NCBI GenBank assembly: GCA_903920315.1
Contig: CAIXLU010000176.1
Coordinates: 1 to 44,527 of the forward strand
Length of the DNA: 44,527 nt
DNA from: an uncultured Oscillochloris sp.
GTDB lineage: Bacteria > Chloroflexota > Chloroflexia > Chloroflexales > Chloroflexaceae
Reading direction: 5' to 3'
The notes under the pieces were generated by a model that saw only the letters and a list, made by a program, of their open reading frames with translations, was not told the DNA's origin and did no database searches. A program made the position numbers and the translations under genes. Position 1 is the first letter of the stretch, and the number at the start of each line of letters is the position of its first letter. Shown here piece by piece: positions 1 to 44,527 of this stretch.

Positions 1-168
1 AGGGATGAGGGATGAGGGATGAGGGATGAGGGATGAGGGATGAGGGATGAGGGATGAGGGATGAGGGATGAGGGATGAGGGATGAGGGATGAAGGATGAG
101 GGATGAGGGATGAGGGATGAGGCCGGGGTTCTTTCCTCCCTCATCCCTCATCCTTCATCCTTCATCCC
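1..168. repeat. Heptamer array with inverted heptamers (hairpin-forming)
   Basis: Seventeen in-phase copies of agggatg fill positions 1-119, with one variant (aaggatg at 92-98). The window edge cuts the array, so its true length is unknown. After a 21-bp unique stretch, four reverse-complement heptamers follow at 141-168 (tcatccc or tcatcct). The transcript or single strand could fold into a long hairpin. The array ends 2 bp from the stop codon of the repressor gene. The same design with other unit sequences recurs at 12728, 15038 and 29892. Confidence 0.95.
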
Positions 169-170
169 TC

Positions 171-449
171 CTAGCTCGATCCCTCGAAGAGGTGGATCAA
201 ATCGGTGATCGTCTTGTCGCGGGGTTGCTCATCGCTGTCCAGGCAGTTCTGCGCGTAGCAGCGCAACACCTGGCCATTGACACTGGCGAGCGCCGACTTC
301 ACCGCCGTTACCTGGGTCACAATCTCGCGGCAGTCGCGATCTTCTTCGACCATGCGCTGGATGCCGCGCACCTGACCCTCGATCCGGCGCAGCCGTAGCA
401 GTACGTCGTCACGACGGGCTGGCGAGAGTGGACGAACTTCATCGGCCAT
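171..449 (-). CDS. CsoR/CstR-family transcriptional repressor
   Basis: This 92-residue all-helical protein belongs to the CsoR/RcnR/FrmR/CstR family of DNA-binding sensors. The family signature LRRIEGQVRGIQRMVEEDRDC lies at residues 20-40 in slightly longer context. Cys40 and Cys69 are 29 residues apart, as in CsoR (Cys36/Cys65) and CstR (Cys31/Cys60). The position equivalent to the CsoR copper ligand His61 is Tyr65, so a canonical Cu(I) site is not expected. The two-Cys pattern without His is CstR-like (persulfide sensing), which is an inference. Start: the ATG at 449 has GGGAGG 6 nt upstream; a TTG at 479 has no comparable site. It lies 30 bp downstream of thioredoxin and is probably cotranscribed with it from the promoter at 867-894. 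The candidate operator at 835-851 suggests autoregulation. Family assignment is firm; the ligand is uncertain. Confidence 0.9.
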   Translation of the reverse strand: MADEVRPLSPARRDDVLLRLRRIEGQVRGIQRMVEEDRDCREIVTQVTAVKSALASVNGQVLRCYAQNCLDSDEQPRDKTITDLIHLFEGSS

Positions 450-479
450 AAGAGCCTCCCGGTCGCCAGGGCCAGACAA

Positions 480-806
480 TCAGACCAGGGCGCTCTCGAA
501 TGCCTCACGGTACGCGCTTTCGGTGCGCGAGCCGACCAGCCGTTTGACCTCTTTGCCACCTTTGAAGATAATCAGGGTCGGGATGCCCTGAACGCCAAAT
601 TGTCCCGCCCAGCGAGGATCTTCGTCGGTGTTCACCTTGGCGATGGTGAGCTTGCCCTCGTAGTCACCGGCTAGTTTGTCGAGAGTCGCTGCAATCGCCC
701 GGCATGGCCCGCACCAGGGTGCCCAAAAATCAACAACAACCGGCTGCTCGGCCTGGAGTACCTTTTTCTCGAATTCGTCGTCTTTGACTGCCACTGGCTT
801 CGCCAT
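480..806 (-). CDS. trxA: Thioredoxin
   Basis: This is a classical cytoplasmic thioredoxin of 108 residues that reduces protein disulfides and is itself recycled by thioredoxin reductase. The active site WCGPC lies at residues 31-35 in FWAPWCGPC, and the cis-proline is Pro76 in GIPT. Length and motif order are standard for TrxA. The ATG at 806 is preceded by GGAGG with good spacing. A consensus promoter (867-894) and a CsoR-type dyad (835-851) lie upstream, and a CsoR/CstR-type repressor gene follows in the same direction. This implies regulated expression, perhaps in response to thiol or persulfide stress, rather than purely housekeeping expression. Assignment as a thioredoxin is secure; its specific physiological role is inferred from context. 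Confidence 0.97.
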   Translation of the reverse strand: MAKPVAVKDDEFEKKVLQAEQPVVVDFWAPWCGPCRAIAATLDKLAGDYEGKLTIAKVNTDEDPRWAGQFGVQGIPTLIIFKGGKEVKRLVGSRTESAYREAFESALV

Positions 807-834
807 AACAAACCTCCTCGGGGCTGTACATTAT

Positions 835-851
835 ATACCTGGGGGGGGTAT
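835..851. promoter_or_regulatory. Candidate CsoR/CstR-type operator
   Basis: The inverted repeat ATACC-N7-GGTAT with a G-rich centre matches the general form of CsoR-family operators (AT-rich ends and a G/C tract). It lies between the -10 box at 867-872 and the thioredoxin start at 806, about 10 to 26 nt downstream of the expected transcription start. That position is suited to repression by the product of the second gene in the operon. Confidence 0.65.
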
Positions 852-866
852 CCCACCCTCAGCTCT

Positions 867-894
867 ATTATACCTGTAGGCGATGTCTTGTCAA
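867..894 (-). promoter_or_regulatory. Consensus housekeeping promoter for trxA-repressor operon
   Basis: On the minus strand, a perfect -35 TTGACA (889-894) and a perfect -10 TATAAT (867-872) are separated by 16 bp. The thioredoxin start codon lies about 60 bp downstream. It is one of the best promoter matches in the window. Confidence 0.85.
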
Positions 895-947
895 CCTCGC
901 ACCTGTCCGGTACAGAGATATTCTCTCAGGCGAGTATGCCTCTTCTC

Positions 948-975
948 TTGCGGCGCGGGCATGTCATGCTATGCT
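948..975 (+). promoter_or_regulatory. Possible promoter for the UspA gene
   Basis: TTGCGG (948-953) and TATGCT (970-975) are separated by 16 bp, about 70 bp upstream of the UspA start. Both boxes deviate from consensus, so this is only a candidate. Confidence 0.35.
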
Positions 976-1042
976 CAACGCACAGTGGGATTTTGGGTTT
1001 AGCCCACCCTGGGCGTGGTCTGACTATTCAGGAGGTTTCGGT

Positions 1043-1987
1043 ATGTCAACGCAGACAGTATCGTCGCTTACGTTACTTGTTCCACTCGATGGCTCGGCCC
1101 TGGCCGAACAGGCACTGCCTATCGTTCGTACGCTGGCCGCTCTGGTGCCGACGAAGGTGCATCTGCTGCGCGTGATCGCCCCATCAGTCGTGCGTAACGT
1201 CGTGCGCCACGAAGCCGTGCTGCTCGGTGTCGCGGGCGACACCCTTGGTGATCAGGAGGAACAGGCCGATCAGATGCGCGAAGCCCTTCAGGCAGAGGCC
1301 GAGAGCTACCTACAGGCGGAGGCCGACACCCTCAATGGGCAGGTGGCGGAGGTGCATCAGGAGGTGGTATTCGGCCTCCCCGCCGAGCAGATCGTGGACA
1401 TCGCCGCACGTCTGGGCGAGAGCATGATTGTGATGGCCACCCATGGCAAGAGCGGGCTATTGCGCTGGGCATTAGGCAGCGTCACCACCCGCGTACTCCA
1501 GCTCACCGCACACCCTGTCCTGCTGGCTCGCGGTTCCAACATCAGTCAGACTGCGCAGGCACCGGCGCTACGGCGGATTATGGTGGCCCTCGATGGCTCG
1601 ATTGAGGCCGAGCGAACGCTGCCCCTAGCCGCTGGCCTCGCACGGGTGGCCGATGCCGACCTACTTCTGGCCCAGATCGTCGCCCCCGATAGTGCGCCCA
1701 TCGCGGCTCTCACCGGCGACCATGCCACCGGGCGGCTGCGCGAGTTGGCTTTTAGCTACCTCGATCATATCGCCCAGGAGATGTCGCAGGATGCCGGTCG
1801 CCGTATCACTACGACGGTGCCGGTTGGCCATGTAGCCGAGGAGATCGTGGAGGAGGCGGCCCGCAAACACATTGATCTGATCGTCCTTGGGCGTCACGGC
1901 ATGAGCGGGGCGCAGCCAGCATTCCTCGGCGGGACGGCCCAGAAGGTCTCGCAGGCCAGTACGGTCCCGCTGCTGGTAGTCGGGTAG
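1043..1987 (+). CDS. Tandem-domain universal stress protein (UspA family)
   Basis: This 314-residue cytoplasmic protein consists of two UspA domains. Domain 1 opens with LLVPLDGSALAEQALPIV and ends with the ATP-binding-type loop THGKSGLLRWALGSV. Domain 2 opens with IMVALDGSIEAERTLPLA and ends with GRHGMSGAQPAFLGGTA. Both glycine-rich loops have the G-x2-G...GS/GT pattern of nucleotide-binding Usp proteins. Start: the ATG at 1043 has GGAGGT at 1031-1036; an upstream in-frame ATG at 971 lacks such a site and would add 24 residues unlike the family. The gene is divergent from the trxA operon. Malic enzyme follows on the same strand after a 125-bp spacer carrying a short heptamer array. Usp proteins are linked to stress survival; the specific trigger cannot be read from the sequence. 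Confidence 0.93.
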   Translation: MSTQTVSSLTLLVPLDGSALAEQALPIVRTLAALVPTKVHLLRVIAPSVVRNVVRHEAVLLGVAGDTLGDQEEQADQMREALQAEAESYLQAEADTLNGQVAEVHQEVVFGLPAEQIVDIAARLGESMIVMATHGKSGLLRWALGSVTTRVLQLTAHPVLLARGSNISQTAQAPALRRIMVALDGSIEAERTLPLAAGLARVADADLLLAQIVAPDSAPIAALTGDHATGRLRELAFSYLDHIAQEMSQDAGRRITTTVPVGHVAEEIVEEAARKHIDLIVLGRHGMSGAQPAFLGGTAQKVSQASTVPLLVVG

Positions 1988-2045
1988 CCTGCGCATCAAC
2001 CGACTGCCGACGAATCCCTGGTCAACGACGATCAGAACCCCGCTC

Positions 2046-2087
2046 TTCGTCGTGTGTCGCCTACTGTTCGTCGTTTGTCGTTCGTCC
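2046..2087. repeat. Short degenerate heptamer array
   Basis: Six in-phase heptamers occupy 2046-2087: ttcgtcg, tgtgtcg, cctactg (degenerate), ttcgtcg, tttgtcg, ttcgtcc. They lie between the UspA stop and the malic enzyme start. The period matches the larger arrays elsewhere in the window. Confidence 0.7.
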
Positions 2088-2112
2088 ATCATAACTTAGA
2101 GAGTGAGAAGAC

Positions 2113-3831
2113 ATGACCAGCTTTCACGATTTGCACGCGGGGCCGGATGGGGTGGTGAGCATTAGCGTCACCTTGCGCGGACATCAACTCCTCGACACAC
2201 CCATGCTCAATAAGGGCAGTGCTTTCGGTGATGATGAGCGCCGCGATCTCGGACTACTCGGACTGCTCCCACCCCACGTTGCCACAATGGAGGAACAGAT
2301 CTCTCGTACCTACGAGAATTATCGTCAGAAGACCAGCGATCTTGAGCGTTATGTCTTCCTTACGAGCCTCCAAGACCGCAACGAGGTGCTTTTCTACCGG
2401 CTGCTCCAACTCCATATCGCCGAGATGATGCCCATCATCTACACTCCTATCGTTGGAGCAGCCTCGCAGAATTACAGCCACATCTACCGTCGCCCTCGCG
2501 GCCTCTACATCGGCTACCCCGACGCCGACCGGATTGAGGAGATACTCCGCAATACCCCTTTCTCCCATGTGCGTGTGATCGTCGTTACCGACGGCGAGCG
2601 CATCCTTGGCCTGGGCGACCTGGGCATCGGCGGGATGGGCATCCCGATTGGAAAGCTCTCTCTCTATACGGTCTGCGCAGGCATCCACCCCGCGTCCACC
2701 CTGCCGATCATCCTCGACGTGGGAACCAACAACCAGGAACTGCTGGACGATCCTCTTTACCTGGGCTGGCGCCACGAGCGTGTACGTGGTGCCGCCTACG
2801 ATGCCTTCGTTGAGCAGTTTGTCGTCGCCGTAACGCGAGTCTTCCCCGATGTGATCTTGCAGTGGGAAGACTTCGCCAAGCAAAACGCCGCCACTCTGCT
2901 CGACCGCTACCGCAATCGACTCTGCACCTTCAACGACGACATCCAAGGCACCGGTGCGGTCACTGTCTCTGGCTTGCTGGCCGCCACCAACGTGGCCGGT
3001 GTGCCCTTGCACCAGCAGCGCATGGTTATGCTCGGTGCCGGTTCTTCTGTTCACGGTATCTGCGATCAGCTCGTGGCGGCGATGTGCGACGAGGGCGTCA
3101 CGCCCGAAGCGGCTCGTCGTATGATCTGGCTGGTAGATAGCCGTGGCCTGGTTCACGCCGGGCGCACCGACTTGAGTGACGAACCCTTCAAAGTGGCCTA
3201 CGCCCAGCCTGCCAATTGTACGGACGGATGGGATCGGACAGAGTCTGGCCCCGTCACTCTCACCGAGATCGTCCACAATGTGCGCCCGGGCATCCTGATC
3301 GGCGCGGCGGCGCAGCCCGGTGCCTTCACCGAGTCGCTCATCCGCGATATGGCCAGCCACGTCCAGCGCCCCATCATCTTCCCTATCTCCAACCCTACCT
3401 CCAAGAGCGAAGCCATTCCCGCCGACTTGCTGGCCTGGACGGAGGGGCGCGCCCTGATCGCCACCGGCAGTCCTTACGCCCCGGTACCCTTCGGCGATAA
3501 GGTCGTCACCATCGGTCAGTGCAACAATGTCTTCATCTTCCCCGGCGTGGGCCTGGGAGTCCTCGCCTCCGGGGCGAGGCGTGTCACCGATGGTATGTTC
3601 GCCGCCGCAGCTCGCGCCCTCAGCGAGCTATCGCCCGCCCGCCAAGATCCGACCGCTTCGCTCTACCCGTCCCTCGATAACGTACGCGCCGCCGCCCGCC
3701 AGGTGGCCCTGGCCGTCGGCCTAGAGGCTCAGCGCGCCGGTGTCGCCGAGCTGTGTACCCCCGTCCATCTGTCGCGTCGTGTCGAGCAACTCATGTGGGA
3801 GCCGCGCTACGCCATGATCCGTCGGGGCTAG
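2113..3831 (+). CDS. maeA: NAD-dependent malic enzyme (decarboxylating)
   Basis: The enzyme oxidatively decarboxylates malate to pyruvate and CO2 with NAD as the probable acceptor. At 572 residues it is the long bacterial/eukaryotic-type enzyme (MaeA/SfcA class), not the short MaeB type. Visible motifs in order are: the catalytic tyrosine region [25 protein letters not shown] with the catalytic lysine; the metal site WEDFAKQNA followed by [10 protein letters not shown]; the dinucleotide loop [11 protein letters not shown]; and [13 protein letters not shown] with the substrate Asn. All key residues appear intact. The ATG at 2113 has only a weak purine-rich ribosome site (gagagtgagaag). A strong intrinsic terminator lies about 160 bp downstream at 3994-4038. 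It probably links C4 acids to pyruvate in central metabolism. Cofactor preference is inferred from the family. Confidence 0.95.
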
Positions 3832-3993
3832 TACAGCTTCCCGGAAATTCGTAGGGAGGTGTGTACTCGTCCATATTGTGGAGATTCGGAGGCCGGGTTC
3901 CGGTGGCCGGCCGTCGGAACCCGGCCTCCAGCCTCCGAATCACACGTACAGACACGATGATCACATCCAGTAGGGACTTCCGGGAAACTGTAC
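3831..3993. repeat. Nested 163-bp palindromic element
   Basis: The outer arms 3831-3847 (gtacagcttcccggaaa) and 3977-3993 are inverted repeats with about two mismatches. Inside lies a second strong dyad: 3883-3903 pairs with 3916-3941 around gattcggagg and ggaacccgg. No ORF is present. The structure resembles a MITE-like or REP-like element inserted between the malic enzyme stop and its terminator. Confidence 0.7.
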
Positions 3994-4038
3994 AAAAAAG
4001 GCGGCGTGGGAGGTTGTTCCTCCCACGCCGCCTTTTTT
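3994..4038 (+). terminator. Perfect 20-bp intrinsic terminator
   Basis: Arms 3994-4013 and 4019-4038 are perfectly complementary with a 5-nt loop (ttgtt). The stem is GC-rich, preceded by A6 and followed by T6, so it can terminate in both directions. It most likely ends the maeA transcript. Confidence 0.93.
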
Positions 4039-4108
4039 GTTCTTTGCTCCCCCACGTTCGGCTATGCGGAACATCTATCGCAATCCTGTAGAAATTGTCG
4101 TATGGAGT

Positions 4109-4144
4109 CGAGGCTTTAGCCGAAGAGCGCAGCCTAAAGGCTCG
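4109..4144. repeat. Solo ggctttagcc hairpin relic
   Basis: The core ggct-tt-agcc (4112-4121) sits inside larger arms cgaggcttta (4109-4118) and taaaggctcg (4135-4144). The same core hairpin occurs at the TnpB-element remnant (22002-22015 and 23114-23127). This may be an orphan end of such an element, but no adjacent transposase is present. Confidence 0.45.
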
Positions 4145-4185
4145 AACCCCCTTCACGACCTGTGTAGAACTGCTATATATCTATT

Positions 4186-4262
4186 CTCATCTTACTCTTA
4201 TCATTGTTAATTTCTTGCATAGTTGCGTACTCATCTTACTCTTATCATTGTTAATTTCTTGC
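4186..4262. repeat. 33-bp perfect direct repeat, period 44
   Basis: Two identical 33-bp copies occupy 4186-4218 and 4230-4262, each beginning ctcatcttactcttatc. An 11-bp spacer separates them. They lie in an AT-rich stretch that codes for nothing recognisable. The rest of 4263-4470 shows nothing I can name. Confidence 0.9.
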
Positions 4263-4475
4263 TTAGTATTGCTATAGTAATGATTTATATACACCGACGA
4301 TCTGTAATTAGGTCAAATTGAGCTACATCTCTCTTTTGTCGCCATTCTGAAATCGCTCAACCGCACCAAGACATCACGTGAATGCCCAGATAAGCAGGAA
4401 TAGGCCAAATATCAACGAAAGATTGGATATATTGCGGGTTTTTCCAAACAACTTCCAAGAGAGAAACACTATGAT

Positions 4476-4513
4476 GTGAGTGGGGATACGTACTGATACG
4501 GAGTAACACTCAC
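4476..4513 (+). promoter_or_regulatory. Inverted repeat bracketing a ribosome-binding site
   Basis: The arms gtgagtg (4476-4482) and cactcac (4507-4513) are perfect complements. They enclose a GGAG site near 4500 and end one base before the ATG at 4515. Folding could hide the ribosome-binding site of the small exported protein gene. The 7-bp arms and 24-nt loop make this suggestive only. Confidence 0.35.
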
Positions 4514-4514
4514 G

Positions 4515-4871
4515 ATGAAGCATACATATAACGGCGAGATTGATATCAAGGGAATCCAGAAGATGGTGACGATGCTGGCGATTGCCTCCGGTCTGGCTGG
4601 CTGGGCCGTACTGGCCCGCCCGGAAGCCTCTGCGGCAACCGTCGCCATCACGACGAGCGCACCTATTGTGCAGACAAGCGCACAGGCCGGGGGAAGCAGC
4701 GCGGCATCAACCTTGTCCAGCGCCGCATCATCCACATCAGCCGTGCAGGTCGTGACGGCGGTACCAACCGTCGCCAGCCTGCCAGTTGTAGCGGCTCCCG
4801 TGCCCACAGCCAGCATCCAAGTGGTGGCACCTGTTCAGGTTCCGGTGGCCTCAACCCGGTCATCACGCTAA
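4515..4871 (+). CDS. Small Ala/Ser/Val-rich exported or membrane-anchored protein
   Basis: I do not recognise this 118-residue protein. A hydrophobic segment at about residues 18-35 (MVTMLAIASGLAGWAVLA) follows charged residues. A possible signal-peptidase-like site ASA-A follows near residue 41. The rest is low-complexity Ala/Ser/Thr/Val with several prolines and ends with basic residues. It precedes the ferric-reductase-like gene by 102 bp on the same strand, so the two may form a pair in which the short protein is a periplasmic or membrane partner. The ATG at 4515 has GGAG about 11 nt upstream. The low-complexity composition makes false ORF prediction possible, but the hydrophobic start, ribosome site and conserved direction favour a real gene. 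Confidence 0.6.
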   Translation: MKHTYNGEIDIKGIQKMVTMLAIASGLAGWAVLARPEASAATVAITTSAPIVQTSAQAGGSSAASTLSSAASSTSAVQVVTAVPTVASLPVVAAPVPTASIQVVAPVQVPVASTRSSR

Positions 4872-4942
4872 AACTAGGTTTTAGGTGTGAGGTTGCATGC
4901 CGAGCGCGTAGGAACACTACCGCCGGTTATTCCTCACACTAT

Positions 4943-4958
4943 CAGGCCACTTGGCCTG
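4943..4958 (+). promoter_or_regulatory. Small hairpin before the ribosome-binding site
   Basis: caggcca and tggcctg form a perfect 7-bp stem with a 2-nt loop, directly before the GGAGG of the ferric-reductase-like gene. An outer dyad gtgtgagg (4885-4892) and cctcacac (4932-4939) lies in the same 102-bp spacer. It could stabilise or attenuate the downstream part of the message. Confidence 0.4.
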
Positions 4959-4973
4959 TATAGGAGGCATACG

Positions 4974-5825
4974 ATGTCAGATATGAAAGCTGCACGTCTG
5001 GCCGCCATCCGGGCGGCGAACATTCAGAAGCAGGCAGAGGGTACGAGTGCGGGCCATACCGCCGACACCCCGGAGGAAACGGCTGTTCTCCCGCGTACTG
5101 ACGAACAGACTCCCGCTTCACCCACGGAAACTTTTATCCTGTTTTCTCTGGTTGCGGTGCTGGGAGCCTTCCTGGTCAGCTTCGCCCTTCCCGGCGGGCT
5201 GTCTGGCCTGAGCGCCTCGTTGCTCGGCCCCGATTCCAAAGCCTACTGGTATCTTTCCCGTTCCACTGCTTTCGTCGCCTACGGCCTGCTCTGGATCTCT
5301 ATGACCCTCGGGCTGATGATGACCAAAAAGATGACTCGGCTCTGGCCAGGTGGCCCCGTCATCTTCGCCCTGCACCAGCATACCAGCATCCTGGGCCTCG
5401 CTTTTGGCCTATTTCACGCCCTGATCCTCCTGGGTGATCGCTATAGCAACTACACCCTCGGCCAGATTCTCATCCCGTTCACAAACCCAGGCACCACGAC
5501 CCTCTGGGTTGGGTTGGGCCAGGTCAGTCTCTATCTGATGGGAATCGTCGGGATCAGTTTTTTCATCCAGCCACTCATCGGGCGATCCGTCTGGCGGATC
5601 ATCCACCTCTTCAGCTTCGTGATCTTCGGGTTAGTCCTCTGCCACGGCGTCATGAGCGGGAGTGATAGCGGCACGATCTGGGCGGAGGCGATTTACTGGA
5701 TTAGCGGCGCGAACGTCCTGTTCCTCACGATCAACCGCGTACTGAACAGTGTGATGGAGCCAAGGCGGGTTGCTCGCCCCGCACCAGCGAAATCAAAGCC
5801 GCACGAGCAGTTGGTTAAGGCGTAA
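4974..5825 (+). CDS. Ferric-reductase-like transmembrane haem protein
   Basis: This 283-residue membrane protein has about six transmembrane helices after a 50-residue hydrophilic N-terminus. Helix 3 carries LHQHTS and FHAL, and helix 5 carries RIIHLFS and LCHGV. Together these give paired histidines spaced as expected for a b-type di-haem core of the ferric reductase-like transmembrane family (also MsrQ and NOX cores). No FAD or NAD-binding domain follows, so the electron donor must be another protein or quinol. Start: the ATG at 4974 has GGAGG about 8 nt upstream; an in-frame ATG at 4887 lies upstream of the hairpins and lacks such a site. The C-terminal tail is basic. Role as a transmembrane electron carrier is inferred from the family. 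Confidence 0.8.
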   Translation: MSDMKAARLAAIRAANIQKQAEGTSAGHTADTPEETAVLPRTDEQTPASPTETFILFSLVAVLGAFLVSFALPGGLSGLSASLLGPDSKAYWYLSRSTAFVAYGLLWISMTLGLMMTKKMTRLWPGGPVIFALHQHTSILGLAFGLFHALILLGDRYSNYTLGQILIPFTNPGTTTLWVGLGQVSLYLMGIVGISFFIQPLIGRSVWRIIHLFSFVIFGLVLCHGVMSGSDSGTIWAEAIYWISGANVLFLTINRVLNSVMEPRRVARPAPAKSKPHEQLVKA

Positions 5826-5867
5826 TTTCACCATCGCTGTCAGGCGAAGCGAAGTCAAATTCTTTGC

Positions 5868-5922
5868 GCCTTTGCGCCTCTGCGTCAGACCAGACGCTTG
5901 TGTGACGCAAAGACGCAAAGAG
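5868..5922. terminator. Imperfect hairpin between convergent genes
   Basis: The region 5868-5887 (ending ctctgcgtca) pairs with 5903-5922 (starting tgacgcaaag) with a few mismatches around a 15-nt loop. It separates the convergent ferric-reductase-like and SDR genes. There is no clear U-tract, so it could be a repeat relic that also stops transcription from both sides. Confidence 0.5.
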
Positions 5923-5931
5923 GACAAAAGA

Positions 5932-6714
5932 TCACCCTCGCTCCCAGCCAATAGCGCGAGCCAGGGTGGTCTCGACAATCCCGGGGGCGATCCGGGCGGC
6001 CAAGAGGGCCAGTCTATCGCCAAAGGTGACGTAGGCTAGGCGCGGTTCGCGGCAGGCCACACGTAATAGTGCCACGGCCACGGCCTCGGGCGGCACGCCC
6101 TTGGAGGCCACGCGGCGGCGCTCGCTGCCCCGACCAAGCCGTCGCTGGTTGAACTCGGTACGGGTGGTGCCGGGACGCAGCACGCTCACAGACACCCCTG
6201 TGCCACGTAACTCCATGCGCAGAGCCTCGCTCATCCGCTCAAGGGCAGCCTTGGCTGCGGCATAGCCACCCAGATAGGGCAGGGGTTGCTCGGCCAGTAC
6301 CGACGAGACATTGATGATCTGACCCCGGCCCTGGCGGCGCATCAGCGGGATGACGGCCTGGGCCAAGCGCAGCGGCCCGAACAAATCCACGGCTAAGGCC
6401 CGTTCAAGGTCGGCCAGATCGAGTTCGGCCACTGGCCCAGCCAGCCCCACCCCAGCATTATTGATCAGGATGTCCACACGCCCGCAGGCGGATACAGCAG
6501 CCTCAACCAAGGCGCGGCACTGGGCCGGGTCGCCCACATCGGTAGGGACGACGACGGGCGATCCAGAGAGCGTGGCAGCCAGACGATCAAGCGCCTCGGT
6601 TGATCGTGCGGCCAGCACCATGCGTGCCCCGGCCCCGGCGAAGGCGCGTGCGGCTGCGGCCCCAATTCCCGCCGAGGCTCCGGTAATGATGACGACGCGG
6701 TTATGTGGATTCAT
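5932..6714 (-). CDS. Short-chain dehydrogenase/reductase (SDR family)
   Basis: This is a classical 260-residue SDR using NAD(P). Motifs in order are: TGASAGIG (dinucleotide binding, residues 11-18), DILINNAGVG, the catalytic Ser in INVSSVLAE, and the Tyr/Lys pair in GGYAAAKAAL. LRPGTTRTEF follows the active site as in family members. The arginine at the end of beta-2 (VLAARS) suggests a preference for NADPH. The substrate cannot be assigned; such stand-alone SDRs act on a range of carbonyl compounds. The ATG at 6714 has no strong ribosome site. The gene lies downstream of the MIP18-type gene, with a perfect 31-bp palindrome between them. Confidence 0.92.
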   Translation of the reverse strand: MNPHNRVVIITGASAGIGAAAARAFAGAGARMVLAARSTEALDRLAATLSGSPVVVPTDVGDPAQCRALVEAAVSACGRVDILINNAGVGLAGPVAELDLADLERALAVDLFGPLRLAQAVIPLMRRQGRGQIINVSSVLAEQPLPYLGGYAAAKAALERMSEALRMELRGTGVSVSVLRPGTTRTEFNQRRLGRGSERRRVASKGVPPEAVAVALLRVACREPRLAYVTFGDRLALLAARIAPGIVETTLARAIGWERG

Positions 6715-6758
6715 GGATTGTTATAGGGCACTACCGCAAAAAGAACGCTGTGACCTAT

Positions 6759-6831
6759 GTCACGCAGAGCGAAGCGAAGCGTCCCGATGTGCATGATCAT
6801 CATCGGGACGCTTCGCTTCGCTCTGCGTGAC
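6759..6831. repeat. Perfect 31-bp palindrome with 11-nt loop
   Basis: Arms 6759-6789 and 6801-6831 are fully complementary over 31 bp; the loop is tgcatgatcat. The arms contain gcgaagcgaagcg. It lies between two same-strand genes and has no U-tract. The perfection and length suggest a dispersed palindromic repeat unit (REP/MITE-like) rather than a plain terminator. Confidence 0.9.
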
Positions 6832-6840
6832 AGCCTTCCC

Positions 6841-7158
6841 TCAGTAAATCCCCAACTCCTCGCGGGCGTCCTCCGACATAAGCGCAGGCGACCAGAAGGG
6901 CGTCCAGACCAGGTTAACCTTCACGTCCTGCAAGACCTTGTAGACATCGGCGAGGGAGAAGACCTCGCGGCGAACCTGCTCAATGATCTGCGGGCCAGCC
7001 GGGCACGCGGGAGTGGTCAGGGTCATGTCAATGTCCACAACACGGCCATCGTCCAGTACATCCACACGGTAGATCAGACCGAGATTCACGACATCAAGGC
7101 CGATCTCGGGGTCGACGACATTCTTCAGAGCGGCGCGAACCATATCTTCAGTGATCAT
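6841..7158 (-). CDS. MIP18/SufT-type (DUF59) iron-sulfur assembly factor
   Basis: This 105-residue protein is a stand-alone DUF59/MIP18 domain. The motif DPEIGLDVVNLGLIY at residues 16-30 and the cysteine motif TLTTPACPAGP are diagnostic. Relatives include SufT, which aids maturation of Fe-S proteins, and PaaD of the phenylacetate pathway. No phenylacetate genes are nearby, so a general Fe-S assembly role is preferred. The ATG at 7158 has a GAGG-type ribosome site, and a TATAAT-like -10 lies at 7180-7185 on the minus strand. The gene is divergent from the ThrE-type exporter. Confidence 0.85.
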   Translation of the reverse strand: MITEDMVRAALKNVVDPEIGLDVVNLGLIYRVDVLDDGRVVDIDMTLTTPACPAGPQIIEQVRREVFSLADVYKVLQDVKVNLVWTPFWSPALMSEDAREELGIY

Positions 7159-7290
7159 AATGTAACCTCATCCTGTACGATTATAGCGCAAACCTATGAC
7201 AGTATACACGACCGCGCCCGTCTTGCGCAGGGTTTGTGCAACATCAGCCTTGTTCCCTATGGGGGAGAGGAGAAGATAAGGAGCCCTCTT

Positions 7291-8772
7291 GTGAGTCAGC
7301 GTATCACTCTTGATCGCATAAACTTTACGTCTACAGATACCCGTTCCACGCACCAGCAGATGACCGCCGCGTCAGATAATGCGACGATTAACGAGCCGGA
7401 GGAGGATCGCCGACGTGCTATGACAGACGAAGATTACACGCATCTGCTTGAGCAGCGTCGGCGCATCCGTGCGGAGTTACGCGAGGTGCTGGCAATCGCG
7501 CTGCGGGCTGGCCAGATTATGTTGGAGAGCGGGGCAAATACCGCACGCACCGAGGACACGATGCGCCGGATTGGGCGCGGCCTGGGCGCAGAGGATCTCG
7601 ACACCTACGTGACCCCCAGCGGCATTATTGCCTCGGCGCATGCCCATGATGAACACCGTACGCGCATCCTGCGAATCTCTAGCCACGGTGTTGATCTGGG
7701 CCATATGGCCTCGGTGGTTGATGTCGCCACGCGAATCGAGCAGGGTAAAATTGATCGCCGGGGCACGATCAGTGAGCTGAACAAGATCGCGGCCCAGCCA
7801 CGCAGCTACGGGCGCTGGACGACAAATATCGCCGTGGCTGTGGCGTGTGCCTGCTTCTCGATACTCTTCGGCGGGCAACTCTGGGAGTTCTTGGTGGTGA
7901 TGATCGCCTCCGGACTAGCCCAATTTATCCGTGAACGGCTGAACCGCCTTGGAATTAACCGACTGCTCGTCACCGGGATTGTCTCGGGGATTGCGACATT
8001 TATTGCACTGACCCTGGTACTCAGCGTGCCAGGGCTTGCGCCGCTTATGACAGCCTACGTGCCCTGGCTACCGGCACCGCATCCCTCGGTCGCAATTAGT
8101 GTGGCGGCATCGGTCATCCTCCTTGTCCCCGGCATCCTGATGGTTAGCTCCATCTCTGACCTTTTTCGGGGCGACACCCTCGCCGGGATGGCCCGCGCCG
8201 CCATGGCTCTGTTGACCATCTTCTCCATCGGGATTGGTATGTGGGCGGTATTGCTGAGCAGCGGTGTGCATGTGACTGTAGCCACCACGCCACAGCCCGA
8301 TGTGCCTCTGGCGCTGCTCTCGGTTTACTTGGCCGCAGGCGGATTCGCCGTCCTCTTCGACGTACCCCGTCGCTACATCCTGATCTCGGCCCTGGCGGGA
8401 GTGGTGGCCTACGGCACCCGCCAACTAGTACTGGCCCAGGGCATCCCGCCTGAGGGTGCCGCACTGGTCGCTGGCCTAACTATCGGCATCTGTGCCGAGG
8501 CACTGGCGCGTATCTTCGATGCCCCCACCTCACTCTTCTCGATCCCCGGCTACATCCCGCTCGTCCCCGGCGTACTGGCGTTCCGCACCATCCTGAATTT
8601 TGTGCGCGAGGATTACACCGCCGGTACGGCAGACTTTGTGCGGGCGGCGCTGATCACCATCGGTCTGGCTGCTGGGTTAGGTACCTTCGCGGCCATGAAT
8701 GGTCTGACTAAGCGATTTCCTACTTTGCCCTACCACATCCATAGCCCGCTGATCGAACACGAGAAAGAGTAG
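7291..8772 (+). CDS. ThrE-family threonine/serine exporter
   Basis: This 493-residue inner-membrane protein joins an N-terminal DUF1212-type domain to a multi-helix transport region, as in Corynebacterium ThrE (about 489 residues). The family motif MLESGANTARTEDTMRRIG lies near residue 80. YVTPSGIIAS and the later PGILMVSSISDLFRGDTLAG are also typical. About ten transmembrane segments follow residue 170. Start: a GTG at 7291 has AAGGAG 7 nt upstream; internal ATGs at 7360 and 7420 have no site or a poorly spaced one (GGAGGAGG, 14 nt). The predicted role is proton-driven efflux of threonine and serine, but substrate range within the family varies. Confidence 0.9.
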   Translation: MSQRITLDRINFTSTDTRSTHQQMTAASDNATINEPEEDRRRAMTDEDYTHLLEQRRRIRAELREVLAIALRAGQIMLESGANTARTEDTMRRIGRGLGAEDLDTYVTPSGIIASAHAHDEHRTRILRISSHGVDLGHMASVVDVATRIEQGKIDRRGTISELNKIAAQPRSYGRWTTNIAVAVACACFSILFGGQLWEFLVVMIASGLAQFIRERLNRLGINRLLVTGIVSGIATFIALTLVLSVPGLAPLMTAYVPWLPAPHPSVAISVAASVILLVPGILMVSSISDLFRGDTLAGMARAAMALLTIFSIGIGMWAVLLSSGVHVTVATTPQPDVPLALLSVYLAAGGFAVLFDVPRRYILISALAGVVAYGTRQLVLAQGIPPEGAALVAGLTIGICAEALARIFDAPTSLFSIPGYIPLVPGVLAFRTILNFVREDYTAGTADFVRAALITIGLAAGLGTFAAMNGLTKRFPTLPYHIHSPLIEHEKE

Positions 8773-8813
8773 CCCACGACTGCGGGCATGTTGCCCGCAA
8801 CCGTGAGCTACTC
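8767..8813 (+). terminator. Hairpin overlapping the exporter stop codon
   Basis: The inner stem tgcgggca/tgcccgca (8781-8788, 8792-8799) has a 3-nt loop. The outer arms gagtagcccac and gtgagctactc extend it and include the TAG stop. There is no long U-tract after it. It probably acts as terminator or 3'-end stabiliser of the exporter message. Confidence 0.6.
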
Positions 8814-8865
8814 TTGAGATGACAGACCCATGCGATTTACGCACGATACTCGATGAAAACGAACC

Positions 8866-8893
8866 GTAGGGGCGCGTCGCGACGCGCCCCTAC
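8866..8893. repeat. 28-bp perfect GC palindrome
   Basis: The 28 bases from gtaggggcg to cgcccctac read identically on both strands. The palindrome sits between two convergent genes. A related 24-bp perfect palindrome lies at 37344-37367, which suggests a dispersed family. Confidence 0.92.
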
Positions 8894-8915
8894 CCGACAC
8901 CCGGCTATTTTCACC

Positions 8916-9455
8916 TCAGGGCGTCGCGCTGGGCATTTGCGTTGGTGTCGGCAACGGGATATACGGTGTTTGGGTCGGCAACGGGATGTATGGCGTTCGC
9001 GTCGGAAACGGTGAAGGCCCGTATGTCGGTGATGGCCACGAGGTGGGAACCGGCGATCCAAGTGCGCTATACAATGCGGCAACCTGGGTCGAGAGTTCGG
9101 CGCGCTGATACACCAACGCATCTACGGTTCGCACCCGGTCTTGGGCGGGTACCTGGGTTGATAGATAGCTGATCGCTGACGTCCAGCCCGCTATTTGCAT
9201 TGCCTGTTGCGCGTTTTCTTGCACCAGTGCCGCAAGTGTTGCCTCGAACAATGGTTGGGTGGGTGATGCCGCCGCGTTCTCGATGACCGGAAGAAAGAGC
9301 GCGGTGTCACCCGCAGCAGCAGCACCCGGCGTCAGATCTGCGGATTCCGCAGTATGCGCCTGCGTTGTTTCCAGGGAACTCATACGTCCAAGCATAAAGC
9401 TCGCACCAATGCAGATAACGAACACCATCCAGGTCAGTGGAGATCGGCAGTGCAT
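8916..9455 (-). CDS. Membrane-anchored protein with Pro/Thr-rich tail
   Basis: I do not recognise this 179-residue protein. A single transmembrane segment lies at residues 8-22 (TWMVFVICIGASFML). An extracytoplasmic region with a predicted helical portion (ATLAALVQENAQQAMQ) follows. The final 45 residues are proline- and threonine-rich and contain two repeats of TPYIPLPT. Such tails often span the cell wall or carry glycans. The ATG at 9455 has an AAGG-type site. The AP2-domain gene lies upstream on the same strand with a 39-bp gap, so cotranscription is possible. No function can be given. Confidence 0.7.
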   Translation of the reverse strand: MHCRSPLTWMVFVICIGASFMLGRMSSLETTQAHTAESADLTPGAAAAGDTALFLPVIENAAASPTQPLFEATLAALVQENAQQAMQIAGWTSAISYLSTQVPAQDRVRTVDALVYQRAELSTQVAALYSALGSPVPTSWPSPTYGPSPFPTRTPYIPLPTQTPYIPLPTPTQMPSATP

Positions 9456-9494
9456 GACACAATCGCCTTTCGCTGGATACTGGTCGCCGCAGCT

Positions 9495-10097
9495 CTACGC
9501 CTCTTCCTTAGACATTGCGCGTTGGCGTGCGGCGACAGCCATGGCCTTTGCCTGCTTGATCCCGTGTTTCTTGATCGAGTAGGTGGTTCTTCCACGTTTC
9601 CCATTTACCGACCACGTTGCCTCATACACCTCGTGACCCTCGCGCATGCGCCGGTGGATACCGACATTGGGTGTGGGCGGCGAGCCAGGGCTAGGCTTGC
9701 CCAACTCCCGCGTCACATGGTCACGCCACTCGATGGCCGCTGCCAGAGCTGACAGTCGGTCGCCGTAGACCCCGTCGCTAAACAGCTTGCTGCGAGCATC
9801 GCCTCTCCAGCGCACGCGCACAAAATAACCCTGGGACTTTGGGTAGTCCATACGTGTGATGTTGATGTAGCGGGTAGACTTGACCTTACGACCCGAGGGG
9901 GAAGGAAGGGGCTTCCGAACAGAAGGCGGGACGATGACTGATGGGCAAGGCGGAGGGAGCGACGTCGGCATCTGGACGTTGCTCAGCGGCGGATTCAGGT
10001 TTTCGGGAAGGTGGGCAGCCGCCTCACGAACAAGCGACTCCCATTGGGCGTCATCGTGGGGGTTGACGACCCGACGCCGGTGCTGTACTGGCTTCAT
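9495..10097 (-). CDS. Stand-alone tandem AP2-domain DNA-binding protein
   Basis: This 200-residue basic protein has a proline-rich linker (residues 35-70) followed by two units with AP2/ERF-like sequence. Unit 1 contains YINITRMDYP, FVRVRWRGDARSK and a helix ALAAAIEWRDHVTREL. Unit 2 contains VGIHRRMREGHEVYEATWSV, NGKRGRTTYSI and a helix QAKAMAVAARQRAM. The three strands plus helix order fits the AP2 fold. Bacterial AP2 domains mostly occur in HNH homing endonucleases; no HNH or other nuclease motif is visible here. The protein could be a transcription factor, a nucleoid-type protein, or an endonuclease remnant. The ribosome site is weak. The call rests on motif pattern and is moderately certain. 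Confidence 0.65.
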   Translation of the reverse strand: MKPVQHRRRVVNPHDDAQWESLVREAAAHLPENLNPPLSNVQMPTSLPPPCPSVIVPPSVRKPLPSPSGRKVKSTRYINITRMDYPKSQGYFVRVRWRGDARSKLFSDGVYGDRLSALAAAIEWRDHVTRELGKPSPGSPPTPNVGIHRRMREGHEVYEATWSVNGKRGRTTYSIKKHGIKQAKAMAVAARQRAMSKEEA

Positions 10098-10235
10098 AAA
10101 CTTTCATTCGTGCAAAGCGGGTTGTGTACCCACAGCATACCACGAACACGAAATCATGATGCAGGGATGCAGTGTTAGGGCAGGGCTAATGCAAAATCGC
10201 TCAGTCACCCACCGGAGGGATTCGGACACGTGCCA

Positions 10236-10790
10236 TCAACCTGACCGCATCAAGCGAATGAAACGCCCCCCGTACTGCACGAACGAGAGTCCGAAGGGGA
10301 TCATGGCCAGCCAGAGGGCCGGTTTGCCGCTGCGCGGTCCGTCGGCGATGTAGCAGAGCGTCGCCGCTGTCAGGGCTACGGTGGTAAGCTTGCCACTCGA
10401 CTGGGCGCCGGTGATGCTGACCTGACGACGGTATACCACAAACGCCGCCAGCACGATGCCCACATCACGGAAGATGAGCAACCAGGTGATAGCCCACGGG
10501 AAGCCGCGTGTTCGTGAGAGCATCAGCGCTGTCGAGTCGAGGACCAGTTTATCGGCAATTGGGTCGAGCAACTCGCCTAGCGGCGAAACTTCGCCGCGTA
10601 AGCGGGCAAGTGGCCCATCTACCGCATCGGTCAGCATCGTTATGGCTAGGCAAAAAAGGGCCGCCCGCCGACGCTCCGGTTTGCGCAGATAGGCGAGGGT
10701 AAACGGCAGCAGTAGCAGTCGGCTGAAGGTAAGCAGGTTTGAGGGGTAGAGCAACTCTCTTGAGTGGAATGCTACGGGTTGTGGTGACAT
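10236..10790 (-). CDS. CDP-alcohol phosphatidyltransferase
   Basis: This 184-residue integral membrane enzyme carries the diagnostic D-x2-DG-x2-AR-x8-G-x3-D-x3-D motif as DAVDGPLARLRGEVSPLG followed by ELLDPIADK. It transfers a phosphatidyl group from CDP-diacylglycerol to an alcohol acceptor (for example glycerol-3-phosphate in PgsA), which cannot be decided here. About five transmembrane helices are visible. Start: the ATG at 10790 has AGAGGG 6 nt upstream; an upstream GTG at 10805 overlaps the preceding stop and has a badly spaced site. The upstream DUF4013 gene stops at 10802, 11 bp before this start, so the two are probably translationally coupled. All motif aspartates are present. Confidence 0.93.
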   Translation of the reverse strand: MSPQPVAFHSRELLYPSNLLTFSRLLLLPFTLAYLRKPERRRAALFCLAITMLTDAVDGPLARLRGEVSPLGELLDPIADKLVLDSTALMLSRTRGFPWAITWLLIFRDVGIVLAAFVVYRRQVSITGAQSSGKLTTVALTAATLCYIADGPRSGKPALWLAMIPFGLSFVQYGGRFIRLMRSG

Positions 10791-10801
10791 TGTCGTCCCT
10801 C

Positions 10802-11461
10802 TCACACCTCATGGGGCGTAGGGCGAGCCATCATCTGCCCGAGCAGGTGGCCGAACACTGCTATCGCATAGGTCGTGGTGAACACCGCGCCGATCCCAAA
10901 AAACGCGCCCCCCAGACCGCCCACGAGCATACAGAAGATCTGAAGCAGACAGAGGAGTAGCCAGCCGCTCAGGTCACCGCGTAGCAGATCCACCACCGCG
11001 CCCACGCGCAGCGCGGCACCCAGACTCCCGGTCTGGATGTAGCGCACCATCGCACCCAGGGTCAGAGGCTGGATAAGCATACCCGCCAGGGAAAGCAGCG
11101 GAAGGATGCAAAGGAAGGTGAGCATGATCGCGCTGCCCACAACGCTCGCCTGCTGGCGCAGCATGACGGTGCCAAACAGGAGGAGGCAGCCAAACACGCT
11201 GGAGAGCAGGATGATCGGCAGAGCATAGACGATTTGGATCAGGAATCCCGGCAGTCCCAGGCTGAAAGTCTCGCCCAGGTGATTCCATTTGGGCAGAGGG
11301 CGGCTGTTTCCCGCCGCCACGTTGCGAACCGTCTCAAAAAGGAACCCGACCAGCACAATCTGGCCAAAAATCGGCACCATGAGGAAGAGACCGCCGAGCA
11401 AAATAACGGTGAGCCACTCATCATCGTCAAAAACGTAGCTAAAAGCACGTCTTATATCCAT
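10802..11461 (-). CDS. DUF4013-family membrane protein
   Basis: This 219-residue polytopic membrane protein begins DIRRAFSYVFDDDEW and contains LPKWNHLGETF, which are hallmarks of the DUF4013 family found in archaea and Chloroflexota. Five to six hydrophobic helices follow. No enzymatic motif is visible, and the family has no established function. It lies just upstream of the CDP-alcohol phosphatidyltransferase, which hints at a role in membrane lipid biology by context only. The ATG at 11461 has GGAGG 9 nt upstream. Confidence 0.8.
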   Translation of the reverse strand: MDIRRAFSYVFDDDEWLTVILLGGLFLMVPIFGQIVLVGFLFETVRNVAAGNSRPLPKWNHLGETFSLGLPGFLIQIVYALPIILLSSVFGCLLLFGTVMLRQQASVVGSAIMLTFLCILPLLSLAGMLIQPLTLGAMVRYIQTGSLGAALRVGAVVDLLRGDLSGWLLLCLLQIFCMLVGGLGGAFFGIGAVFTTTYAIAVFGHLLGQMMARPTPHEV

Positions 11462-11480
11462 ATGGCGAAGCCTCCGAATT

Positions 11481-11508
11481 CAGGAGGAGCGAAGCATCGC
11501 CCCTCCTG
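11481..11508. repeat. 12-bp stem hairpin between cinA-like and DUF4013 genes
   Basis: caggaggagcga (11481-11492) and tcgcccctcctg (11497-11508) pair with one mismatch around the loop agca. It lies 20 bp upstream of the DUF4013 start on the same transcript direction. It could be a terminator without U-tract or a mRNA processing site. Confidence 0.5.
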
Positions 11509-11534
11509 TGCGACGATGATGCCTCGTCACCCCA

Positions 11535-12722
11535 TCATTCATCCTCCCCCATCAGGTAGCGGCGCAGCAGATCGAGGGCTAGGGTACCCACAAAATCCCA
11601 GCCCTCGGGCTGGCGTAGGTCGTAGTAGCGGGTGATCTGGCGACTGCCGTCGGGGAAGCAGAGGGCGACCGACACCGCCGTAAAACCACGGTCATCGGGC
11701 ATACTGGCGGCTTGCACCGCCAACCCCAGGTCGCTGCGCCAGCGGTCGGCAGCACTGATCGCACCGGCGTGGGCCAGGGATGCGGAGGCATGCTCATCAG
11801 TGGGACGGTCGAGAGGGTGGACGATCACCCCGCGCACGTGGTTCAGTCCGGTGGCTGTGCCGGAGAGGGCACGGTAGATCGGAGCCACGATCGTACCCTC
11901 GTAGAGCGAGAGAGTTTGCTGGCCGGTGGTGAGCAGACGCGAGACGGCATCGGCCAGGGTTTCCTCGCCAGTGAGGTGATCGCCAAGGCGCTCACGGATA
12001 GTGGCCTCGGCAGTATCCACCATCGTCTGTGCCACAGCGAGACTGCTGGCCCGTGCGCCGATGCGCAGCTCGTAGCGCGCTTGCTTGGCCGAAATACCGA
12101 CGGTAGGGTTACTGGCAAGCATGAGGTCGGCGATCATTTCGCCGATCACACTCTCACCCAGACCGACAGCGTGGAGCGTTTTCACCAGGATCACATCGGT
12201 GATGCCGCGCTCATCGCGCAGGTAGGGCAGCACGACGTTCTCGAAGAGATAGCGCATCTCGTAGGGTACGCCGGGCAGGACAATCACCGTACCGCGCTCG
12301 TCCCCAACGATGAACGCGGGCGCAGTGCCACGCGGGTTCTCGATAGCGCGGGCACCGGCGGGTACATACGCCTGACGGCGGTTGCTCTCGCTCATAGGGC
12401 GATTCATAGCGGCAAAGCGGGCAGCCACCTGATCCAGTAGATCCTGGCGGAATTCCAGCTCACGGCCAAAGGCCAGAGCCACCGCCTCACGGGTCACATC
12501 GTCCAGAGTCGGCCCCAGCCCACCGGTGCAGATCACCAGGTCGGCGCGACCCAGAGACTCGCTTATCGTTGCGGCAATCCGCTCAACGTTGTCGCCAACC
12601 ACCGAGGTGCGAAAGAGGTTTACGCCTGCGGCGGCCAGGTGCCCGGCCATGTAGGCGCTGTTGGTGTCAATTGTGGCCCCGAGCAGCAGCTCGGAGCCGA
12701 TAGCGATGATCTCTGCGTCCAT
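11535..12722 (-). CDS. cinA: CinA-like protein with degenerate C-terminal amidase domain
   Basis: This 395-residue protein has a complete N-terminal molybdopterin-binding-like CinA domain (COG1058). It starts EIIAIGSELLLG, continues VICTGGLGPTLDDVT (residues 62-76) and contains VLPGVPYEMRYLF. In bona fide CinA this domain hydrolyses ADP-ribose. The C-terminal domain normally deamidates NMN through a serine in ESCTGG. Here the matching stretch reads TLSLYEGTIVAPIYRAL, so the ESCTGG motif is lost; the later part (SDLGLAVQAASMPDDRGF) keeps partial similarity. NMN deamidase activity is therefore unlikely, an inference from a hand alignment. The ATG at 12722 directly follows a heptamer hairpin. 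The gene lies in a run of same-strand genes downstream of thrS. Confidence 0.88.
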   Translation of the reverse strand: MDAEIIAIGSELLLGATIDTNSAYMAGHLAAAGVNLFRTSVVGDNVERIAATISESLGRADLVICTGGLGPTLDDVTREAVALAFGRELEFRQDLLDQVAARFAAMNRPMSESNRRQAYVPAGARAIENPRGTAPAFIVGDERGTVIVLPGVPYEMRYLFENVVLPYLRDERGITDVILVKTLHAVGLGESVIGEMIADLMLASNPTVGISAKQARYELRIGARASSLAVAQTMVDTAEATIRERLGDHLTGEETLADAVSRLLTTGQQTLSLYEGTIVAPIYRALSGTATGLNHVRGVIVHPLDRPTDEHASASLAHAGAISAADRWRSDLGLAVQAASMPDDRGFTAVSVALCFPDGSRQITRYYDLRQPEGWDFVGTLALDLLRRYLMGEDE

Positions 12723-12727
12723 AATTT

Positions 12728-12790
12728 AGGAGGCGGGAGGCAGGAAGCGGGAAGCAGGGATCGGCCTCTGCCTGCCACCTCCTGCCTCCT
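12728..12790. repeat. Heptamer hairpin array (aggaggc type)
   Basis: Nine heptamers run in phase from 12728 to 12790. Five purine-rich units (aggaggc, gggaggc, aggaagc, gggaagc, agggatc) are followed by four pyrimidine-rich units ending acctcct, gcctcct. The second half is an imperfect reverse complement of the first. The array fills the spacer between the cinA-like start and the stop region of the next gene. Confidence 0.88.
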
Positions 12791-12792
12791 AG

Positions 12793-13227
12793 CTAGTAGA
12801 GGGGAGGGCGTTTAGGAGTATTACTATCGGTACCAGCAATACGCTTGCGATATTCTTCCCAGAGTTCCTGCTCGGCGGCGGCGGCGGCGCGTTTCCCAGC
12901 CTCTATGGCACCGCGCAGACGATCAGACACGCGTGTGCGGGCGGTGCCAATGTTCAGGGCCAGCTTAACCCGGCTCTCCTCGCTCGTCTTCTGCACGAGG
13001 ATGTTTACCGCAGTAACTCCGATGGCGGTGCCAATCAGGAATCCCAACACAAATTTTCCGCCGGAGGCACGTGCGCGCCGCTCGTTCTCTTGGCGCAGGG
13101 CCGCGATGATCTTTATCGCCGCTGCACGCTCGGCCTCTAGCGCCGCGAGAGTTGACATGCGCTCGGCGGCGATCACCTCACCGAAGCGGCGAGCAGCCTC
13201 CGCCAGTGTCTCGGACTCGACGGACAT
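12793..13227 (-). CDS. Single-span membrane protein with coiled-coil flanks
   Basis: I do not recognise this 144-residue protein. Residues 1-58 are charged, alanine-rich and helical (coiled-coil likely). A glycine-rich transmembrane segment follows at about 60-80 (FVLGFLIGTAIGVTAVNILV). A second basic helical region follows. The overall plan resembles YtxH-like membrane proteins, though no diagnostic motif is visible. Start: the ATG at 13227 has AAGGAG 6 nt upstream; that site overlaps the thrS stop at 13238-13240, so translation is probably coupled. The 10-bp gap supports an operon with thrS. Confidence 0.75.
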   Translation of the reverse strand: MSVESETLAEAARRFGEVIAAERMSTLAALEAERAAAIKIIAALRQENERRARASGGKFVLGFLIGTAIGVTAVNILVQKTSEESRVKLALNIGTARTRVSDRLRGAIEAGKRAAAAAEQELWEEYRKRIAGTDSNTPKRPPLY

Positions 13228-13237
13228 GGGTGGCTCC

Positions 13238-15025
13238 TTATGACGCACGCGACTTCACTTCCTGGAGGGCGCGCTCAATAAAGCTGTCAACGGGGATTGC
13301 GCCGAGATCTTCGCCAGAGCGCAGGCGGACGGCGATGGCGTTGGCTTCCTGCTCTTTGTTGCCGATTATAAGCATATAGGGGATCTTCTGCAACTGAGCG
13401 CGGCGAATCTTGCCTTGCATGCGGTCGCGGCTATCGTCAAGTTCAACTCGCAGGCCGACGGCCATCAGGCGACGGCGCACGTCGTGGGCGGTCTCCATCT
13501 GCTTGTCGGTGATCGGGATGATCGTAGCCTGCACGGGGGCCAGCCAGAGCGGAAAGGCTCCGGCGTAGTGTTCGATCAGCACGCCCAAAAAACGCTCGGT
13601 GGTGCCGGTGACGGCGCGGTGCAGCACTACCGGTGTGTGGGGTTGGTTGTCTTCGCCCACATACTCGCAGTTCAACCGCGAGGGCTGGATGAAATCTACC
13701 TGAATGGTGCTGAGTTGCCACTCGCGGCCCAGCACATCGCGGGCCAGGAAGTCGGCTTTGGGGCCGTAGAAGGCGGCCTCACCTTCCTCCTCAACATACT
13801 CGACGCCGTTGGCATCGAGGGCGGCGCGCAGGGCGCTGGTGGCCTGCTCCCACTTCTCATCGTCGGCCACAAACTTGCCCGCCGTGCCGCGCAGCGATAG
13901 GCGCACCTTGTAGTCGCTAAACTTATAGGTACTCAGCACCTCGCGGATCAGGTTCAGCGCCAGGCTAAACTCTGCCTGAATCTGGTCGGGCCGGCAGAAG
14001 ATATGGCAGTCGTCCTGAGTCAGGGCGCGTACCCGCGTCAATCCGTTCAGCGCACCGCTATCCTCGTAGCGGTAGAGCGTGGCGAACTCGGCGAAGCGCA
14101 TGGGCAGGTCGCGGTAGCTGATCACACCCATCTGGTTGAAGAGGGTCATGTGGCTGGGGCAGTTCATCGGCTTGAGCCGGAAGATCATGTCCTCGCTCTC
14201 GACCATCGGCGGGAACATGCTGTCGCGGTAATTCTCGTAGTGGCCGGACTTATGGTAAAGCTGCTCCTTAACCACGTTGCCCGTCCAGACGTGGCTATAG
14301 CCATAGCGCGTCTGCACCTCGCGCACATAGGACTCCATCTCGTGGCGCAGAGTCTCGCCCTTAGGCGTGAAGATCGGCAGGCCAGGGCCGACATCCTCGG
14401 CAAAGAAGAAGAGTCCCAGTTCCTTGCCAAGCTTGCGGTGGTCGCGGCGCTTGGCCTCCTCAAGCTGAAAGAGGTACTGTTCCAGATCGGCCTTGCTATT
14501 CCATGCGGTGCCGTAGATGCGCTGAAGCTGTTTCTGCTTCTCGTCGCCGCGCCAGTAAGCTCCGGCGATGCTCATCAACTTAAAGGCATTGGCGGGAATC
14601 TGGCCGGTATGCTCCAGGTGCGGGCCACGACAGAGATCCTCGAACGTATCGTGCTTATAGGTCGAGATCACCGTGTCGCCATGGTGCGTCTCGCCGTTCT
14701 CATCAAGCCCTTTGGCCAGACCGTCAATCAGTTCCAGCTTATAGGGCTGGTCGGCGAAGATCGTGCGGGCATCGGTGGCACTGACCTCGCGGTAGACGAA
14801 GGGGAACTTGCCAGCAATGATCTTTTTGATCCGCGTCTCGACCTCGCCCAGATCCTCGGGCGTGAGCGCACGGGGCAGATCGAAATCGTAATAAAAACCA
14901 TTCTCCACCGGCGGACCAATCGCCACCTTCCCCTCAGGGAAGATTTGCAGCACAGCCTCGGCCATCACGTGGGCCAGGGAGTGGCGCAGGCGGTAGTAGG
15001 GATCGCTATCGGGCGTTACGGGCAT
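13238..15025 (-). CDS. thrS: Threonine-tRNA ligase lacking the TGS domain
   Basis: The enzyme charges tRNA(Thr). At 595 residues it is shorter than E. coli ThrRS (about 640) because the N-terminal TGS domain is absent. The sequence begins only 15 residues before the editing-domain motif HSLAHVMAEAV. The editing site LCRGPHLEH is present. Zinc ligands are seen in MNCPSHM, DDCHIF and VLHRAVTG. Motif 2 (RYEDSGALNGLTRVRALTQ) and the C-terminal anticodon domain (EHYAGAFPLWLAP onward) are complete. Start: the ATG at 15025 has a perfect AAGGAG 6 nt upstream. A heptamer hairpin begins 13 bp upstream of the start codon. Synthetase and editing functions are predicted intact. Confidence 0.97.
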   Translation of the reverse strand: MPVTPDSDPYYRLRHSLAHVMAEAVLQIFPEGKVAIGPPVENGFYYDFDLPRALTPEDLGEVETRIKKIIAGKFPFVYREVSATDARTIFADQPYKLELIDGLAKGLDENGETHHGDTVISTYKHDTFEDLCRGPHLEHTGQIPANAFKLMSIAGAYWRGDEKQKQLQRIYGTAWNSKADLEQYLFQLEEAKRRDHRKLGKELGLFFFAEDVGPGLPIFTPKGETLRHEMESYVREVQTRYGYSHVWTGNVVKEQLYHKSGHYENYRDSMFPPMVESEDMIFRLKPMNCPSHMTLFNQMGVISYRDLPMRFAEFATLYRYEDSGALNGLTRVRALTQDDCHIFCRPDQIQAEFSLALNLIREVLSTYKFSDYKVRLSLRGTAGKFVADDEKWEQATSALRAALDANGVEYVEEEGEAAFYGPKADFLARDVLGREWQLSTIQVDFIQPSRLNCEYVGEDNQPHTPVVLHRAVTGTTERFLGVLIEHYAGAFPLWLAPVQATIIPITDKQMETAHDVRRRLMAVGLRVELDDSRDRMQGKIRRAQLQKIPYMLIIGNKEQEANAIAVRLRSGEDLGAIPVDSFIERALQEVKSRAS

Positions 15026-15037
15026 GGGAAACTCCTT

Positions 15038-15143
15038 GATTTTAGATTTTAGATTTTAGATTTTAGGTTTTGGGTTTTGGGTTTTGGGTTTTTGATTGCG
15101 GCCAATCTGCAATCCAAAATCCAAAATCCAAAATCTAAAATCC
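15038..15143. repeat. Heptamer hairpin array (gatttta / ggttttg type)
   Basis: Four gatttta units (15038-15065) are followed by three ggttttg units (15066-15086). After about 24 bp of other sequence come four to five reverse-complement-type units (aatccaa x3, aatctaa, aatcc) at 15111-15143. It lies just upstream of thrS and 5 bp from the stop of the next gene. The arms can pair over about 30 bp. Confidence 0.93.
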
Positions 15144-15147
15144 CCAA

Positions 15148-15726
15148 TTACCTCGTCACAACAACAATCTGGCCGTCCTCGATCTGAATGGATTCTACAT
15201 ACTTATCCTGGCGCTCCAACTCGGCATTGAGTTGCTCGGCGAGGGGCGCGAGCAGGTCGGCGCTAGAGACCGCGAGACCGAGCGCCCCGTCAATCTGCGG
15301 GTCGAGCAGGGCGACCCGGCCACCAACGGCGGCGAGTCCGCTGCGAGCCACCCCGCTAACCCCGAAGGCAGTCAGGTCGGCAACAACCTGGCCCTGAGTC
15401 ACGCGCAGGCTGATCGTGTCAATCGGCGCATAATCCTGCTGGTGGTCGCGCAAAAAGGCGTTCGCCTGAGACTGATTGACGACAATCTTGCCAGGGGGCA
15501 GGGCGGCAATCACCCCCGGCAGAGTCGCGGCGGCCCGGCTTACCGCCCCAGCCGCCGCAGTCGAACTGAGGCGGGCGCTGATCTGTGTGCCAATCAAGGT
15601 ACTCAGGGCAGGGCGGGCGAACAACCCGTAGAGGGCGATGAGTACCATCACGATCACACCGAGCATACTCACCAGACGAAGGCAACTGCGCGGGCGAACG
15701 GGTTGGCGGCGTAGCAGCCGGGACAT
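15148..15726 (-). CDS. Membrane-anchored extracytoplasmic protein of unknown function
   Basis: I do not recognise this 192-residue protein with confidence. A basic N-terminus (RLLRRQPVRPRS) precedes one transmembrane segment at residues 19-37 (MLGVIVMVLIALYGLFA). The remainder is predicted to be outside the membrane. IVVNQSQANAFLRD followed by alternating hydrophobic strands (ISLRVTQGQVVADLTAFG) recalls lipid-binding-type domains such as DUF2993/LmeA, but this is a weak impression. The ATG at 15726 has GAGGAGGG with good spacing. It is upstream of thrS on the same strand, separated by the heptamer hairpin. Confidence 0.7.
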   Translation of the reverse strand: MSRLLRRQPVRPRSCLRLVSMLGVIVMVLIALYGLFARPALSTLIGTQISARLSSTAAAGAVSRAAATLPGVIAALPPGKIVVNQSQANAFLRDHQQDYAPIDTISLRVTQGQVVADLTAFGVSGVARSGLAAVGGRVALLDPQIDGALGLAVSSADLLAPLAEQLNAELERQDKYVESIQIEDGQIVVVTR

Positions 15727-15777
15727 GATAAACCCTCCTCAATAACACAGAACCCCTTCGTCGGCAGGGTTGATTCG

Positions 15778-15847
15778 GTACCGTTGGTGGCACGGGATCA
15801 CCGACTTAAAACACGCACAGCACATTTTACCTATGTACCAACGGTAC
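15778..15847. repeat. 11-bp perfect inverted repeat across the methyltransferase 3' end
   Basis: gtaccgttggt (15778-15788) and accaacggtac (15837-15847) are exact complements 48 bp apart. The right arm overlaps the last codons of the methyltransferase gene. It could be a hairpin at the transcript end or the edge of an inserted segment. Confidence 0.6.
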
Positions 15848-16958
15848 ACTCATTTTGCAGACACTCTATGATTGCATGCCCAAGTTGTTCTGCTAAATGT
15901 GGAGGAACGGAGTTCGCAATCTGCCGGTACTGGTCTAAATACTTCACTTGTCCTGACCTCCCCCTAATGGCTCCTTTCAGAATATATGTATCGGGATATG
16001 TGTGAATACGCATATATTCTCGAACGGTCAAATAGCGATCTTCCGTGGGATGAAAAAAGACTTCTCCACATCGAAGTGTAATAGAAGGTTCAATGCGGCT
16101 CATCCTCCTGAATTTCGTCGTATCCTTCTTCGTAAGATTGCAGCGTTGTTCTACAGGAAGATGCTGTTGTGCCGCAAGATGTTGGCCTTCTGGTACCCCA
16201 TGAATGCGATACCTATCTCCAGCAGGCGTAATATCAACATGGCTATCATCACTCACGTAGGTTCCCTTAGACGCTGGTGACGACAAATCAGCAATGACTT
16301 CGCCAACGGTACGATGTTTCGGGAGTGCGAAAAAGGGAGTCACTGTATGTGCAGCGGTATGTGTTTGTTCGGGGAAGTTAAAAGCGATATGATCCCGTGT
16401 TGCTACAATAAATACCCGTTGTCGCAACTGAGGGATACCATAATTAGCAGCAAGAATCACTTGCCACTTAACGGTATACCCCAGATCCTCCAAATCGCGT
16501 ATGATCATCTTGAAAACACCGCCAGCGATACCATCATGATCATGGGCATTCAGAAGCCCTTTAACTTGTTCAATCAAGATTATTCGTGGGCGGAATATCT
16601 TGGCAAAGCGTGGCATCTCAAATAAGAGCATTCCACGCTCATCTTGCAGCGACAAACGCTTGCCAATTTGCGAGAATGCTTGACATGGCGGGCCACCAAA
16701 AAGAAGGTCAAGATCGCCCGATTCTAAGTGTAATTCTGCCATTAATGTGGATGGTTCAATGGTACGAATGTCATCTTCAATAACTCTTGTGTCCAGTGAC
16801 TCACGTATGATATTTGCGCGGAGTGTCTCACAACAGAACGGGTCACGTTCGATGCAGGCAAGTACCGAGAAACCGGCGTTTCGCATACCAATATCAATCC
16901 CGCCTGCCCCTGAAAAGAGCGAGAGTGCGGTGGGTGGGTTTGAATGTGAACGGGACAT
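15831..16958 (-). CDS. DNA (cytosine-5) methyltransferase, orphan (MTase 1)
   Basis: This 375-residue enzyme transfers a methyl group from SAM to C5 of cytosine in a specific site. Motifs in order are: I LFSGAGGIDIGM; IV GGPPCQAFSQIG with the catalytic Cys; VI LIEQVKG; VIII QLRQRVF; target-recognition region roughly 225-325; X QIANSVPPHLAEQLG. Motif VI reads EQV instead of the usual ENV, a conservative change of the Asn. Start: the ATG at 16958 has GAGGG 5 nt upstream; an earlier in-frame start at 17003 lacks one. A strong promoter lies at 17052-17079. No restriction endonuclease gene is adjacent. The gene and its flanks are visibly more AT-rich than neighbours, which suggests transfer. The recognition sequence cannot be read. 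Confidence 0.95.
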   Translation of the reverse strand: MSRSHSNPPTALSLFSGAGGIDIGMRNAGFSVLACIERDPFCCETLRANIIRESLDTRVIEDDIRTIEPSTLMAELHLESGDLDLLFGGPPCQAFSQIGKRLSLQDERGMLLFEMPRFAKIFRPRIILIEQVKGLLNAHDHDGIAGGVFKMIIRDLEDLGYTVKWQVILAANYGIPQLRQRVFIVATRDHIAFNFPEQTHTAAHTVTPFFALPKHRTVGEVIADLSSPASKGTYVSDDSHVDITPAGDRYRIHGVPEGQHLAAQQHLPVEQRCNLTKKDTTKFRRMSRIEPSITLRCGEVFFHPTEDRYLTVREYMRIHTYPDTYILKGAIRGRSGQVKYLDQYRQIANSVPPHLAEQLGHAIIECLQNECTVGT

Positions 16959-17051
16959 GATGACCCTCAGATAGAGGTCGCGACCCACTCCCGCATCAGA
17001 CAATCATAGCACGGAAGTACTGTCATAATAAACGAAACGAACGTTCTTTCA

Positions 17052-17079
17052 AATATACTCTTATTCGTGTAAATGTCAA
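17052..17079 (-). promoter_or_regulatory. Strong promoter for MTase 1
   Basis: On the minus strand TTGACA (17074-17079) and TATATT (17052-17057) are separated by 16 bp. An 8-bp palindrome gaacgttc lies just downstream and could be an operator. The promoter is about 95 bp upstream of the MTase 1 start. Confidence 0.75.
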
Positions 17080-17154
17080 ATGTGAGATCTTTGGGATAGG
17101 CTCTGATGATGTTAACCAATCATGCGGTAGCGGTCTGCGGAGGCTACAGAATCA

Positions 17155-19155
17155 TCAAAATTTCTTTCTGAGCTGGATGCTCCGTGGCGTTAGGGTTGGG
17201 AACGCATAGGGGATCAGGTAGTCGCCAGCGTTGATCTGCGGGTTCGTGTTGTTGCTGCGCACTTCGTAGCCCATTTTCCGTAGGCTGTGCAGAATAGGCA
17301 TAACATCAAACTCCGATACATCCCACAGTTCCGCGAATGAGCGTGCGGGAATCTGGGTGGACACCCCGATACCGCTGACGATCTTGCCGAGCGCATGCCA
17401 TTGCGGAGAGATTGGCTCACCGCTGGTTATTTCCATACGGGCGCGAACCTTCGCGTTGTACTGATAGTAGCCCGAGAGCTGGACGAGGTCGTCTATCCCA
17501 TATTGCTCGTTAATCAACGCTTCCAAGGCTTTCCACAGGCTTGTAAACAGTGCCTCCGCCCGTCCGGTGCCGTGCAGGGTGATTGATGTGAGCGGGATGT
17601 TCCAGTCTGCGCTACGCATCGAATCAACCTGAATGGTGTAGGTGAAAGTGCTATCTCTCTCCCCATCACGCATGAGTGGCTCGCCGTAAATGACGAGTAC
17701 ATGCTGATCGCCTGTGTAAGACAGGCGCACGGGGAAACCACCGCAATCTTCGTCATCGGTGAGAGCAAAGGTGTCCGTGAGATAACGCACCTCATCACTC
17801 GGTAAGACGCTCCGTTCCTGAGGCTGCTTCGTATCTGTGAGAAGAGCGATGGCTGCCTGGGCCTTGGCTGCGTACTGTGCCGTCAAGGCTCGTTTTCGTG
17901 TACGAAAACCGAGTTGCTGATGCTCGGCGAGGTAGTGCATGGGGAATGGGAGTGTGGCCCCGAACACCTGATGCAAAATACTCAGCGCCAGGATACGACC
18001 AATCTGCGGCGGCACCGAGTTACCGAGTTGGTGGATGCGGGTCTGCCGCTTCCCCACAATCTCGTAGTCGTCGGGGAATGTTTGCAGCCGCTTTACCTCT
18101 GACGTGCTGAAATGACGGTTTTCCCACGAGAACGGGCCGGTGTACGCTCCGCCTTGCGCCTTCACCGTACGAACTGGCACCGCAGGGTCGGCTTTATACA
18201 TAAAGTCTGAAAACTTCGACCGCCACGCGAACACCGGCGTCGGGTGTCCCATTTCTTTGGTGTAAAAAGAATAGTTCAGACCAGGAGGAATTCCAGGGAT
18301 AAGGTGTCCCCAGCGACCACGCATGAGCAGCGGGGTATCGTCGGTTGGATCGGCTCCCTGAACGGCCTCACTTGCTGTGTAGAAGGGTCGTGACGAGATT
18401 GCGTCAGGCCCATGCGTTGGACAAGGAAAGCGGTATCTTAGTCGCACAGCGACATCGGCACGCAGGCCAACGATAAATAGGCGCTCACGATGTTGCGGCA
18501 CTCCGTAGTCGGCAGCATCCAGCACGCGAAAATGGATGCTATACCCTGCGGTACGAAATGCCTCCTGAATCTCGCGCCAGGGATCGCCGCCCTCGGCCCC
18601 GGTCATGCCATAGACGTTCTCGAACAGAAAACCAACCGGGCGAAGTGTACGGAGTACGCGCACATATTCCTCGAACAACGTCCCTCGCGGATCGCTTGTC
18701 CCCTTGACTCCCGCAGCACGCCGACCAGCCGCCGAAAACGTCTGACATGGCGGCCCGCCAATGATAAAATCAACCGCTCGATCTGTCGGCGGCTGATATT
18801 CGCGAATATCAATGCAGTGTGCAACCGCTCCTTCGAGCATCTTGCCCTGCTGCGCGTTTGCGCTCAGGGTTGTGGCAAACTGCTGCTCAATCTCCACCAT
18901 CTCCAGAACCTCAAAGCCCCCATCGTGGAACGCACTATCAAGCCCACCCCCGCCACTGAATAGGCTAAGCGTCCGAATGGGTTGATGTTTATGCGCGGTC
19001 AGCCACCTGCGTAACGCCTGACCAAAACGGTCGGGCCATGCGGGGCCAGGTTCTACGCCAAGGGATGAGAGCATCTGCTCGTGCCAGTCCTGGCACCCAG
19101 ACATAGGCACGTCAACATCAAAAAGTGTCTGTTGAGCCATGCCAATAGGCGACAT
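17155..19155 (-). CDS. DNA (cytosine-5) methyltransferase with long C-terminal extension (MTase 2)
   Basis: Residues 60 to about 400 form a complete C5 methyltransferase: motif I LFSGGGGLDSAF, IV GGPPCQTFSAAG, VI FENVYGM, VIII QHRERLF and X HQLGNSVPPQIG. The target-recognition region includes WGHLIPGIPPGLNY and YTGPFSWENR. About 265 further residues follow that match nothing I recognise; the last 90 look like a small helical, possibly winged-helix, domain (FAELWDVSEFDVMPILHSL). Total length is 666, far above the usual 330-450. The extension could supply DNA binding, regulation or a nuclease, but no nuclease motif is clear. The ATG at 19155 abuts the dCTP deaminase stop at 19156-19158, with AAGGA 10 nt upstream, so translation is coupled to dcd. 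Confidence 0.93.
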   Translation of the reverse strand: MSPIGMAQQTLFDVDVPMSGCQDWHEQMLSSLGVEPGPAWPDRFGQALRRWLTAHKHQPIRTLSLFSGGGGLDSAFHDGGFEVLEMVEIEQQFATTLSANAQQGKMLEGAVAHCIDIREYQPPTDRAVDFIIGGPPCQTFSAAGRRAAGVKGTSDPRGTLFEEYVRVLRTLRPVGFLFENVYGMTGAEGGDPWREIQEAFRTAGYSIHFRVLDAADYGVPQHRERLFIVGLRADVAVRLRYRFPCPTHGPDAISSRPFYTASEAVQGADPTDDTPLLMRGRWGHLIPGIPPGLNYSFYTKEMGHPTPVFAWRSKFSDFMYKADPAVPVRTVKAQGGAYTGPFSWENRHFSTSEVKRLQTFPDDYEIVGKRQTRIHQLGNSVPPQIGRILALSILHQVFGATLPFPMHYLAEHQQLGFRTRKRALTAQYAAKAQAAIALLTDTKQPQERSVLPSDEVRYLTDTFALTDDEDCGGFPVRLSYTGDQHVLVIYGEPLMRDGERDSTFTYTIQVDSMRSADWNIPLTSITLHGTGRAEALFTSLWKALEALINEQYGIDDLVQLSGYYQYNAKVRARMEITSGEPISPQWHALGKIVSGIGVSTQIPARSFAELWDVSEFDVMPILHSLRKMGYEVRSNNTNPQINAGDYLIPYAFPTLTPRSIQLRKKF

Positions 19156-20292
19156 CTAGGACTGTTCCTTATCAATCCTCGGCAACACAATCCCTACCTG
19201 ATTCTGGTACTTACCCTTTTTATCCGCATACGATCTCTCGCAGGGCTCGTCGCCCTCAAAGAAGAGAACCTGGCCGATCCCCTCGTTCGCGTAGATCCGC
19301 GCTGGCAGCGGCGTGGTGTTGCTGATCTCGATTGTAACGTAGCCGGCCCATGCAGGTTCCAGAGGCGTGACATTGATGATGATGCCGCAATTATGCACGA
19401 AGACCCCGGCTTCCAGCGCGAAGTTACCGGCCTCGGGCACTGTCAGGCAGTACACGTCATGCATGCCGGGTAGGCTGCGGATGGCAGTTACTTTATGATT
19501 CCTATAGCCGCACGCTACGGCAACTCCCGTATCGCCGTGGCGCTGAAGCGCTCGGCTCCTGGAAACAAAGCCCGCTTTGCGGGCTAAGTCGTGTGTTGGG
19601 TAAAGAAATCCGTTGAGCGGCTGGTAGACCATCTCATAGCCGCGATAGAGATCACGGTAAAGTGGCATCAGCGAGTCGCCGGGCTTGAGTTGATCGGCGG
19701 TGACCTCCCGTCCGTCACGCATCAAAAAGACGTGATCAGGGGTGCAGTTGATCTTCTCTTCATTATCGAGTGTAATCTCACGTAAGCTATCTTGGCCAAT
19801 GTAGCGTGGATTTTCGAGCAGCGTGACAATAATGCGCCCGTTTGACCCAATGCTGTAGCCCCAGAATAGCTCTCCATCATCAGATCGCCGCGCCATTTCT
19901 TCAAGCGTCGGTGCCGTGCCGTCAACCAGTGCTACACGAGTATCGCCACGAAAACAGCGTGCGTAAGTTGATTTTCCGATCACAATACAACTCACATTTC
20001 GCGGTATCCGAAATCTCTCAAACGACTGCGCCAGTGCAAATGAGTTTGGTGGAATATCAATGTGATCGGCTTCGATATCTACAAATGAACGAGGGTTGAA
20101 ATTTTTGGGGTCTACAAGAACGTTATAAACATTGGTGAACACTTTGAATTGGTTTGTAACCCGCATGTCGTAACCATAAGAAGTTAGCCCGTAGGAGATG
20201 ATCCCCTCGCGCACTTGGGTGTCTACAAACGGCTCGATCATGCCCTGCTCCAGGGCCATGCGACGAATCCAGCGGTCGGCCTTGATGCTCAT
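19156..20292 (-). CDS. dcd: dCTP deaminase precursor interrupted by an intein
   Basis: The 378-residue precursor consists of a split dCTP deaminase (residues 1-112 and 302-378) and a 189-residue intein. The spliced protein is 189 residues, normal for Dcd. It deaminates dCTP to dUTP (or on to dUMP in bifunctional forms). The insertion lies in the active-site motif GKSTYAR|CGIIINVTPLEP. The catalytic Glu is in VTIEISNTTP. The C-terminal part IYANEGIGQVLFF is also typical. The ATG at 20292 has AGGAG 5 nt upstream and its own promoter (20326-20354). The thymidylate synthase-like gene lies upstream and MTase 2 immediately downstream. Without splicing the enzyme should be inactive, because the active-site loop is interrupted. 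Confidence 0.95.
   Translation of the reverse strand: MSIKADRWIRRMALEQGMIEPFVDTQVREGIISYGLTSYGYDMRVTNQFKVFTNVYNVLVDPKNFNPRSFVDIEADHIDIPPNSFALAQSFERFRIPRNVSCIVIGKSTYARCFRGDTRVALVDGTAPTLEEMARRSDDGELFWGYSIGSNGRIIVTLLENPRYIGQDSLREITLDNEEKINCTPDHVFLMRDGREVTADQLKPGDSLMPLYRDLYRGYEMVYQPLNGFLYPTHDLARKAGFVSRSRALQRHGDTGVAVACGYRNHKVTAIRSLPGMHDVYCLTVPEAGNFALEAGVFVHNCGIIINVTPLEPAWAGYVTIEISNTTPLPARIYANEGIGQVLFFEGDEPCERSYADKKGKYQNQVGIVLPRIDKEQS
19390..19956 (-). mobile_element. Intein in dCTP deaminase (mini-intein or degenerate endonuclease)
   Basis: Residues 113-301 of the Dcd precursor. Block A begins with Cys1 (CFRGDTRVALVDG). Block B contains NCTPDHVFLM with the Thr and His. A block F-like segment VYCLTVPEAGNFAL precedes block G GVFVHN|C, with penultimate His, terminal Asn and +1 Cys. 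All splicing residues are present. NHKV before block F is also typical. At 189 residues there is no room for a full LAGLIDADG endonuclease; the 40-50 residues after block B (around GYEMVYQPLNGFLYPTHDLA) may be an endonuclease remnant. Splicing competence is predicted, not shown. Confidence 0.93.
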
Positions 20293-20306
20293 AAAATCTC
20301 CTACAG

Positions 20307-20318
20307 GTGACAGGTCAC
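20307..20318. promoter_or_regulatory. Dyad at the dcd transcription start
   Basis: gtgac-ag-gtcac is a 5-bp dyad with 2-bp centre that would cover the first transcribed bases after the promoter at 20326-20354. It is a possible operator; the regulator is unknown. Confidence 0.4.
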
Positions 20319-20325
20319 ACGAACA

Positions 20326-20354
20326 AGTGTACTATATACGGACGGTTTTGTCAA
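20326..20354 (-). promoter_or_regulatory. Promoter for dcd
   Basis: On the minus strand a perfect -35 TTGACA (20349-20354) and TACACT (20326-20331) are separated by 17 bp. The -35 box overlaps the stop codon of the upstream gene, so dcd and MTase 2 can be expressed apart from the thymidylate synthase-like gene. Confidence 0.75.
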
Positions 20355-21832
20355 ATCTCAAGGGCGAGGGGTCGATCCTGGCGATAAGCATCGGGCCGAC
20401 CGAGGGCCAGAGCCAGTTCGGCTTTCTGGAGTTCCTGGCCGAGGTAGATCGCGTGGCTGATCTCGCCCACGTAGGCGCTGATCTGGCGACTCAGCTCGCG
20501 GGCGCTGCTGCCGCGAAAGGACTGGAGGTGTTCGCCGCCGAGGCTGTAGTGGCGCACCAGGATCGTGGGCGGCTCCAGGCTGATCACAAACGATCCACGG
20601 GCATCGCGGGTTAGGCGCGAGTCGGTGGTGCGGTAATGCTCGGCCAGCAACTCCCCGGCGGGCTCCCAGTCGTGGGCGTAGATGTGGGCCGAGTGCGACA
20701 GAATGGCCAGGTCGCCCAGAGGGACGTTGCCTAGTCCCTCGGCGATCAGCCCCTGGAGGGCGCGCAGCCCGTAGGCGTTGGCGGCCCAGGCCCGGAAGAT
20801 GTCGTGCGAGCGAAAGTAGGCGGTGAGGTGCAGCCGGGGAACCGCGTCACCGGGGGCGGCGCGTAGGCGGGCTTGGATTAAGTTGAGGCAAGGCGGGCTG
20901 GGACTACCGATGTCGAGGGCCGGGTTCCAGAGAGCAGCCACGGCCCGGCGGCTCTCGCCGCTGGCCTGTAGGTCACTCATGATCGCAGCTACCTGGTCAA
21001 TCACCCCGCCGAAGGTACGCAGCCGTGCGCCGTAGGTGTAGCTCACATCGGCGGGGTGTGCGCCGGTAAGGAACTGCCCAAGGTAGCCGCTAAATCCGCC
21101 GTCGGGCAGGCGCACCCCCAGGCTCTCGCGAGTAAAGGGCATCCAGTCAGCGTGCGAGCAAGTCGCCGGATCAGCCGACTCATCACTCACCACCGTCAGC
21201 ACATCCAGAATCTCGCGCTGATCAGAACTGTGCTGGGTGGTCCCGCGCACGCCAAAACTCAGCACGTGCCAGATCAGCGTCAGATAAGCGCTGCGCACGT
21301 TATCCGCCCGCAGCAACAGGCCGCAGTCGGCGGCGGGCATGGCGGCGGAGGTTGGCTCGCTGTAGGGGAAGATCAGCGGCGCGATGGCGAAAGGTTCGGC
21401 AGGGCGGCGCAGATCGCGCAGCAGGGCGGCGATAGCATCCGGGCGCACGGTATCGCGGGCGTCGTAGAGGGTCACGCTGCGGCGCAGCAGATCCACCGCC
21501 TCACGCGGAATTTCGGGGTGCAAACGGGTACCGTCGCCCGCCACCCGGCCCTCGGCGTCCAGCCCGTCACGCAGCAGAGAGACTAACGTCGCACCGCTGC
21601 CAGTCGCATCTTTACCGCAAAGCAGGATGGTGCGGATGCGTGGCCGAGCCAGAATCGTGCGCAACAGGAAACTCACCCCGTCACGCGAGTAGAGGTTACC
21701 GACAATCGCATAGTCCGCCGGGTCGAGGGCGGGCAGCACGCGATCCTGCGGTGTCCACAGCAAGCAGATGCCCACTCCCGACTCAGGACTGCCCAGGGCG
21801 AGGCTCTGGGCGAAGTAGGGAGGCCAGATCAT
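20351..21832 (-). CDS. Thymidylate synthase-family protein with N-terminal DUF4346/MtrA-like domain
   Basis: This 493-residue protein combines an N-terminal MtrA/DUF4346-like domain (YAIVGNLYSRDGVSF, then ILLCGKDATGSG, residues 41-80) with a C-terminal ThyA-type domain. ThyA hallmarks are the catalytic Cys315 in SPSPPC, the phosphate Arg in YFRSHDIF, Asn352 at the position that selects dUMP over dCMP, and His383/Tyr385 in SAHIY. Asn352 argues for dTMP synthesis rather than cytosine hydroxymethylation. The role of the N-terminal domain is unknown; in MtrA it belongs to a methyltransferase. No ribosome site precedes the ATG at 21832, and a TATAAT lies 7 nt upstream, so the message may be leaderless. 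It lies 58 bp upstream of dcd, which makes dUTP. Confidence 0.83.
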   Translation of the reverse strand: MIWPPYFAQSLALGSPESGVGICLLWTPQDRVLPALDPADYAIVGNLYSRDGVSFLLRTILARPRIRTILLCGKDATGSGATLVSLLRDGLDAEGRVAGDGTRLHPEIPREAVDLLRRSVTLYDARDTVRPDAIAALLRDLRRPAEPFAIAPLIFPYSEPTSAAMPAADCGLLLRADNVRSAYLTLIWHVLSFGVRGTTQHSSDQREILDVLTVVSDESADPATCSHADWMPFTRESLGVRLPDGGFSGYLGQFLTGAHPADVSYTYGARLRTFGGVIDQVAAIMSDLQASGESRRAVAALWNPALDIGSPSPPCLNLIQARLRAAPGDAVPRLHLTAYFRSHDIFRAWAANAYGLRALQGLIAEGLGNVPLGDLAILSHSAHIYAHDWEPAGELLAEHYRTTDSRLTRDARGSFVISLEPPTILVRHYSLGGEHLQSFRGSSARELSRQISAYVGEISHAIYLGQELQKAELALALGRPDAYRQDRPLALEI

Positions 21833-21839
21833 GAACAGT

Positions 21840-21845
21840 ATTATA
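21840..21845 (-). promoter_or_regulatory. -10 box placed for a leaderless transcript
   Basis: TATAAT on the minus strand ends 7 nt before the ATG of the thymidylate synthase-like gene. A transcript starting at the usual distance would begin at or next to the start codon. No good -35 box is seen. Confidence 0.45.
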
Positions 21846-21910
21846 TACGACCTAGGTGAAAAGTCCGCAGCCCTGCCGTGCCGTAGGCGTAAACGCCTTG
21901 GCTCGTAACG

Positions 21911-21936
21911 GCGAAGGCCGCTTCAGCGGCCTTCGC
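21911..21936. repeat. Left-end hairpin of the TnpB element
   Basis: gcgaaggccgct and agcggccttcgc form a perfect 12-bp stem with a 2-nt loop. The position upstream of the tnpB remnant fits a left-end structure of an IS200/IS605-family element. Confidence 0.8.
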
Positions 21937-21976
21937 AATTGACCGATTGAACCCGCCGCAAGCCGCCATGCTTTAG

Positions 21977-23170
21977 CCGAGCGGTGAGGCGGGTTTCTCT
22001 CAGGGCTTTAGCCCTTGTATCGGGTGTCCCAATGCCGAAAAGCTCAACGACTCGCTCAGCCCGACCACGCTGCACGCCCACAGCCGGGACGCCGCACAAC
22101 AAGCCTTCTACAAGGCATGCAAGACCGCCAAGGCCACCCGCGCCGAGGGTGGGAAGTATCCGCACAAACGAAAGTTCTATCGCACGACGATCTGGAAAGC
22201 AACGGGCATCCGCCTCACGGACGGCAGGCTGCTGCTGGCCCGAGCCCGTGGGCGGGAGCCAATTGCCGTTGTCATACCCTCCGATCTCGCCACCCTCCCC
22301 AAAATGGCCTTTGTCGAGATGCGACTGGTCTACGATCAGATCGCCATGCGCCATCGCTGGCATCTGGTGGTCGATGATGGGATGGAGGTGCCGCTGCGTA
22401 CCGAAGGGCAGACCCTCGCCGCTGATCTGGGGGAGATCCACCCGGCGGCGGTCGCCAATGAGCAGGGCGACGTAGTGATCTTCACCGCTCGCGACCTGCG
22501 CGCATTGAATCAGTATCGTAACAAGCGCCTCGCCAGCCTGCAAACTCGGCAGAGTCGTCTCACCAAACGGAGCCGCCGCTGGAAGAAGATGCCGCGACGC
22601 AAGGCATATCTGTTGGCCCGCAACAATCGCCAGCGGCGGGATAGTGAACACAAGGTCACGCGGGCGATCACCAATCACGCCAAGGCCGAAGGCGCAAAGC
22701 GGCTGGTGGTGGGCGATATCCGCGACATTGGCAACGGGAAGCGGCTGAACACCAACGCGCAGCAGAAAGTGAGCGGCTGGTCGCACGGGCGGCAGATCGC
22801 GTTCCTGGTCTACAAGCTCGCTGCCGAAGGGATCGCCCTGGAGCGTCAGAGCGAGGCGTACAGTTCCAAGACATGCCCCGTCTGTGGCCGACACAACACA
22901 CCCAAGGGGCGGAACTACCGCTGCGCCCGCTGTGGGTTTGTCGGCCATCGAGACGCCGTAGGGGCCGTTAATCAGGAGAGTCAGGCGGTGCATGGTGCGT
23001 TCGGCCATGTGCAGGTTGGCTCCGTGAAGTATCGGCGCGCGTTTATGCGCCGTAGTTCCCCAGACACGGGGCATGTAGGAGGTACATCCAGCGGATGGCT
23101 CACGAGAAGCTGCGGGGCTTTAGCCCCTGCGGAGTGTCACAGCCCGCCCGTTCACGGGCCGGGTACGTGA
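21977..23170 (+). pseudogene. tnpB: 5'-truncated tnpB (RuvC-like RNA-guided nuclease family)
   Basis: An open frame of 397 codons follows the stop at 21974 but has no start codon at a sensible place. The N-terminal part of TnpB is missing; similarity begins near LNDSLSPTTLHAHSRDAAQQ. The rest is intact: RuvC-I Asp in AADLGEIHPA, RuvC-II acidic residue as Asp in RLVVGDIRDIG, a zinc ribbon CPVC...CARC, and RuvC-III Asp in GHRDAVGAVNQ. TnpB proteins are guided by an RNA from the element's right end and cut DNA. Loss of the N-terminal RNA-binding part should inactivate it. An internal ATG at 22304 would give a still shorter product. No tnpA partner is present. Confidence 0.88.
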
Positions 23171-23190
23171 CTATAGCCCTGCCGCCTAAA
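23040..23190 (+). ncRNA. Candidate right-end guide RNA (reRNA/omegaRNA) region
   Basis: The tnpB 3' end overlaps two compact hairpins (23114-23127 and 23146-23159), the usual location of the guide RNA of TnpB elements. If functional, the guide would be the sequence just after the right end near 23185. The limits are approximate. Because tnpB is truncated, this could be a relic or could serve another TnpB in the genome. Confidence 0.4.
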
Positions 23191-23264
23191 CAGGGTTTGA
23201 ACAAATCATGCAAAATATGGAATAAGGGAGTATTATAAACGATAAGATAATGAGGAATACTTCT

Positions 23265-23636
23265 ATGACGCAGCGTCTGTTCGACCCTAACACCCCAGCA
23301 CTCGACCAGTCGGTACTCCAGGAGTTTATGGAGACGATTGGCTCACGTGCCCCCGAGATCATGGGGATGATTGTCGGTCTCTTCCTTGAGGAGACGCCGC
23401 CGCTCATTGCCGATCTGGATGCGGCGGTGCGTGAGTCGAACTACGCTCGGGTAGAATCGATTGCCCACCGGCTACGCGGGAGTTGCATGAGTCTGGGTGT
23501 CTACGCGATGGCCAACCGATGTGCCATCCTTGAAGAGTGTTTGCCGCACGAAGGGGGAGCACTCTTCGTATCCGTTAGCATCGAGTACCGCCGGGCCACG
23601 GTAGCACTGCGTGCCTTCCTTGAATCTTCCGTCTAA
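23265..23636 (+). CDS. Lone histidine phosphotransfer (Hpt) protein
   Basis: This 123-residue cytoplasmic four-helix protein matches the Hpt family. The phospho-accepting His68 lies in SIAHRLRGSCMSLG, followed by the typical helix NRCAILEEC. It would shuttle phosphate between a hybrid kinase receiver and a response regulator. No kinase or regulator lies beside it. The nearest kinase (39233-40309) is of a type that does not use Hpt relays. Start: the ATG at 23265 has GAGG 9 nt upstream; the ATG at 23250 has no usable site. The large adenylyl cyclase follows on the same strand after 220 bp, so a signalling link is possible but unproven. Confidence 0.88.
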   Translation: MTQRLFDPNTPALDQSVLQEFMETIGSRAPEIMGMIVGLFLEETPPLIADLDAAVRESNYARVESIAHRLRGSCMSLGVYAMANRCAILEECLPHEGGALFVSVSIEYRRATVALRAFLESSV

Positions 23637-23643
23637 TGTGAAA

Positions 23644-23664
23644 TAGCCGATAGCCGATAGCCGG
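23644..23664. repeat. Short heptamer array (tagccga x3)
   Basis: Three in-phase heptamers (tagccga, tagccga, tagccgg) begin 8 bp after the Hpt stop codon. It is a minimal member of the heptamer family. Confidence 0.7.
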
Positions 23665-23728
23665 GCATCAGCGGCCATTTTCATCGGGTGTTGTGCGCGA
23701 ATCGCATGGACATCTGAAGGGAAATACC

Positions 23729-23758
23729 CCCCCTCGCCCGCCGCAGCGGGCGAGGGGG
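23729..23758. repeat. 13-bp stem GC hairpin (REP-like)
   Basis: Arms 23729-23741 and 23746-23758 pair perfectly around a 4-nt loop. The hairpin is followed by gctgggggttgaggg, a sequence pattern that I associate with dispersed bacterial repeats. It lies between the Hpt and cyclase genes and has no U-tract. The remainder of 23637-23856 shows no gene. Confidence 0.75.
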
Positions 23759-23856
23759 CTGGGGGTTGAGGGGGAATGGGCGCTGGCGTACCCGAAAATT
23801 GTTAACGTGATGCGTATGGGCTATCGCCCTTGCTTCCCATCTCTGGAAGCCGAGCC

Positions 23857-26800
23857 ATGACGACCACTGCTCCTCTTGAGGATTTGGCGAGCTATGTTCC
23901 GGCGCTCATTCTGCGACGGATGGCGGCAGACATTGAGTCAATGCAGTCGCCCCTGGTGGAGCGGTTTCCCGCCGCCGCCCTCTTCGCCGACCTCTCGGGA
24001 TTCACCGCTCTTACCGAGCAGTTTAGCCTGCACAACCCGGCTGGCACCGAGGAACTGACTCAGATCCTCGACCTGTATTTTGGCCACCTGGTGCGGGTGG
24101 TGACGGCGCACGGCGGTGATGTGGTGAAGTTTGCGGGCGATGGGCTGCTGGCCCTCTGGTATGGCGACGAGGAGTTGCCACACCTGGCCCAGCGTGCGGT
24201 GCAATGCGGCCTCGCCGTGCAGATGATGATGTCGCCCGAGATGTGGGGGAGCTTCGATGCCGTACGCACGCCGTCCCCGCTCAAGATGCGGGTGGGTATC
24301 GGGGTCGGTGACGTGACGACGATGCACATCGGCGGGATCTTCGGGCGCTGGGAACTGCTGGTCACGGGCGATCCGCTACGACAGACTGGGCAGGCCGAGG
24401 CGCAGGCTCGTCCTGGCGATGTGGTGATCGCCGCTGAGGCGTGGCCGCTGGTGGCCGAGGGCTGTGTCGGTGAACCCCTGCCATCGGGCGCGGTGCGCCT
24501 CGATTCGCTGTCCGACTACCTGCCCATGTGCAAGCTTGCAGTACCGCCGCTACAGGCGGATATGGCTGACGCGCTGCGTTCCTATCTCCCAAATGCGATC
24601 CTGGCGCGGATGGACGCCGGGCAGACTGCCTGGCTGACTGAGCAGCGGCGGGTGACGGTTCTCTTCGTGAACCTGCCCGACCTGCACGCAGACACGCCTC
24701 TGTACCAGGCCCAAACCCTCATGCGGGCCATCCAGTTGATGCTCTACCGCTTTGAGGGGAGCATCAGCCGACTAGGCACTGATGGCAAAGGGCCGACGCT
24801 GGTGGCTGCGCTGGGTCTGCCGCCGCTGGCCCACGAAGACGATCCTGAGCGTGGGGTGCGGGCGGCACTGGCTATCCAGGCAGCGCTGGCAGAACTGGGC
24901 TTCGCCTGCGCGATTGGGGTGACAACAGGACAGGCGCTGTGCGGGGCGGTGGGTGGCAAAGACCGCCGTGAGTACACGATGATGGGTTCGATTGTCAACC
25001 GCTCGGCGCGGCTGATGCAGGCCGCTGCAGCTCAGACTGCGTGTGACGGTGGCATGGCCTTGCTCTGTGATGAGGCGACGGCCCAGGCGGTACACCACGC
25101 CCTGCGCTTCGATCCGCTGCCACCCATGGCCCTGAAGGGGGTGAGCAACCTCGTGCCAGTCTATCGGCCACAGGCGAGTGTGGCCGAGCCACAGGGACAC
25201 GAGCCTCCGCCGCAGGCTGGAGCAATGATCGGACGCCAGCACGAGATGGCCATGCTGACGAAGCTGGTGGACGCTCTGGCTCAGAGCGGTTGGGGTGGCG
25301 TCGTGCTGATCGAGGGAGACGCGGGGATTGGCAAGACCCGGCTGCTTGGGGAGTTGCACGCAATGGCGCGGGCCGCCGGTATTTCGGTCTACGCGGGCGC
25401 AAGCAGCCCGGTTGATAGTGCGCCATATGGAGCCTGGCGAGCGATTTTCGGCGCGCTCTTCCCCTCCGATGAGCTGGCCAAAGATGGCTGGGCGGGCGAA
25501 GTGCTGGGCAGCGACCTGGAGATGCTGGCCCCGCTGCTGCGGGCCGTCCTGCCGATTGATCTGCCCGACACGCCAATCACTGCCCAGATGAGCGGTCAAG
25601 TGCGCGCTGACAATACCCGCGATCTGCTGGTGCGCCTGCTCTCTCGCGTATCCCGTAGTGGCCCGCTGCTGATCAGCATTGAGGATGCCCAATGGCTTGA
25701 TGCCAGTTCATGGGCGCTGCTCCTCGCCGTTGCCGAGCGAGTTGACCGGATTCTGCTGACGGTGGTGGCACGGCCCATGTCCGATACGCCGCCCGAATAC
25801 CAGCGCATGGCCTATCTGCCCGACACCCGGCGCATTCCATTGCGCGGCCTGGAGCCGGAATTAGTACGTGATCTGCTTGCCCAATGGCTCGATGTGGATA
25901 GTGTACCGTATGCCATTTGGCACCTGATCGCCGTTCGCGCACAGGGCAACCCGTTCTTCAGCGAAGAAATGCTGCACGCGCTGCGTGATGGCGGGCAGAT
26001 CGTGGTGGTGGGGCGGGAGTGTCAGTTGGTGCTAGGAGCGGGAGATTCGATCCATACGCTTCACAGCGTGCGCCTGCCCAGCACCGTGCAGGGTCTGATC
26101 ACCAGCCGGATTGATCGGCTGACCCCGACGCAGCAGATGACTCTGAAGGTGGCCAGTGTGATCGGTCAGAGCTTCACACTTGCGACACTGAGCGCCATTC
26201 ACCCGGTTGAGCGCGATCCGGCTCGCCTGATTGATCAACTCTTCACGCTTCAGCAGGCCGGGCTGGTGGTGGTTGATTTCGATCCTATGAACGCCGACCC
26301 CGAACGAATGACCTATACCTTCAAACATACGATGGCGTCGGAGGTGGCCTACAACCTGATGAGCTTTCGCCAGCGCCGTCATCTGCACCGCCTGCTGGCT
26401 GAGCGCTGCGAAGCCAGCGGCGATCCTGTCGCCAACGCCGCGCAGTTGGCGCATCACTGGCGACAGGCCGACGACCTCCAGCGGGCAATGGGTTATCTGG
26501 CGATGGCGGGCGAACATACGCTGCGGGCGGGAGCCTACCGCGAGGCCAGCGGTTTTCTGCACGAAGCGATCCAGATCGCCGAGAATCTTTCGTCCGATGC
26601 CGGTGCCCCCGACTCGACGACGTGGGCGCGCTGGGAATGGCAACTCGGCGAGGCGTACCACGGGATGGGCCGACTGAACGAGAGCCGCGAACTGCTAGAA
26701 CGAGCGGCGGCACGGCTGGGCTACCCCGCCCCAGAGGGTATGCGAGCGGCGCTCCCCGCCCTCGCCAGGGAGTTGCTGCGCCAAGCTGCCCACATCATGC

Positions 26801-27942
26801 AGGGCAAAAGAGTTCCCCCACCTGTCAAGAGTGCCGCGCTTCGTGAGGCGGCCAGTACCTACACCATCCTGGCCCGACTGGCCTACTACAATAGCCAGAT
26901 CCCCGCCGCGATCTACGCAACCGTGCGCAGCCTGAACCTGGCCGAGCAGCTTGGCCCTTCGCCGGAACTGGCCGGAGCCTACGCCGCCGCCCATCTGATC
27001 GCCGGGCCGCTGCTGCCCCTGGCATCCTTCTACCGGCAGCGCGCCCAAGTGATGGCTCGCCAGATCGGCCACCTGCCCACCCACGCCTGGATTGCCGAGT
27101 GCCAAGGGTTGGCGTATGTGGGTCGGGGCGACTGGCGACGGGCTGAGGCTGCGCTTACTTTTGCCCATGCCATTGCCGACAGCCTGGGCGATCAGCGCCG
27201 GTGCGCTGAGTGCCGCGCTATCTTGGCCTTTTGCGATCTCTACCAAGGTAAATTCGCGCTGGCTCTGGGAATTTGCGCCGATCTCTACGCAGTCGGACAG
27301 GTCACGGGCGACGTGCAGGTGTGTGCCTGGGGGCTGATTGGGCAGGCCGAGGCGCTGCTCAATATAGGTGACGGCGGACGAGCGGTGATCCTGCTGGATA
27401 ATGCCGCCGGACTGCTGGCCGAGAATCTGGGGAGTACGCGGGCTGAGGAGATCTGGGCCTACGCGCTACGTGCCAGGGCGGCACTGCTCTGCAATGACCG
27501 GCACCTCGCACGCTCTCTCGCGGGTGCCGCCGCCGACCTCGTGGGATCGCTGCCGCCGGCGGCGATCTACGCGCTGGGTGGCTACACGGCGATGGCAGAC
27601 GTCTGGCTGGAGCTGTGGGAATTGGACGGGGGAGGCGACGCGAATCTGGCGGCGGGGGCGCGGCGGGCCTGCATGACCCTCCAGCTTTTTGCCGGGATCT
27701 ACCCACTGGCCCGCCCAGCCATGCAGATCTGCTGGGGGCGCTACGCATGGGCCAGTGGGCGACACGCCCTCGCACGCTGGCTCTGGCAGAGGGCTGCGGC
27801 CTTGGCCGCACGGTTAGGGCTGCCCTATGAGCAGGGCCGCGCCCTGCGGGAGCTTGGTCGCCACACGCACGGTCGTGCGCGCCAGGACTATCTGGATCAG
27901 GCGGTTGCCATCTTCACCCGGATTAACGCCGCCCGCGACTAG
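23857..27942 (+). CDS. Soluble-type adenylyl cyclase with two cyclase domains, ATPase and TPR region
   Basis: This 1361-residue protein has the plan of mammalian soluble adenylyl cyclase. C1 (about 35-225) has both metal aspartates, Asp45 in LFADLSGFT and Asp95 in KFAGDGLLALW. C2 (about 265-430) has the transition-state N-x3-R in GSIVNRSARL but Asn in place of the first metal Asp (LFVNLPDLH). C1 has GDPLRQTGQAE in place of N-x3-R. One composite active site is therefore expected. An AAA/STAND-type ATPase follows, with Walker A EGDAGIGKT and Walker B LLISIEDAQ, then helical TPR-like repeats to the end. It probably makes cAMP, and relatives respond to bicarbonate. Start: the ATG at 23857 has GGAAG 7 nt upstream; an in-frame TTG at 23830 is worse. 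It ends 2 bp from the convergent ABC transporter gene. Confidence 0.92.
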   Translation: MTTTAPLEDLASYVPALILRRMAADIESMQSPLVERFPAAALFADLSGFTALTEQFSLHNPAGTEELTQILDLYFGHLVRVVTAHGGDVVKFAGDGLLALWYGDEELPHLAQRAVQCGLAVQMMMSPEMWGSFDAVRTPSPLKMRVGIGVGDVTTMHIGGIFGRWELLVTGDPLRQTGQAEAQARPGDVVIAAEAWPLVAEGCVGEPLPSGAVRLDSLSDYLPMCKLAVPPLQADMADALRSYLPNAILARMDAGQTAWLTEQRRVTVLFVNLPDLHADTPLYQAQTLMRAIQLMLYRFEGSISRLGTDGKGPTLVAALGLPPLAHEDDPERGVRAALAIQAALAELGFACAIGVTTGQALCGAVGGKDRREYTMMGSIVNRSARLMQAAAAQTACDGGMALLCDEATAQAVHHALRFDPLPPMALKGVSNLVPVYRPQASVAEPQGHEPPPQAGAMIGRQHEMAMLTKLVDALAQSGWGGVVLIEGDAGIGKTRLLGELHAMARAAGISVYAGASSPVDSAPYGAWRAIFGALFPSDELAKDGWAGEVLGSDLEMLAPLLRAVLPIDLPDTPITAQMSGQVRADNTRDLLVRLLSRVSRSGPLLISIEDAQWLDASSWALLLAVAERVDRILLTVVARPMSDTPPEYQRMAYLPDTRRIPLRGLEPELVRDLLAQWLDVDSVPYAIWHLIAVRAQGNPFFSEEMLHALRDGGQIVVVGRECQLVLGAGDSIHTLHSVRLPSTVQGLITSRIDRLTPTQQMTLKVASVIGQSFTLATLSAIHPVERDPARLIDQLFTLQQAGLVVVDFDPMNADPERMTYTFKHTMASEVAYNLMSFRQRRHLHRLLAERCEASGDPVANAAQLAHHWRQADDLQRAMGYLAMAGEHTLRAGAYREASGFLHEAIQIAENLSSDAGAPDSTTWARWEWQLGEAYHGMGRLNESRELLERAAARLGYPAPEGMRAALPALARELLRQAAHIMQGKRVPPPVKSAALREAASTYTILARLAYYNSQIPAAIYATVRSLNLAEQLGPSPELAGAYAAAHLIAGPLLPLASFYRQRAQVMARQIGHLPTHAWIAECQGLAYVGRGDWRRAEAALTFAHAIADSLGDQRRCAECRAILAFCDLYQGKFALALGICADLYAVGQVTGDVQVCAWGLIGQAEALLNIGDGGRAVILLDNAAGLLAENLGSTRAEEIWAYALRARAALLCNDRHLARSLAGAAADLVGSLPPAAIYALGGYTAMADVWLELWELDGGGDANLAAGARRACMTLQLFAGIYPLARPAMQICWGRYAWASGRHALARWLWQRAAALAARLGLPYEQGRALRELGRHTHGRARQDYLDQAVAIFTRINAARD

Positions 27943-27944
27943 TT

Positions 27945-29756
27945 CTACGCCGCCCTACGGGCCTGCTCGATATACTCCAGGCTCTGGTGGCGGAAGTAGG
28001 TATTGTAGAGTTCAGCGTAGTGTCCGCCAGCCGCCAGGAGTGAACGGTGGTTGCCCTCCTCGATGATCGCGCCCTTGCGCAGGACGATGATCCGGGTGGC
28101 GTGGCGCACCGTGCTGAGGCGGTGGGCGATCACAATCGCCGTGCGCCCGGCCAGTACCGTATCTAGCCCCTCCTGAATCAGCGTCTCGGTGAGCGGATCT
28201 ACGCTGGCGGTGGCCTCGTCCAAAATGATGATCGCCGGATCCTGGAGCAGTACGCGGGCCAGCGATACGAGTTGGCGCTGTCCCATTGAGAGGCTCGTCC
28301 CTCGCTCGCCGACCTGGCTGTCGAGACCGTTGGGCAAACCGGCGATCCACTCGTCGCCACCCACATGGCGCGCCGATGCCAGCACCTCCACGTCGTCCGC
28401 ATCGGGTCGCCCGTAGCGGATGTTCTCACGCACGCTGCCGTCGAAGAGGAAGGGCGACTGCGTAACCATGCCCAGCCGTGCGCGGTAATCGCCCAGATCA
28501 AGCTGGCGAATATCCACCCCGTCAATGCTGATCTGGCCGCCCTGGAACTCGTAGAAGCGGGCCACCAGCTTGGCGATGCTGCTCTTGCCCGAGCCGGTGT
28601 GACCCACCAGGGCCAGGGTTTCGCCGGCGCGGATGTGCAGGTTGAAGTTTTGGAGTACCGGCTCGTCATCCTTATACCCAAAGTACACCTGCTCAAAGTG
28701 TACCTCCCCGCGTATCACGGGCAGTTTCAGGTCGTCAGATTGCACTACCCGTGGCTCGGCGTCAATCAGGCCGAAGACACGCTCACCGGCGGCGAGTCCG
28801 ATCTGGAACTGGCTCCAGAACGAGGCGATGCTGGTGAGCGGGAACCAGATGCTCTGAAGTCCCTGGATGAACAGGAACCAGGTGCCCGCACTGATTGCGC
28901 CGCTGCGCACGTCCATGCCACCCACATATACCAGAGCCGTCGTGCCAATGCCGGCGATGATGTTTAGAACCGGGAAGATACTGCTAAAAACATAGCGCGT
29001 GCGTTGGTTCACCCGCAACGACTGGCCGTTCACCGTGAGGAATTCGGCGTAGATCGCAGGCTCCTGGCGGAAGGTTTTGGCCACACCGATGCCGCTCACC
29101 GTCTCTTGGATGTGGCCGCTCACCTCGGCGTTCATGCGCCGCGAGGCGGTAATGGTGTGGCGGGCGATGACCCGAAACGCCAGGGCCGCGCCAATGATGA
29201 AGGGGGCCAGCGCCACCAGGATGCCGGTCAGCTTGAGGCTTACCGTCGCCAGGAAGCCAATTAAGGCGAACACCAGCAGCAAACGGCTGAGCAACTCCAT
29301 CGAGAGGTTCATCACCTGCGAGAAGGCCGCACTATCCGAGGTAACCCGGCTGACGATCTTGCCCGACGCGAACTGGTCGTAGAACGACATATCGCGGCGC
29401 AGTACCGAGTCGCAGGCGTCCTCGCGCATCTTCAGCACCACGTCGCCCACCGCCTGGGATGCCAGGGTCTGGCGCACGAGGTTAAAGAGCCAGGAGGTCG
29501 CGCCCAGTGCAGCCAAGGCCAGGGCGGTCAGGGTGATCCGTTCTATGGTCGTGTCGCTGCGCAGGGTATCAATGCTGCGTGCAATAAAGATCGGGATACC
29601 GGCATCGAGCAGGGCGGCGCTGGTAATCATCAGGGCAGCGATGCCCATTTTGCGGGCCTGTAGCCGAAAGTAGCCCAAGATGCGCCGCACCAGATCGCCG
29701 TCGCGATAGCTGCGGTCGTACTGTTCAGCGTCGAGTCCGTCAAATAGGAAGCCCAT
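27945..29756 (-). CDS. ABC exporter half-transporter (fused membrane and ATPase domains)
   Basis: This 603-residue protein has six transmembrane helices (about residues 40-320) and a C-terminal ATPase. ATPase motifs are Walker A GHTGSGKSS, the Q-loop VTQSPFLF, signature LSMGQRQL (LSGGQ variant), Walker B IIILDEATASVD and the H-loop VIAHRLS. It should dimerise and export lipids, drugs or peptides; the substrate is unknown. No second half-transporter is adjacent, so a homodimer is likely. The ATG at 29756 has AAGGA 7-8 nt upstream. The HdrED-like gene lies upstream, but 200 bp of palindromic and heptamer sequence separate them. Confidence 0.95.
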   Translation of the reverse strand: MGFLFDGLDAEQYDRSYRDGDLVRRILGYFRLQARKMGIAALMITSAALLDAGIPIFIARSIDTLRSDTTIERITLTALALAALGATSWLFNLVRQTLASQAVGDVVLKMREDACDSVLRRDMSFYDQFASGKIVSRVTSDSAAFSQVMNLSMELLSRLLLVFALIGFLATVSLKLTGILVALAPFIIGAALAFRVIARHTITASRRMNAEVSGHIQETVSGIGVAKTFRQEPAIYAEFLTVNGQSLRVNQRTRYVFSSIFPVLNIIAGIGTTALVYVGGMDVRSGAISAGTWFLFIQGLQSIWFPLTSIASFWSQFQIGLAAGERVFGLIDAEPRVVQSDDLKLPVIRGEVHFEQVYFGYKDDEPVLQNFNLHIRAGETLALVGHTGSGKSSIAKLVARFYEFQGGQISIDGVDIRQLDLGDYRARLGMVTQSPFLFDGSVRENIRYGRPDADDVEVLASARHVGGDEWIAGLPNGLDSQVGERGTSLSMGQRQLVSLARVLLQDPAIIILDEATASVDPLTETLIQEGLDTVLAGRTAIVIAHRLSTVRHATRIIVLRKGAIIEEGNHRSLLAAGGHYAELYNTYFRHQSLEYIEQARRAA

Positions 29757-29767
29757 GGGTCATTCCT

Positions 29768-29880
29768 TAGACAAGGTCTCAGGTTTACAGTTCGTCGTGC
29801 AGGCTTCCAGCCTGCCGATGGCGGACTGGAAGTTGAAGGATGCGCAGCCCAAACTGTAAAGCTGGATTGAACCATGTCTA
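29768..29880. repeat. Nested inverted-repeat element
   Basis: The outer ends tagacaaggt (29768-29777) and accatgtcta (29871-29880) pair with a mismatch. Inner arms tttacagtt (29784-29792) and aactgtaaa (29852-29860) pair perfectly, and gcaggct-tcc-agcctgc lies between them. No gene is present. It resembles a small palindromic insertion next to a heptamer array. Confidence 0.6.
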
Positions 29881-29891
29881 ACAAATTTTTT

Positions 29892-29952
29892 GCAGATTGC
29901 AGATTGCACATTAAGCGCAATCCACAATCCACAATCTACAATCCACAATCAG
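29892..29952. repeat. Heptamer hairpin array (gcagatt / caatcca type)
   Basis: Three units (gcagatt, gcagatt, gcacatt; 29892-29912) are followed after 5 bp by five units of caatcca type (29918-29952). gattgc in one half pairs with caatc in the other. The array ends one base before the stop codon of the HdrED-like gene at 29954. Confidence 0.85.
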
Positions 29953-29953
29953 A

Positions 29954-32098
29954 TCACGGTGCCAGCGACTCGAGTACGATCTCGGCGATGTCGCGCCGCT
30001 TTAGAGTCTCGTCACGGCCCGAGTTCTTGGCTGCGTCGTCGAACATCACCATGCAGAACGGGCATGAGAGGGCCAGGGTGGTTGGCTCGTTCTTGGTCAG
30101 TTGATCCAGCCGGATCGCGTTAATATCCCGCTCACCCTCACCTTCCAACCACACATTTCCGCCGCCGCCGCCGCAACACATGGCCCGCTCGCGGTTGCGC
30201 TCCGGAGCCTCCACCAGCGTCAGGCCGGGGATGGATTGCAGGGCCGTGCGCGGCGTCTCGTAAATGTCGTTGTAGCGCCCGATGTAGCAGGGATCGTGGT
30301 AGGCCACTGTCTCGTTCAGTGGTCGTACCGGCGTGATCTTGCCCGCGCCGATCAGGCTCGCAATAAAGTCGGTGTGGTGAACCATCTCAAAGTCAACACC
30401 AGCCCCGCCGCCGAGTTGCGGGTACTCGTTCTTGATCGTGTTGAAGCAGTGTGGGCAGGTGGTGACGATCTGCTTGAACTTATACTGCTTCATGGTCTCG
30501 ATGTTCTGCTGAGCCTGGGCCTGGAAGAGCATCTCCTCGCCCATGCGCCGGGCCGCATCACCGGTACACGTCTCTTCCTCGCCGAGGATGGCGAAATCTA
30601 CGCCAGCCGCCCGGAAGATCTGCACCATGGCACGGGCCACTTTCTTCGAGCGCTCGTCGTAACTGGGTGCGCAGCCGACCCAGTAGAGGACGTCTACCTG
30701 CTCCTTCTCGGCCATGGTCGGCACCTCAAGGCCGTCCGCCCAGGCGCTGCGCTCGCGGACGGGCAGCCTCCAGGGGTTGCCCTGGCGCTCGATGCCCTCA
30801 AGGACGCGCTTGACGCCCTGGGGCACATCGCTGGCGATCATCGTCAGATTGCGGCGCATGTCCACAATGTCGTCTACATGTTCGATCATCGCGGGACACT
30901 CGTGGACACAGGCGTTACAGGTGGTGCAGGCCCACAACTCGTGTTCGCTGAACAGATTGCCGTAGAGCGGCAGAGTCTCGATGTCGCGCACAGCATCCCC
31001 GACCAGTGTCAGTTCAGCCAACGGCTTTAGCGAGCCATCTTTAAAATGGATCGGCTCGGAGCGCTGGAGATCGGCCAGCTTCGAGATAATGTACTTTGGC
31101 GAGAGCGGCGCGCCGCTGGCGTGGGCCGGACAGACGCTCTGGCATCGCCCGCAGCGCATACAGGCGTCCAGATCCATGCGCCGCTTCCAGGTCAGGTCGC
31201 CCAGGGTGGCCACGCCTAGGCGCGGCTCGTCTTTCTCGATCTCAGCCTCCATGTCGGGGATGGTGTCGAGGGCACCCACGGGCGTCAGGTCGCGGAAGAA
31301 AATGTTCAGCGGCGTGTAGAAAATGTGGCGGAACTTGCTAAAGGGCAGGGTGCCGATGAAGGCGAAGGTCGCCGTGGCGTGGGTGAACCAGAGCAGCGGG
31401 TGGATCACCAGCGCGGCGGAACTGCCGTCGCCCAGGCCAATCGCCCGGAAAATGGTGGCTAGGCCAAAGCCAACATAGGCCATGCGCGCCCAGCTCTGCC
31501 CATAGACGGCCATGCCGCCGATCTCCTGGTTGGCGATGCGCAGACCCTCGATCAGGAATCCGCCACAGCCCAGGAAGAGCAGCACGCCCAGCACCCAGCC
31601 GTCGGTGCCCCGGTTATCGAGCCGGTCGGGACGGGTGCGGTAGCGCCGCCATGTTGCCCAGATCAGACCCACCACAAAAACCAGACCGAGGGTATCGAGG
31701 ATCAGTTCGTAGCTCTGGTAGAAGGTGCCGACAAGAATCTTGCCAAGATGCTCGCCCATCATTGGCACGGTGAAATCTTCCTCAATGGCGACCACGTCGG
31801 TGCCGATGAAGAGAGTCAGAAAGCCGAAGAAGATCAGGGCGTGCATCGAGCCGGGTCGCCGGTCGCGTAGCACCTTCTTCTGGCCGAAGAGCTGGACGAG
31901 GAACTCGGTGATGCGGGCCGGAATCTGGCTAATCCGTGCCTCAGGGCGACCCTTCCGCCAGCGGGCGATATCGCGCAGGAGCCCCCAGGTCGTCACGATG
32001 CTGGTGAGAATCACGAGTCCGTAGAGGAAAATCGGACCAACGGCGGGGTTGATGTTCCAGTAAATCTCGCGGAAGGCAATAACCTGTTCTTGATCCAT
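29954..32098 (-). CDS. Fused HdrE/HdrD-like membrane iron-sulfur oxidoreductase
   Basis: This 714-residue protein fuses a membrane cytochrome-type domain with a cytoplasmic iron-sulfur part. About six helices (residues 20-260) resemble the NarI/HdrE/DsrM type. Two [4Fe-4S] motifs follow, CMRCGRCQSVCP (from 313) and CTTCNACVHECP (from 391). Two CCG-type cysteine clusters come next, seen as TTCPHCFNTIKNEYP, YHDPCYIGR and AMCCGGGGGN. Relatives of HdrD/GlpC/LldE type move electrons between quinones and thiol or other donors. The exact reaction is unknown. Start: the ATG at 32098 has AGGA 7 nt upstream; a GTG at 32125 lacks a site. The gene appears monocistronic. Confidence 0.88.
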   Translation of the reverse strand: MDQEQVIAFREIYWNINPAVGPIFLYGLVILTSIVTTWGLLRDIARWRKGRPEARISQIPARITEFLVQLFGQKKVLRDRRPGSMHALIFFGFLTLFIGTDVVAIEEDFTVPMMGEHLGKILVGTFYQSYELILDTLGLVFVVGLIWATWRRYRTRPDRLDNRGTDGWVLGVLLFLGCGGFLIEGLRIANQEIGGMAVYGQSWARMAYVGFGLATIFRAIGLGDGSSAALVIHPLLWFTHATATFAFIGTLPFSKFRHIFYTPLNIFFRDLTPVGALDTIPDMEAEIEKDEPRLGVATLGDLTWKRRMDLDACMRCGRCQSVCPAHASGAPLSPKYIISKLADLQRSEPIHFKDGSLKPLAELTLVGDAVRDIETLPLYGNLFSEHELWACTTCNACVHECPAMIEHVDDIVDMRRNLTMIASDVPQGVKRVLEGIERQGNPWRLPVRERSAWADGLEVPTMAEKEQVDVLYWVGCAPSYDERSKKVARAMVQIFRAAGVDFAILGEEETCTGDAARRMGEEMLFQAQAQQNIETMKQYKFKQIVTTCPHCFNTIKNEYPQLGGGAGVDFEMVHHTDFIASLIGAGKITPVRPLNETVAYHDPCYIGRYNDIYETPRTALQSIPGLTLVEAPERNRERAMCCGGGGGNVWLEGEGERDINAIRLDQLTKNEPTTLALSCPFCMVMFDDAAKNSGRDETLKRRDIAEIVLESLAP

Positions 32099-32180
32099 GA
32101 CGCAGTCCTGCCCTTTTTTAGACACAGAAGGGGTGGCTGCGCGGCATCATAGCATCCGTAACACAGACCGTCAAACTATG

Positions 32181-32208
32181 CGTCTACTCTTTTTTCTACA
32201 CGTAGACG
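32181..32208. promoter_or_regulatory. Inverted repeat upstream of the HdrED-like gene
   Basis: cgtctac (32181-32187) and gtagacg (32202-32208) are perfect complements around a 14-nt loop containing a T6 run. It lies between the permease stop (32257) and the HdrED-like start (32098). It could terminate the permease message or bind a regulator. Confidence 0.4.
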
Positions 32209-32213
32209 GATAT

Positions 32214-32241
32214 TCAGTGGTCAGTGGCCGGTGGTCAGCCA
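32214..32241. repeat. Short heptamer array (tcagtgg type)
   Basis: tcagtgg, tcagtgg, ccggtgg and tcagcca follow one another in phase at 32214-32241, just past the permease stop codon. The final unit begins a partial reverse complement (cagccacc). Confidence 0.7.
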
Positions 32242-32256
32242 CCAAATGTTCCCTGT

Positions 32257-33513
32257 TCACTCGTACCGCAGTGCCACCAGCGGATCGAGCCGTGCAGCCC
32301 GCGCTGCCGGGTAAAGCCCCGCCACCACGCCCACCAGGGCCGCGAAGCCCAGAGCCGCCAAGGCCAGCCACCACGGCGTTACGAAGAAGGTTGCCTGGAC
32401 GGGCAGTTTCTCTTGCTGGATGTACCAGGAGATCACCTGGTTCAGCAGGATGCCGAGCAGCCAGCCACCGATGATCCCGACCACCCCGCCGAGGGTACCG
32501 ATCAGTCCGGCCTCGATCATGAACATGTTGCGAATATCCCCCCGCGAGGCTCCAATCGCCTTCAGGGTGCCAATCTCCCGCGTGCGTTCGTAGATCGCCA
32601 TAATCATGGTGTTGACGATCCCCAGGCTGGCCACAAATAGGGCCAGCCCGCCGATTGACGAGAGCATCACGTTGATCAGCACGAACACCTTGTTTGCTGC
32701 ATCCAGGATCAGTTCAAGTGATTGCACCCGAAAGCCTGCCTCGCGGAACGTGCCTAGCAGTTGCGCCGCACTGCTTACGTCACGCGCCCGCACTACCGCC
32801 GTATCGTAGCCCTGCGCGTCCAGGTAGTTTGGCGTGTTGAACCACCAGGATTTCATGTCGGCCATGTCTGCGGGCAACACCTGGGCCTCCGGGTCGCTAC
32901 TGTCGCTCACGCCTACTACTGTCAAGGGAAACGGCTGGCTCTCGCCACGTGGGCTGCGCAGGACAATGTTCATCCGCTTGCCAACCACGTCCTCTGGCGT
33001 TACGCCCTTCGGCAACGCTCCTTTGCCCAGCACCATGTCGCCGCGCCCGTCAACCGAAAGCGTAATCGTCCCCGCTACCGCCGTCGCCGCCCGCTGGAAC
33101 GGATTCGGCGTGAAGATCCGTGGGCCAACAATACGAACCAGTGTGAGCGTGCCGCCCGGTAGTTCTAGCGAACTCGCCACCCCGGTCAGTTCGATCACTG
33201 GCGTTACGTCCATCACATCCGGCAACTGTCGCCAGCCCGCGATTACCGCTGGAGTGATTGGGTGATCGCGCTGCGGACTGGCGTAGCGGGTGAAGAAACT
33301 CTGTTCGCCCTGCTCGCCCGGTCGTACAAACAGGTTCTCTAGCCCTAGAGCCGCAAACTGCGCCCGTATCTCCGTCTGCACCCCCACACCCAGCGACACC
33401 ATCGTCACAATCGTGAGAATGCCGACGATCACGCCGGTGGATGTCAGCACGGTACGCACCTTGCGCCGACCAAGATTCTCTAGGGCCGTTCCCAGCATAT
33501 CGCGGAAGGTCAT
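32257..33513 (-). CDS. MacB/FtsX-type ABC transporter permease
   Basis: This 418-residue membrane protein has the MacB plan: one N-terminal helix (about 18-42), a large extracytoplasmic domain (about 45-265), and three C-terminal helices. The motif AIYERTREIGTLKAIGAS before the last helices is diagnostic. Such proteins transmit ATPase-driven motion across the membrane to export or release lipoproteins, antibiotics or toxins. No matching ATPase or MacA-like adaptor is in the window. The ATG at 33513 has GAGG 5 nt upstream. It lies 23 bp downstream of the FHA/clostripain gene and is probably cotranscribed with it. Confidence 0.92.
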   Translation of the reverse strand: MTFRDMLGTALENLGRRKVRTVLTSTGVIVGILTIVTMVSLGVGVQTEIRAQFAALGLENLFVRPGEQGEQSFFTRYASPQRDHPITPAVIAGWRQLPDVMDVTPVIELTGVASSLELPGGTLTLVRIVGPRIFTPNPFQRAATAVAGTITLSVDGRGDMVLGKGALPKGVTPEDVVGKRMNIVLRSPRGESQPFPLTVVGVSDSSDPEAQVLPADMADMKSWWFNTPNYLDAQGYDTAVVRARDVSSAAQLLGTFREAGFRVQSLELILDAANKVFVLINVMLSSIGGLALFVASLGIVNTMIMAIYERTREIGTLKAIGASRGDIRNMFMIEAGLIGTLGGVVGIIGGWLLGILLNQVISWYIQQEKLPVQATFFVTPWWLALAALGFAALVGVVAGLYPAARAARLDPLVALRYE

Positions 33514-33536
33514 CGCTACCTCACGAATCTCGTATG

Positions 33537-35993
33537 CTACGGATTTTTCACCGTCACATCAACGTAGTCATAGCTGTAGTTCCCGGCGATGTCGCGCACC
33601 AGGAAGCCCATCACATAGTCACCACTTACGGTTGGCCCATAGCTCGCCGTCAGCGGTGTCGTGCCAAACGTGATCGTCTGACCCTTCACACGGGCCGGTT
33701 TCAGGCTACTACCATTATCGGTGTAGCTGCGCGTGCTGGCGGTGAAGGTGTCACCCGGCGCGGGGTTTAGCTCGTAAGGTTGCGCCTCTTGCTTGCCCGC
33801 AGATTTTGGGAAGCCCCAAATTCGGGCCAGCGTGCCGTGATCGCCGCTCACGCTGAAGATCAGTCCAGCGTCAATCTGCTCGCCGGTGGCCTGCGAGGTG
33901 TAGACGCCCTCCACGCCGTAAGAACTGCTGCCATACTTTACCGGCCCCAGCAACGCCTCGATCTGATCCTGGCCGTTGCTCAGGTACCAGTTGGTCGCGT
34001 CCCAGTTGAGGCCCAGATTAAACGTGCCGTTAGGCCATGTCGGTGCGTCACTGCCCGGCCCCGCCCCCGGCGGGTAGACAAAGTCCACATAAATCAGATC
34101 CACCGTGTCGCGGCTGGCGTTGGGGATGCCGATGAAGGAAAAGACGTAGGCAATATCGCTGCCGCTAAGTGATCCACTCAATGTCACCGGCGCGTTCGTA
34201 CTTACACTGGCACGGTCAATCCGCAGGTTGCTGATCGTTGGCGTCGTTATCGCCGTATTTCCCGCCCCGTGGTAGCCCTTCAGAAAGTCGGCCCATTTGG
34301 TGGCTCGCGGCAGCGGTGATCCGCGCTCGTAGGCGTCTACATACAGCTCAGCCAGTTGCGGAAAGTAGATCGAGAGGCCGCTCACCTTTGCGTGATAGCT
34401 CCCGGTGCCATTGGCAATGCGGGCCTGCGTCAGTGCGCTGCCGAGATCCACCGCCGCCGACGCCACCTCGCCCTTTGCCCCCTGCTCGGGCAGCAACTCG
34501 GCGAACTGTCCCAAATCTACGGCGTTAAACTCCTCAGAGTACGAGGGCGCGTAAACATCCACATATGAGCGAGCCTGGCCGATCGCGGTGTACGATCCGC
34601 TCATATCCGCGAGCATCGCCTTCGCCAGCCGATCTACCTGCTGAGTCAGCGCGGGCAACTTGCTTAGATCGAAGGCTGAAAGCGTCACGTCATTCTCGTC
34701 AACAAACTGGTACGACTCGATGTAGGTTTTTACGATCTCTGGCGCGATTGTCAGCGCGTCCTGAGACGGATTTGTGGCCAGGGTGCCCAGCCACTTATCC
34801 CAGGCCCAGCCCTGGCTTGGCTCCAGTTCTGCCGAGGCCACCGCCACCTGCCCGTAGGGTTCAATCGCCATCAGTACGTCCAACTGCGCCATCATGCATG
34901 CGTCGAAGCCGATCAGATCGAGGGTGCCGAATCCCGTCTTCTGGCGGGCTGTCTCCAAGGCCGAGCTTAGTTCTGGCAGGTTTAGCTGATCGTCATTGGT
35001 GTCATCACTGGCAAGCCCTAGCCACGAACCGCCGTGATCCCAGATAATCAGGGCGTAACGCTGAGCAGGGTAGTTCGTCACCCCCCACTCCACAAAATTG
35101 GCCAGCACGGTCGGGTCGCCCATATTCTGTTCGCCAAGATCGTCCAGCGCGTTCTCTGGCGTGGGCCGCATATCCTTGCCCACCAGGAAACGCTTTGTGG
35201 TCTCCCAGTCTCCTGCCGACGTATCATCCCACGACTCGCGTGAGGTCACCCGGTCGAGCTGGACAACAATCTTGATGGTGTCACTCGACCCGACCTTGGC
35301 CATCTCCGCAAAGTCGGTCAGGGCGTCAGCCTCCAGATTGTTGTCGCCATCCAGGTAGACCATCACCGTCCAGGCGGCGTCCTGGCCCGTAGCAGGAACG
35401 CGAGTGGGCACCGGGGCGGTTACTCCCTGGCCCCCGGTAGTGCTGGTTGTAATCAGGGGTAGACCACCGCTAGACATGCGGGTAATCAGTAGGGCACCAC
35501 CACCCAGGCCAGCGACGACCGCACAGGCCAGCAGCAGGCCAACGACGATCATAACCGGCTTGCGCGAGGTGGGGCGGGATGATGCGGACATGGCGGGATG
35601 TGGCAATCCGTAGCCGGGGGCAGAAACAACGGGCGGCAGCGGAGTTTGGACACCAAAGGCTGATGGCGGGGGGGTACCGCTCGCCAGTAATGTCTTGTCC
35701 ATCGCCGGTGCGTCAAAGCGGAACGACTCATCACCAATTGTGATCACGTCGCCGGGATTCAGACGCGCCGTTTGCACCCGCTGGCCATTTACCGAGGTGC
35801 CATTGGAACTGCCCAAATCATACAGGACGTAGCCATTGCCCTCGTAGCGCAGCTCGGCATGGCGGCGCGAAGCCAGGGCACTGGCGATCACAACCGTATT
35901 GTCGGGCGTCCGCCCCAAACTGAGGGGCGTGTTGCTCAGGGGAAATGTACGGCCCGTCAGCGGGCCGCTGATCGCGACGATCTGCAACGACAC
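33537..35993 (-). CDS. FHA-domain transmembrane protein with clostripain-like (C11) peptidase domain
   Basis: Residues 1-95 form a cytoplasmic FHA phosphothreonine-binding domain (LGRTPDN, SRRHAEL, DLGSSNGT). A proline-rich linker and one transmembrane segment (about 147-171) follow. The outer part (from about 205) matches clostripain-family C11 peptidases, with DGDNNLE, the catalytic His320 in IIWDHGGSW and Cys366 in GFDACMMA. An immunoglobulin-like C-terminal region follows. The design could link Ser/Thr kinase signalling inside to proteolysis outside. The GTG start at 35993 has AGGAGG 6 nt upstream. The lipoprotein gene lies upstream and the permease gene downstream on the same strand, suggesting an envelope operon. 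Confidence 0.9.
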   Translation of the reverse strand: MSLQIVAISGPLTGRTFPLSNTPLSLGRTPDNTVVIASALASRRHAELRYEGNGYVLYDLGSSNGTSVNGQRVQTARLNPGDVITIGDESFRFDAPAMDKTLLASGTPPPSAFGVQTPLPPVVSAPGYGLPHPAMSASSRPTSRKPVMIVVGLLLACAVVAGLGGGALLITRMSSGGLPLITTSTTGGQGVTAPVPTRVPATGQDAAWTVMVYLDGDNNLEADALTDFAEMAKVGSSDTIKIVVQLDRVTSRESWDDTSAGDWETTKRFLVGKDMRPTPENALDDLGEQNMGDPTVLANFVEWGVTNYPAQRYALIIWDHGGSWLGLASDDTNDDQLNLPELSSALETARQKTGFGTLDLIGFDACMMAQLDVLMAIEPYGQVAVASAELEPSQGWAWDKWLGTLATNPSQDALTIAPEIVKTYIESYQFVDENDVTLSAFDLSKLPALTQQVDRLAKAMLADMSGSYTAIGQARSYVDVYAPSYSEEFNAVDLGQFAELLPEQGAKGEVASAAVDLGSALTQARIANGTGSYHAKVSGLSIYFPQLAELYVDAYERGSPLPRATKWADFLKGYHGAGNTAITTPTISNLRIDRASVSTNAPVTLSGSLSGSDIAYVFSFIGIPNASRDTVDLIYVDFVYPPGAGPGSDAPTWPNGTFNLGLNWDATNWYLSNGQDQIEALLGPVKYGSSSYGVEGVYTSQATGEQIDAGLIFSVSGDHGTLARIWGFPKSAGKQEAQPYELNPAPGDTFTASTRSYTDNGSSLKPARVKGQTITFGTTPLTASYGPTVSGDYVMGFLVRDIAGNYSYDYVDVTVKNP

Positions 35994-36062
35994 GTCAAAC
36001 CTCCTGATCTATGGCGGAGTGAATGCGGGGGGACGTATCGTTATTGTAGCAGACCGCTGCTC

Positions 36063-37301
36063 CTAGAAGCCCACCTCCACAATGGTTCGTGCGCTGCGAT
36101 CCTGAAAGAAGCCGACCCCGTCTTGGATCAGGCCAACATAAAAGCCCATTTTCGTCTCGCGCTGGAGGATCTGCACCTGCCCGGTGATCTCAACCTCTTC
36201 GTCGGGCATCAGCCAATCCTCCACGCCGGGGATCTTCCACTGCTCAGGCGGCTTCTGCGAGAGCGCCCAGCGGAAGGGGTAACGTTTGGGGCCGCCGCCG
36301 CTGTTGGCGTCCCAATCAAGCCCAATTCGCCAGAATCCGCCGGCCTGAGCCGCATAGCGCCCGTCGGCCACCGACGAGAAAACCTGATCGGTGCTGTACT
36401 GAAAATCGCTGGCCGGACCGTAGGTACGAATAGGCACCGTGCCCGTATTGCGCACCCGAACCGTCACCGTGATCACCCCACCCAGCATCACCTGCTGCGG
36501 CGCAATGCTGGCATAAACAATCCGCGCCTCCGGTTGCCCGACATCCTCCAGCGTGATCTGGCCCTGACGCCGCACGAGGTTGCCATAATTGTCTTCGGCC
36601 TGCACCGTATAGGTATACACGCCCGACGGCAGCAGCGAACCGTTTGGTCGCTTGCCGTTCCAAACGTGGTGCTGCTCGTACGGCCCCTCCTCATCGCGTG
36701 TCACCACCGGAATCGTCTCGCCGCCGGGCGCACTAATGTCAATGTTCACCGTGGCGCTCACCGGTAGGCGGTAGGTCATCTCGGTGACATCGTTCACCGC
36801 ATCTGCGTTGGGCGAGATCGTTGGTGGGGAGACCAGCAGATTCTGGACATCGGGAATAGGCAACTCGTTCCCGGTGATCGTCAGCGGCACCCGGCGATCC
36901 TCGGGAGAACCCCCATTCACCTGAGCGGCCACCACCAGCGTATAGTCGCCAGGGGGCAGCAGCCGACGCAGCAGCACCGGGTCGTTCGTGGGTACTGTAC
37001 CGTCAAAGCGCAGCACATACGGGTCGGTGCTGGCGCTACGTGGCTGGCCGATCCGCAGGTTGTAGCGTGTGTGAGACGCATCGAGCAGATAGACATCTAT
37101 CGTGGCGTCACGCCCAACCACATAGCTAATCGTCAGAGGCTGATCCGTCTCAGACGGGGCGAAGTTGCGGGAACTCGCCGTGACCGCATCAAGGGCGGGG
37201 CTGCCGGTGCAGGCCACAAGCAGCAGCGCAGACACCAGCAGGATCATGCCGATCAGCAGGGCGCGGGCAATGATGCTCACAGGACGTATCGTATCGTGCA
37301 T
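36063..37301 (-). CDS. Lipoprotein with FlgD-like immunoglobulin fold
   Basis: This 412-residue protein carries a lipoprotein signal peptide with lipobox LLVAC, Cys31 being the lipidated residue. Residues 45-145 form a beta-rich domain. A FlgD-type Ig-like domain follows at about 150-255 (NADAVNDVTEMTYRLP, VWNGKRPNGSLLPSGVYTY). A third beta-rich region ends the protein. FlgD-like units usually serve adhesion or assembly on secreted proteins; there are no flagellar genes here. It is upstream of the FHA/peptidase gene by 69 bp on the same strand, so it may act with that peptidase at the cell surface. Confidence 0.82.
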   Translation of the reverse strand: MHDTIRPVSIIARALLIGMILLVSALLLVACTGSPALDAVTASSRNFAPSETDQPLTISYVVGRDATIDVYLLDASHTRYNLRIGQPRSASTDPYVLRFDGTVPTNDPVLLRRLLPPGDYTLVVAAQVNGGSPEDRRVPLTITGNELPIPDVQNLLVSPPTISPNADAVNDVTEMTYRLPVSATVNIDISAPGGETIPVVTRDEEGPYEQHHVWNGKRPNGSLLPSGVYTYTVQAEDNYGNLVRRQGQITLEDVGQPEARIVYASIAPQQVMLGGVITVTVRVRNTGTVPIRTYGPASDFQYSTDQVFSSVADGRYAAQAGGFWRIGLDWDANSGGGPKRYPFRWALSQKPPEQWKIPGVEDWLMPDEEVEITGQVQILQRETKMGFYVGLIQDGVGFFQDRSARTIVEVGF

Positions 37302-37343
37302 AGCGGCGGCATGCTACCAGCAGATCGGCGTAGGCGCAAGCGT

Positions 37344-37367
37344 AGGGGCGGCTCGCGAGCCGCCCCT
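37344..37367. repeat. 24-bp perfect GC palindrome
   Basis: The 24 bases from aggggcggctcg to cgagccgcccct are self-complementary. It lies between the MFS stop and the lipoprotein start. It resembles the palindrome at 8866-8893 in its tagggg/cccct ends. Confidence 0.92.
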
Positions 37368-37381
37368 CCATTTAATCGGAT

Positions 37382-38818
37382 TTAATCGGCCGTGGGGCGA
37401 ACCGGCACCGCCCGTCGGTTGATGGCCCGCCCGCCGGCCAGTGAGGGCAAGATAGCCAGGATGGTCAGCACCGCCGCTACACGCATCGCCATATCGAAGC
37501 CGCCAGCCAGGATCGCCGGAGAGGCAGCGGTGATCGGCTCGATTGGCCCGCCGTTCAGGGCGATCACCTGCGATGCCCACACCGCCCCCGCAATCGCGAT
37601 CCCCGCCGTCTGCCCGAGGTTCCGCATCACGGCCAGTAGCCCGCCGGCCACACCGAGGACCTCGGGTGGGGCACTGCCGAACACGGTACTATTGTTCGGG
37701 CTCTGGAAGAGGCCAATGCCCGCCCCAACCACCAGCAGAAAGACGATCATCTGGATCACCGGCGTATCAACGCTGGTCATGCTCATGCCACCTAACCCGA
37801 TAGCCACACACACGAGGCCGCCAATCGTCAGCACCCGTGCGCCAACCCTATCTGAAAGCCTCCCGCTGATTGGCGATGTGAGCGAGAGGGTCAACGGCAG
37901 GGCCATCAAGAGCAACCCGGCCTGCTGAAGCTCGTACTTATAGACAAGCTGAAAGAAAAGTGGAGTGAGCAGCAGATTGAAGGCCATCCCGACAAACATG
38001 ATAAAACCAGCCAGCAGGTTCAGTGAGAAGGCGGCATTGCGAAAGATGCGCAGATTGATCATCGGCTGTGGAAAATGTAGCTCCCAGGCAATGAATCCCG
38101 CCCCGGCTACGGCAAACAGGCTAACCAGCATCAGCACCCGACTATCGCCCCAGCCCCAGTTCGGTCCCTCAGTAAGCGCCAGCAATAGCCCGAAGATCGA
38201 GGCCATCATAAGCAGCGCCCCGCCCACATCAAAAATCTGCCCGCGCGCCGATTTTGCGTCCGAGACCAGATAGCGCAAGGAGAGCCAAATACCCATGATT
38301 CCCACCGGCACATTCACGTAAAAGATCGATTCCCAGCCCACATAGCGTAGCAGCACACCGCCGAGAGCTGGCCCAACCAAAATTCCCAGGGCCACAAACG
38401 AGCCAGAGGCACCCAGGGCGGTGCCGCGCTCATTCGGCGGAAATGCCGTTACCAGCAGAGCCGACCCCGTTGACTGAATCATCGCCGCTCCGACCGCCTG
38501 CACCACCCGGAATCCAATCAGCGTACCGATGTTGGGTGAGATACCGCAGAGCGCCGAGGCTAGGGTGAAAATGACAAAGCCGGCCACATAGACCCGCCGT
38601 TTGCCAAACATATCCCCGAGGCGACCCATCAGCAGCAGCATGCAGGTGATGGTGAGCAAGTAGGAGAGGACCACCCACTCGACAACGTTGAGATTACTGT
38701 CAAAGGCGGCGACAAGGGTATTGAGGGAGATATTGACAATCGAGCCATCAATTGTCGAGAGTAGGGTACCGCTGCCCACAGCAGTTAGCGCCCACCACTT
38801 CCGCGAATAGTCAACCAC
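37382..38818 (-). CDS. MFS transporter, DHA2 (14-helix) family
   Basis: This 478-residue protein has about 14 helices and is typical of DHA2 drug/proton antiporters. Motifs include DGSIVNISLNTL in helix 1, the helix 2-3 loop GRLGDMFGKRRVYVAG (motif A) and GPALGGVLLRYVGWE with motif C features in helix 5. Start: a GTG at 38818 has AAGGAG 5 nt upstream. It gives the expected short N-terminus, whereas the longer frame to 38923 would add 35 unlikely residues. The predicted role is proton-driven efflux of small hydrophobic molecules; no regulator gene is adjacent. Confidence 0.93.
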   Translation of the reverse strand: MVDYSRKWWALTAVGSGTLLSTIDGSIVNISLNTLVAAFDSNLNVVEWVVLSYLLTITCMLLLMGRLGDMFGKRRVYVAGFVIFTLASALCGISPNIGTLIGFRVVQAVGAAMIQSTGSALLVTAFPPNERGTALGASGSFVALGILVGPALGGVLLRYVGWESIFYVNVPVGIMGIWLSLRYLVSDAKSARGQIFDVGGALLMMASIFGLLLALTEGPNWGWGDSRVLMLVSLFAVAGAGFIAWELHFPQPMINLRIFRNAAFSLNLLAGFIMFVGMAFNLLLTPLFFQLVYKYELQQAGLLLMALPLTLSLTSPISGRLSDRVGARVLTIGGLVCVAIGLGGMSMTSVDTPVIQMIVFLLVVGAGIGLFQSPNNSTVFGSAPPEVLGVAGGLLAVMRNLGQTAGIAIAGAVWASQVIALNGGPIEPITAASPAILAGGFDMAMRVAAVLTILAILPSLAGGRAINRRAVPVRPTAD

Positions 38819-38876
38819 AGGGGCTCCTTCTTGTAGATAATCGCCCCCATTGTAGCACCGCCCGTTGTGGCAACAC

Positions 38877-38913
38877 AAAAAAAGACGCGCCCCGCAAATA
38901 AGCGGAGCGCGCC
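38877..38913 (-). terminator. Intrinsic terminator of the Flp pilin gene
   Basis: On the minus strand a GC-rich stem (38902-38913 with 38884-38895, one G-U and one mismatch) has a 6-nt loop and is followed by seven U residues (38877-38883). It is 27 bp beyond the pilin stop codon. Confidence 0.9.
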
Positions 38914-38940
38914 GGAAACCCAATGTAATGATAGCGGGAA

Positions 38941-39099
38941 CTAGACCTTCAGACCACTATTGATGCTGCTGAAAACCTGGCTGACCTTACCGCCCAAAAG
39001 CGTTAGGATGCCGATGACCACGATGGCGATGAGTACCAGAATGAGCGCGTACTCCACGAGGCCCTGGCCCTCTTCCTTAGCGAAAAAGCTGCGAAGCAT
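38941..39099 (-). CDS. flp: Flp/Fap-type pilin subunit
   Basis: This 52-residue protein is a Flp pilin of the Tad system. A short basic leader precedes EEGQGLVEYALILVLIAIVV, the hydrophobic pilin helix with Glu near its start. Tad prepilin peptidase usually cuts just before this segment; the exact site here is uncertain. The ATG at 39099 has GGAGGT 8 nt upstream. It has its own promoter (39159-39187) and terminator (38877-38913), which fits strong independent expression. No Tad assembly genes (ATPase, TadBC, secretin, peptidase) are in the window, so these must be elsewhere if pili are made. A histidine kinase gene lies just upstream. Confidence 0.93.
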   Translation of the reverse strand: MLRSFFAKEEGQGLVEYALILVLIAIVVIGILTLLGGKVSQVFSSINSGLKV

Positions 39100-39158
39100 A
39101 TCAGTCACCTCCCTCCCTTCGTAGACGTTTGGTTGTGTAGATGTTCTCTACAAAAGGC

Positions 39159-39187
39159 AGTATACTCCTCATTTCTGTTATTCACAA
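39159..39187 (-). promoter_or_regulatory. Promoter for the Flp pilin gene
   Basis: On the minus strand TTGTGA (39182-39187) and TATACT (39159-39164) are separated by 17 bp. The pilin start lies about 60 bp downstream. Confidence 0.75.
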
Positions 39188-39232
39188 TAGCCTCAAAGTA
39201 CCAATAGCAGCAAGTACCAAGTGAGTAGGCAA

Positions 39233-40309
39233 TCAGGGCATGGGGATAGTGGCTGCGATACGGGTACCGCGACCAATCGCGCTTTCGATGCCAAACTCAC
39301 CACGCAGCAGCGCCTCAACTTGCTGGCGCATGCCAGCGACGCCCATATTCTTACGGGCATTGGCGTTGGTTAGCACATCATTCACATGGAATCCGCTGCC
39401 ATCGTCCTCGATCAGGAGTTGGAGGGTATTGTCGGTCACATCAAGGAGCAAGCGCACCTGCTTAGCATTCGCGTGGCGGATGACGTTGTTGAGGGCTTCC
39501 TGGATAAAGCGGAAGATCGTCACTTCGTAGTGACTAGGCAGGCGCTGATCCAGGTTCTGGATCATCAGGTTGATCTCCAGGCTGTTCTTCTCCCCCAGTT
39601 GCGTCGTGTAGCGGCGCAAGGTCGGCACCAGTCCAAGATCATCTAGTGTCATCGGTCGCAGGTCGAAGATAAAGCGACGGGTATCCTGGAGCGTCGTATT
39701 GATCGCGGTCTTCAGCCCGATCAGTTCTGAGCGAGCTTGGTCAAGGTCGCGGTCAATCAGGCGCTGGCAGATTTCGGCGCGCAGCACCAGATTGCTCATT
39801 GACTGGGCTGGGCCATCGTGCATCTGAAGGGATATACGTAGGCGCTCGTTCTCCTGAGACTGGATGATATTGGCGATCATCGTCGCGGTATCGGGGCCTT
39901 CGCTGTCGTCGTTGTTGCGACTCGCGCCACCACCGCTGCTCATGGATTTGGCGACATCATCGAGCAGTTCCACAATCTCGCTGAGTTGGTTCTGGCGAGT
40001 CTTGAGCGTGTCGCGGCGAGCCTGCACCTGCTCCAATTGGGCACGCATAATCTGGAGGCGCATCTGCACCTCTTGGGCGGCGGCAAAGAAGTTCTTAATC
40101 TCTTCTTTGCTGTACTTATCGAGGTTGACCTCCAGGTCGCGCACGCGGTTCGAGACCGAGAGCTCGCGCTGGCCGAGTTTCTCCACCTCGCCGCTCCCCT
40201 GGCGCACCAGAACCTCCACCTCGCTGATTTCGCGGCGGGTCCGATCCTGATCCTCGCGGTAGGAATCGCGAACCCGCTCGATCTTCTGTATGAGGTCGTC
40301 GCCTGCCAC
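39233..40309 (-). CDS. Cytoplasmic DegS/NarX-type sensor histidine kinase
   Basis: This 358-residue protein has no transmembrane segment. Residues 5-120 are a long coiled coil similar to DegS sensory regions. The HisKA_3 dimerisation region has the phospho-accepting His164 in RLRISLQMHDGPAQSMSNL. The ATPase part follows with N-box FIQEALNNVIRHANAKQV, G1 EDDGSGF and G2 NMGVAGMRQQVEAL. Such kinases normally pair with a NarL-type regulator, but none is in the window. The GTG start at 40309 has AGGGG 6 nt upstream. The next gene downstream is the Flp pilin, which has its own promoter; regulation of pili is a guess from position. Confidence 0.93.
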   Translation of the reverse strand: MAGDDLIQKIERVRDSYREDQDRTRREISEVEVLVRQGSGEVEKLGQRELSVSNRVRDLEVNLDKYSKEEIKNFFAAAQEVQMRLQIMRAQLEQVQARRDTLKTRQNQLSEIVELLDDVAKSMSSGGGASRNNDDSEGPDTATMIANIIQSQENERLRISLQMHDGPAQSMSNLVLRAEICQRLIDRDLDQARSELIGLKTAINTTLQDTRRFIFDLRPMTLDDLGLVPTLRRYTTQLGEKNSLEINLMIQNLDQRLPSHYEVTIFRFIQEALNNVIRHANAKQVRLLLDVTDNTLQLLIEDDGSGFHVNDVLTNANARKNMGVAGMRQQVEALLRGEFGIESAIGRGTRIAATIPMP

Positions 40310-40402
40310 GTTACACCCCTCTGATAGCCTAACCTATGGGCCAGTATCAATCACTGACGCCATTATATGATCGGCACGGCTATGCCGCAATAGGCAGGCG
40401 GG

Positions 40403-41161
40403 CTAGATCAGCCCAAACCTCAGCCGCCAGACATTCACAAGCGCCTCAAGCACAATTCGACGCGACATCTTCGACTTGCCGACGCGCCGGTCGGGGAAAA
40501 TAATCGGCACCTCGCCGATGCGGGCACCGGCAGCACGTGCGCGGTAGACCATCTCGACCTGGAAGGCGTAACCGTTGGAACGCACGGCTCCCAGGTTGAT
40601 TGTCTCAAGCAGGCTACGCCGGTAGCAGCGAAACCCGCCGGTACTGTCGGCCACGGGCAATCCCAGGATCATCCCGGCGTAGAGGTTGCCGCCACGGCTG
40701 ATCAGTTTACGACTGAACCCCCAGTCGGTGGTGCCGCCGCCGCGCACGTAGCGTGAACCCAGGACGAGATCGTAGGTGCTGGTAGCGGCGATCAGTGCCG
40801 GGAGGTAGCGCGGGTCGTGGGAGAAATCGGCGTCCATCTCGACAATAAGCTGGGCACCCTCGGCCAGCGCACGGCGGAAACCGGCGATGTACGCGGTACC
40901 CAGGCCCAGCTTGCCGGGTCGAGCGAGCAGCCCAATGCGCGGCTCCTCGCGGGACATGCGCTCCACCAGGGTACCGGTTCCATCAGGTGAGCCATCATCC
41001 ACCACAAGGACGCGACAGCGCGGGAAGGCGAGGATCTGCGGGATGAGTTGTCCAATGTTGTCGGCCTCGTTATAGGTGGGGACGATCACGGTGCAGTCAG
41101 GACCATTAACCGGCACCCCTCCAATGCGTGGATACATATCCTGCTGCGCTGGGGTGGTCAT
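40403..41161 (-). CDS. Polyprenol-phosphate mannose synthase-like glycosyltransferase (GT2)
   Basis: This 252-residue cytoplasmic enzyme is a GT2 family member close to Dpm1/Ppm1. VIVPTYNEADNIGQLI and VLVVDDGSPDGTG bind the nucleotide sugar. The DxD-type metal motif is EMDADFSHDP. GSRYVRGGGTTDWG, STGGFRCYRR and the C-terminal FPDRRVGKSKMS are characteristic. It would transfer mannose (or another hexose) from GDP- or UDP-sugar to polyprenyl phosphate. Start: the ATG at 41161 has AAGGAG 7 nt upstream; the longer in-frame start at 41197 lacks one. The divergent neighbours are GT-C-like proteins that could use its product. Confidence 0.92.
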   Translation of the reverse strand: MTTPAQQDMYPRIGGVPVNGPDCTVIVPTYNEADNIGQLIPQILAFPRCRVLVVDDGSPDGTGTLVERMSREEPRIGLLARPGKLGLGTAYIAGFRRALAEGAQLIVEMDADFSHDPRYLPALIAATSTYDLVLGSRYVRGGGTTDWGFSRKLISRGGNLYAGMILGLPVADSTGGFRCYRRSLLETINLGAVRSNGYAFQVEMVYRARAAGARIGEVPIIFPDRRVGKSKMSRRIVLEALVNVWRLRFGLI

Positions 41162-41306
41162 TGAGCGTCTCCTTGCCGACGATAGCGGGCCGCGCACCTA
41201 CGCGTCCGAGGGAGCGACTGTCTCGTCGCCATGTTATTATAGCCGGGTACGGCGATCCGCACGCTGTCGCGGATTCGTCTCGAACAGTCTGGGAAGAAGG
41301 GAGTCT

Positions 41307-42833
41307 ATGACCAACTCCCGTCCGCCGCGTGCCGGGCTCCGCCTCGACCACCTCTGGGCCATTTTTGCGCTAAGCGTGATTGGCGGATTCATCAGCTTGG
41401 CACCCACTGCGCCAAACGATTTCTGGTGGCACCTGAAGGCTGGTGAGATCGTCGCCAGCAGCGGAATTCCTACCACAAACCTCTTCGCGTGGACGCTCCC
41501 CGCCAATCACCCGTACACCTACCAGAGCTGGCTAGGCGAGTGGCTCTTCTACTCCCTCTTCCGTATCGGTGGACTGCCGATGACGATCTTCGCCCGCAAC
41601 ATGCTCGGCGCGGCGGCCTTTGCGCTGGTCGCCTGGGAGTCCCGTCTGCGCAGCGACTCGTGGCGACTGGGCGCACTGGCAGCCATGCTCGCCGCCGCGA
41701 TGACGATCAACAATCTGAACGCCCGCACCCAGAACTGGTCGTGGCTGCCCTTTATGGCTACGCTGATGATCCTGAGCGGCTACGCGGCAGGTCGTGTCCG
41801 TCCGCGCTGGCTGATAGCCCTGCCGTTGCTCATGGTATTCTGGGTCAATGCCCACGGTGCCTTTGTGCTGGGGTTGCTGGTTGCGGGAGCTTATGTGGTT
41901 GGTGAAACACTACGGCGTCTGTTGCACCAACCACGTGCCCTGGGCTGGGCGCAGTTACGTTGGCTCTATGTGGCTGTCGCGGGCATGGTTGTGGCGACAC
42001 TGGTGAACCCGCTCGGTGTCGGCGTCTTTGGCTATGTGGGCAATCTCTTGGGTGATCAAGCCATCCAGGGTCTGATCAACGAATGGCAGCCACCCGACCC
42101 GAGTACGCTGGCCGGGGGCATGTTCTTCATCGGCGTGTTGGTTCTGCTGGCATCCTTCGCCCTAGCCCGTCGCCGCCCGACGATCACCGATGTGCTTCTC
42201 GCCTGCGGCCTTGCCTGGCAAGCGTTCACCGGCGCACGTTCGGTGGTCTGGTTTGGCTTGGCGGCCATGCCGCTGGTGGCTCAGTCCCTTGCCTTGCCGA
42301 GGATTGTCTTCAGCACTGCTGGCCCGCTGTCGCCGCGCAAAGGTGGCGGCAGCACGGCGAACCTGTTACCGGCACTGCTGTTGATCGCTGTTGTTGTTGT
42401 CCTCCAACCCTGGCTGAAGCCGTTGCTGCCCTTGCCCGCACCCTACCAGGCAATCTTCACTGATCTGCCAGGAGCGCCACAGCTCTTCAGCGCCGACACT
42501 CCCGTGGCCGCCGTGGACGAACTGCGAGCCAATCCATGCCCAGGGCCGATCTTTAATGAGATGGGCTACGGTTCATACATGGCCTGGGCGCTTTACCCAG
42601 CGGCGCAGAGTTTTATTGACCCGCGAGTGGAGATGTATCCGTTACAGCTCTGGCACGATTACGCGGCGATCAGTCGGGGGCAGGATGCACTGCCGTATCT
42701 TGATCGCTACGAGGTAGCCTGCGTACTGCTGGATCGAGGACTTCAGAGTGGGTTGGCTGTCACTCTGGACGACTCGGCCCTTTGGGTGCGCAGCTTCCGC
42801 GCCGGGACAAGCGAGATTTGGCGGAGACGGTAG
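41307..42833 (+). CDS. GT-C-like polytopic membrane protein, copy 1
   Basis: This 508-residue protein has about ten transmembrane helices and the GT-C glycosyltransferase layout. After helix 1 the motif TAPNDFWWHLKAGE supplies the acidic residue expected in the first outer loop, followed by YTYQSWLGEWLFY. A soluble C-terminal part contains FNEMGYGSYMAWAL and SFIDPRVEMYPLQLW. No characterised enzyme matches clearly, so sugar transfer from polyprenyl phosphate is inferred. The ATG at 41307 has a GGGAG site close upstream. A paralogue follows directly, and the polyprenol-phosphate sugar synthase is divergent at 145 bp. A GC palindrome pair follows the stop codon. Confidence 0.8.
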   Translation: MTNSRPPRAGLRLDHLWAIFALSVIGGFISLAPTAPNDFWWHLKAGEIVASSGIPTTNLFAWTLPANHPYTYQSWLGEWLFYSLFRIGGLPMTIFARNMLGAAAFALVAWESRLRSDSWRLGALAAMLAAAMTINNLNARTQNWSWLPFMATLMILSGYAAGRVRPRWLIALPLLMVFWVNAHGAFVLGLLVAGAYVVGETLRRLLHQPRALGWAQLRWLYVAVAGMVVATLVNPLGVGVFGYVGNLLGDQAIQGLINEWQPPDPSTLAGGMFFIGVLVLLASFALARRRPTITDVLLACGLAWQAFTGARSVVWFGLAAMPLVAQSLALPRIVFSTAGPLSPRKGGGSTANLLPALLLIAVVVVLQPWLKPLLPLPAPYQAIFTDLPGAPQLFSADTPVAAVDELRANPCPGPIFNEMGYGSYMAWALYPAAQSFIDPRVEMYPLQLWHDYAAISRGQDALPYLDRYEVACVLLDRGLQSGLAVTLDDSALWVRSFRAGTSEIWRRR

Positions 42834-42873
42834 AGACGCCCCGCTGGGGCGTCTGACGCCCCGCCGGGGCGTC
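42834..42873. repeat. Two tandem agacgcccc hairpins
   Basis: agacgcccc-gct-ggggcgtct (42834-42854) and gacgcccc-gcc-ggggcgtc (42855-42873) lie end to end right after the stop codon of GT-C copy 1. A third copy follows the stop of copy 2 at 44501-44521. They may act as terminators or be duplicated with the genes. Confidence 0.92.
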
Positions 42874-42888
42874 TGTTCGGAGCAATCA

Positions 42889-44496
42889 GTGAACTTCCCA
42901 GCAAAACGCAGCGCGGGCATGACCCTCGACCACGTCTGGATCTTCGCGGCGCTGGCCTTCATCGCCCTACGCTCCCTGCTGACACCGATTCCGCCAAACG
43001 ATTTCTGGTGGCATATGGCCACGGGTCGGCTGATTGTGGCGAGCGGGCAGATCCCGACGGTGGACAGTTTTTCGTACACGCGGGCGGGCGAGCCATTCTA
43101 CAACCAGAGCTGGTTAGGTCAACTGCTGATGTACGAACTCTACCAATTCGGCGGCGTGGCCCTGGTGATCGTGGCCCAGGCCGTGTTGCTGGCAGGCACC
43201 TACGGCCTGCTGCTGCGGCTCTGCCTGCGCCGCACGGATCGGCTACGCCTAAGCGTGGCCTTCCTGCTGATGGCGACAATGCCGGCCTCGTTCGATAACT
43301 GGATCGTGCGCCCACAGACCTACGCGCTGCCGCTGTTTGTGGCCTACCTGTATGTGCTGGATGGGTGGGCAGGAGGCAGGAGGCAGGAGGCAGGAGGAGG
43401 GGGGCAGGGGGCAGGGGGCGGGGGGCAGGGGGCAGGGGGCGGGGGGCAGGAGGCAGGAGGCAGGAGGACGGGGAAAAGTGTATCGGCACTATTGCCATAT
43501 CAACTATGGATTCTGCCAGCGCTGGGCGTGATCTGGGTGAACCTGCACGGATCGTTTGTGCTGGGTGGGGCGCTGATTGGGCTGACGTTTGTGGGCGAGG
43601 GGCTGCGCCGCTTTGTAGCCGACCGACACACGCCGCCGCCGCCGGATCGCCCGCCGCTGCGCCAGCTTTTCCTGGCTGGGGCACTCACTGGCGTGGCATG
43701 GCTGATCAATCCTGGCGGATTCCAGGTACTCGGCTATGTGCGCAATCTGCTGGGCAGTTCGGCAGTAACCCAACTGGTGACGGAATGGGCGCCGCAGACG
43801 GTGCGCGGGGTGGGTGGGGCGATCTTCTTCAGCTTTGTGATTATTGGGGTGGTGCTGCTATCCTACGCGCCGCGTCGGCCCGACCCGGTGGGGATGCTGG
43901 TGGCTGGAGCCTTCTTCTGGCTGGCGCTGGGGGCGGTGCGCAATAATATCTGGTTTATCGCCGTGGCCACGCCGCTGCTGGTAGATCAACTCACAAGCTG
44001 GTTCCCGCGTGGCAAGGGGCCGTCCTTCCAGGGTGCGATGCCGATCAATGCGGCCTTGGCAGGAGTGATTGGCCTGCTGCTACTGCTGGCCCTGCCCTGG
44101 GTCAAGCCGACCCTCGGGCTGCCGCCCGAGGTAGGCAGCATCTTTTCGCCCGATACGCCTATCGCCGCCGTGGATTTTTTGAAGGCAGAATCGCAGCGGC
44201 CAGCGCGGCTCTTCCACGAAATGGGCTACGGCAGTTACCTGATCTGGGCCGATCCGCGCCAAAAGGTCTGGGCCGATCCACGGATCGAGCTCTACCCGCT
44301 GGAGCAGTGGCTAGATTACCAGCGACTCTCGGGCGGCATACGGGCAGATGAGTTGCTGGTGAAGTACGATATTGATGGATTGCTGTTGAGCAACAAGAAC
44401 CAGGAGTCGCTGGTAGAGTACGCGCAGGCGCGTCCGCAGGTGTGGGAGCAGCGCTACGCGGACGAGGGGATGACCTATTTTGTGCATACGCGGTAG
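42889..44496 (+). CDS. GT-C-like polytopic membrane protein, copy 2, with heptamer-encoded insert
   Basis: This 535-residue paralogue of the preceding gene shares PPNDFWWHMATGRLIVASG, YNQSWLGQLLMYEL and the C-terminal EMGYGSYLIW and DPRIELYPLEQW. Start: a GTG at 42889 has GGAG 6 nt upstream. It gives an N-terminus of exactly the same length as copy 1 before LDHVW, whereas the ATG at 42919 would remove ten residues. Between two helices, about residues 160-195, a Gly/Gln/Arg-rich stretch (AGGRRQEAGGGGQGAGGGG and on) is encoded by 14 heptamer repeats. Copy 1 has only a short loop (GRVRPR) there. The frame stays open, so the insert is tolerated or the gene is recently changed. Function is as inferred for copy 1. 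Confidence 0.82.
   Translation: MNFPAKRSAGMTLDHVWIFAALAFIALRSLLTPIPPNDFWWHMATGRLIVASGQIPTVDSFSYTRAGEPFYNQSWLGQLLMYELYQFGGVALVIVAQAVLLAGTYGLLLRLCLRRTDRLRLSVAFLLMATMPASFDNWIVRPQTYALPLFVAYLYVLDGWAGGRRQEAGGGGQGAGGGGQGAGGGGQEAGGRRTGKSVSALLPYQLWILPALGVIWVNLHGSFVLGGALIGLTFVGEGLRRFVADRHTPPPPDRPPLRQLFLAGALTGVAWLINPGGFQVLGYVRNLLGSSAVTQLVTEWAPQTVRGVGGAIFFSFVIIGVVLLSYAPRRPDPVGMLVAGAFFWLALGAVRNNIWFIAVATPLLVDQLTSWFPRGKGPSFQGAMPINAALAGVIGLLLLLALPWVKPTLGLPPEVGSIFSPDTPIAAVDFLKAESQRPARLFHEMGYGSYLIWADPRQKVWADPRIELYPLEQWLDYQRLSGGIRADELLVKYDIDGLLLSNKNQESLVEYAQARPQVWEQRYADEGMTYFVHTR
43371..43468. repeat. In-frame heptamer array of 14 units inside a coding sequence
   Basis: Fourteen contiguous units of consensus (a/g)gg(a/g)ggc run from 43371 to 43468: aggaggc x3, aggagga, ggggggc, agggggc x2, ggggggc, agggggc x2, ggggggc, aggaggc x2, aggagga. 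They encode the Gly/Gln/Arg-rich insert. The coding strand has many G5-G6 runs and could form G-quadruplexes. Unlike the intergenic arrays, no inverted half is present. Confidence 0.95.
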
Positions 44497-44500
44497 AGAC

Positions 44501-44521
44501 AGACGCCCCACCGGGGCGTCT
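44501..44521. repeat. agacgcccc hairpin after GT-C copy 2
   Basis: agacgcccc-acc-ggggcgtct, 5 bp after the stop codon, repeats the motif found after GT-C copy 1. Outer bases gtaga and tctac extend the symmetry. The window ends 6 bp later. Confidence 0.9.
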
Positions 44522-44527
44522 CTACCG

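What the first reader, a model, noticed from the sequence alone, without database searches (positions are those of the whole stretch)
43371..43468. Heptamer array expanded inside a membrane-protein gene
Fourteen perfect-phase heptamers lie within the second GT-C-like paralogue and encode a Gly/Gln/Arg-rich loop of about 33 residues. The tandem paralogue at 41307-42833 has only a short loop in the same place, so this is an insertion with an internal control. The reading frame is kept. It shows that heptamer arrays can invade or grow in genes, and it gives a G-run-rich coding strand with quadruplex potential. Copy number changes that are not multiples of three would cause frameshifts, so the locus could act as a phase-variable switch.
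Basis: partly seen in the sequence, partly recalled or inferred. Interest (0 to 1): 0.72.

Follow-up and report, generated by a model that had tools for sequence, protein, structure and literature searches.

The report
Species-specific heptamer repeats colonising one loop
A string of seven-letter DNA repeats inside a membrane-protein gene of a filamentous phototrophic bacterium is one in-frame copy of a repeat family scattered through that species' genome, and sister species fill the same spot, and the same spots in other genes, with their own different repeats.

Summary
The array is real: 14 in-phase heptamers plus 2 nt at 43368-43467, encoding a disordered loop of about 33 residues in a GT-C-fold membrane protein (42889-44496). 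The internal control holds: the same loop of the tandem paralogue is 46 residues in every relative where it was read. Orthologous loops vary from 44 to 203 residues between the same anchors, always in frame. In the genus (Oscillochloris) the loop holds whichever repeat is common in that genome: GGCAGGR here (172 hits; at most 25 in relatives), GGGAGTC in ZM16-3 (268; 0 in 14 others), a CCCTCACCCC palindrome in bin-0978 (492; at most 57). A sister species whose sampled DNA has no such arrays has no insert. The locus is therefore one of dozens of in-frame copies of a dispersed repeat. mnmA and dnaG show the same: one site, different heptamer hairpins per species, mnmA empty in two. Inverted pairs are almost always G-rich array first (36:1). 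The switch idea is not supported: 24 array elements inside genes keep frame, none is frameshifted, and genic arrays are degenerate. G-rich heptamer arrays in convergent pairs are known from Xanthomonas; serial in-frame colonisation of orthologous sites by species-specific units looks new. How the repeats spread is unknown.

The parts
43368..43467 (+). Heptamer array, family GGCAGGR, 14 units plus 2 nt, G-rich on the coding strand
   Evidence: TRF; unit list and simulation null; member of a family with 172 GGCAGGRx3 hits in this genome
43375..43479 (+). Residues 163-197 of the protein: disordered inserted loop between two TM helices; cytoplasmic side inferred from positive-inside rule
   Evidence: AlphaFold2 model, pLDDT under 50 at 171-196 against mean 88.6; alignment A1
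42889..44496 (+). GT-C-fold membrane protein gene (535 aa, GTG start), carrier of the array
   Evidence: ORF and alignment; fold match to STT3/PglB/AglB/ArnT, VIA-align Z 13-19, Foldseek E down to 2.5e-8
41307..42833 (+). Tandem paralogue with constant short loop (internal control)
   Evidence: 46-residue anchor distance in every relative where this gene was read
1..122 (.). Another heptamer array (AGGGATG)n at the contig end, G-rich arm of an inverted pair
134..167 (.). C-rich arm (TCATCCC)n of that inverted pair
15033..15092 (.). Heptamer array (TTTTAGA)n, G-skewed arm of an inverted pair between genes
15103..15142 (.). Partner arm (AAATCCA)n

Best explanation
The array is an in-frame copy, inside a gene, of this species' own dispersed G-rich heptamer repeat family. 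It sits in a permissive, disordered loop between two transmembrane helices of a GT-C-fold glycosyltransferase-like protein. In the genus Oscillochloris such repeats arise or land at many places and then expand and turn over; copies in loops and linkers survive if the total insert is a multiple of three and free of stops. The same loop has been filled again and again in sister species by whatever repeat is common in each genome. Shown: array, frame, loop variation, family identity, the same pattern in mnmA and dnaG, G-first polarity of inverted pairs. Inferred: near-neutral persistence under purifying selection on frame; cytoplasmic side of the loop. Least certain: how the repeats are made and spread. 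I favour replication or repair errors at a G-rich 3' DNA end (slippage, and fold-back self-priming that yields the G-first hairpins) together with copying between sites.
For: Loop lengths and contents in relatives. GGCAGGRx3: 172 hits here, 0-25 in 14 relatives. GGGAGTCx3: 268 in ZM16-3, 0 in 14 others, and the ZM16-3 loop is (GGGAGTC)n. Palindrome CCCTCACCCCNNNCCCCTCTCC: 492 in bin-0978, 2-57 elsewhere, and the bin-0978 loop carries it. The loop is without insert in Ca. O. fontis Chuk17, where 72 kb of sampled DNA contain no heptamer array. mnmA: one site carries (GGGGGAT)n, (GGGAGTC)n or (GGCAGGA)n hairpins in three species and is empty in two; the dnaG linker is similar. Period 7 dominates: 52 arrays in 0.40 Mb against 0-3 for periods 4-13. 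Frame: 24 elements in frame, none of the 6 others frameshifts a gene. Inverted pairs: 36 G-first, 1 C-first, 1 tie. Loop disordered in an otherwise confident model.
Against: Only one genome per species is available, so present-day mobility or copy change is not seen. The own genome is a fragmented assembly of 716 contigs, so copy numbers may be off. Species identity of the unit could also come from a species-specific mutational bias rather than copying. ZM17-4 and ZM16-3 both carry the GGGGGTT family (45 and 137 hits), so units are not strictly private, and the ZM17-4 loop (GGGGGTT, GGGGGCA) is not its private repeat. Some relatives fill the loop with minisatellites of 9-30 nt, not heptamers. 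No enzyme was identified.
Confidence: 0.78

Rival explanations
1. Phase-variable switch: slippage of the 7-nt unit turns the gene on and off by frameshift.
For: The unit length is not a multiple of three, so single-unit changes would shift frame (sequence); G-rich repeats slip in general.
Against: All orthologous inserts of different length and type are in frame; of 30 elements with stop-free units flanked by coding sequence of one strand in this genome, 24 keep frame and the other 6 lie between genes. Array interrupted by variant units. It lies in mid-gene, and similar arrays lie in mnmA, dnaG, ksgA and bchZ, where a switch makes little sense.
Confidence: 0.05
2. Purely local slippage from a GG-rich seed in a tolerant loop, with no relation to the other arrays.
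For: Ancestral flank is GG-rich (TGG CGR TCT GGR); other relatives have unrelated short tandem repeats of 9-24 nt in the same loop.
Against: The unit in each of three species is the family that is common in that genome and rare or absent elsewhere.
Confidence: 0.17
3. Selected loop: the Gly/Gln/Arg-rich disordered segment has a function, for example in binding or localisation.
For: Several relatives have a long hydrophilic loop here; peptides from the G-rich strand (QEAGGRR) are commoner in genes than those from the C-rich strand (PPASCLL) by eye.
Against: Loop sequences share nothing between species; Chuk17 and all sampled Roseiflexus-like relatives do without.
Confidence: 0.07
4. Mobile hairpin (MITE or REP-like) whose arms are heptamer arrays, moved by a transposase.
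For: Inverted pairs with one polarity; empty and filled mnmA sites; palindromic element in the bin-0978 loop.
Against: The array in question has no partner arm; no fixed ends or target duplication seen; Y1 transposases do not track the arrays.
Confidence: 0.12
5. RNA-templated (telomerase-like) addition of heptamers to 3' ends at breaks.
For: G-first polarity across many unit families and a fixed period of 7, species-specific units; bacterial RTs that add tandem repeats exist (DRT10, PMC12632851, 9-nt repeats).
Against: The two RTs found here look like diversity-generating-retroelement RTs by their neighbours; RVT_1 hits do not track array content; many unit families per genome would need many templates.
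Confidence: 0.04

Closest known systems
G-rich heptamer repeats of Xanthomonas (GGGAATC)n and Nostoc (GGGGAYT)n, Rehm et al. 2015, PMC4692102
   Same: Dispersed G-rich heptamer arrays with quadruplex potential, species-bound units, convergent inverted pairs (70 and 75 cases in two xanthomonads), partly inside genes (7-11% in xanthomonads, more in Nostoc, where 68% are intergenic).
   Different: Here many unit families per genome; genic arrays shown to keep frame; orthologous sites in mnmA, dnaG and a GT-C loop filled with different units in different species; nearly universal polarity measured across unit families.
Rickettsia palindromic elements in protein genes (Ogata 2000, 2002; reviewed in PMC10969869)
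   Same: Dispersed repeat DNA inserted in frame in unrelated protein genes and translated.
   Different: RPEs are about 150-bp palindromes of defined families; here short tandem heptamer arrays or heptamer hairpins of species-specific unit.
Tandem repeats of Borg elements, PMC9879509
   Same: Young tandem repeats in ORFs that create disordered segments, also in membrane proteins.
   Different: Borg ORF repeats have unit lengths divisible by three; here the unit is 7 nt and frame is kept only through the total insert.
Chloroflexus aurantiacus satellites (GATAGRA)n, PMC6749651
   Same: Species-specific heptamer-derived satellite scattered through a genome of the same order.
   Different: The passages read describe neither in-frame genic copies nor orthologous-site comparison.
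GT-C glycosyltransferases (STT3, PglB, AglB, ArnT)
   Same: Fold of the carrier protein over the whole chain.
   Different: About 8-16% identity; no significant Pfam or NCBIfam match; substrate unknown.

Membership tests
G-rich dispersed heptamer repeats (Xanthomonas/Nostoc kind) | Head-to-tail 7-nt units, G-rich | tested here: met
G-rich dispersed heptamer repeats (Xanthomonas/Nostoc kind) | Many copies dispersed through one genome, both strands | tested here: met
   96 forward and 76 reverse hits of GGCAGGRx3
G-rich dispersed heptamer repeats (Xanthomonas/Nostoc kind) | Convergent inverted pairs common | tested here: met
   36 G-first of 38 pairs; the window array itself is unpaired
G-rich dispersed heptamer repeats (Xanthomonas/Nostoc kind) | Forms G-quadruplex in vitro | not testable with these tools
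   Only sequence potential: G4Hunter 1.99
Phase-variable (contingency) locus | Copy number varies within a species, with on and off alleles | not testable with these tools
   One genome per species; no reads
Phase-variable (contingency) locus | Off-frame states found among related genes | tested here: not met
   No off-frame case among orthologues or among genic arrays of this genome
Rickettsia palindromic element kind | In-frame insertion in unrelated genes | tested here: met
Rickettsia palindromic element kind | Element of fixed sequence and length with palindromic structure | tested here: not met
   Array without partner arm, variable length
GT-C glycosyltransferase superfamily | GT-C fold | tested here: met
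   VIA-align Z 19 to human OST-A, 13 to ArnT; Foldseek E 2.5e-8 to CeDPY19
GT-C glycosyltransferase superfamily | Acidic residue in the first extracytoplasmic loop | tested here: met
   Asp38 in the NDFWWH motif invariant in 29 sequences; position after the first helix
GT-C glycosyltransferase superfamily | Glycosyl transfer activity | not testable with these tools
   No assay

The most novel reading that the evidence does not exclude
Oscillochloris species make species-specific heptamer repeats by a dedicated process that adds G-rich 7-nt units to 3' DNA ends (templated or self-primed), so that the same break-prone or tolerant sites, including sites inside housekeeping genes, are filled with a new unit in each species; the inverted G-first pairs are the scars of two such ends joined.
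Probability: 0.06. Interest if true: 0.9.

Novelty: new variant of a known kind. Interest (0 to 1): 0.55.

Why it matters
It gives a natural experiment with filled and empty alleles of the same sites across sister species, in which a non-triplet repeat repeatedly enters protein-coding genes and survives in frame. That makes the origin of bacterial heptamer arrays, open since the cyanobacterial and Xanthomonas reports, directly testable, and it shows a route by which new disordered segments enter conserved proteins (MnmA, DnaG, a GT-C enzyme). It also warns that annotated proteins of such genomes will show odd insertions that are real DNA.

Tried and rejected
Pfam and NCBIfam gave no family for the carrier protein; fold comparison was needed. 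Reverse transcriptase (PF00078) and Y1 transposase (PF01797) were tested as makers of the arrays: neither tracks array content; the two RTs of this genome sit next to formylglycine-generating-enzyme/lectin-like targets and an Avd-like small protein, so look like DGRs. A 21-nt (three-unit) preference as a sign of frame-preserving expansion was looked for: TRF prefers 21 at this locus (score 139 against 123), but the excess at lags 21 and 42 over 28 and 35 is slight across genic arrays, so it is not used. BLAST of the array against plasmids gave nothing. The Lin and Kussell paper on repeats in coding regions is not held.

Full report
What is there. TRF finds a period-7 array at 43368-43467 (14.3 copies, 89% matches). 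Read in units it is 4x GGCAGGA, GGAGGGG, 2x GGCAGGG, GGCGGGG, 2x GGCAGGG, GGCGGGG, 3x GGCAGGA, GG. No period-7 run reached threshold in 60 simulated windows. The array lies in frame in an ORF of 535 residues from GTG 42889 to 44496; relatives have Leu where this sequence has the ATG at 42919, so the GTG start is more likely.

The gene. Pfam and NCBIfam give nothing significant. An AlphaFold2 model from 29 family sequences has mean pLDDT 88.6, with residues 171-196 under 50. Its fold is GT-C: Foldseek E-values down to 2.5e-8 (C-mannosyltransferase DPY19, OST STT3, AglB, PglB, ArnT) and VIA-align Z of 13 to 19 over 400-440 residues at about 4.5-6 A. Asp38 in the motif NDFWWH is invariant and follows the first helix, as the catalytic Asp of GT-C enzymes does (own knowledge). 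The array falls between two helices (142-162 and 203-219). The short loops of relatives there are Arg-rich (for example EYRLGMARRLW), which by the positive-inside rule suggests the cytoplasmic side, away from the active site; this is inference.

Orthologues and the internal control. In 61 genomes of the order and in 80 named loci, the distance between RPQ[TS]Y and W[VI]N.HGS was read where the gene is held. The tandem paralogue has 46 residues in every relative where that gene was read. The array-bearing gene has 82 here, 65 in Oscillochloris bin-0978, 57 in ZM16-3, 70 in ZM17-4, 203 in LJ_bin-2023, 68 in OHK40, 96 in Prado088, 78 in SM1_1_0, 47 in Ca. O. fontis Chuk17, and 44-63 in the others. 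All are in frame. The contents differ: (GGGAGTC)7 in ZM16-3, a palindrome in bin-0978, GGGGGTT units and a different palindrome in ZM17-4, a minisatellite of about 400 nt plus a palindrome in LJ_bin-2023, 24-nt units plus heptamers in Prado088. Within the genus the inserts start within about 12 nt of one another. A tree of the genus places this genome next to bin-0978, ZM16-3 with ZM17-4, and LJ_bin-2023 between (IQ-TREE; support 74-98), so sister species carry different inserts.

The loop repeat is the genome's repeat. GGCAGGRx3 has 172 hits in this genome and 0-25 in 14 relatives. GGGAGTCx3 has 268 hits in ZM16-3 and none in 14 others. CCCTCACCCCNNNCCCCTCTCC has 492 hits in bin-0978 and 2-57 in seven others. 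GGGGGTTx3 has 137 in ZM16-3 and 45 in ZM17-4, at most 5 elsewhere. So in three species the loop carries the repeat that is common in that genome and rare or absent in sisters. Chuk17, whose loop has no insert, has no heptamer array in 72 kb, against 125 and 140 per Mb in the samples of ZM16-3 and ZM17-4.

The phenomenon is genome-wide. In an unbiased 0.40 Mb of this genome there are 52 period-7 arrays of 24 nt or more, against 0-3 for each of eight other periods. Many lie in genes: mnmA and ksgA (each matched by one NCBIfam model across the insert), bchZ, ftsK, a CCA-adding-type enzyme, dnaG, an ABC protein and a U32 peptidase (peptides). In mnmA, at one site between ATGHYA and KDQSY, this genome has (GGGGGAT)n..(ATCCCCC)n, ZM16-3 has (GGGAGTC)n..(GACTCCC)n, ZM17-4 has (GGCAGGA)n..(CCTGCCT)n, and bin-0978 and LJ_bin-2023 are empty. 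The dnaG linker has heptamer arrays of different units in four species.

Frame and switching. Around every element of stop-free units in the sampled contigs of this genome, coding frame was judged from the flanks alone. With coding flanks on the same strand, 24 were in the same open frame, 5 in different frames and 1 had a stop. All 6 exceptions were read and lie between distinct genes. If frames were random, 24 or more of 29 has probability 6e-8. Genic arrays of this family are also more degenerate than those between genes (0.81 against 0.96 identity at lag 7). The switch idea therefore has no support, although copy-number variation within the species could not be examined.

Polarity. Where two arrays form an inverted pair, the first read 5' to 3' is the G-rich one in 36 cases, the C-rich one in 1, with 1 tie (two-sided P about 6e-10). 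This rule is independent of the strand read. Rehm et al. noted convergent pairs for one unit in Xanthomonas (PMC4692102). It fits synthesis at G-rich 3' ends: either fold-back self-priming of a G-rich nascent end, or addition of repeats to both ends of a break. It would also fit a mobile hairpin of fixed polarity. Bacterial reverse transcriptases that add tandem repeats are described (DRT10, PMC12632851), but the RTs found here look like DGR RTs and neither RT nor Y1 transposase tracks the arrays. The making of the arrays is therefore unexplained.

Verdict. The interpretation as insertion is right, as a switch is not supported. Dispersed G-rich heptamers are a known kind; in-frame, species-specific, serial occupation of the same genic sites is a new variant, as far as the papers that could be searched show.

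Noticed in passing
window 42835-42875 and 44500-44521: Palindromic units GACGCCCCGCYGGGGCGTCT, two in tandem between the paralogues and one similar after the second gene; REP-like, copy number in the genome not counted.
   Followed up: no
window 1-170; also contig ends L085:1-157, L112:3016-3058, L131:16-95: Contigs of this assembly often end in heptamer arrays, so the arrays break short-read assembly and their true number and length are probably underestimated.
   Followed up: partly
L072:2222-2830 counted on the - strand (LJ_bin-2023): Same loop expanded to 203 residues between anchors by an HDTAAAGG-type minisatellite, followed by a palindrome GGGCGAAGCATTCGCC..GGCGAATGCTTCGCCC that resembles the one in ZM17-4.
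   Followed up: partly
L328 and L329: Two likely diversity-generating retroelements: RT beside a formylglycine-generating-enzyme/lectin-like target and an Avd-like protein.
   Followed up: no
L301:14003-15047 (ZM16-3): A coding stretch with CTGACTC-type heptamer arrays in frame recurring about every 330 nt, as if array and protein repeat had been duplicated together.
   Followed up: no
L088:101-4297: A BREX PglX-like DNA methyltransferase gene with a heptamer hairpin of about 210 nt in frame at residues 441-512.
   Followed up: no
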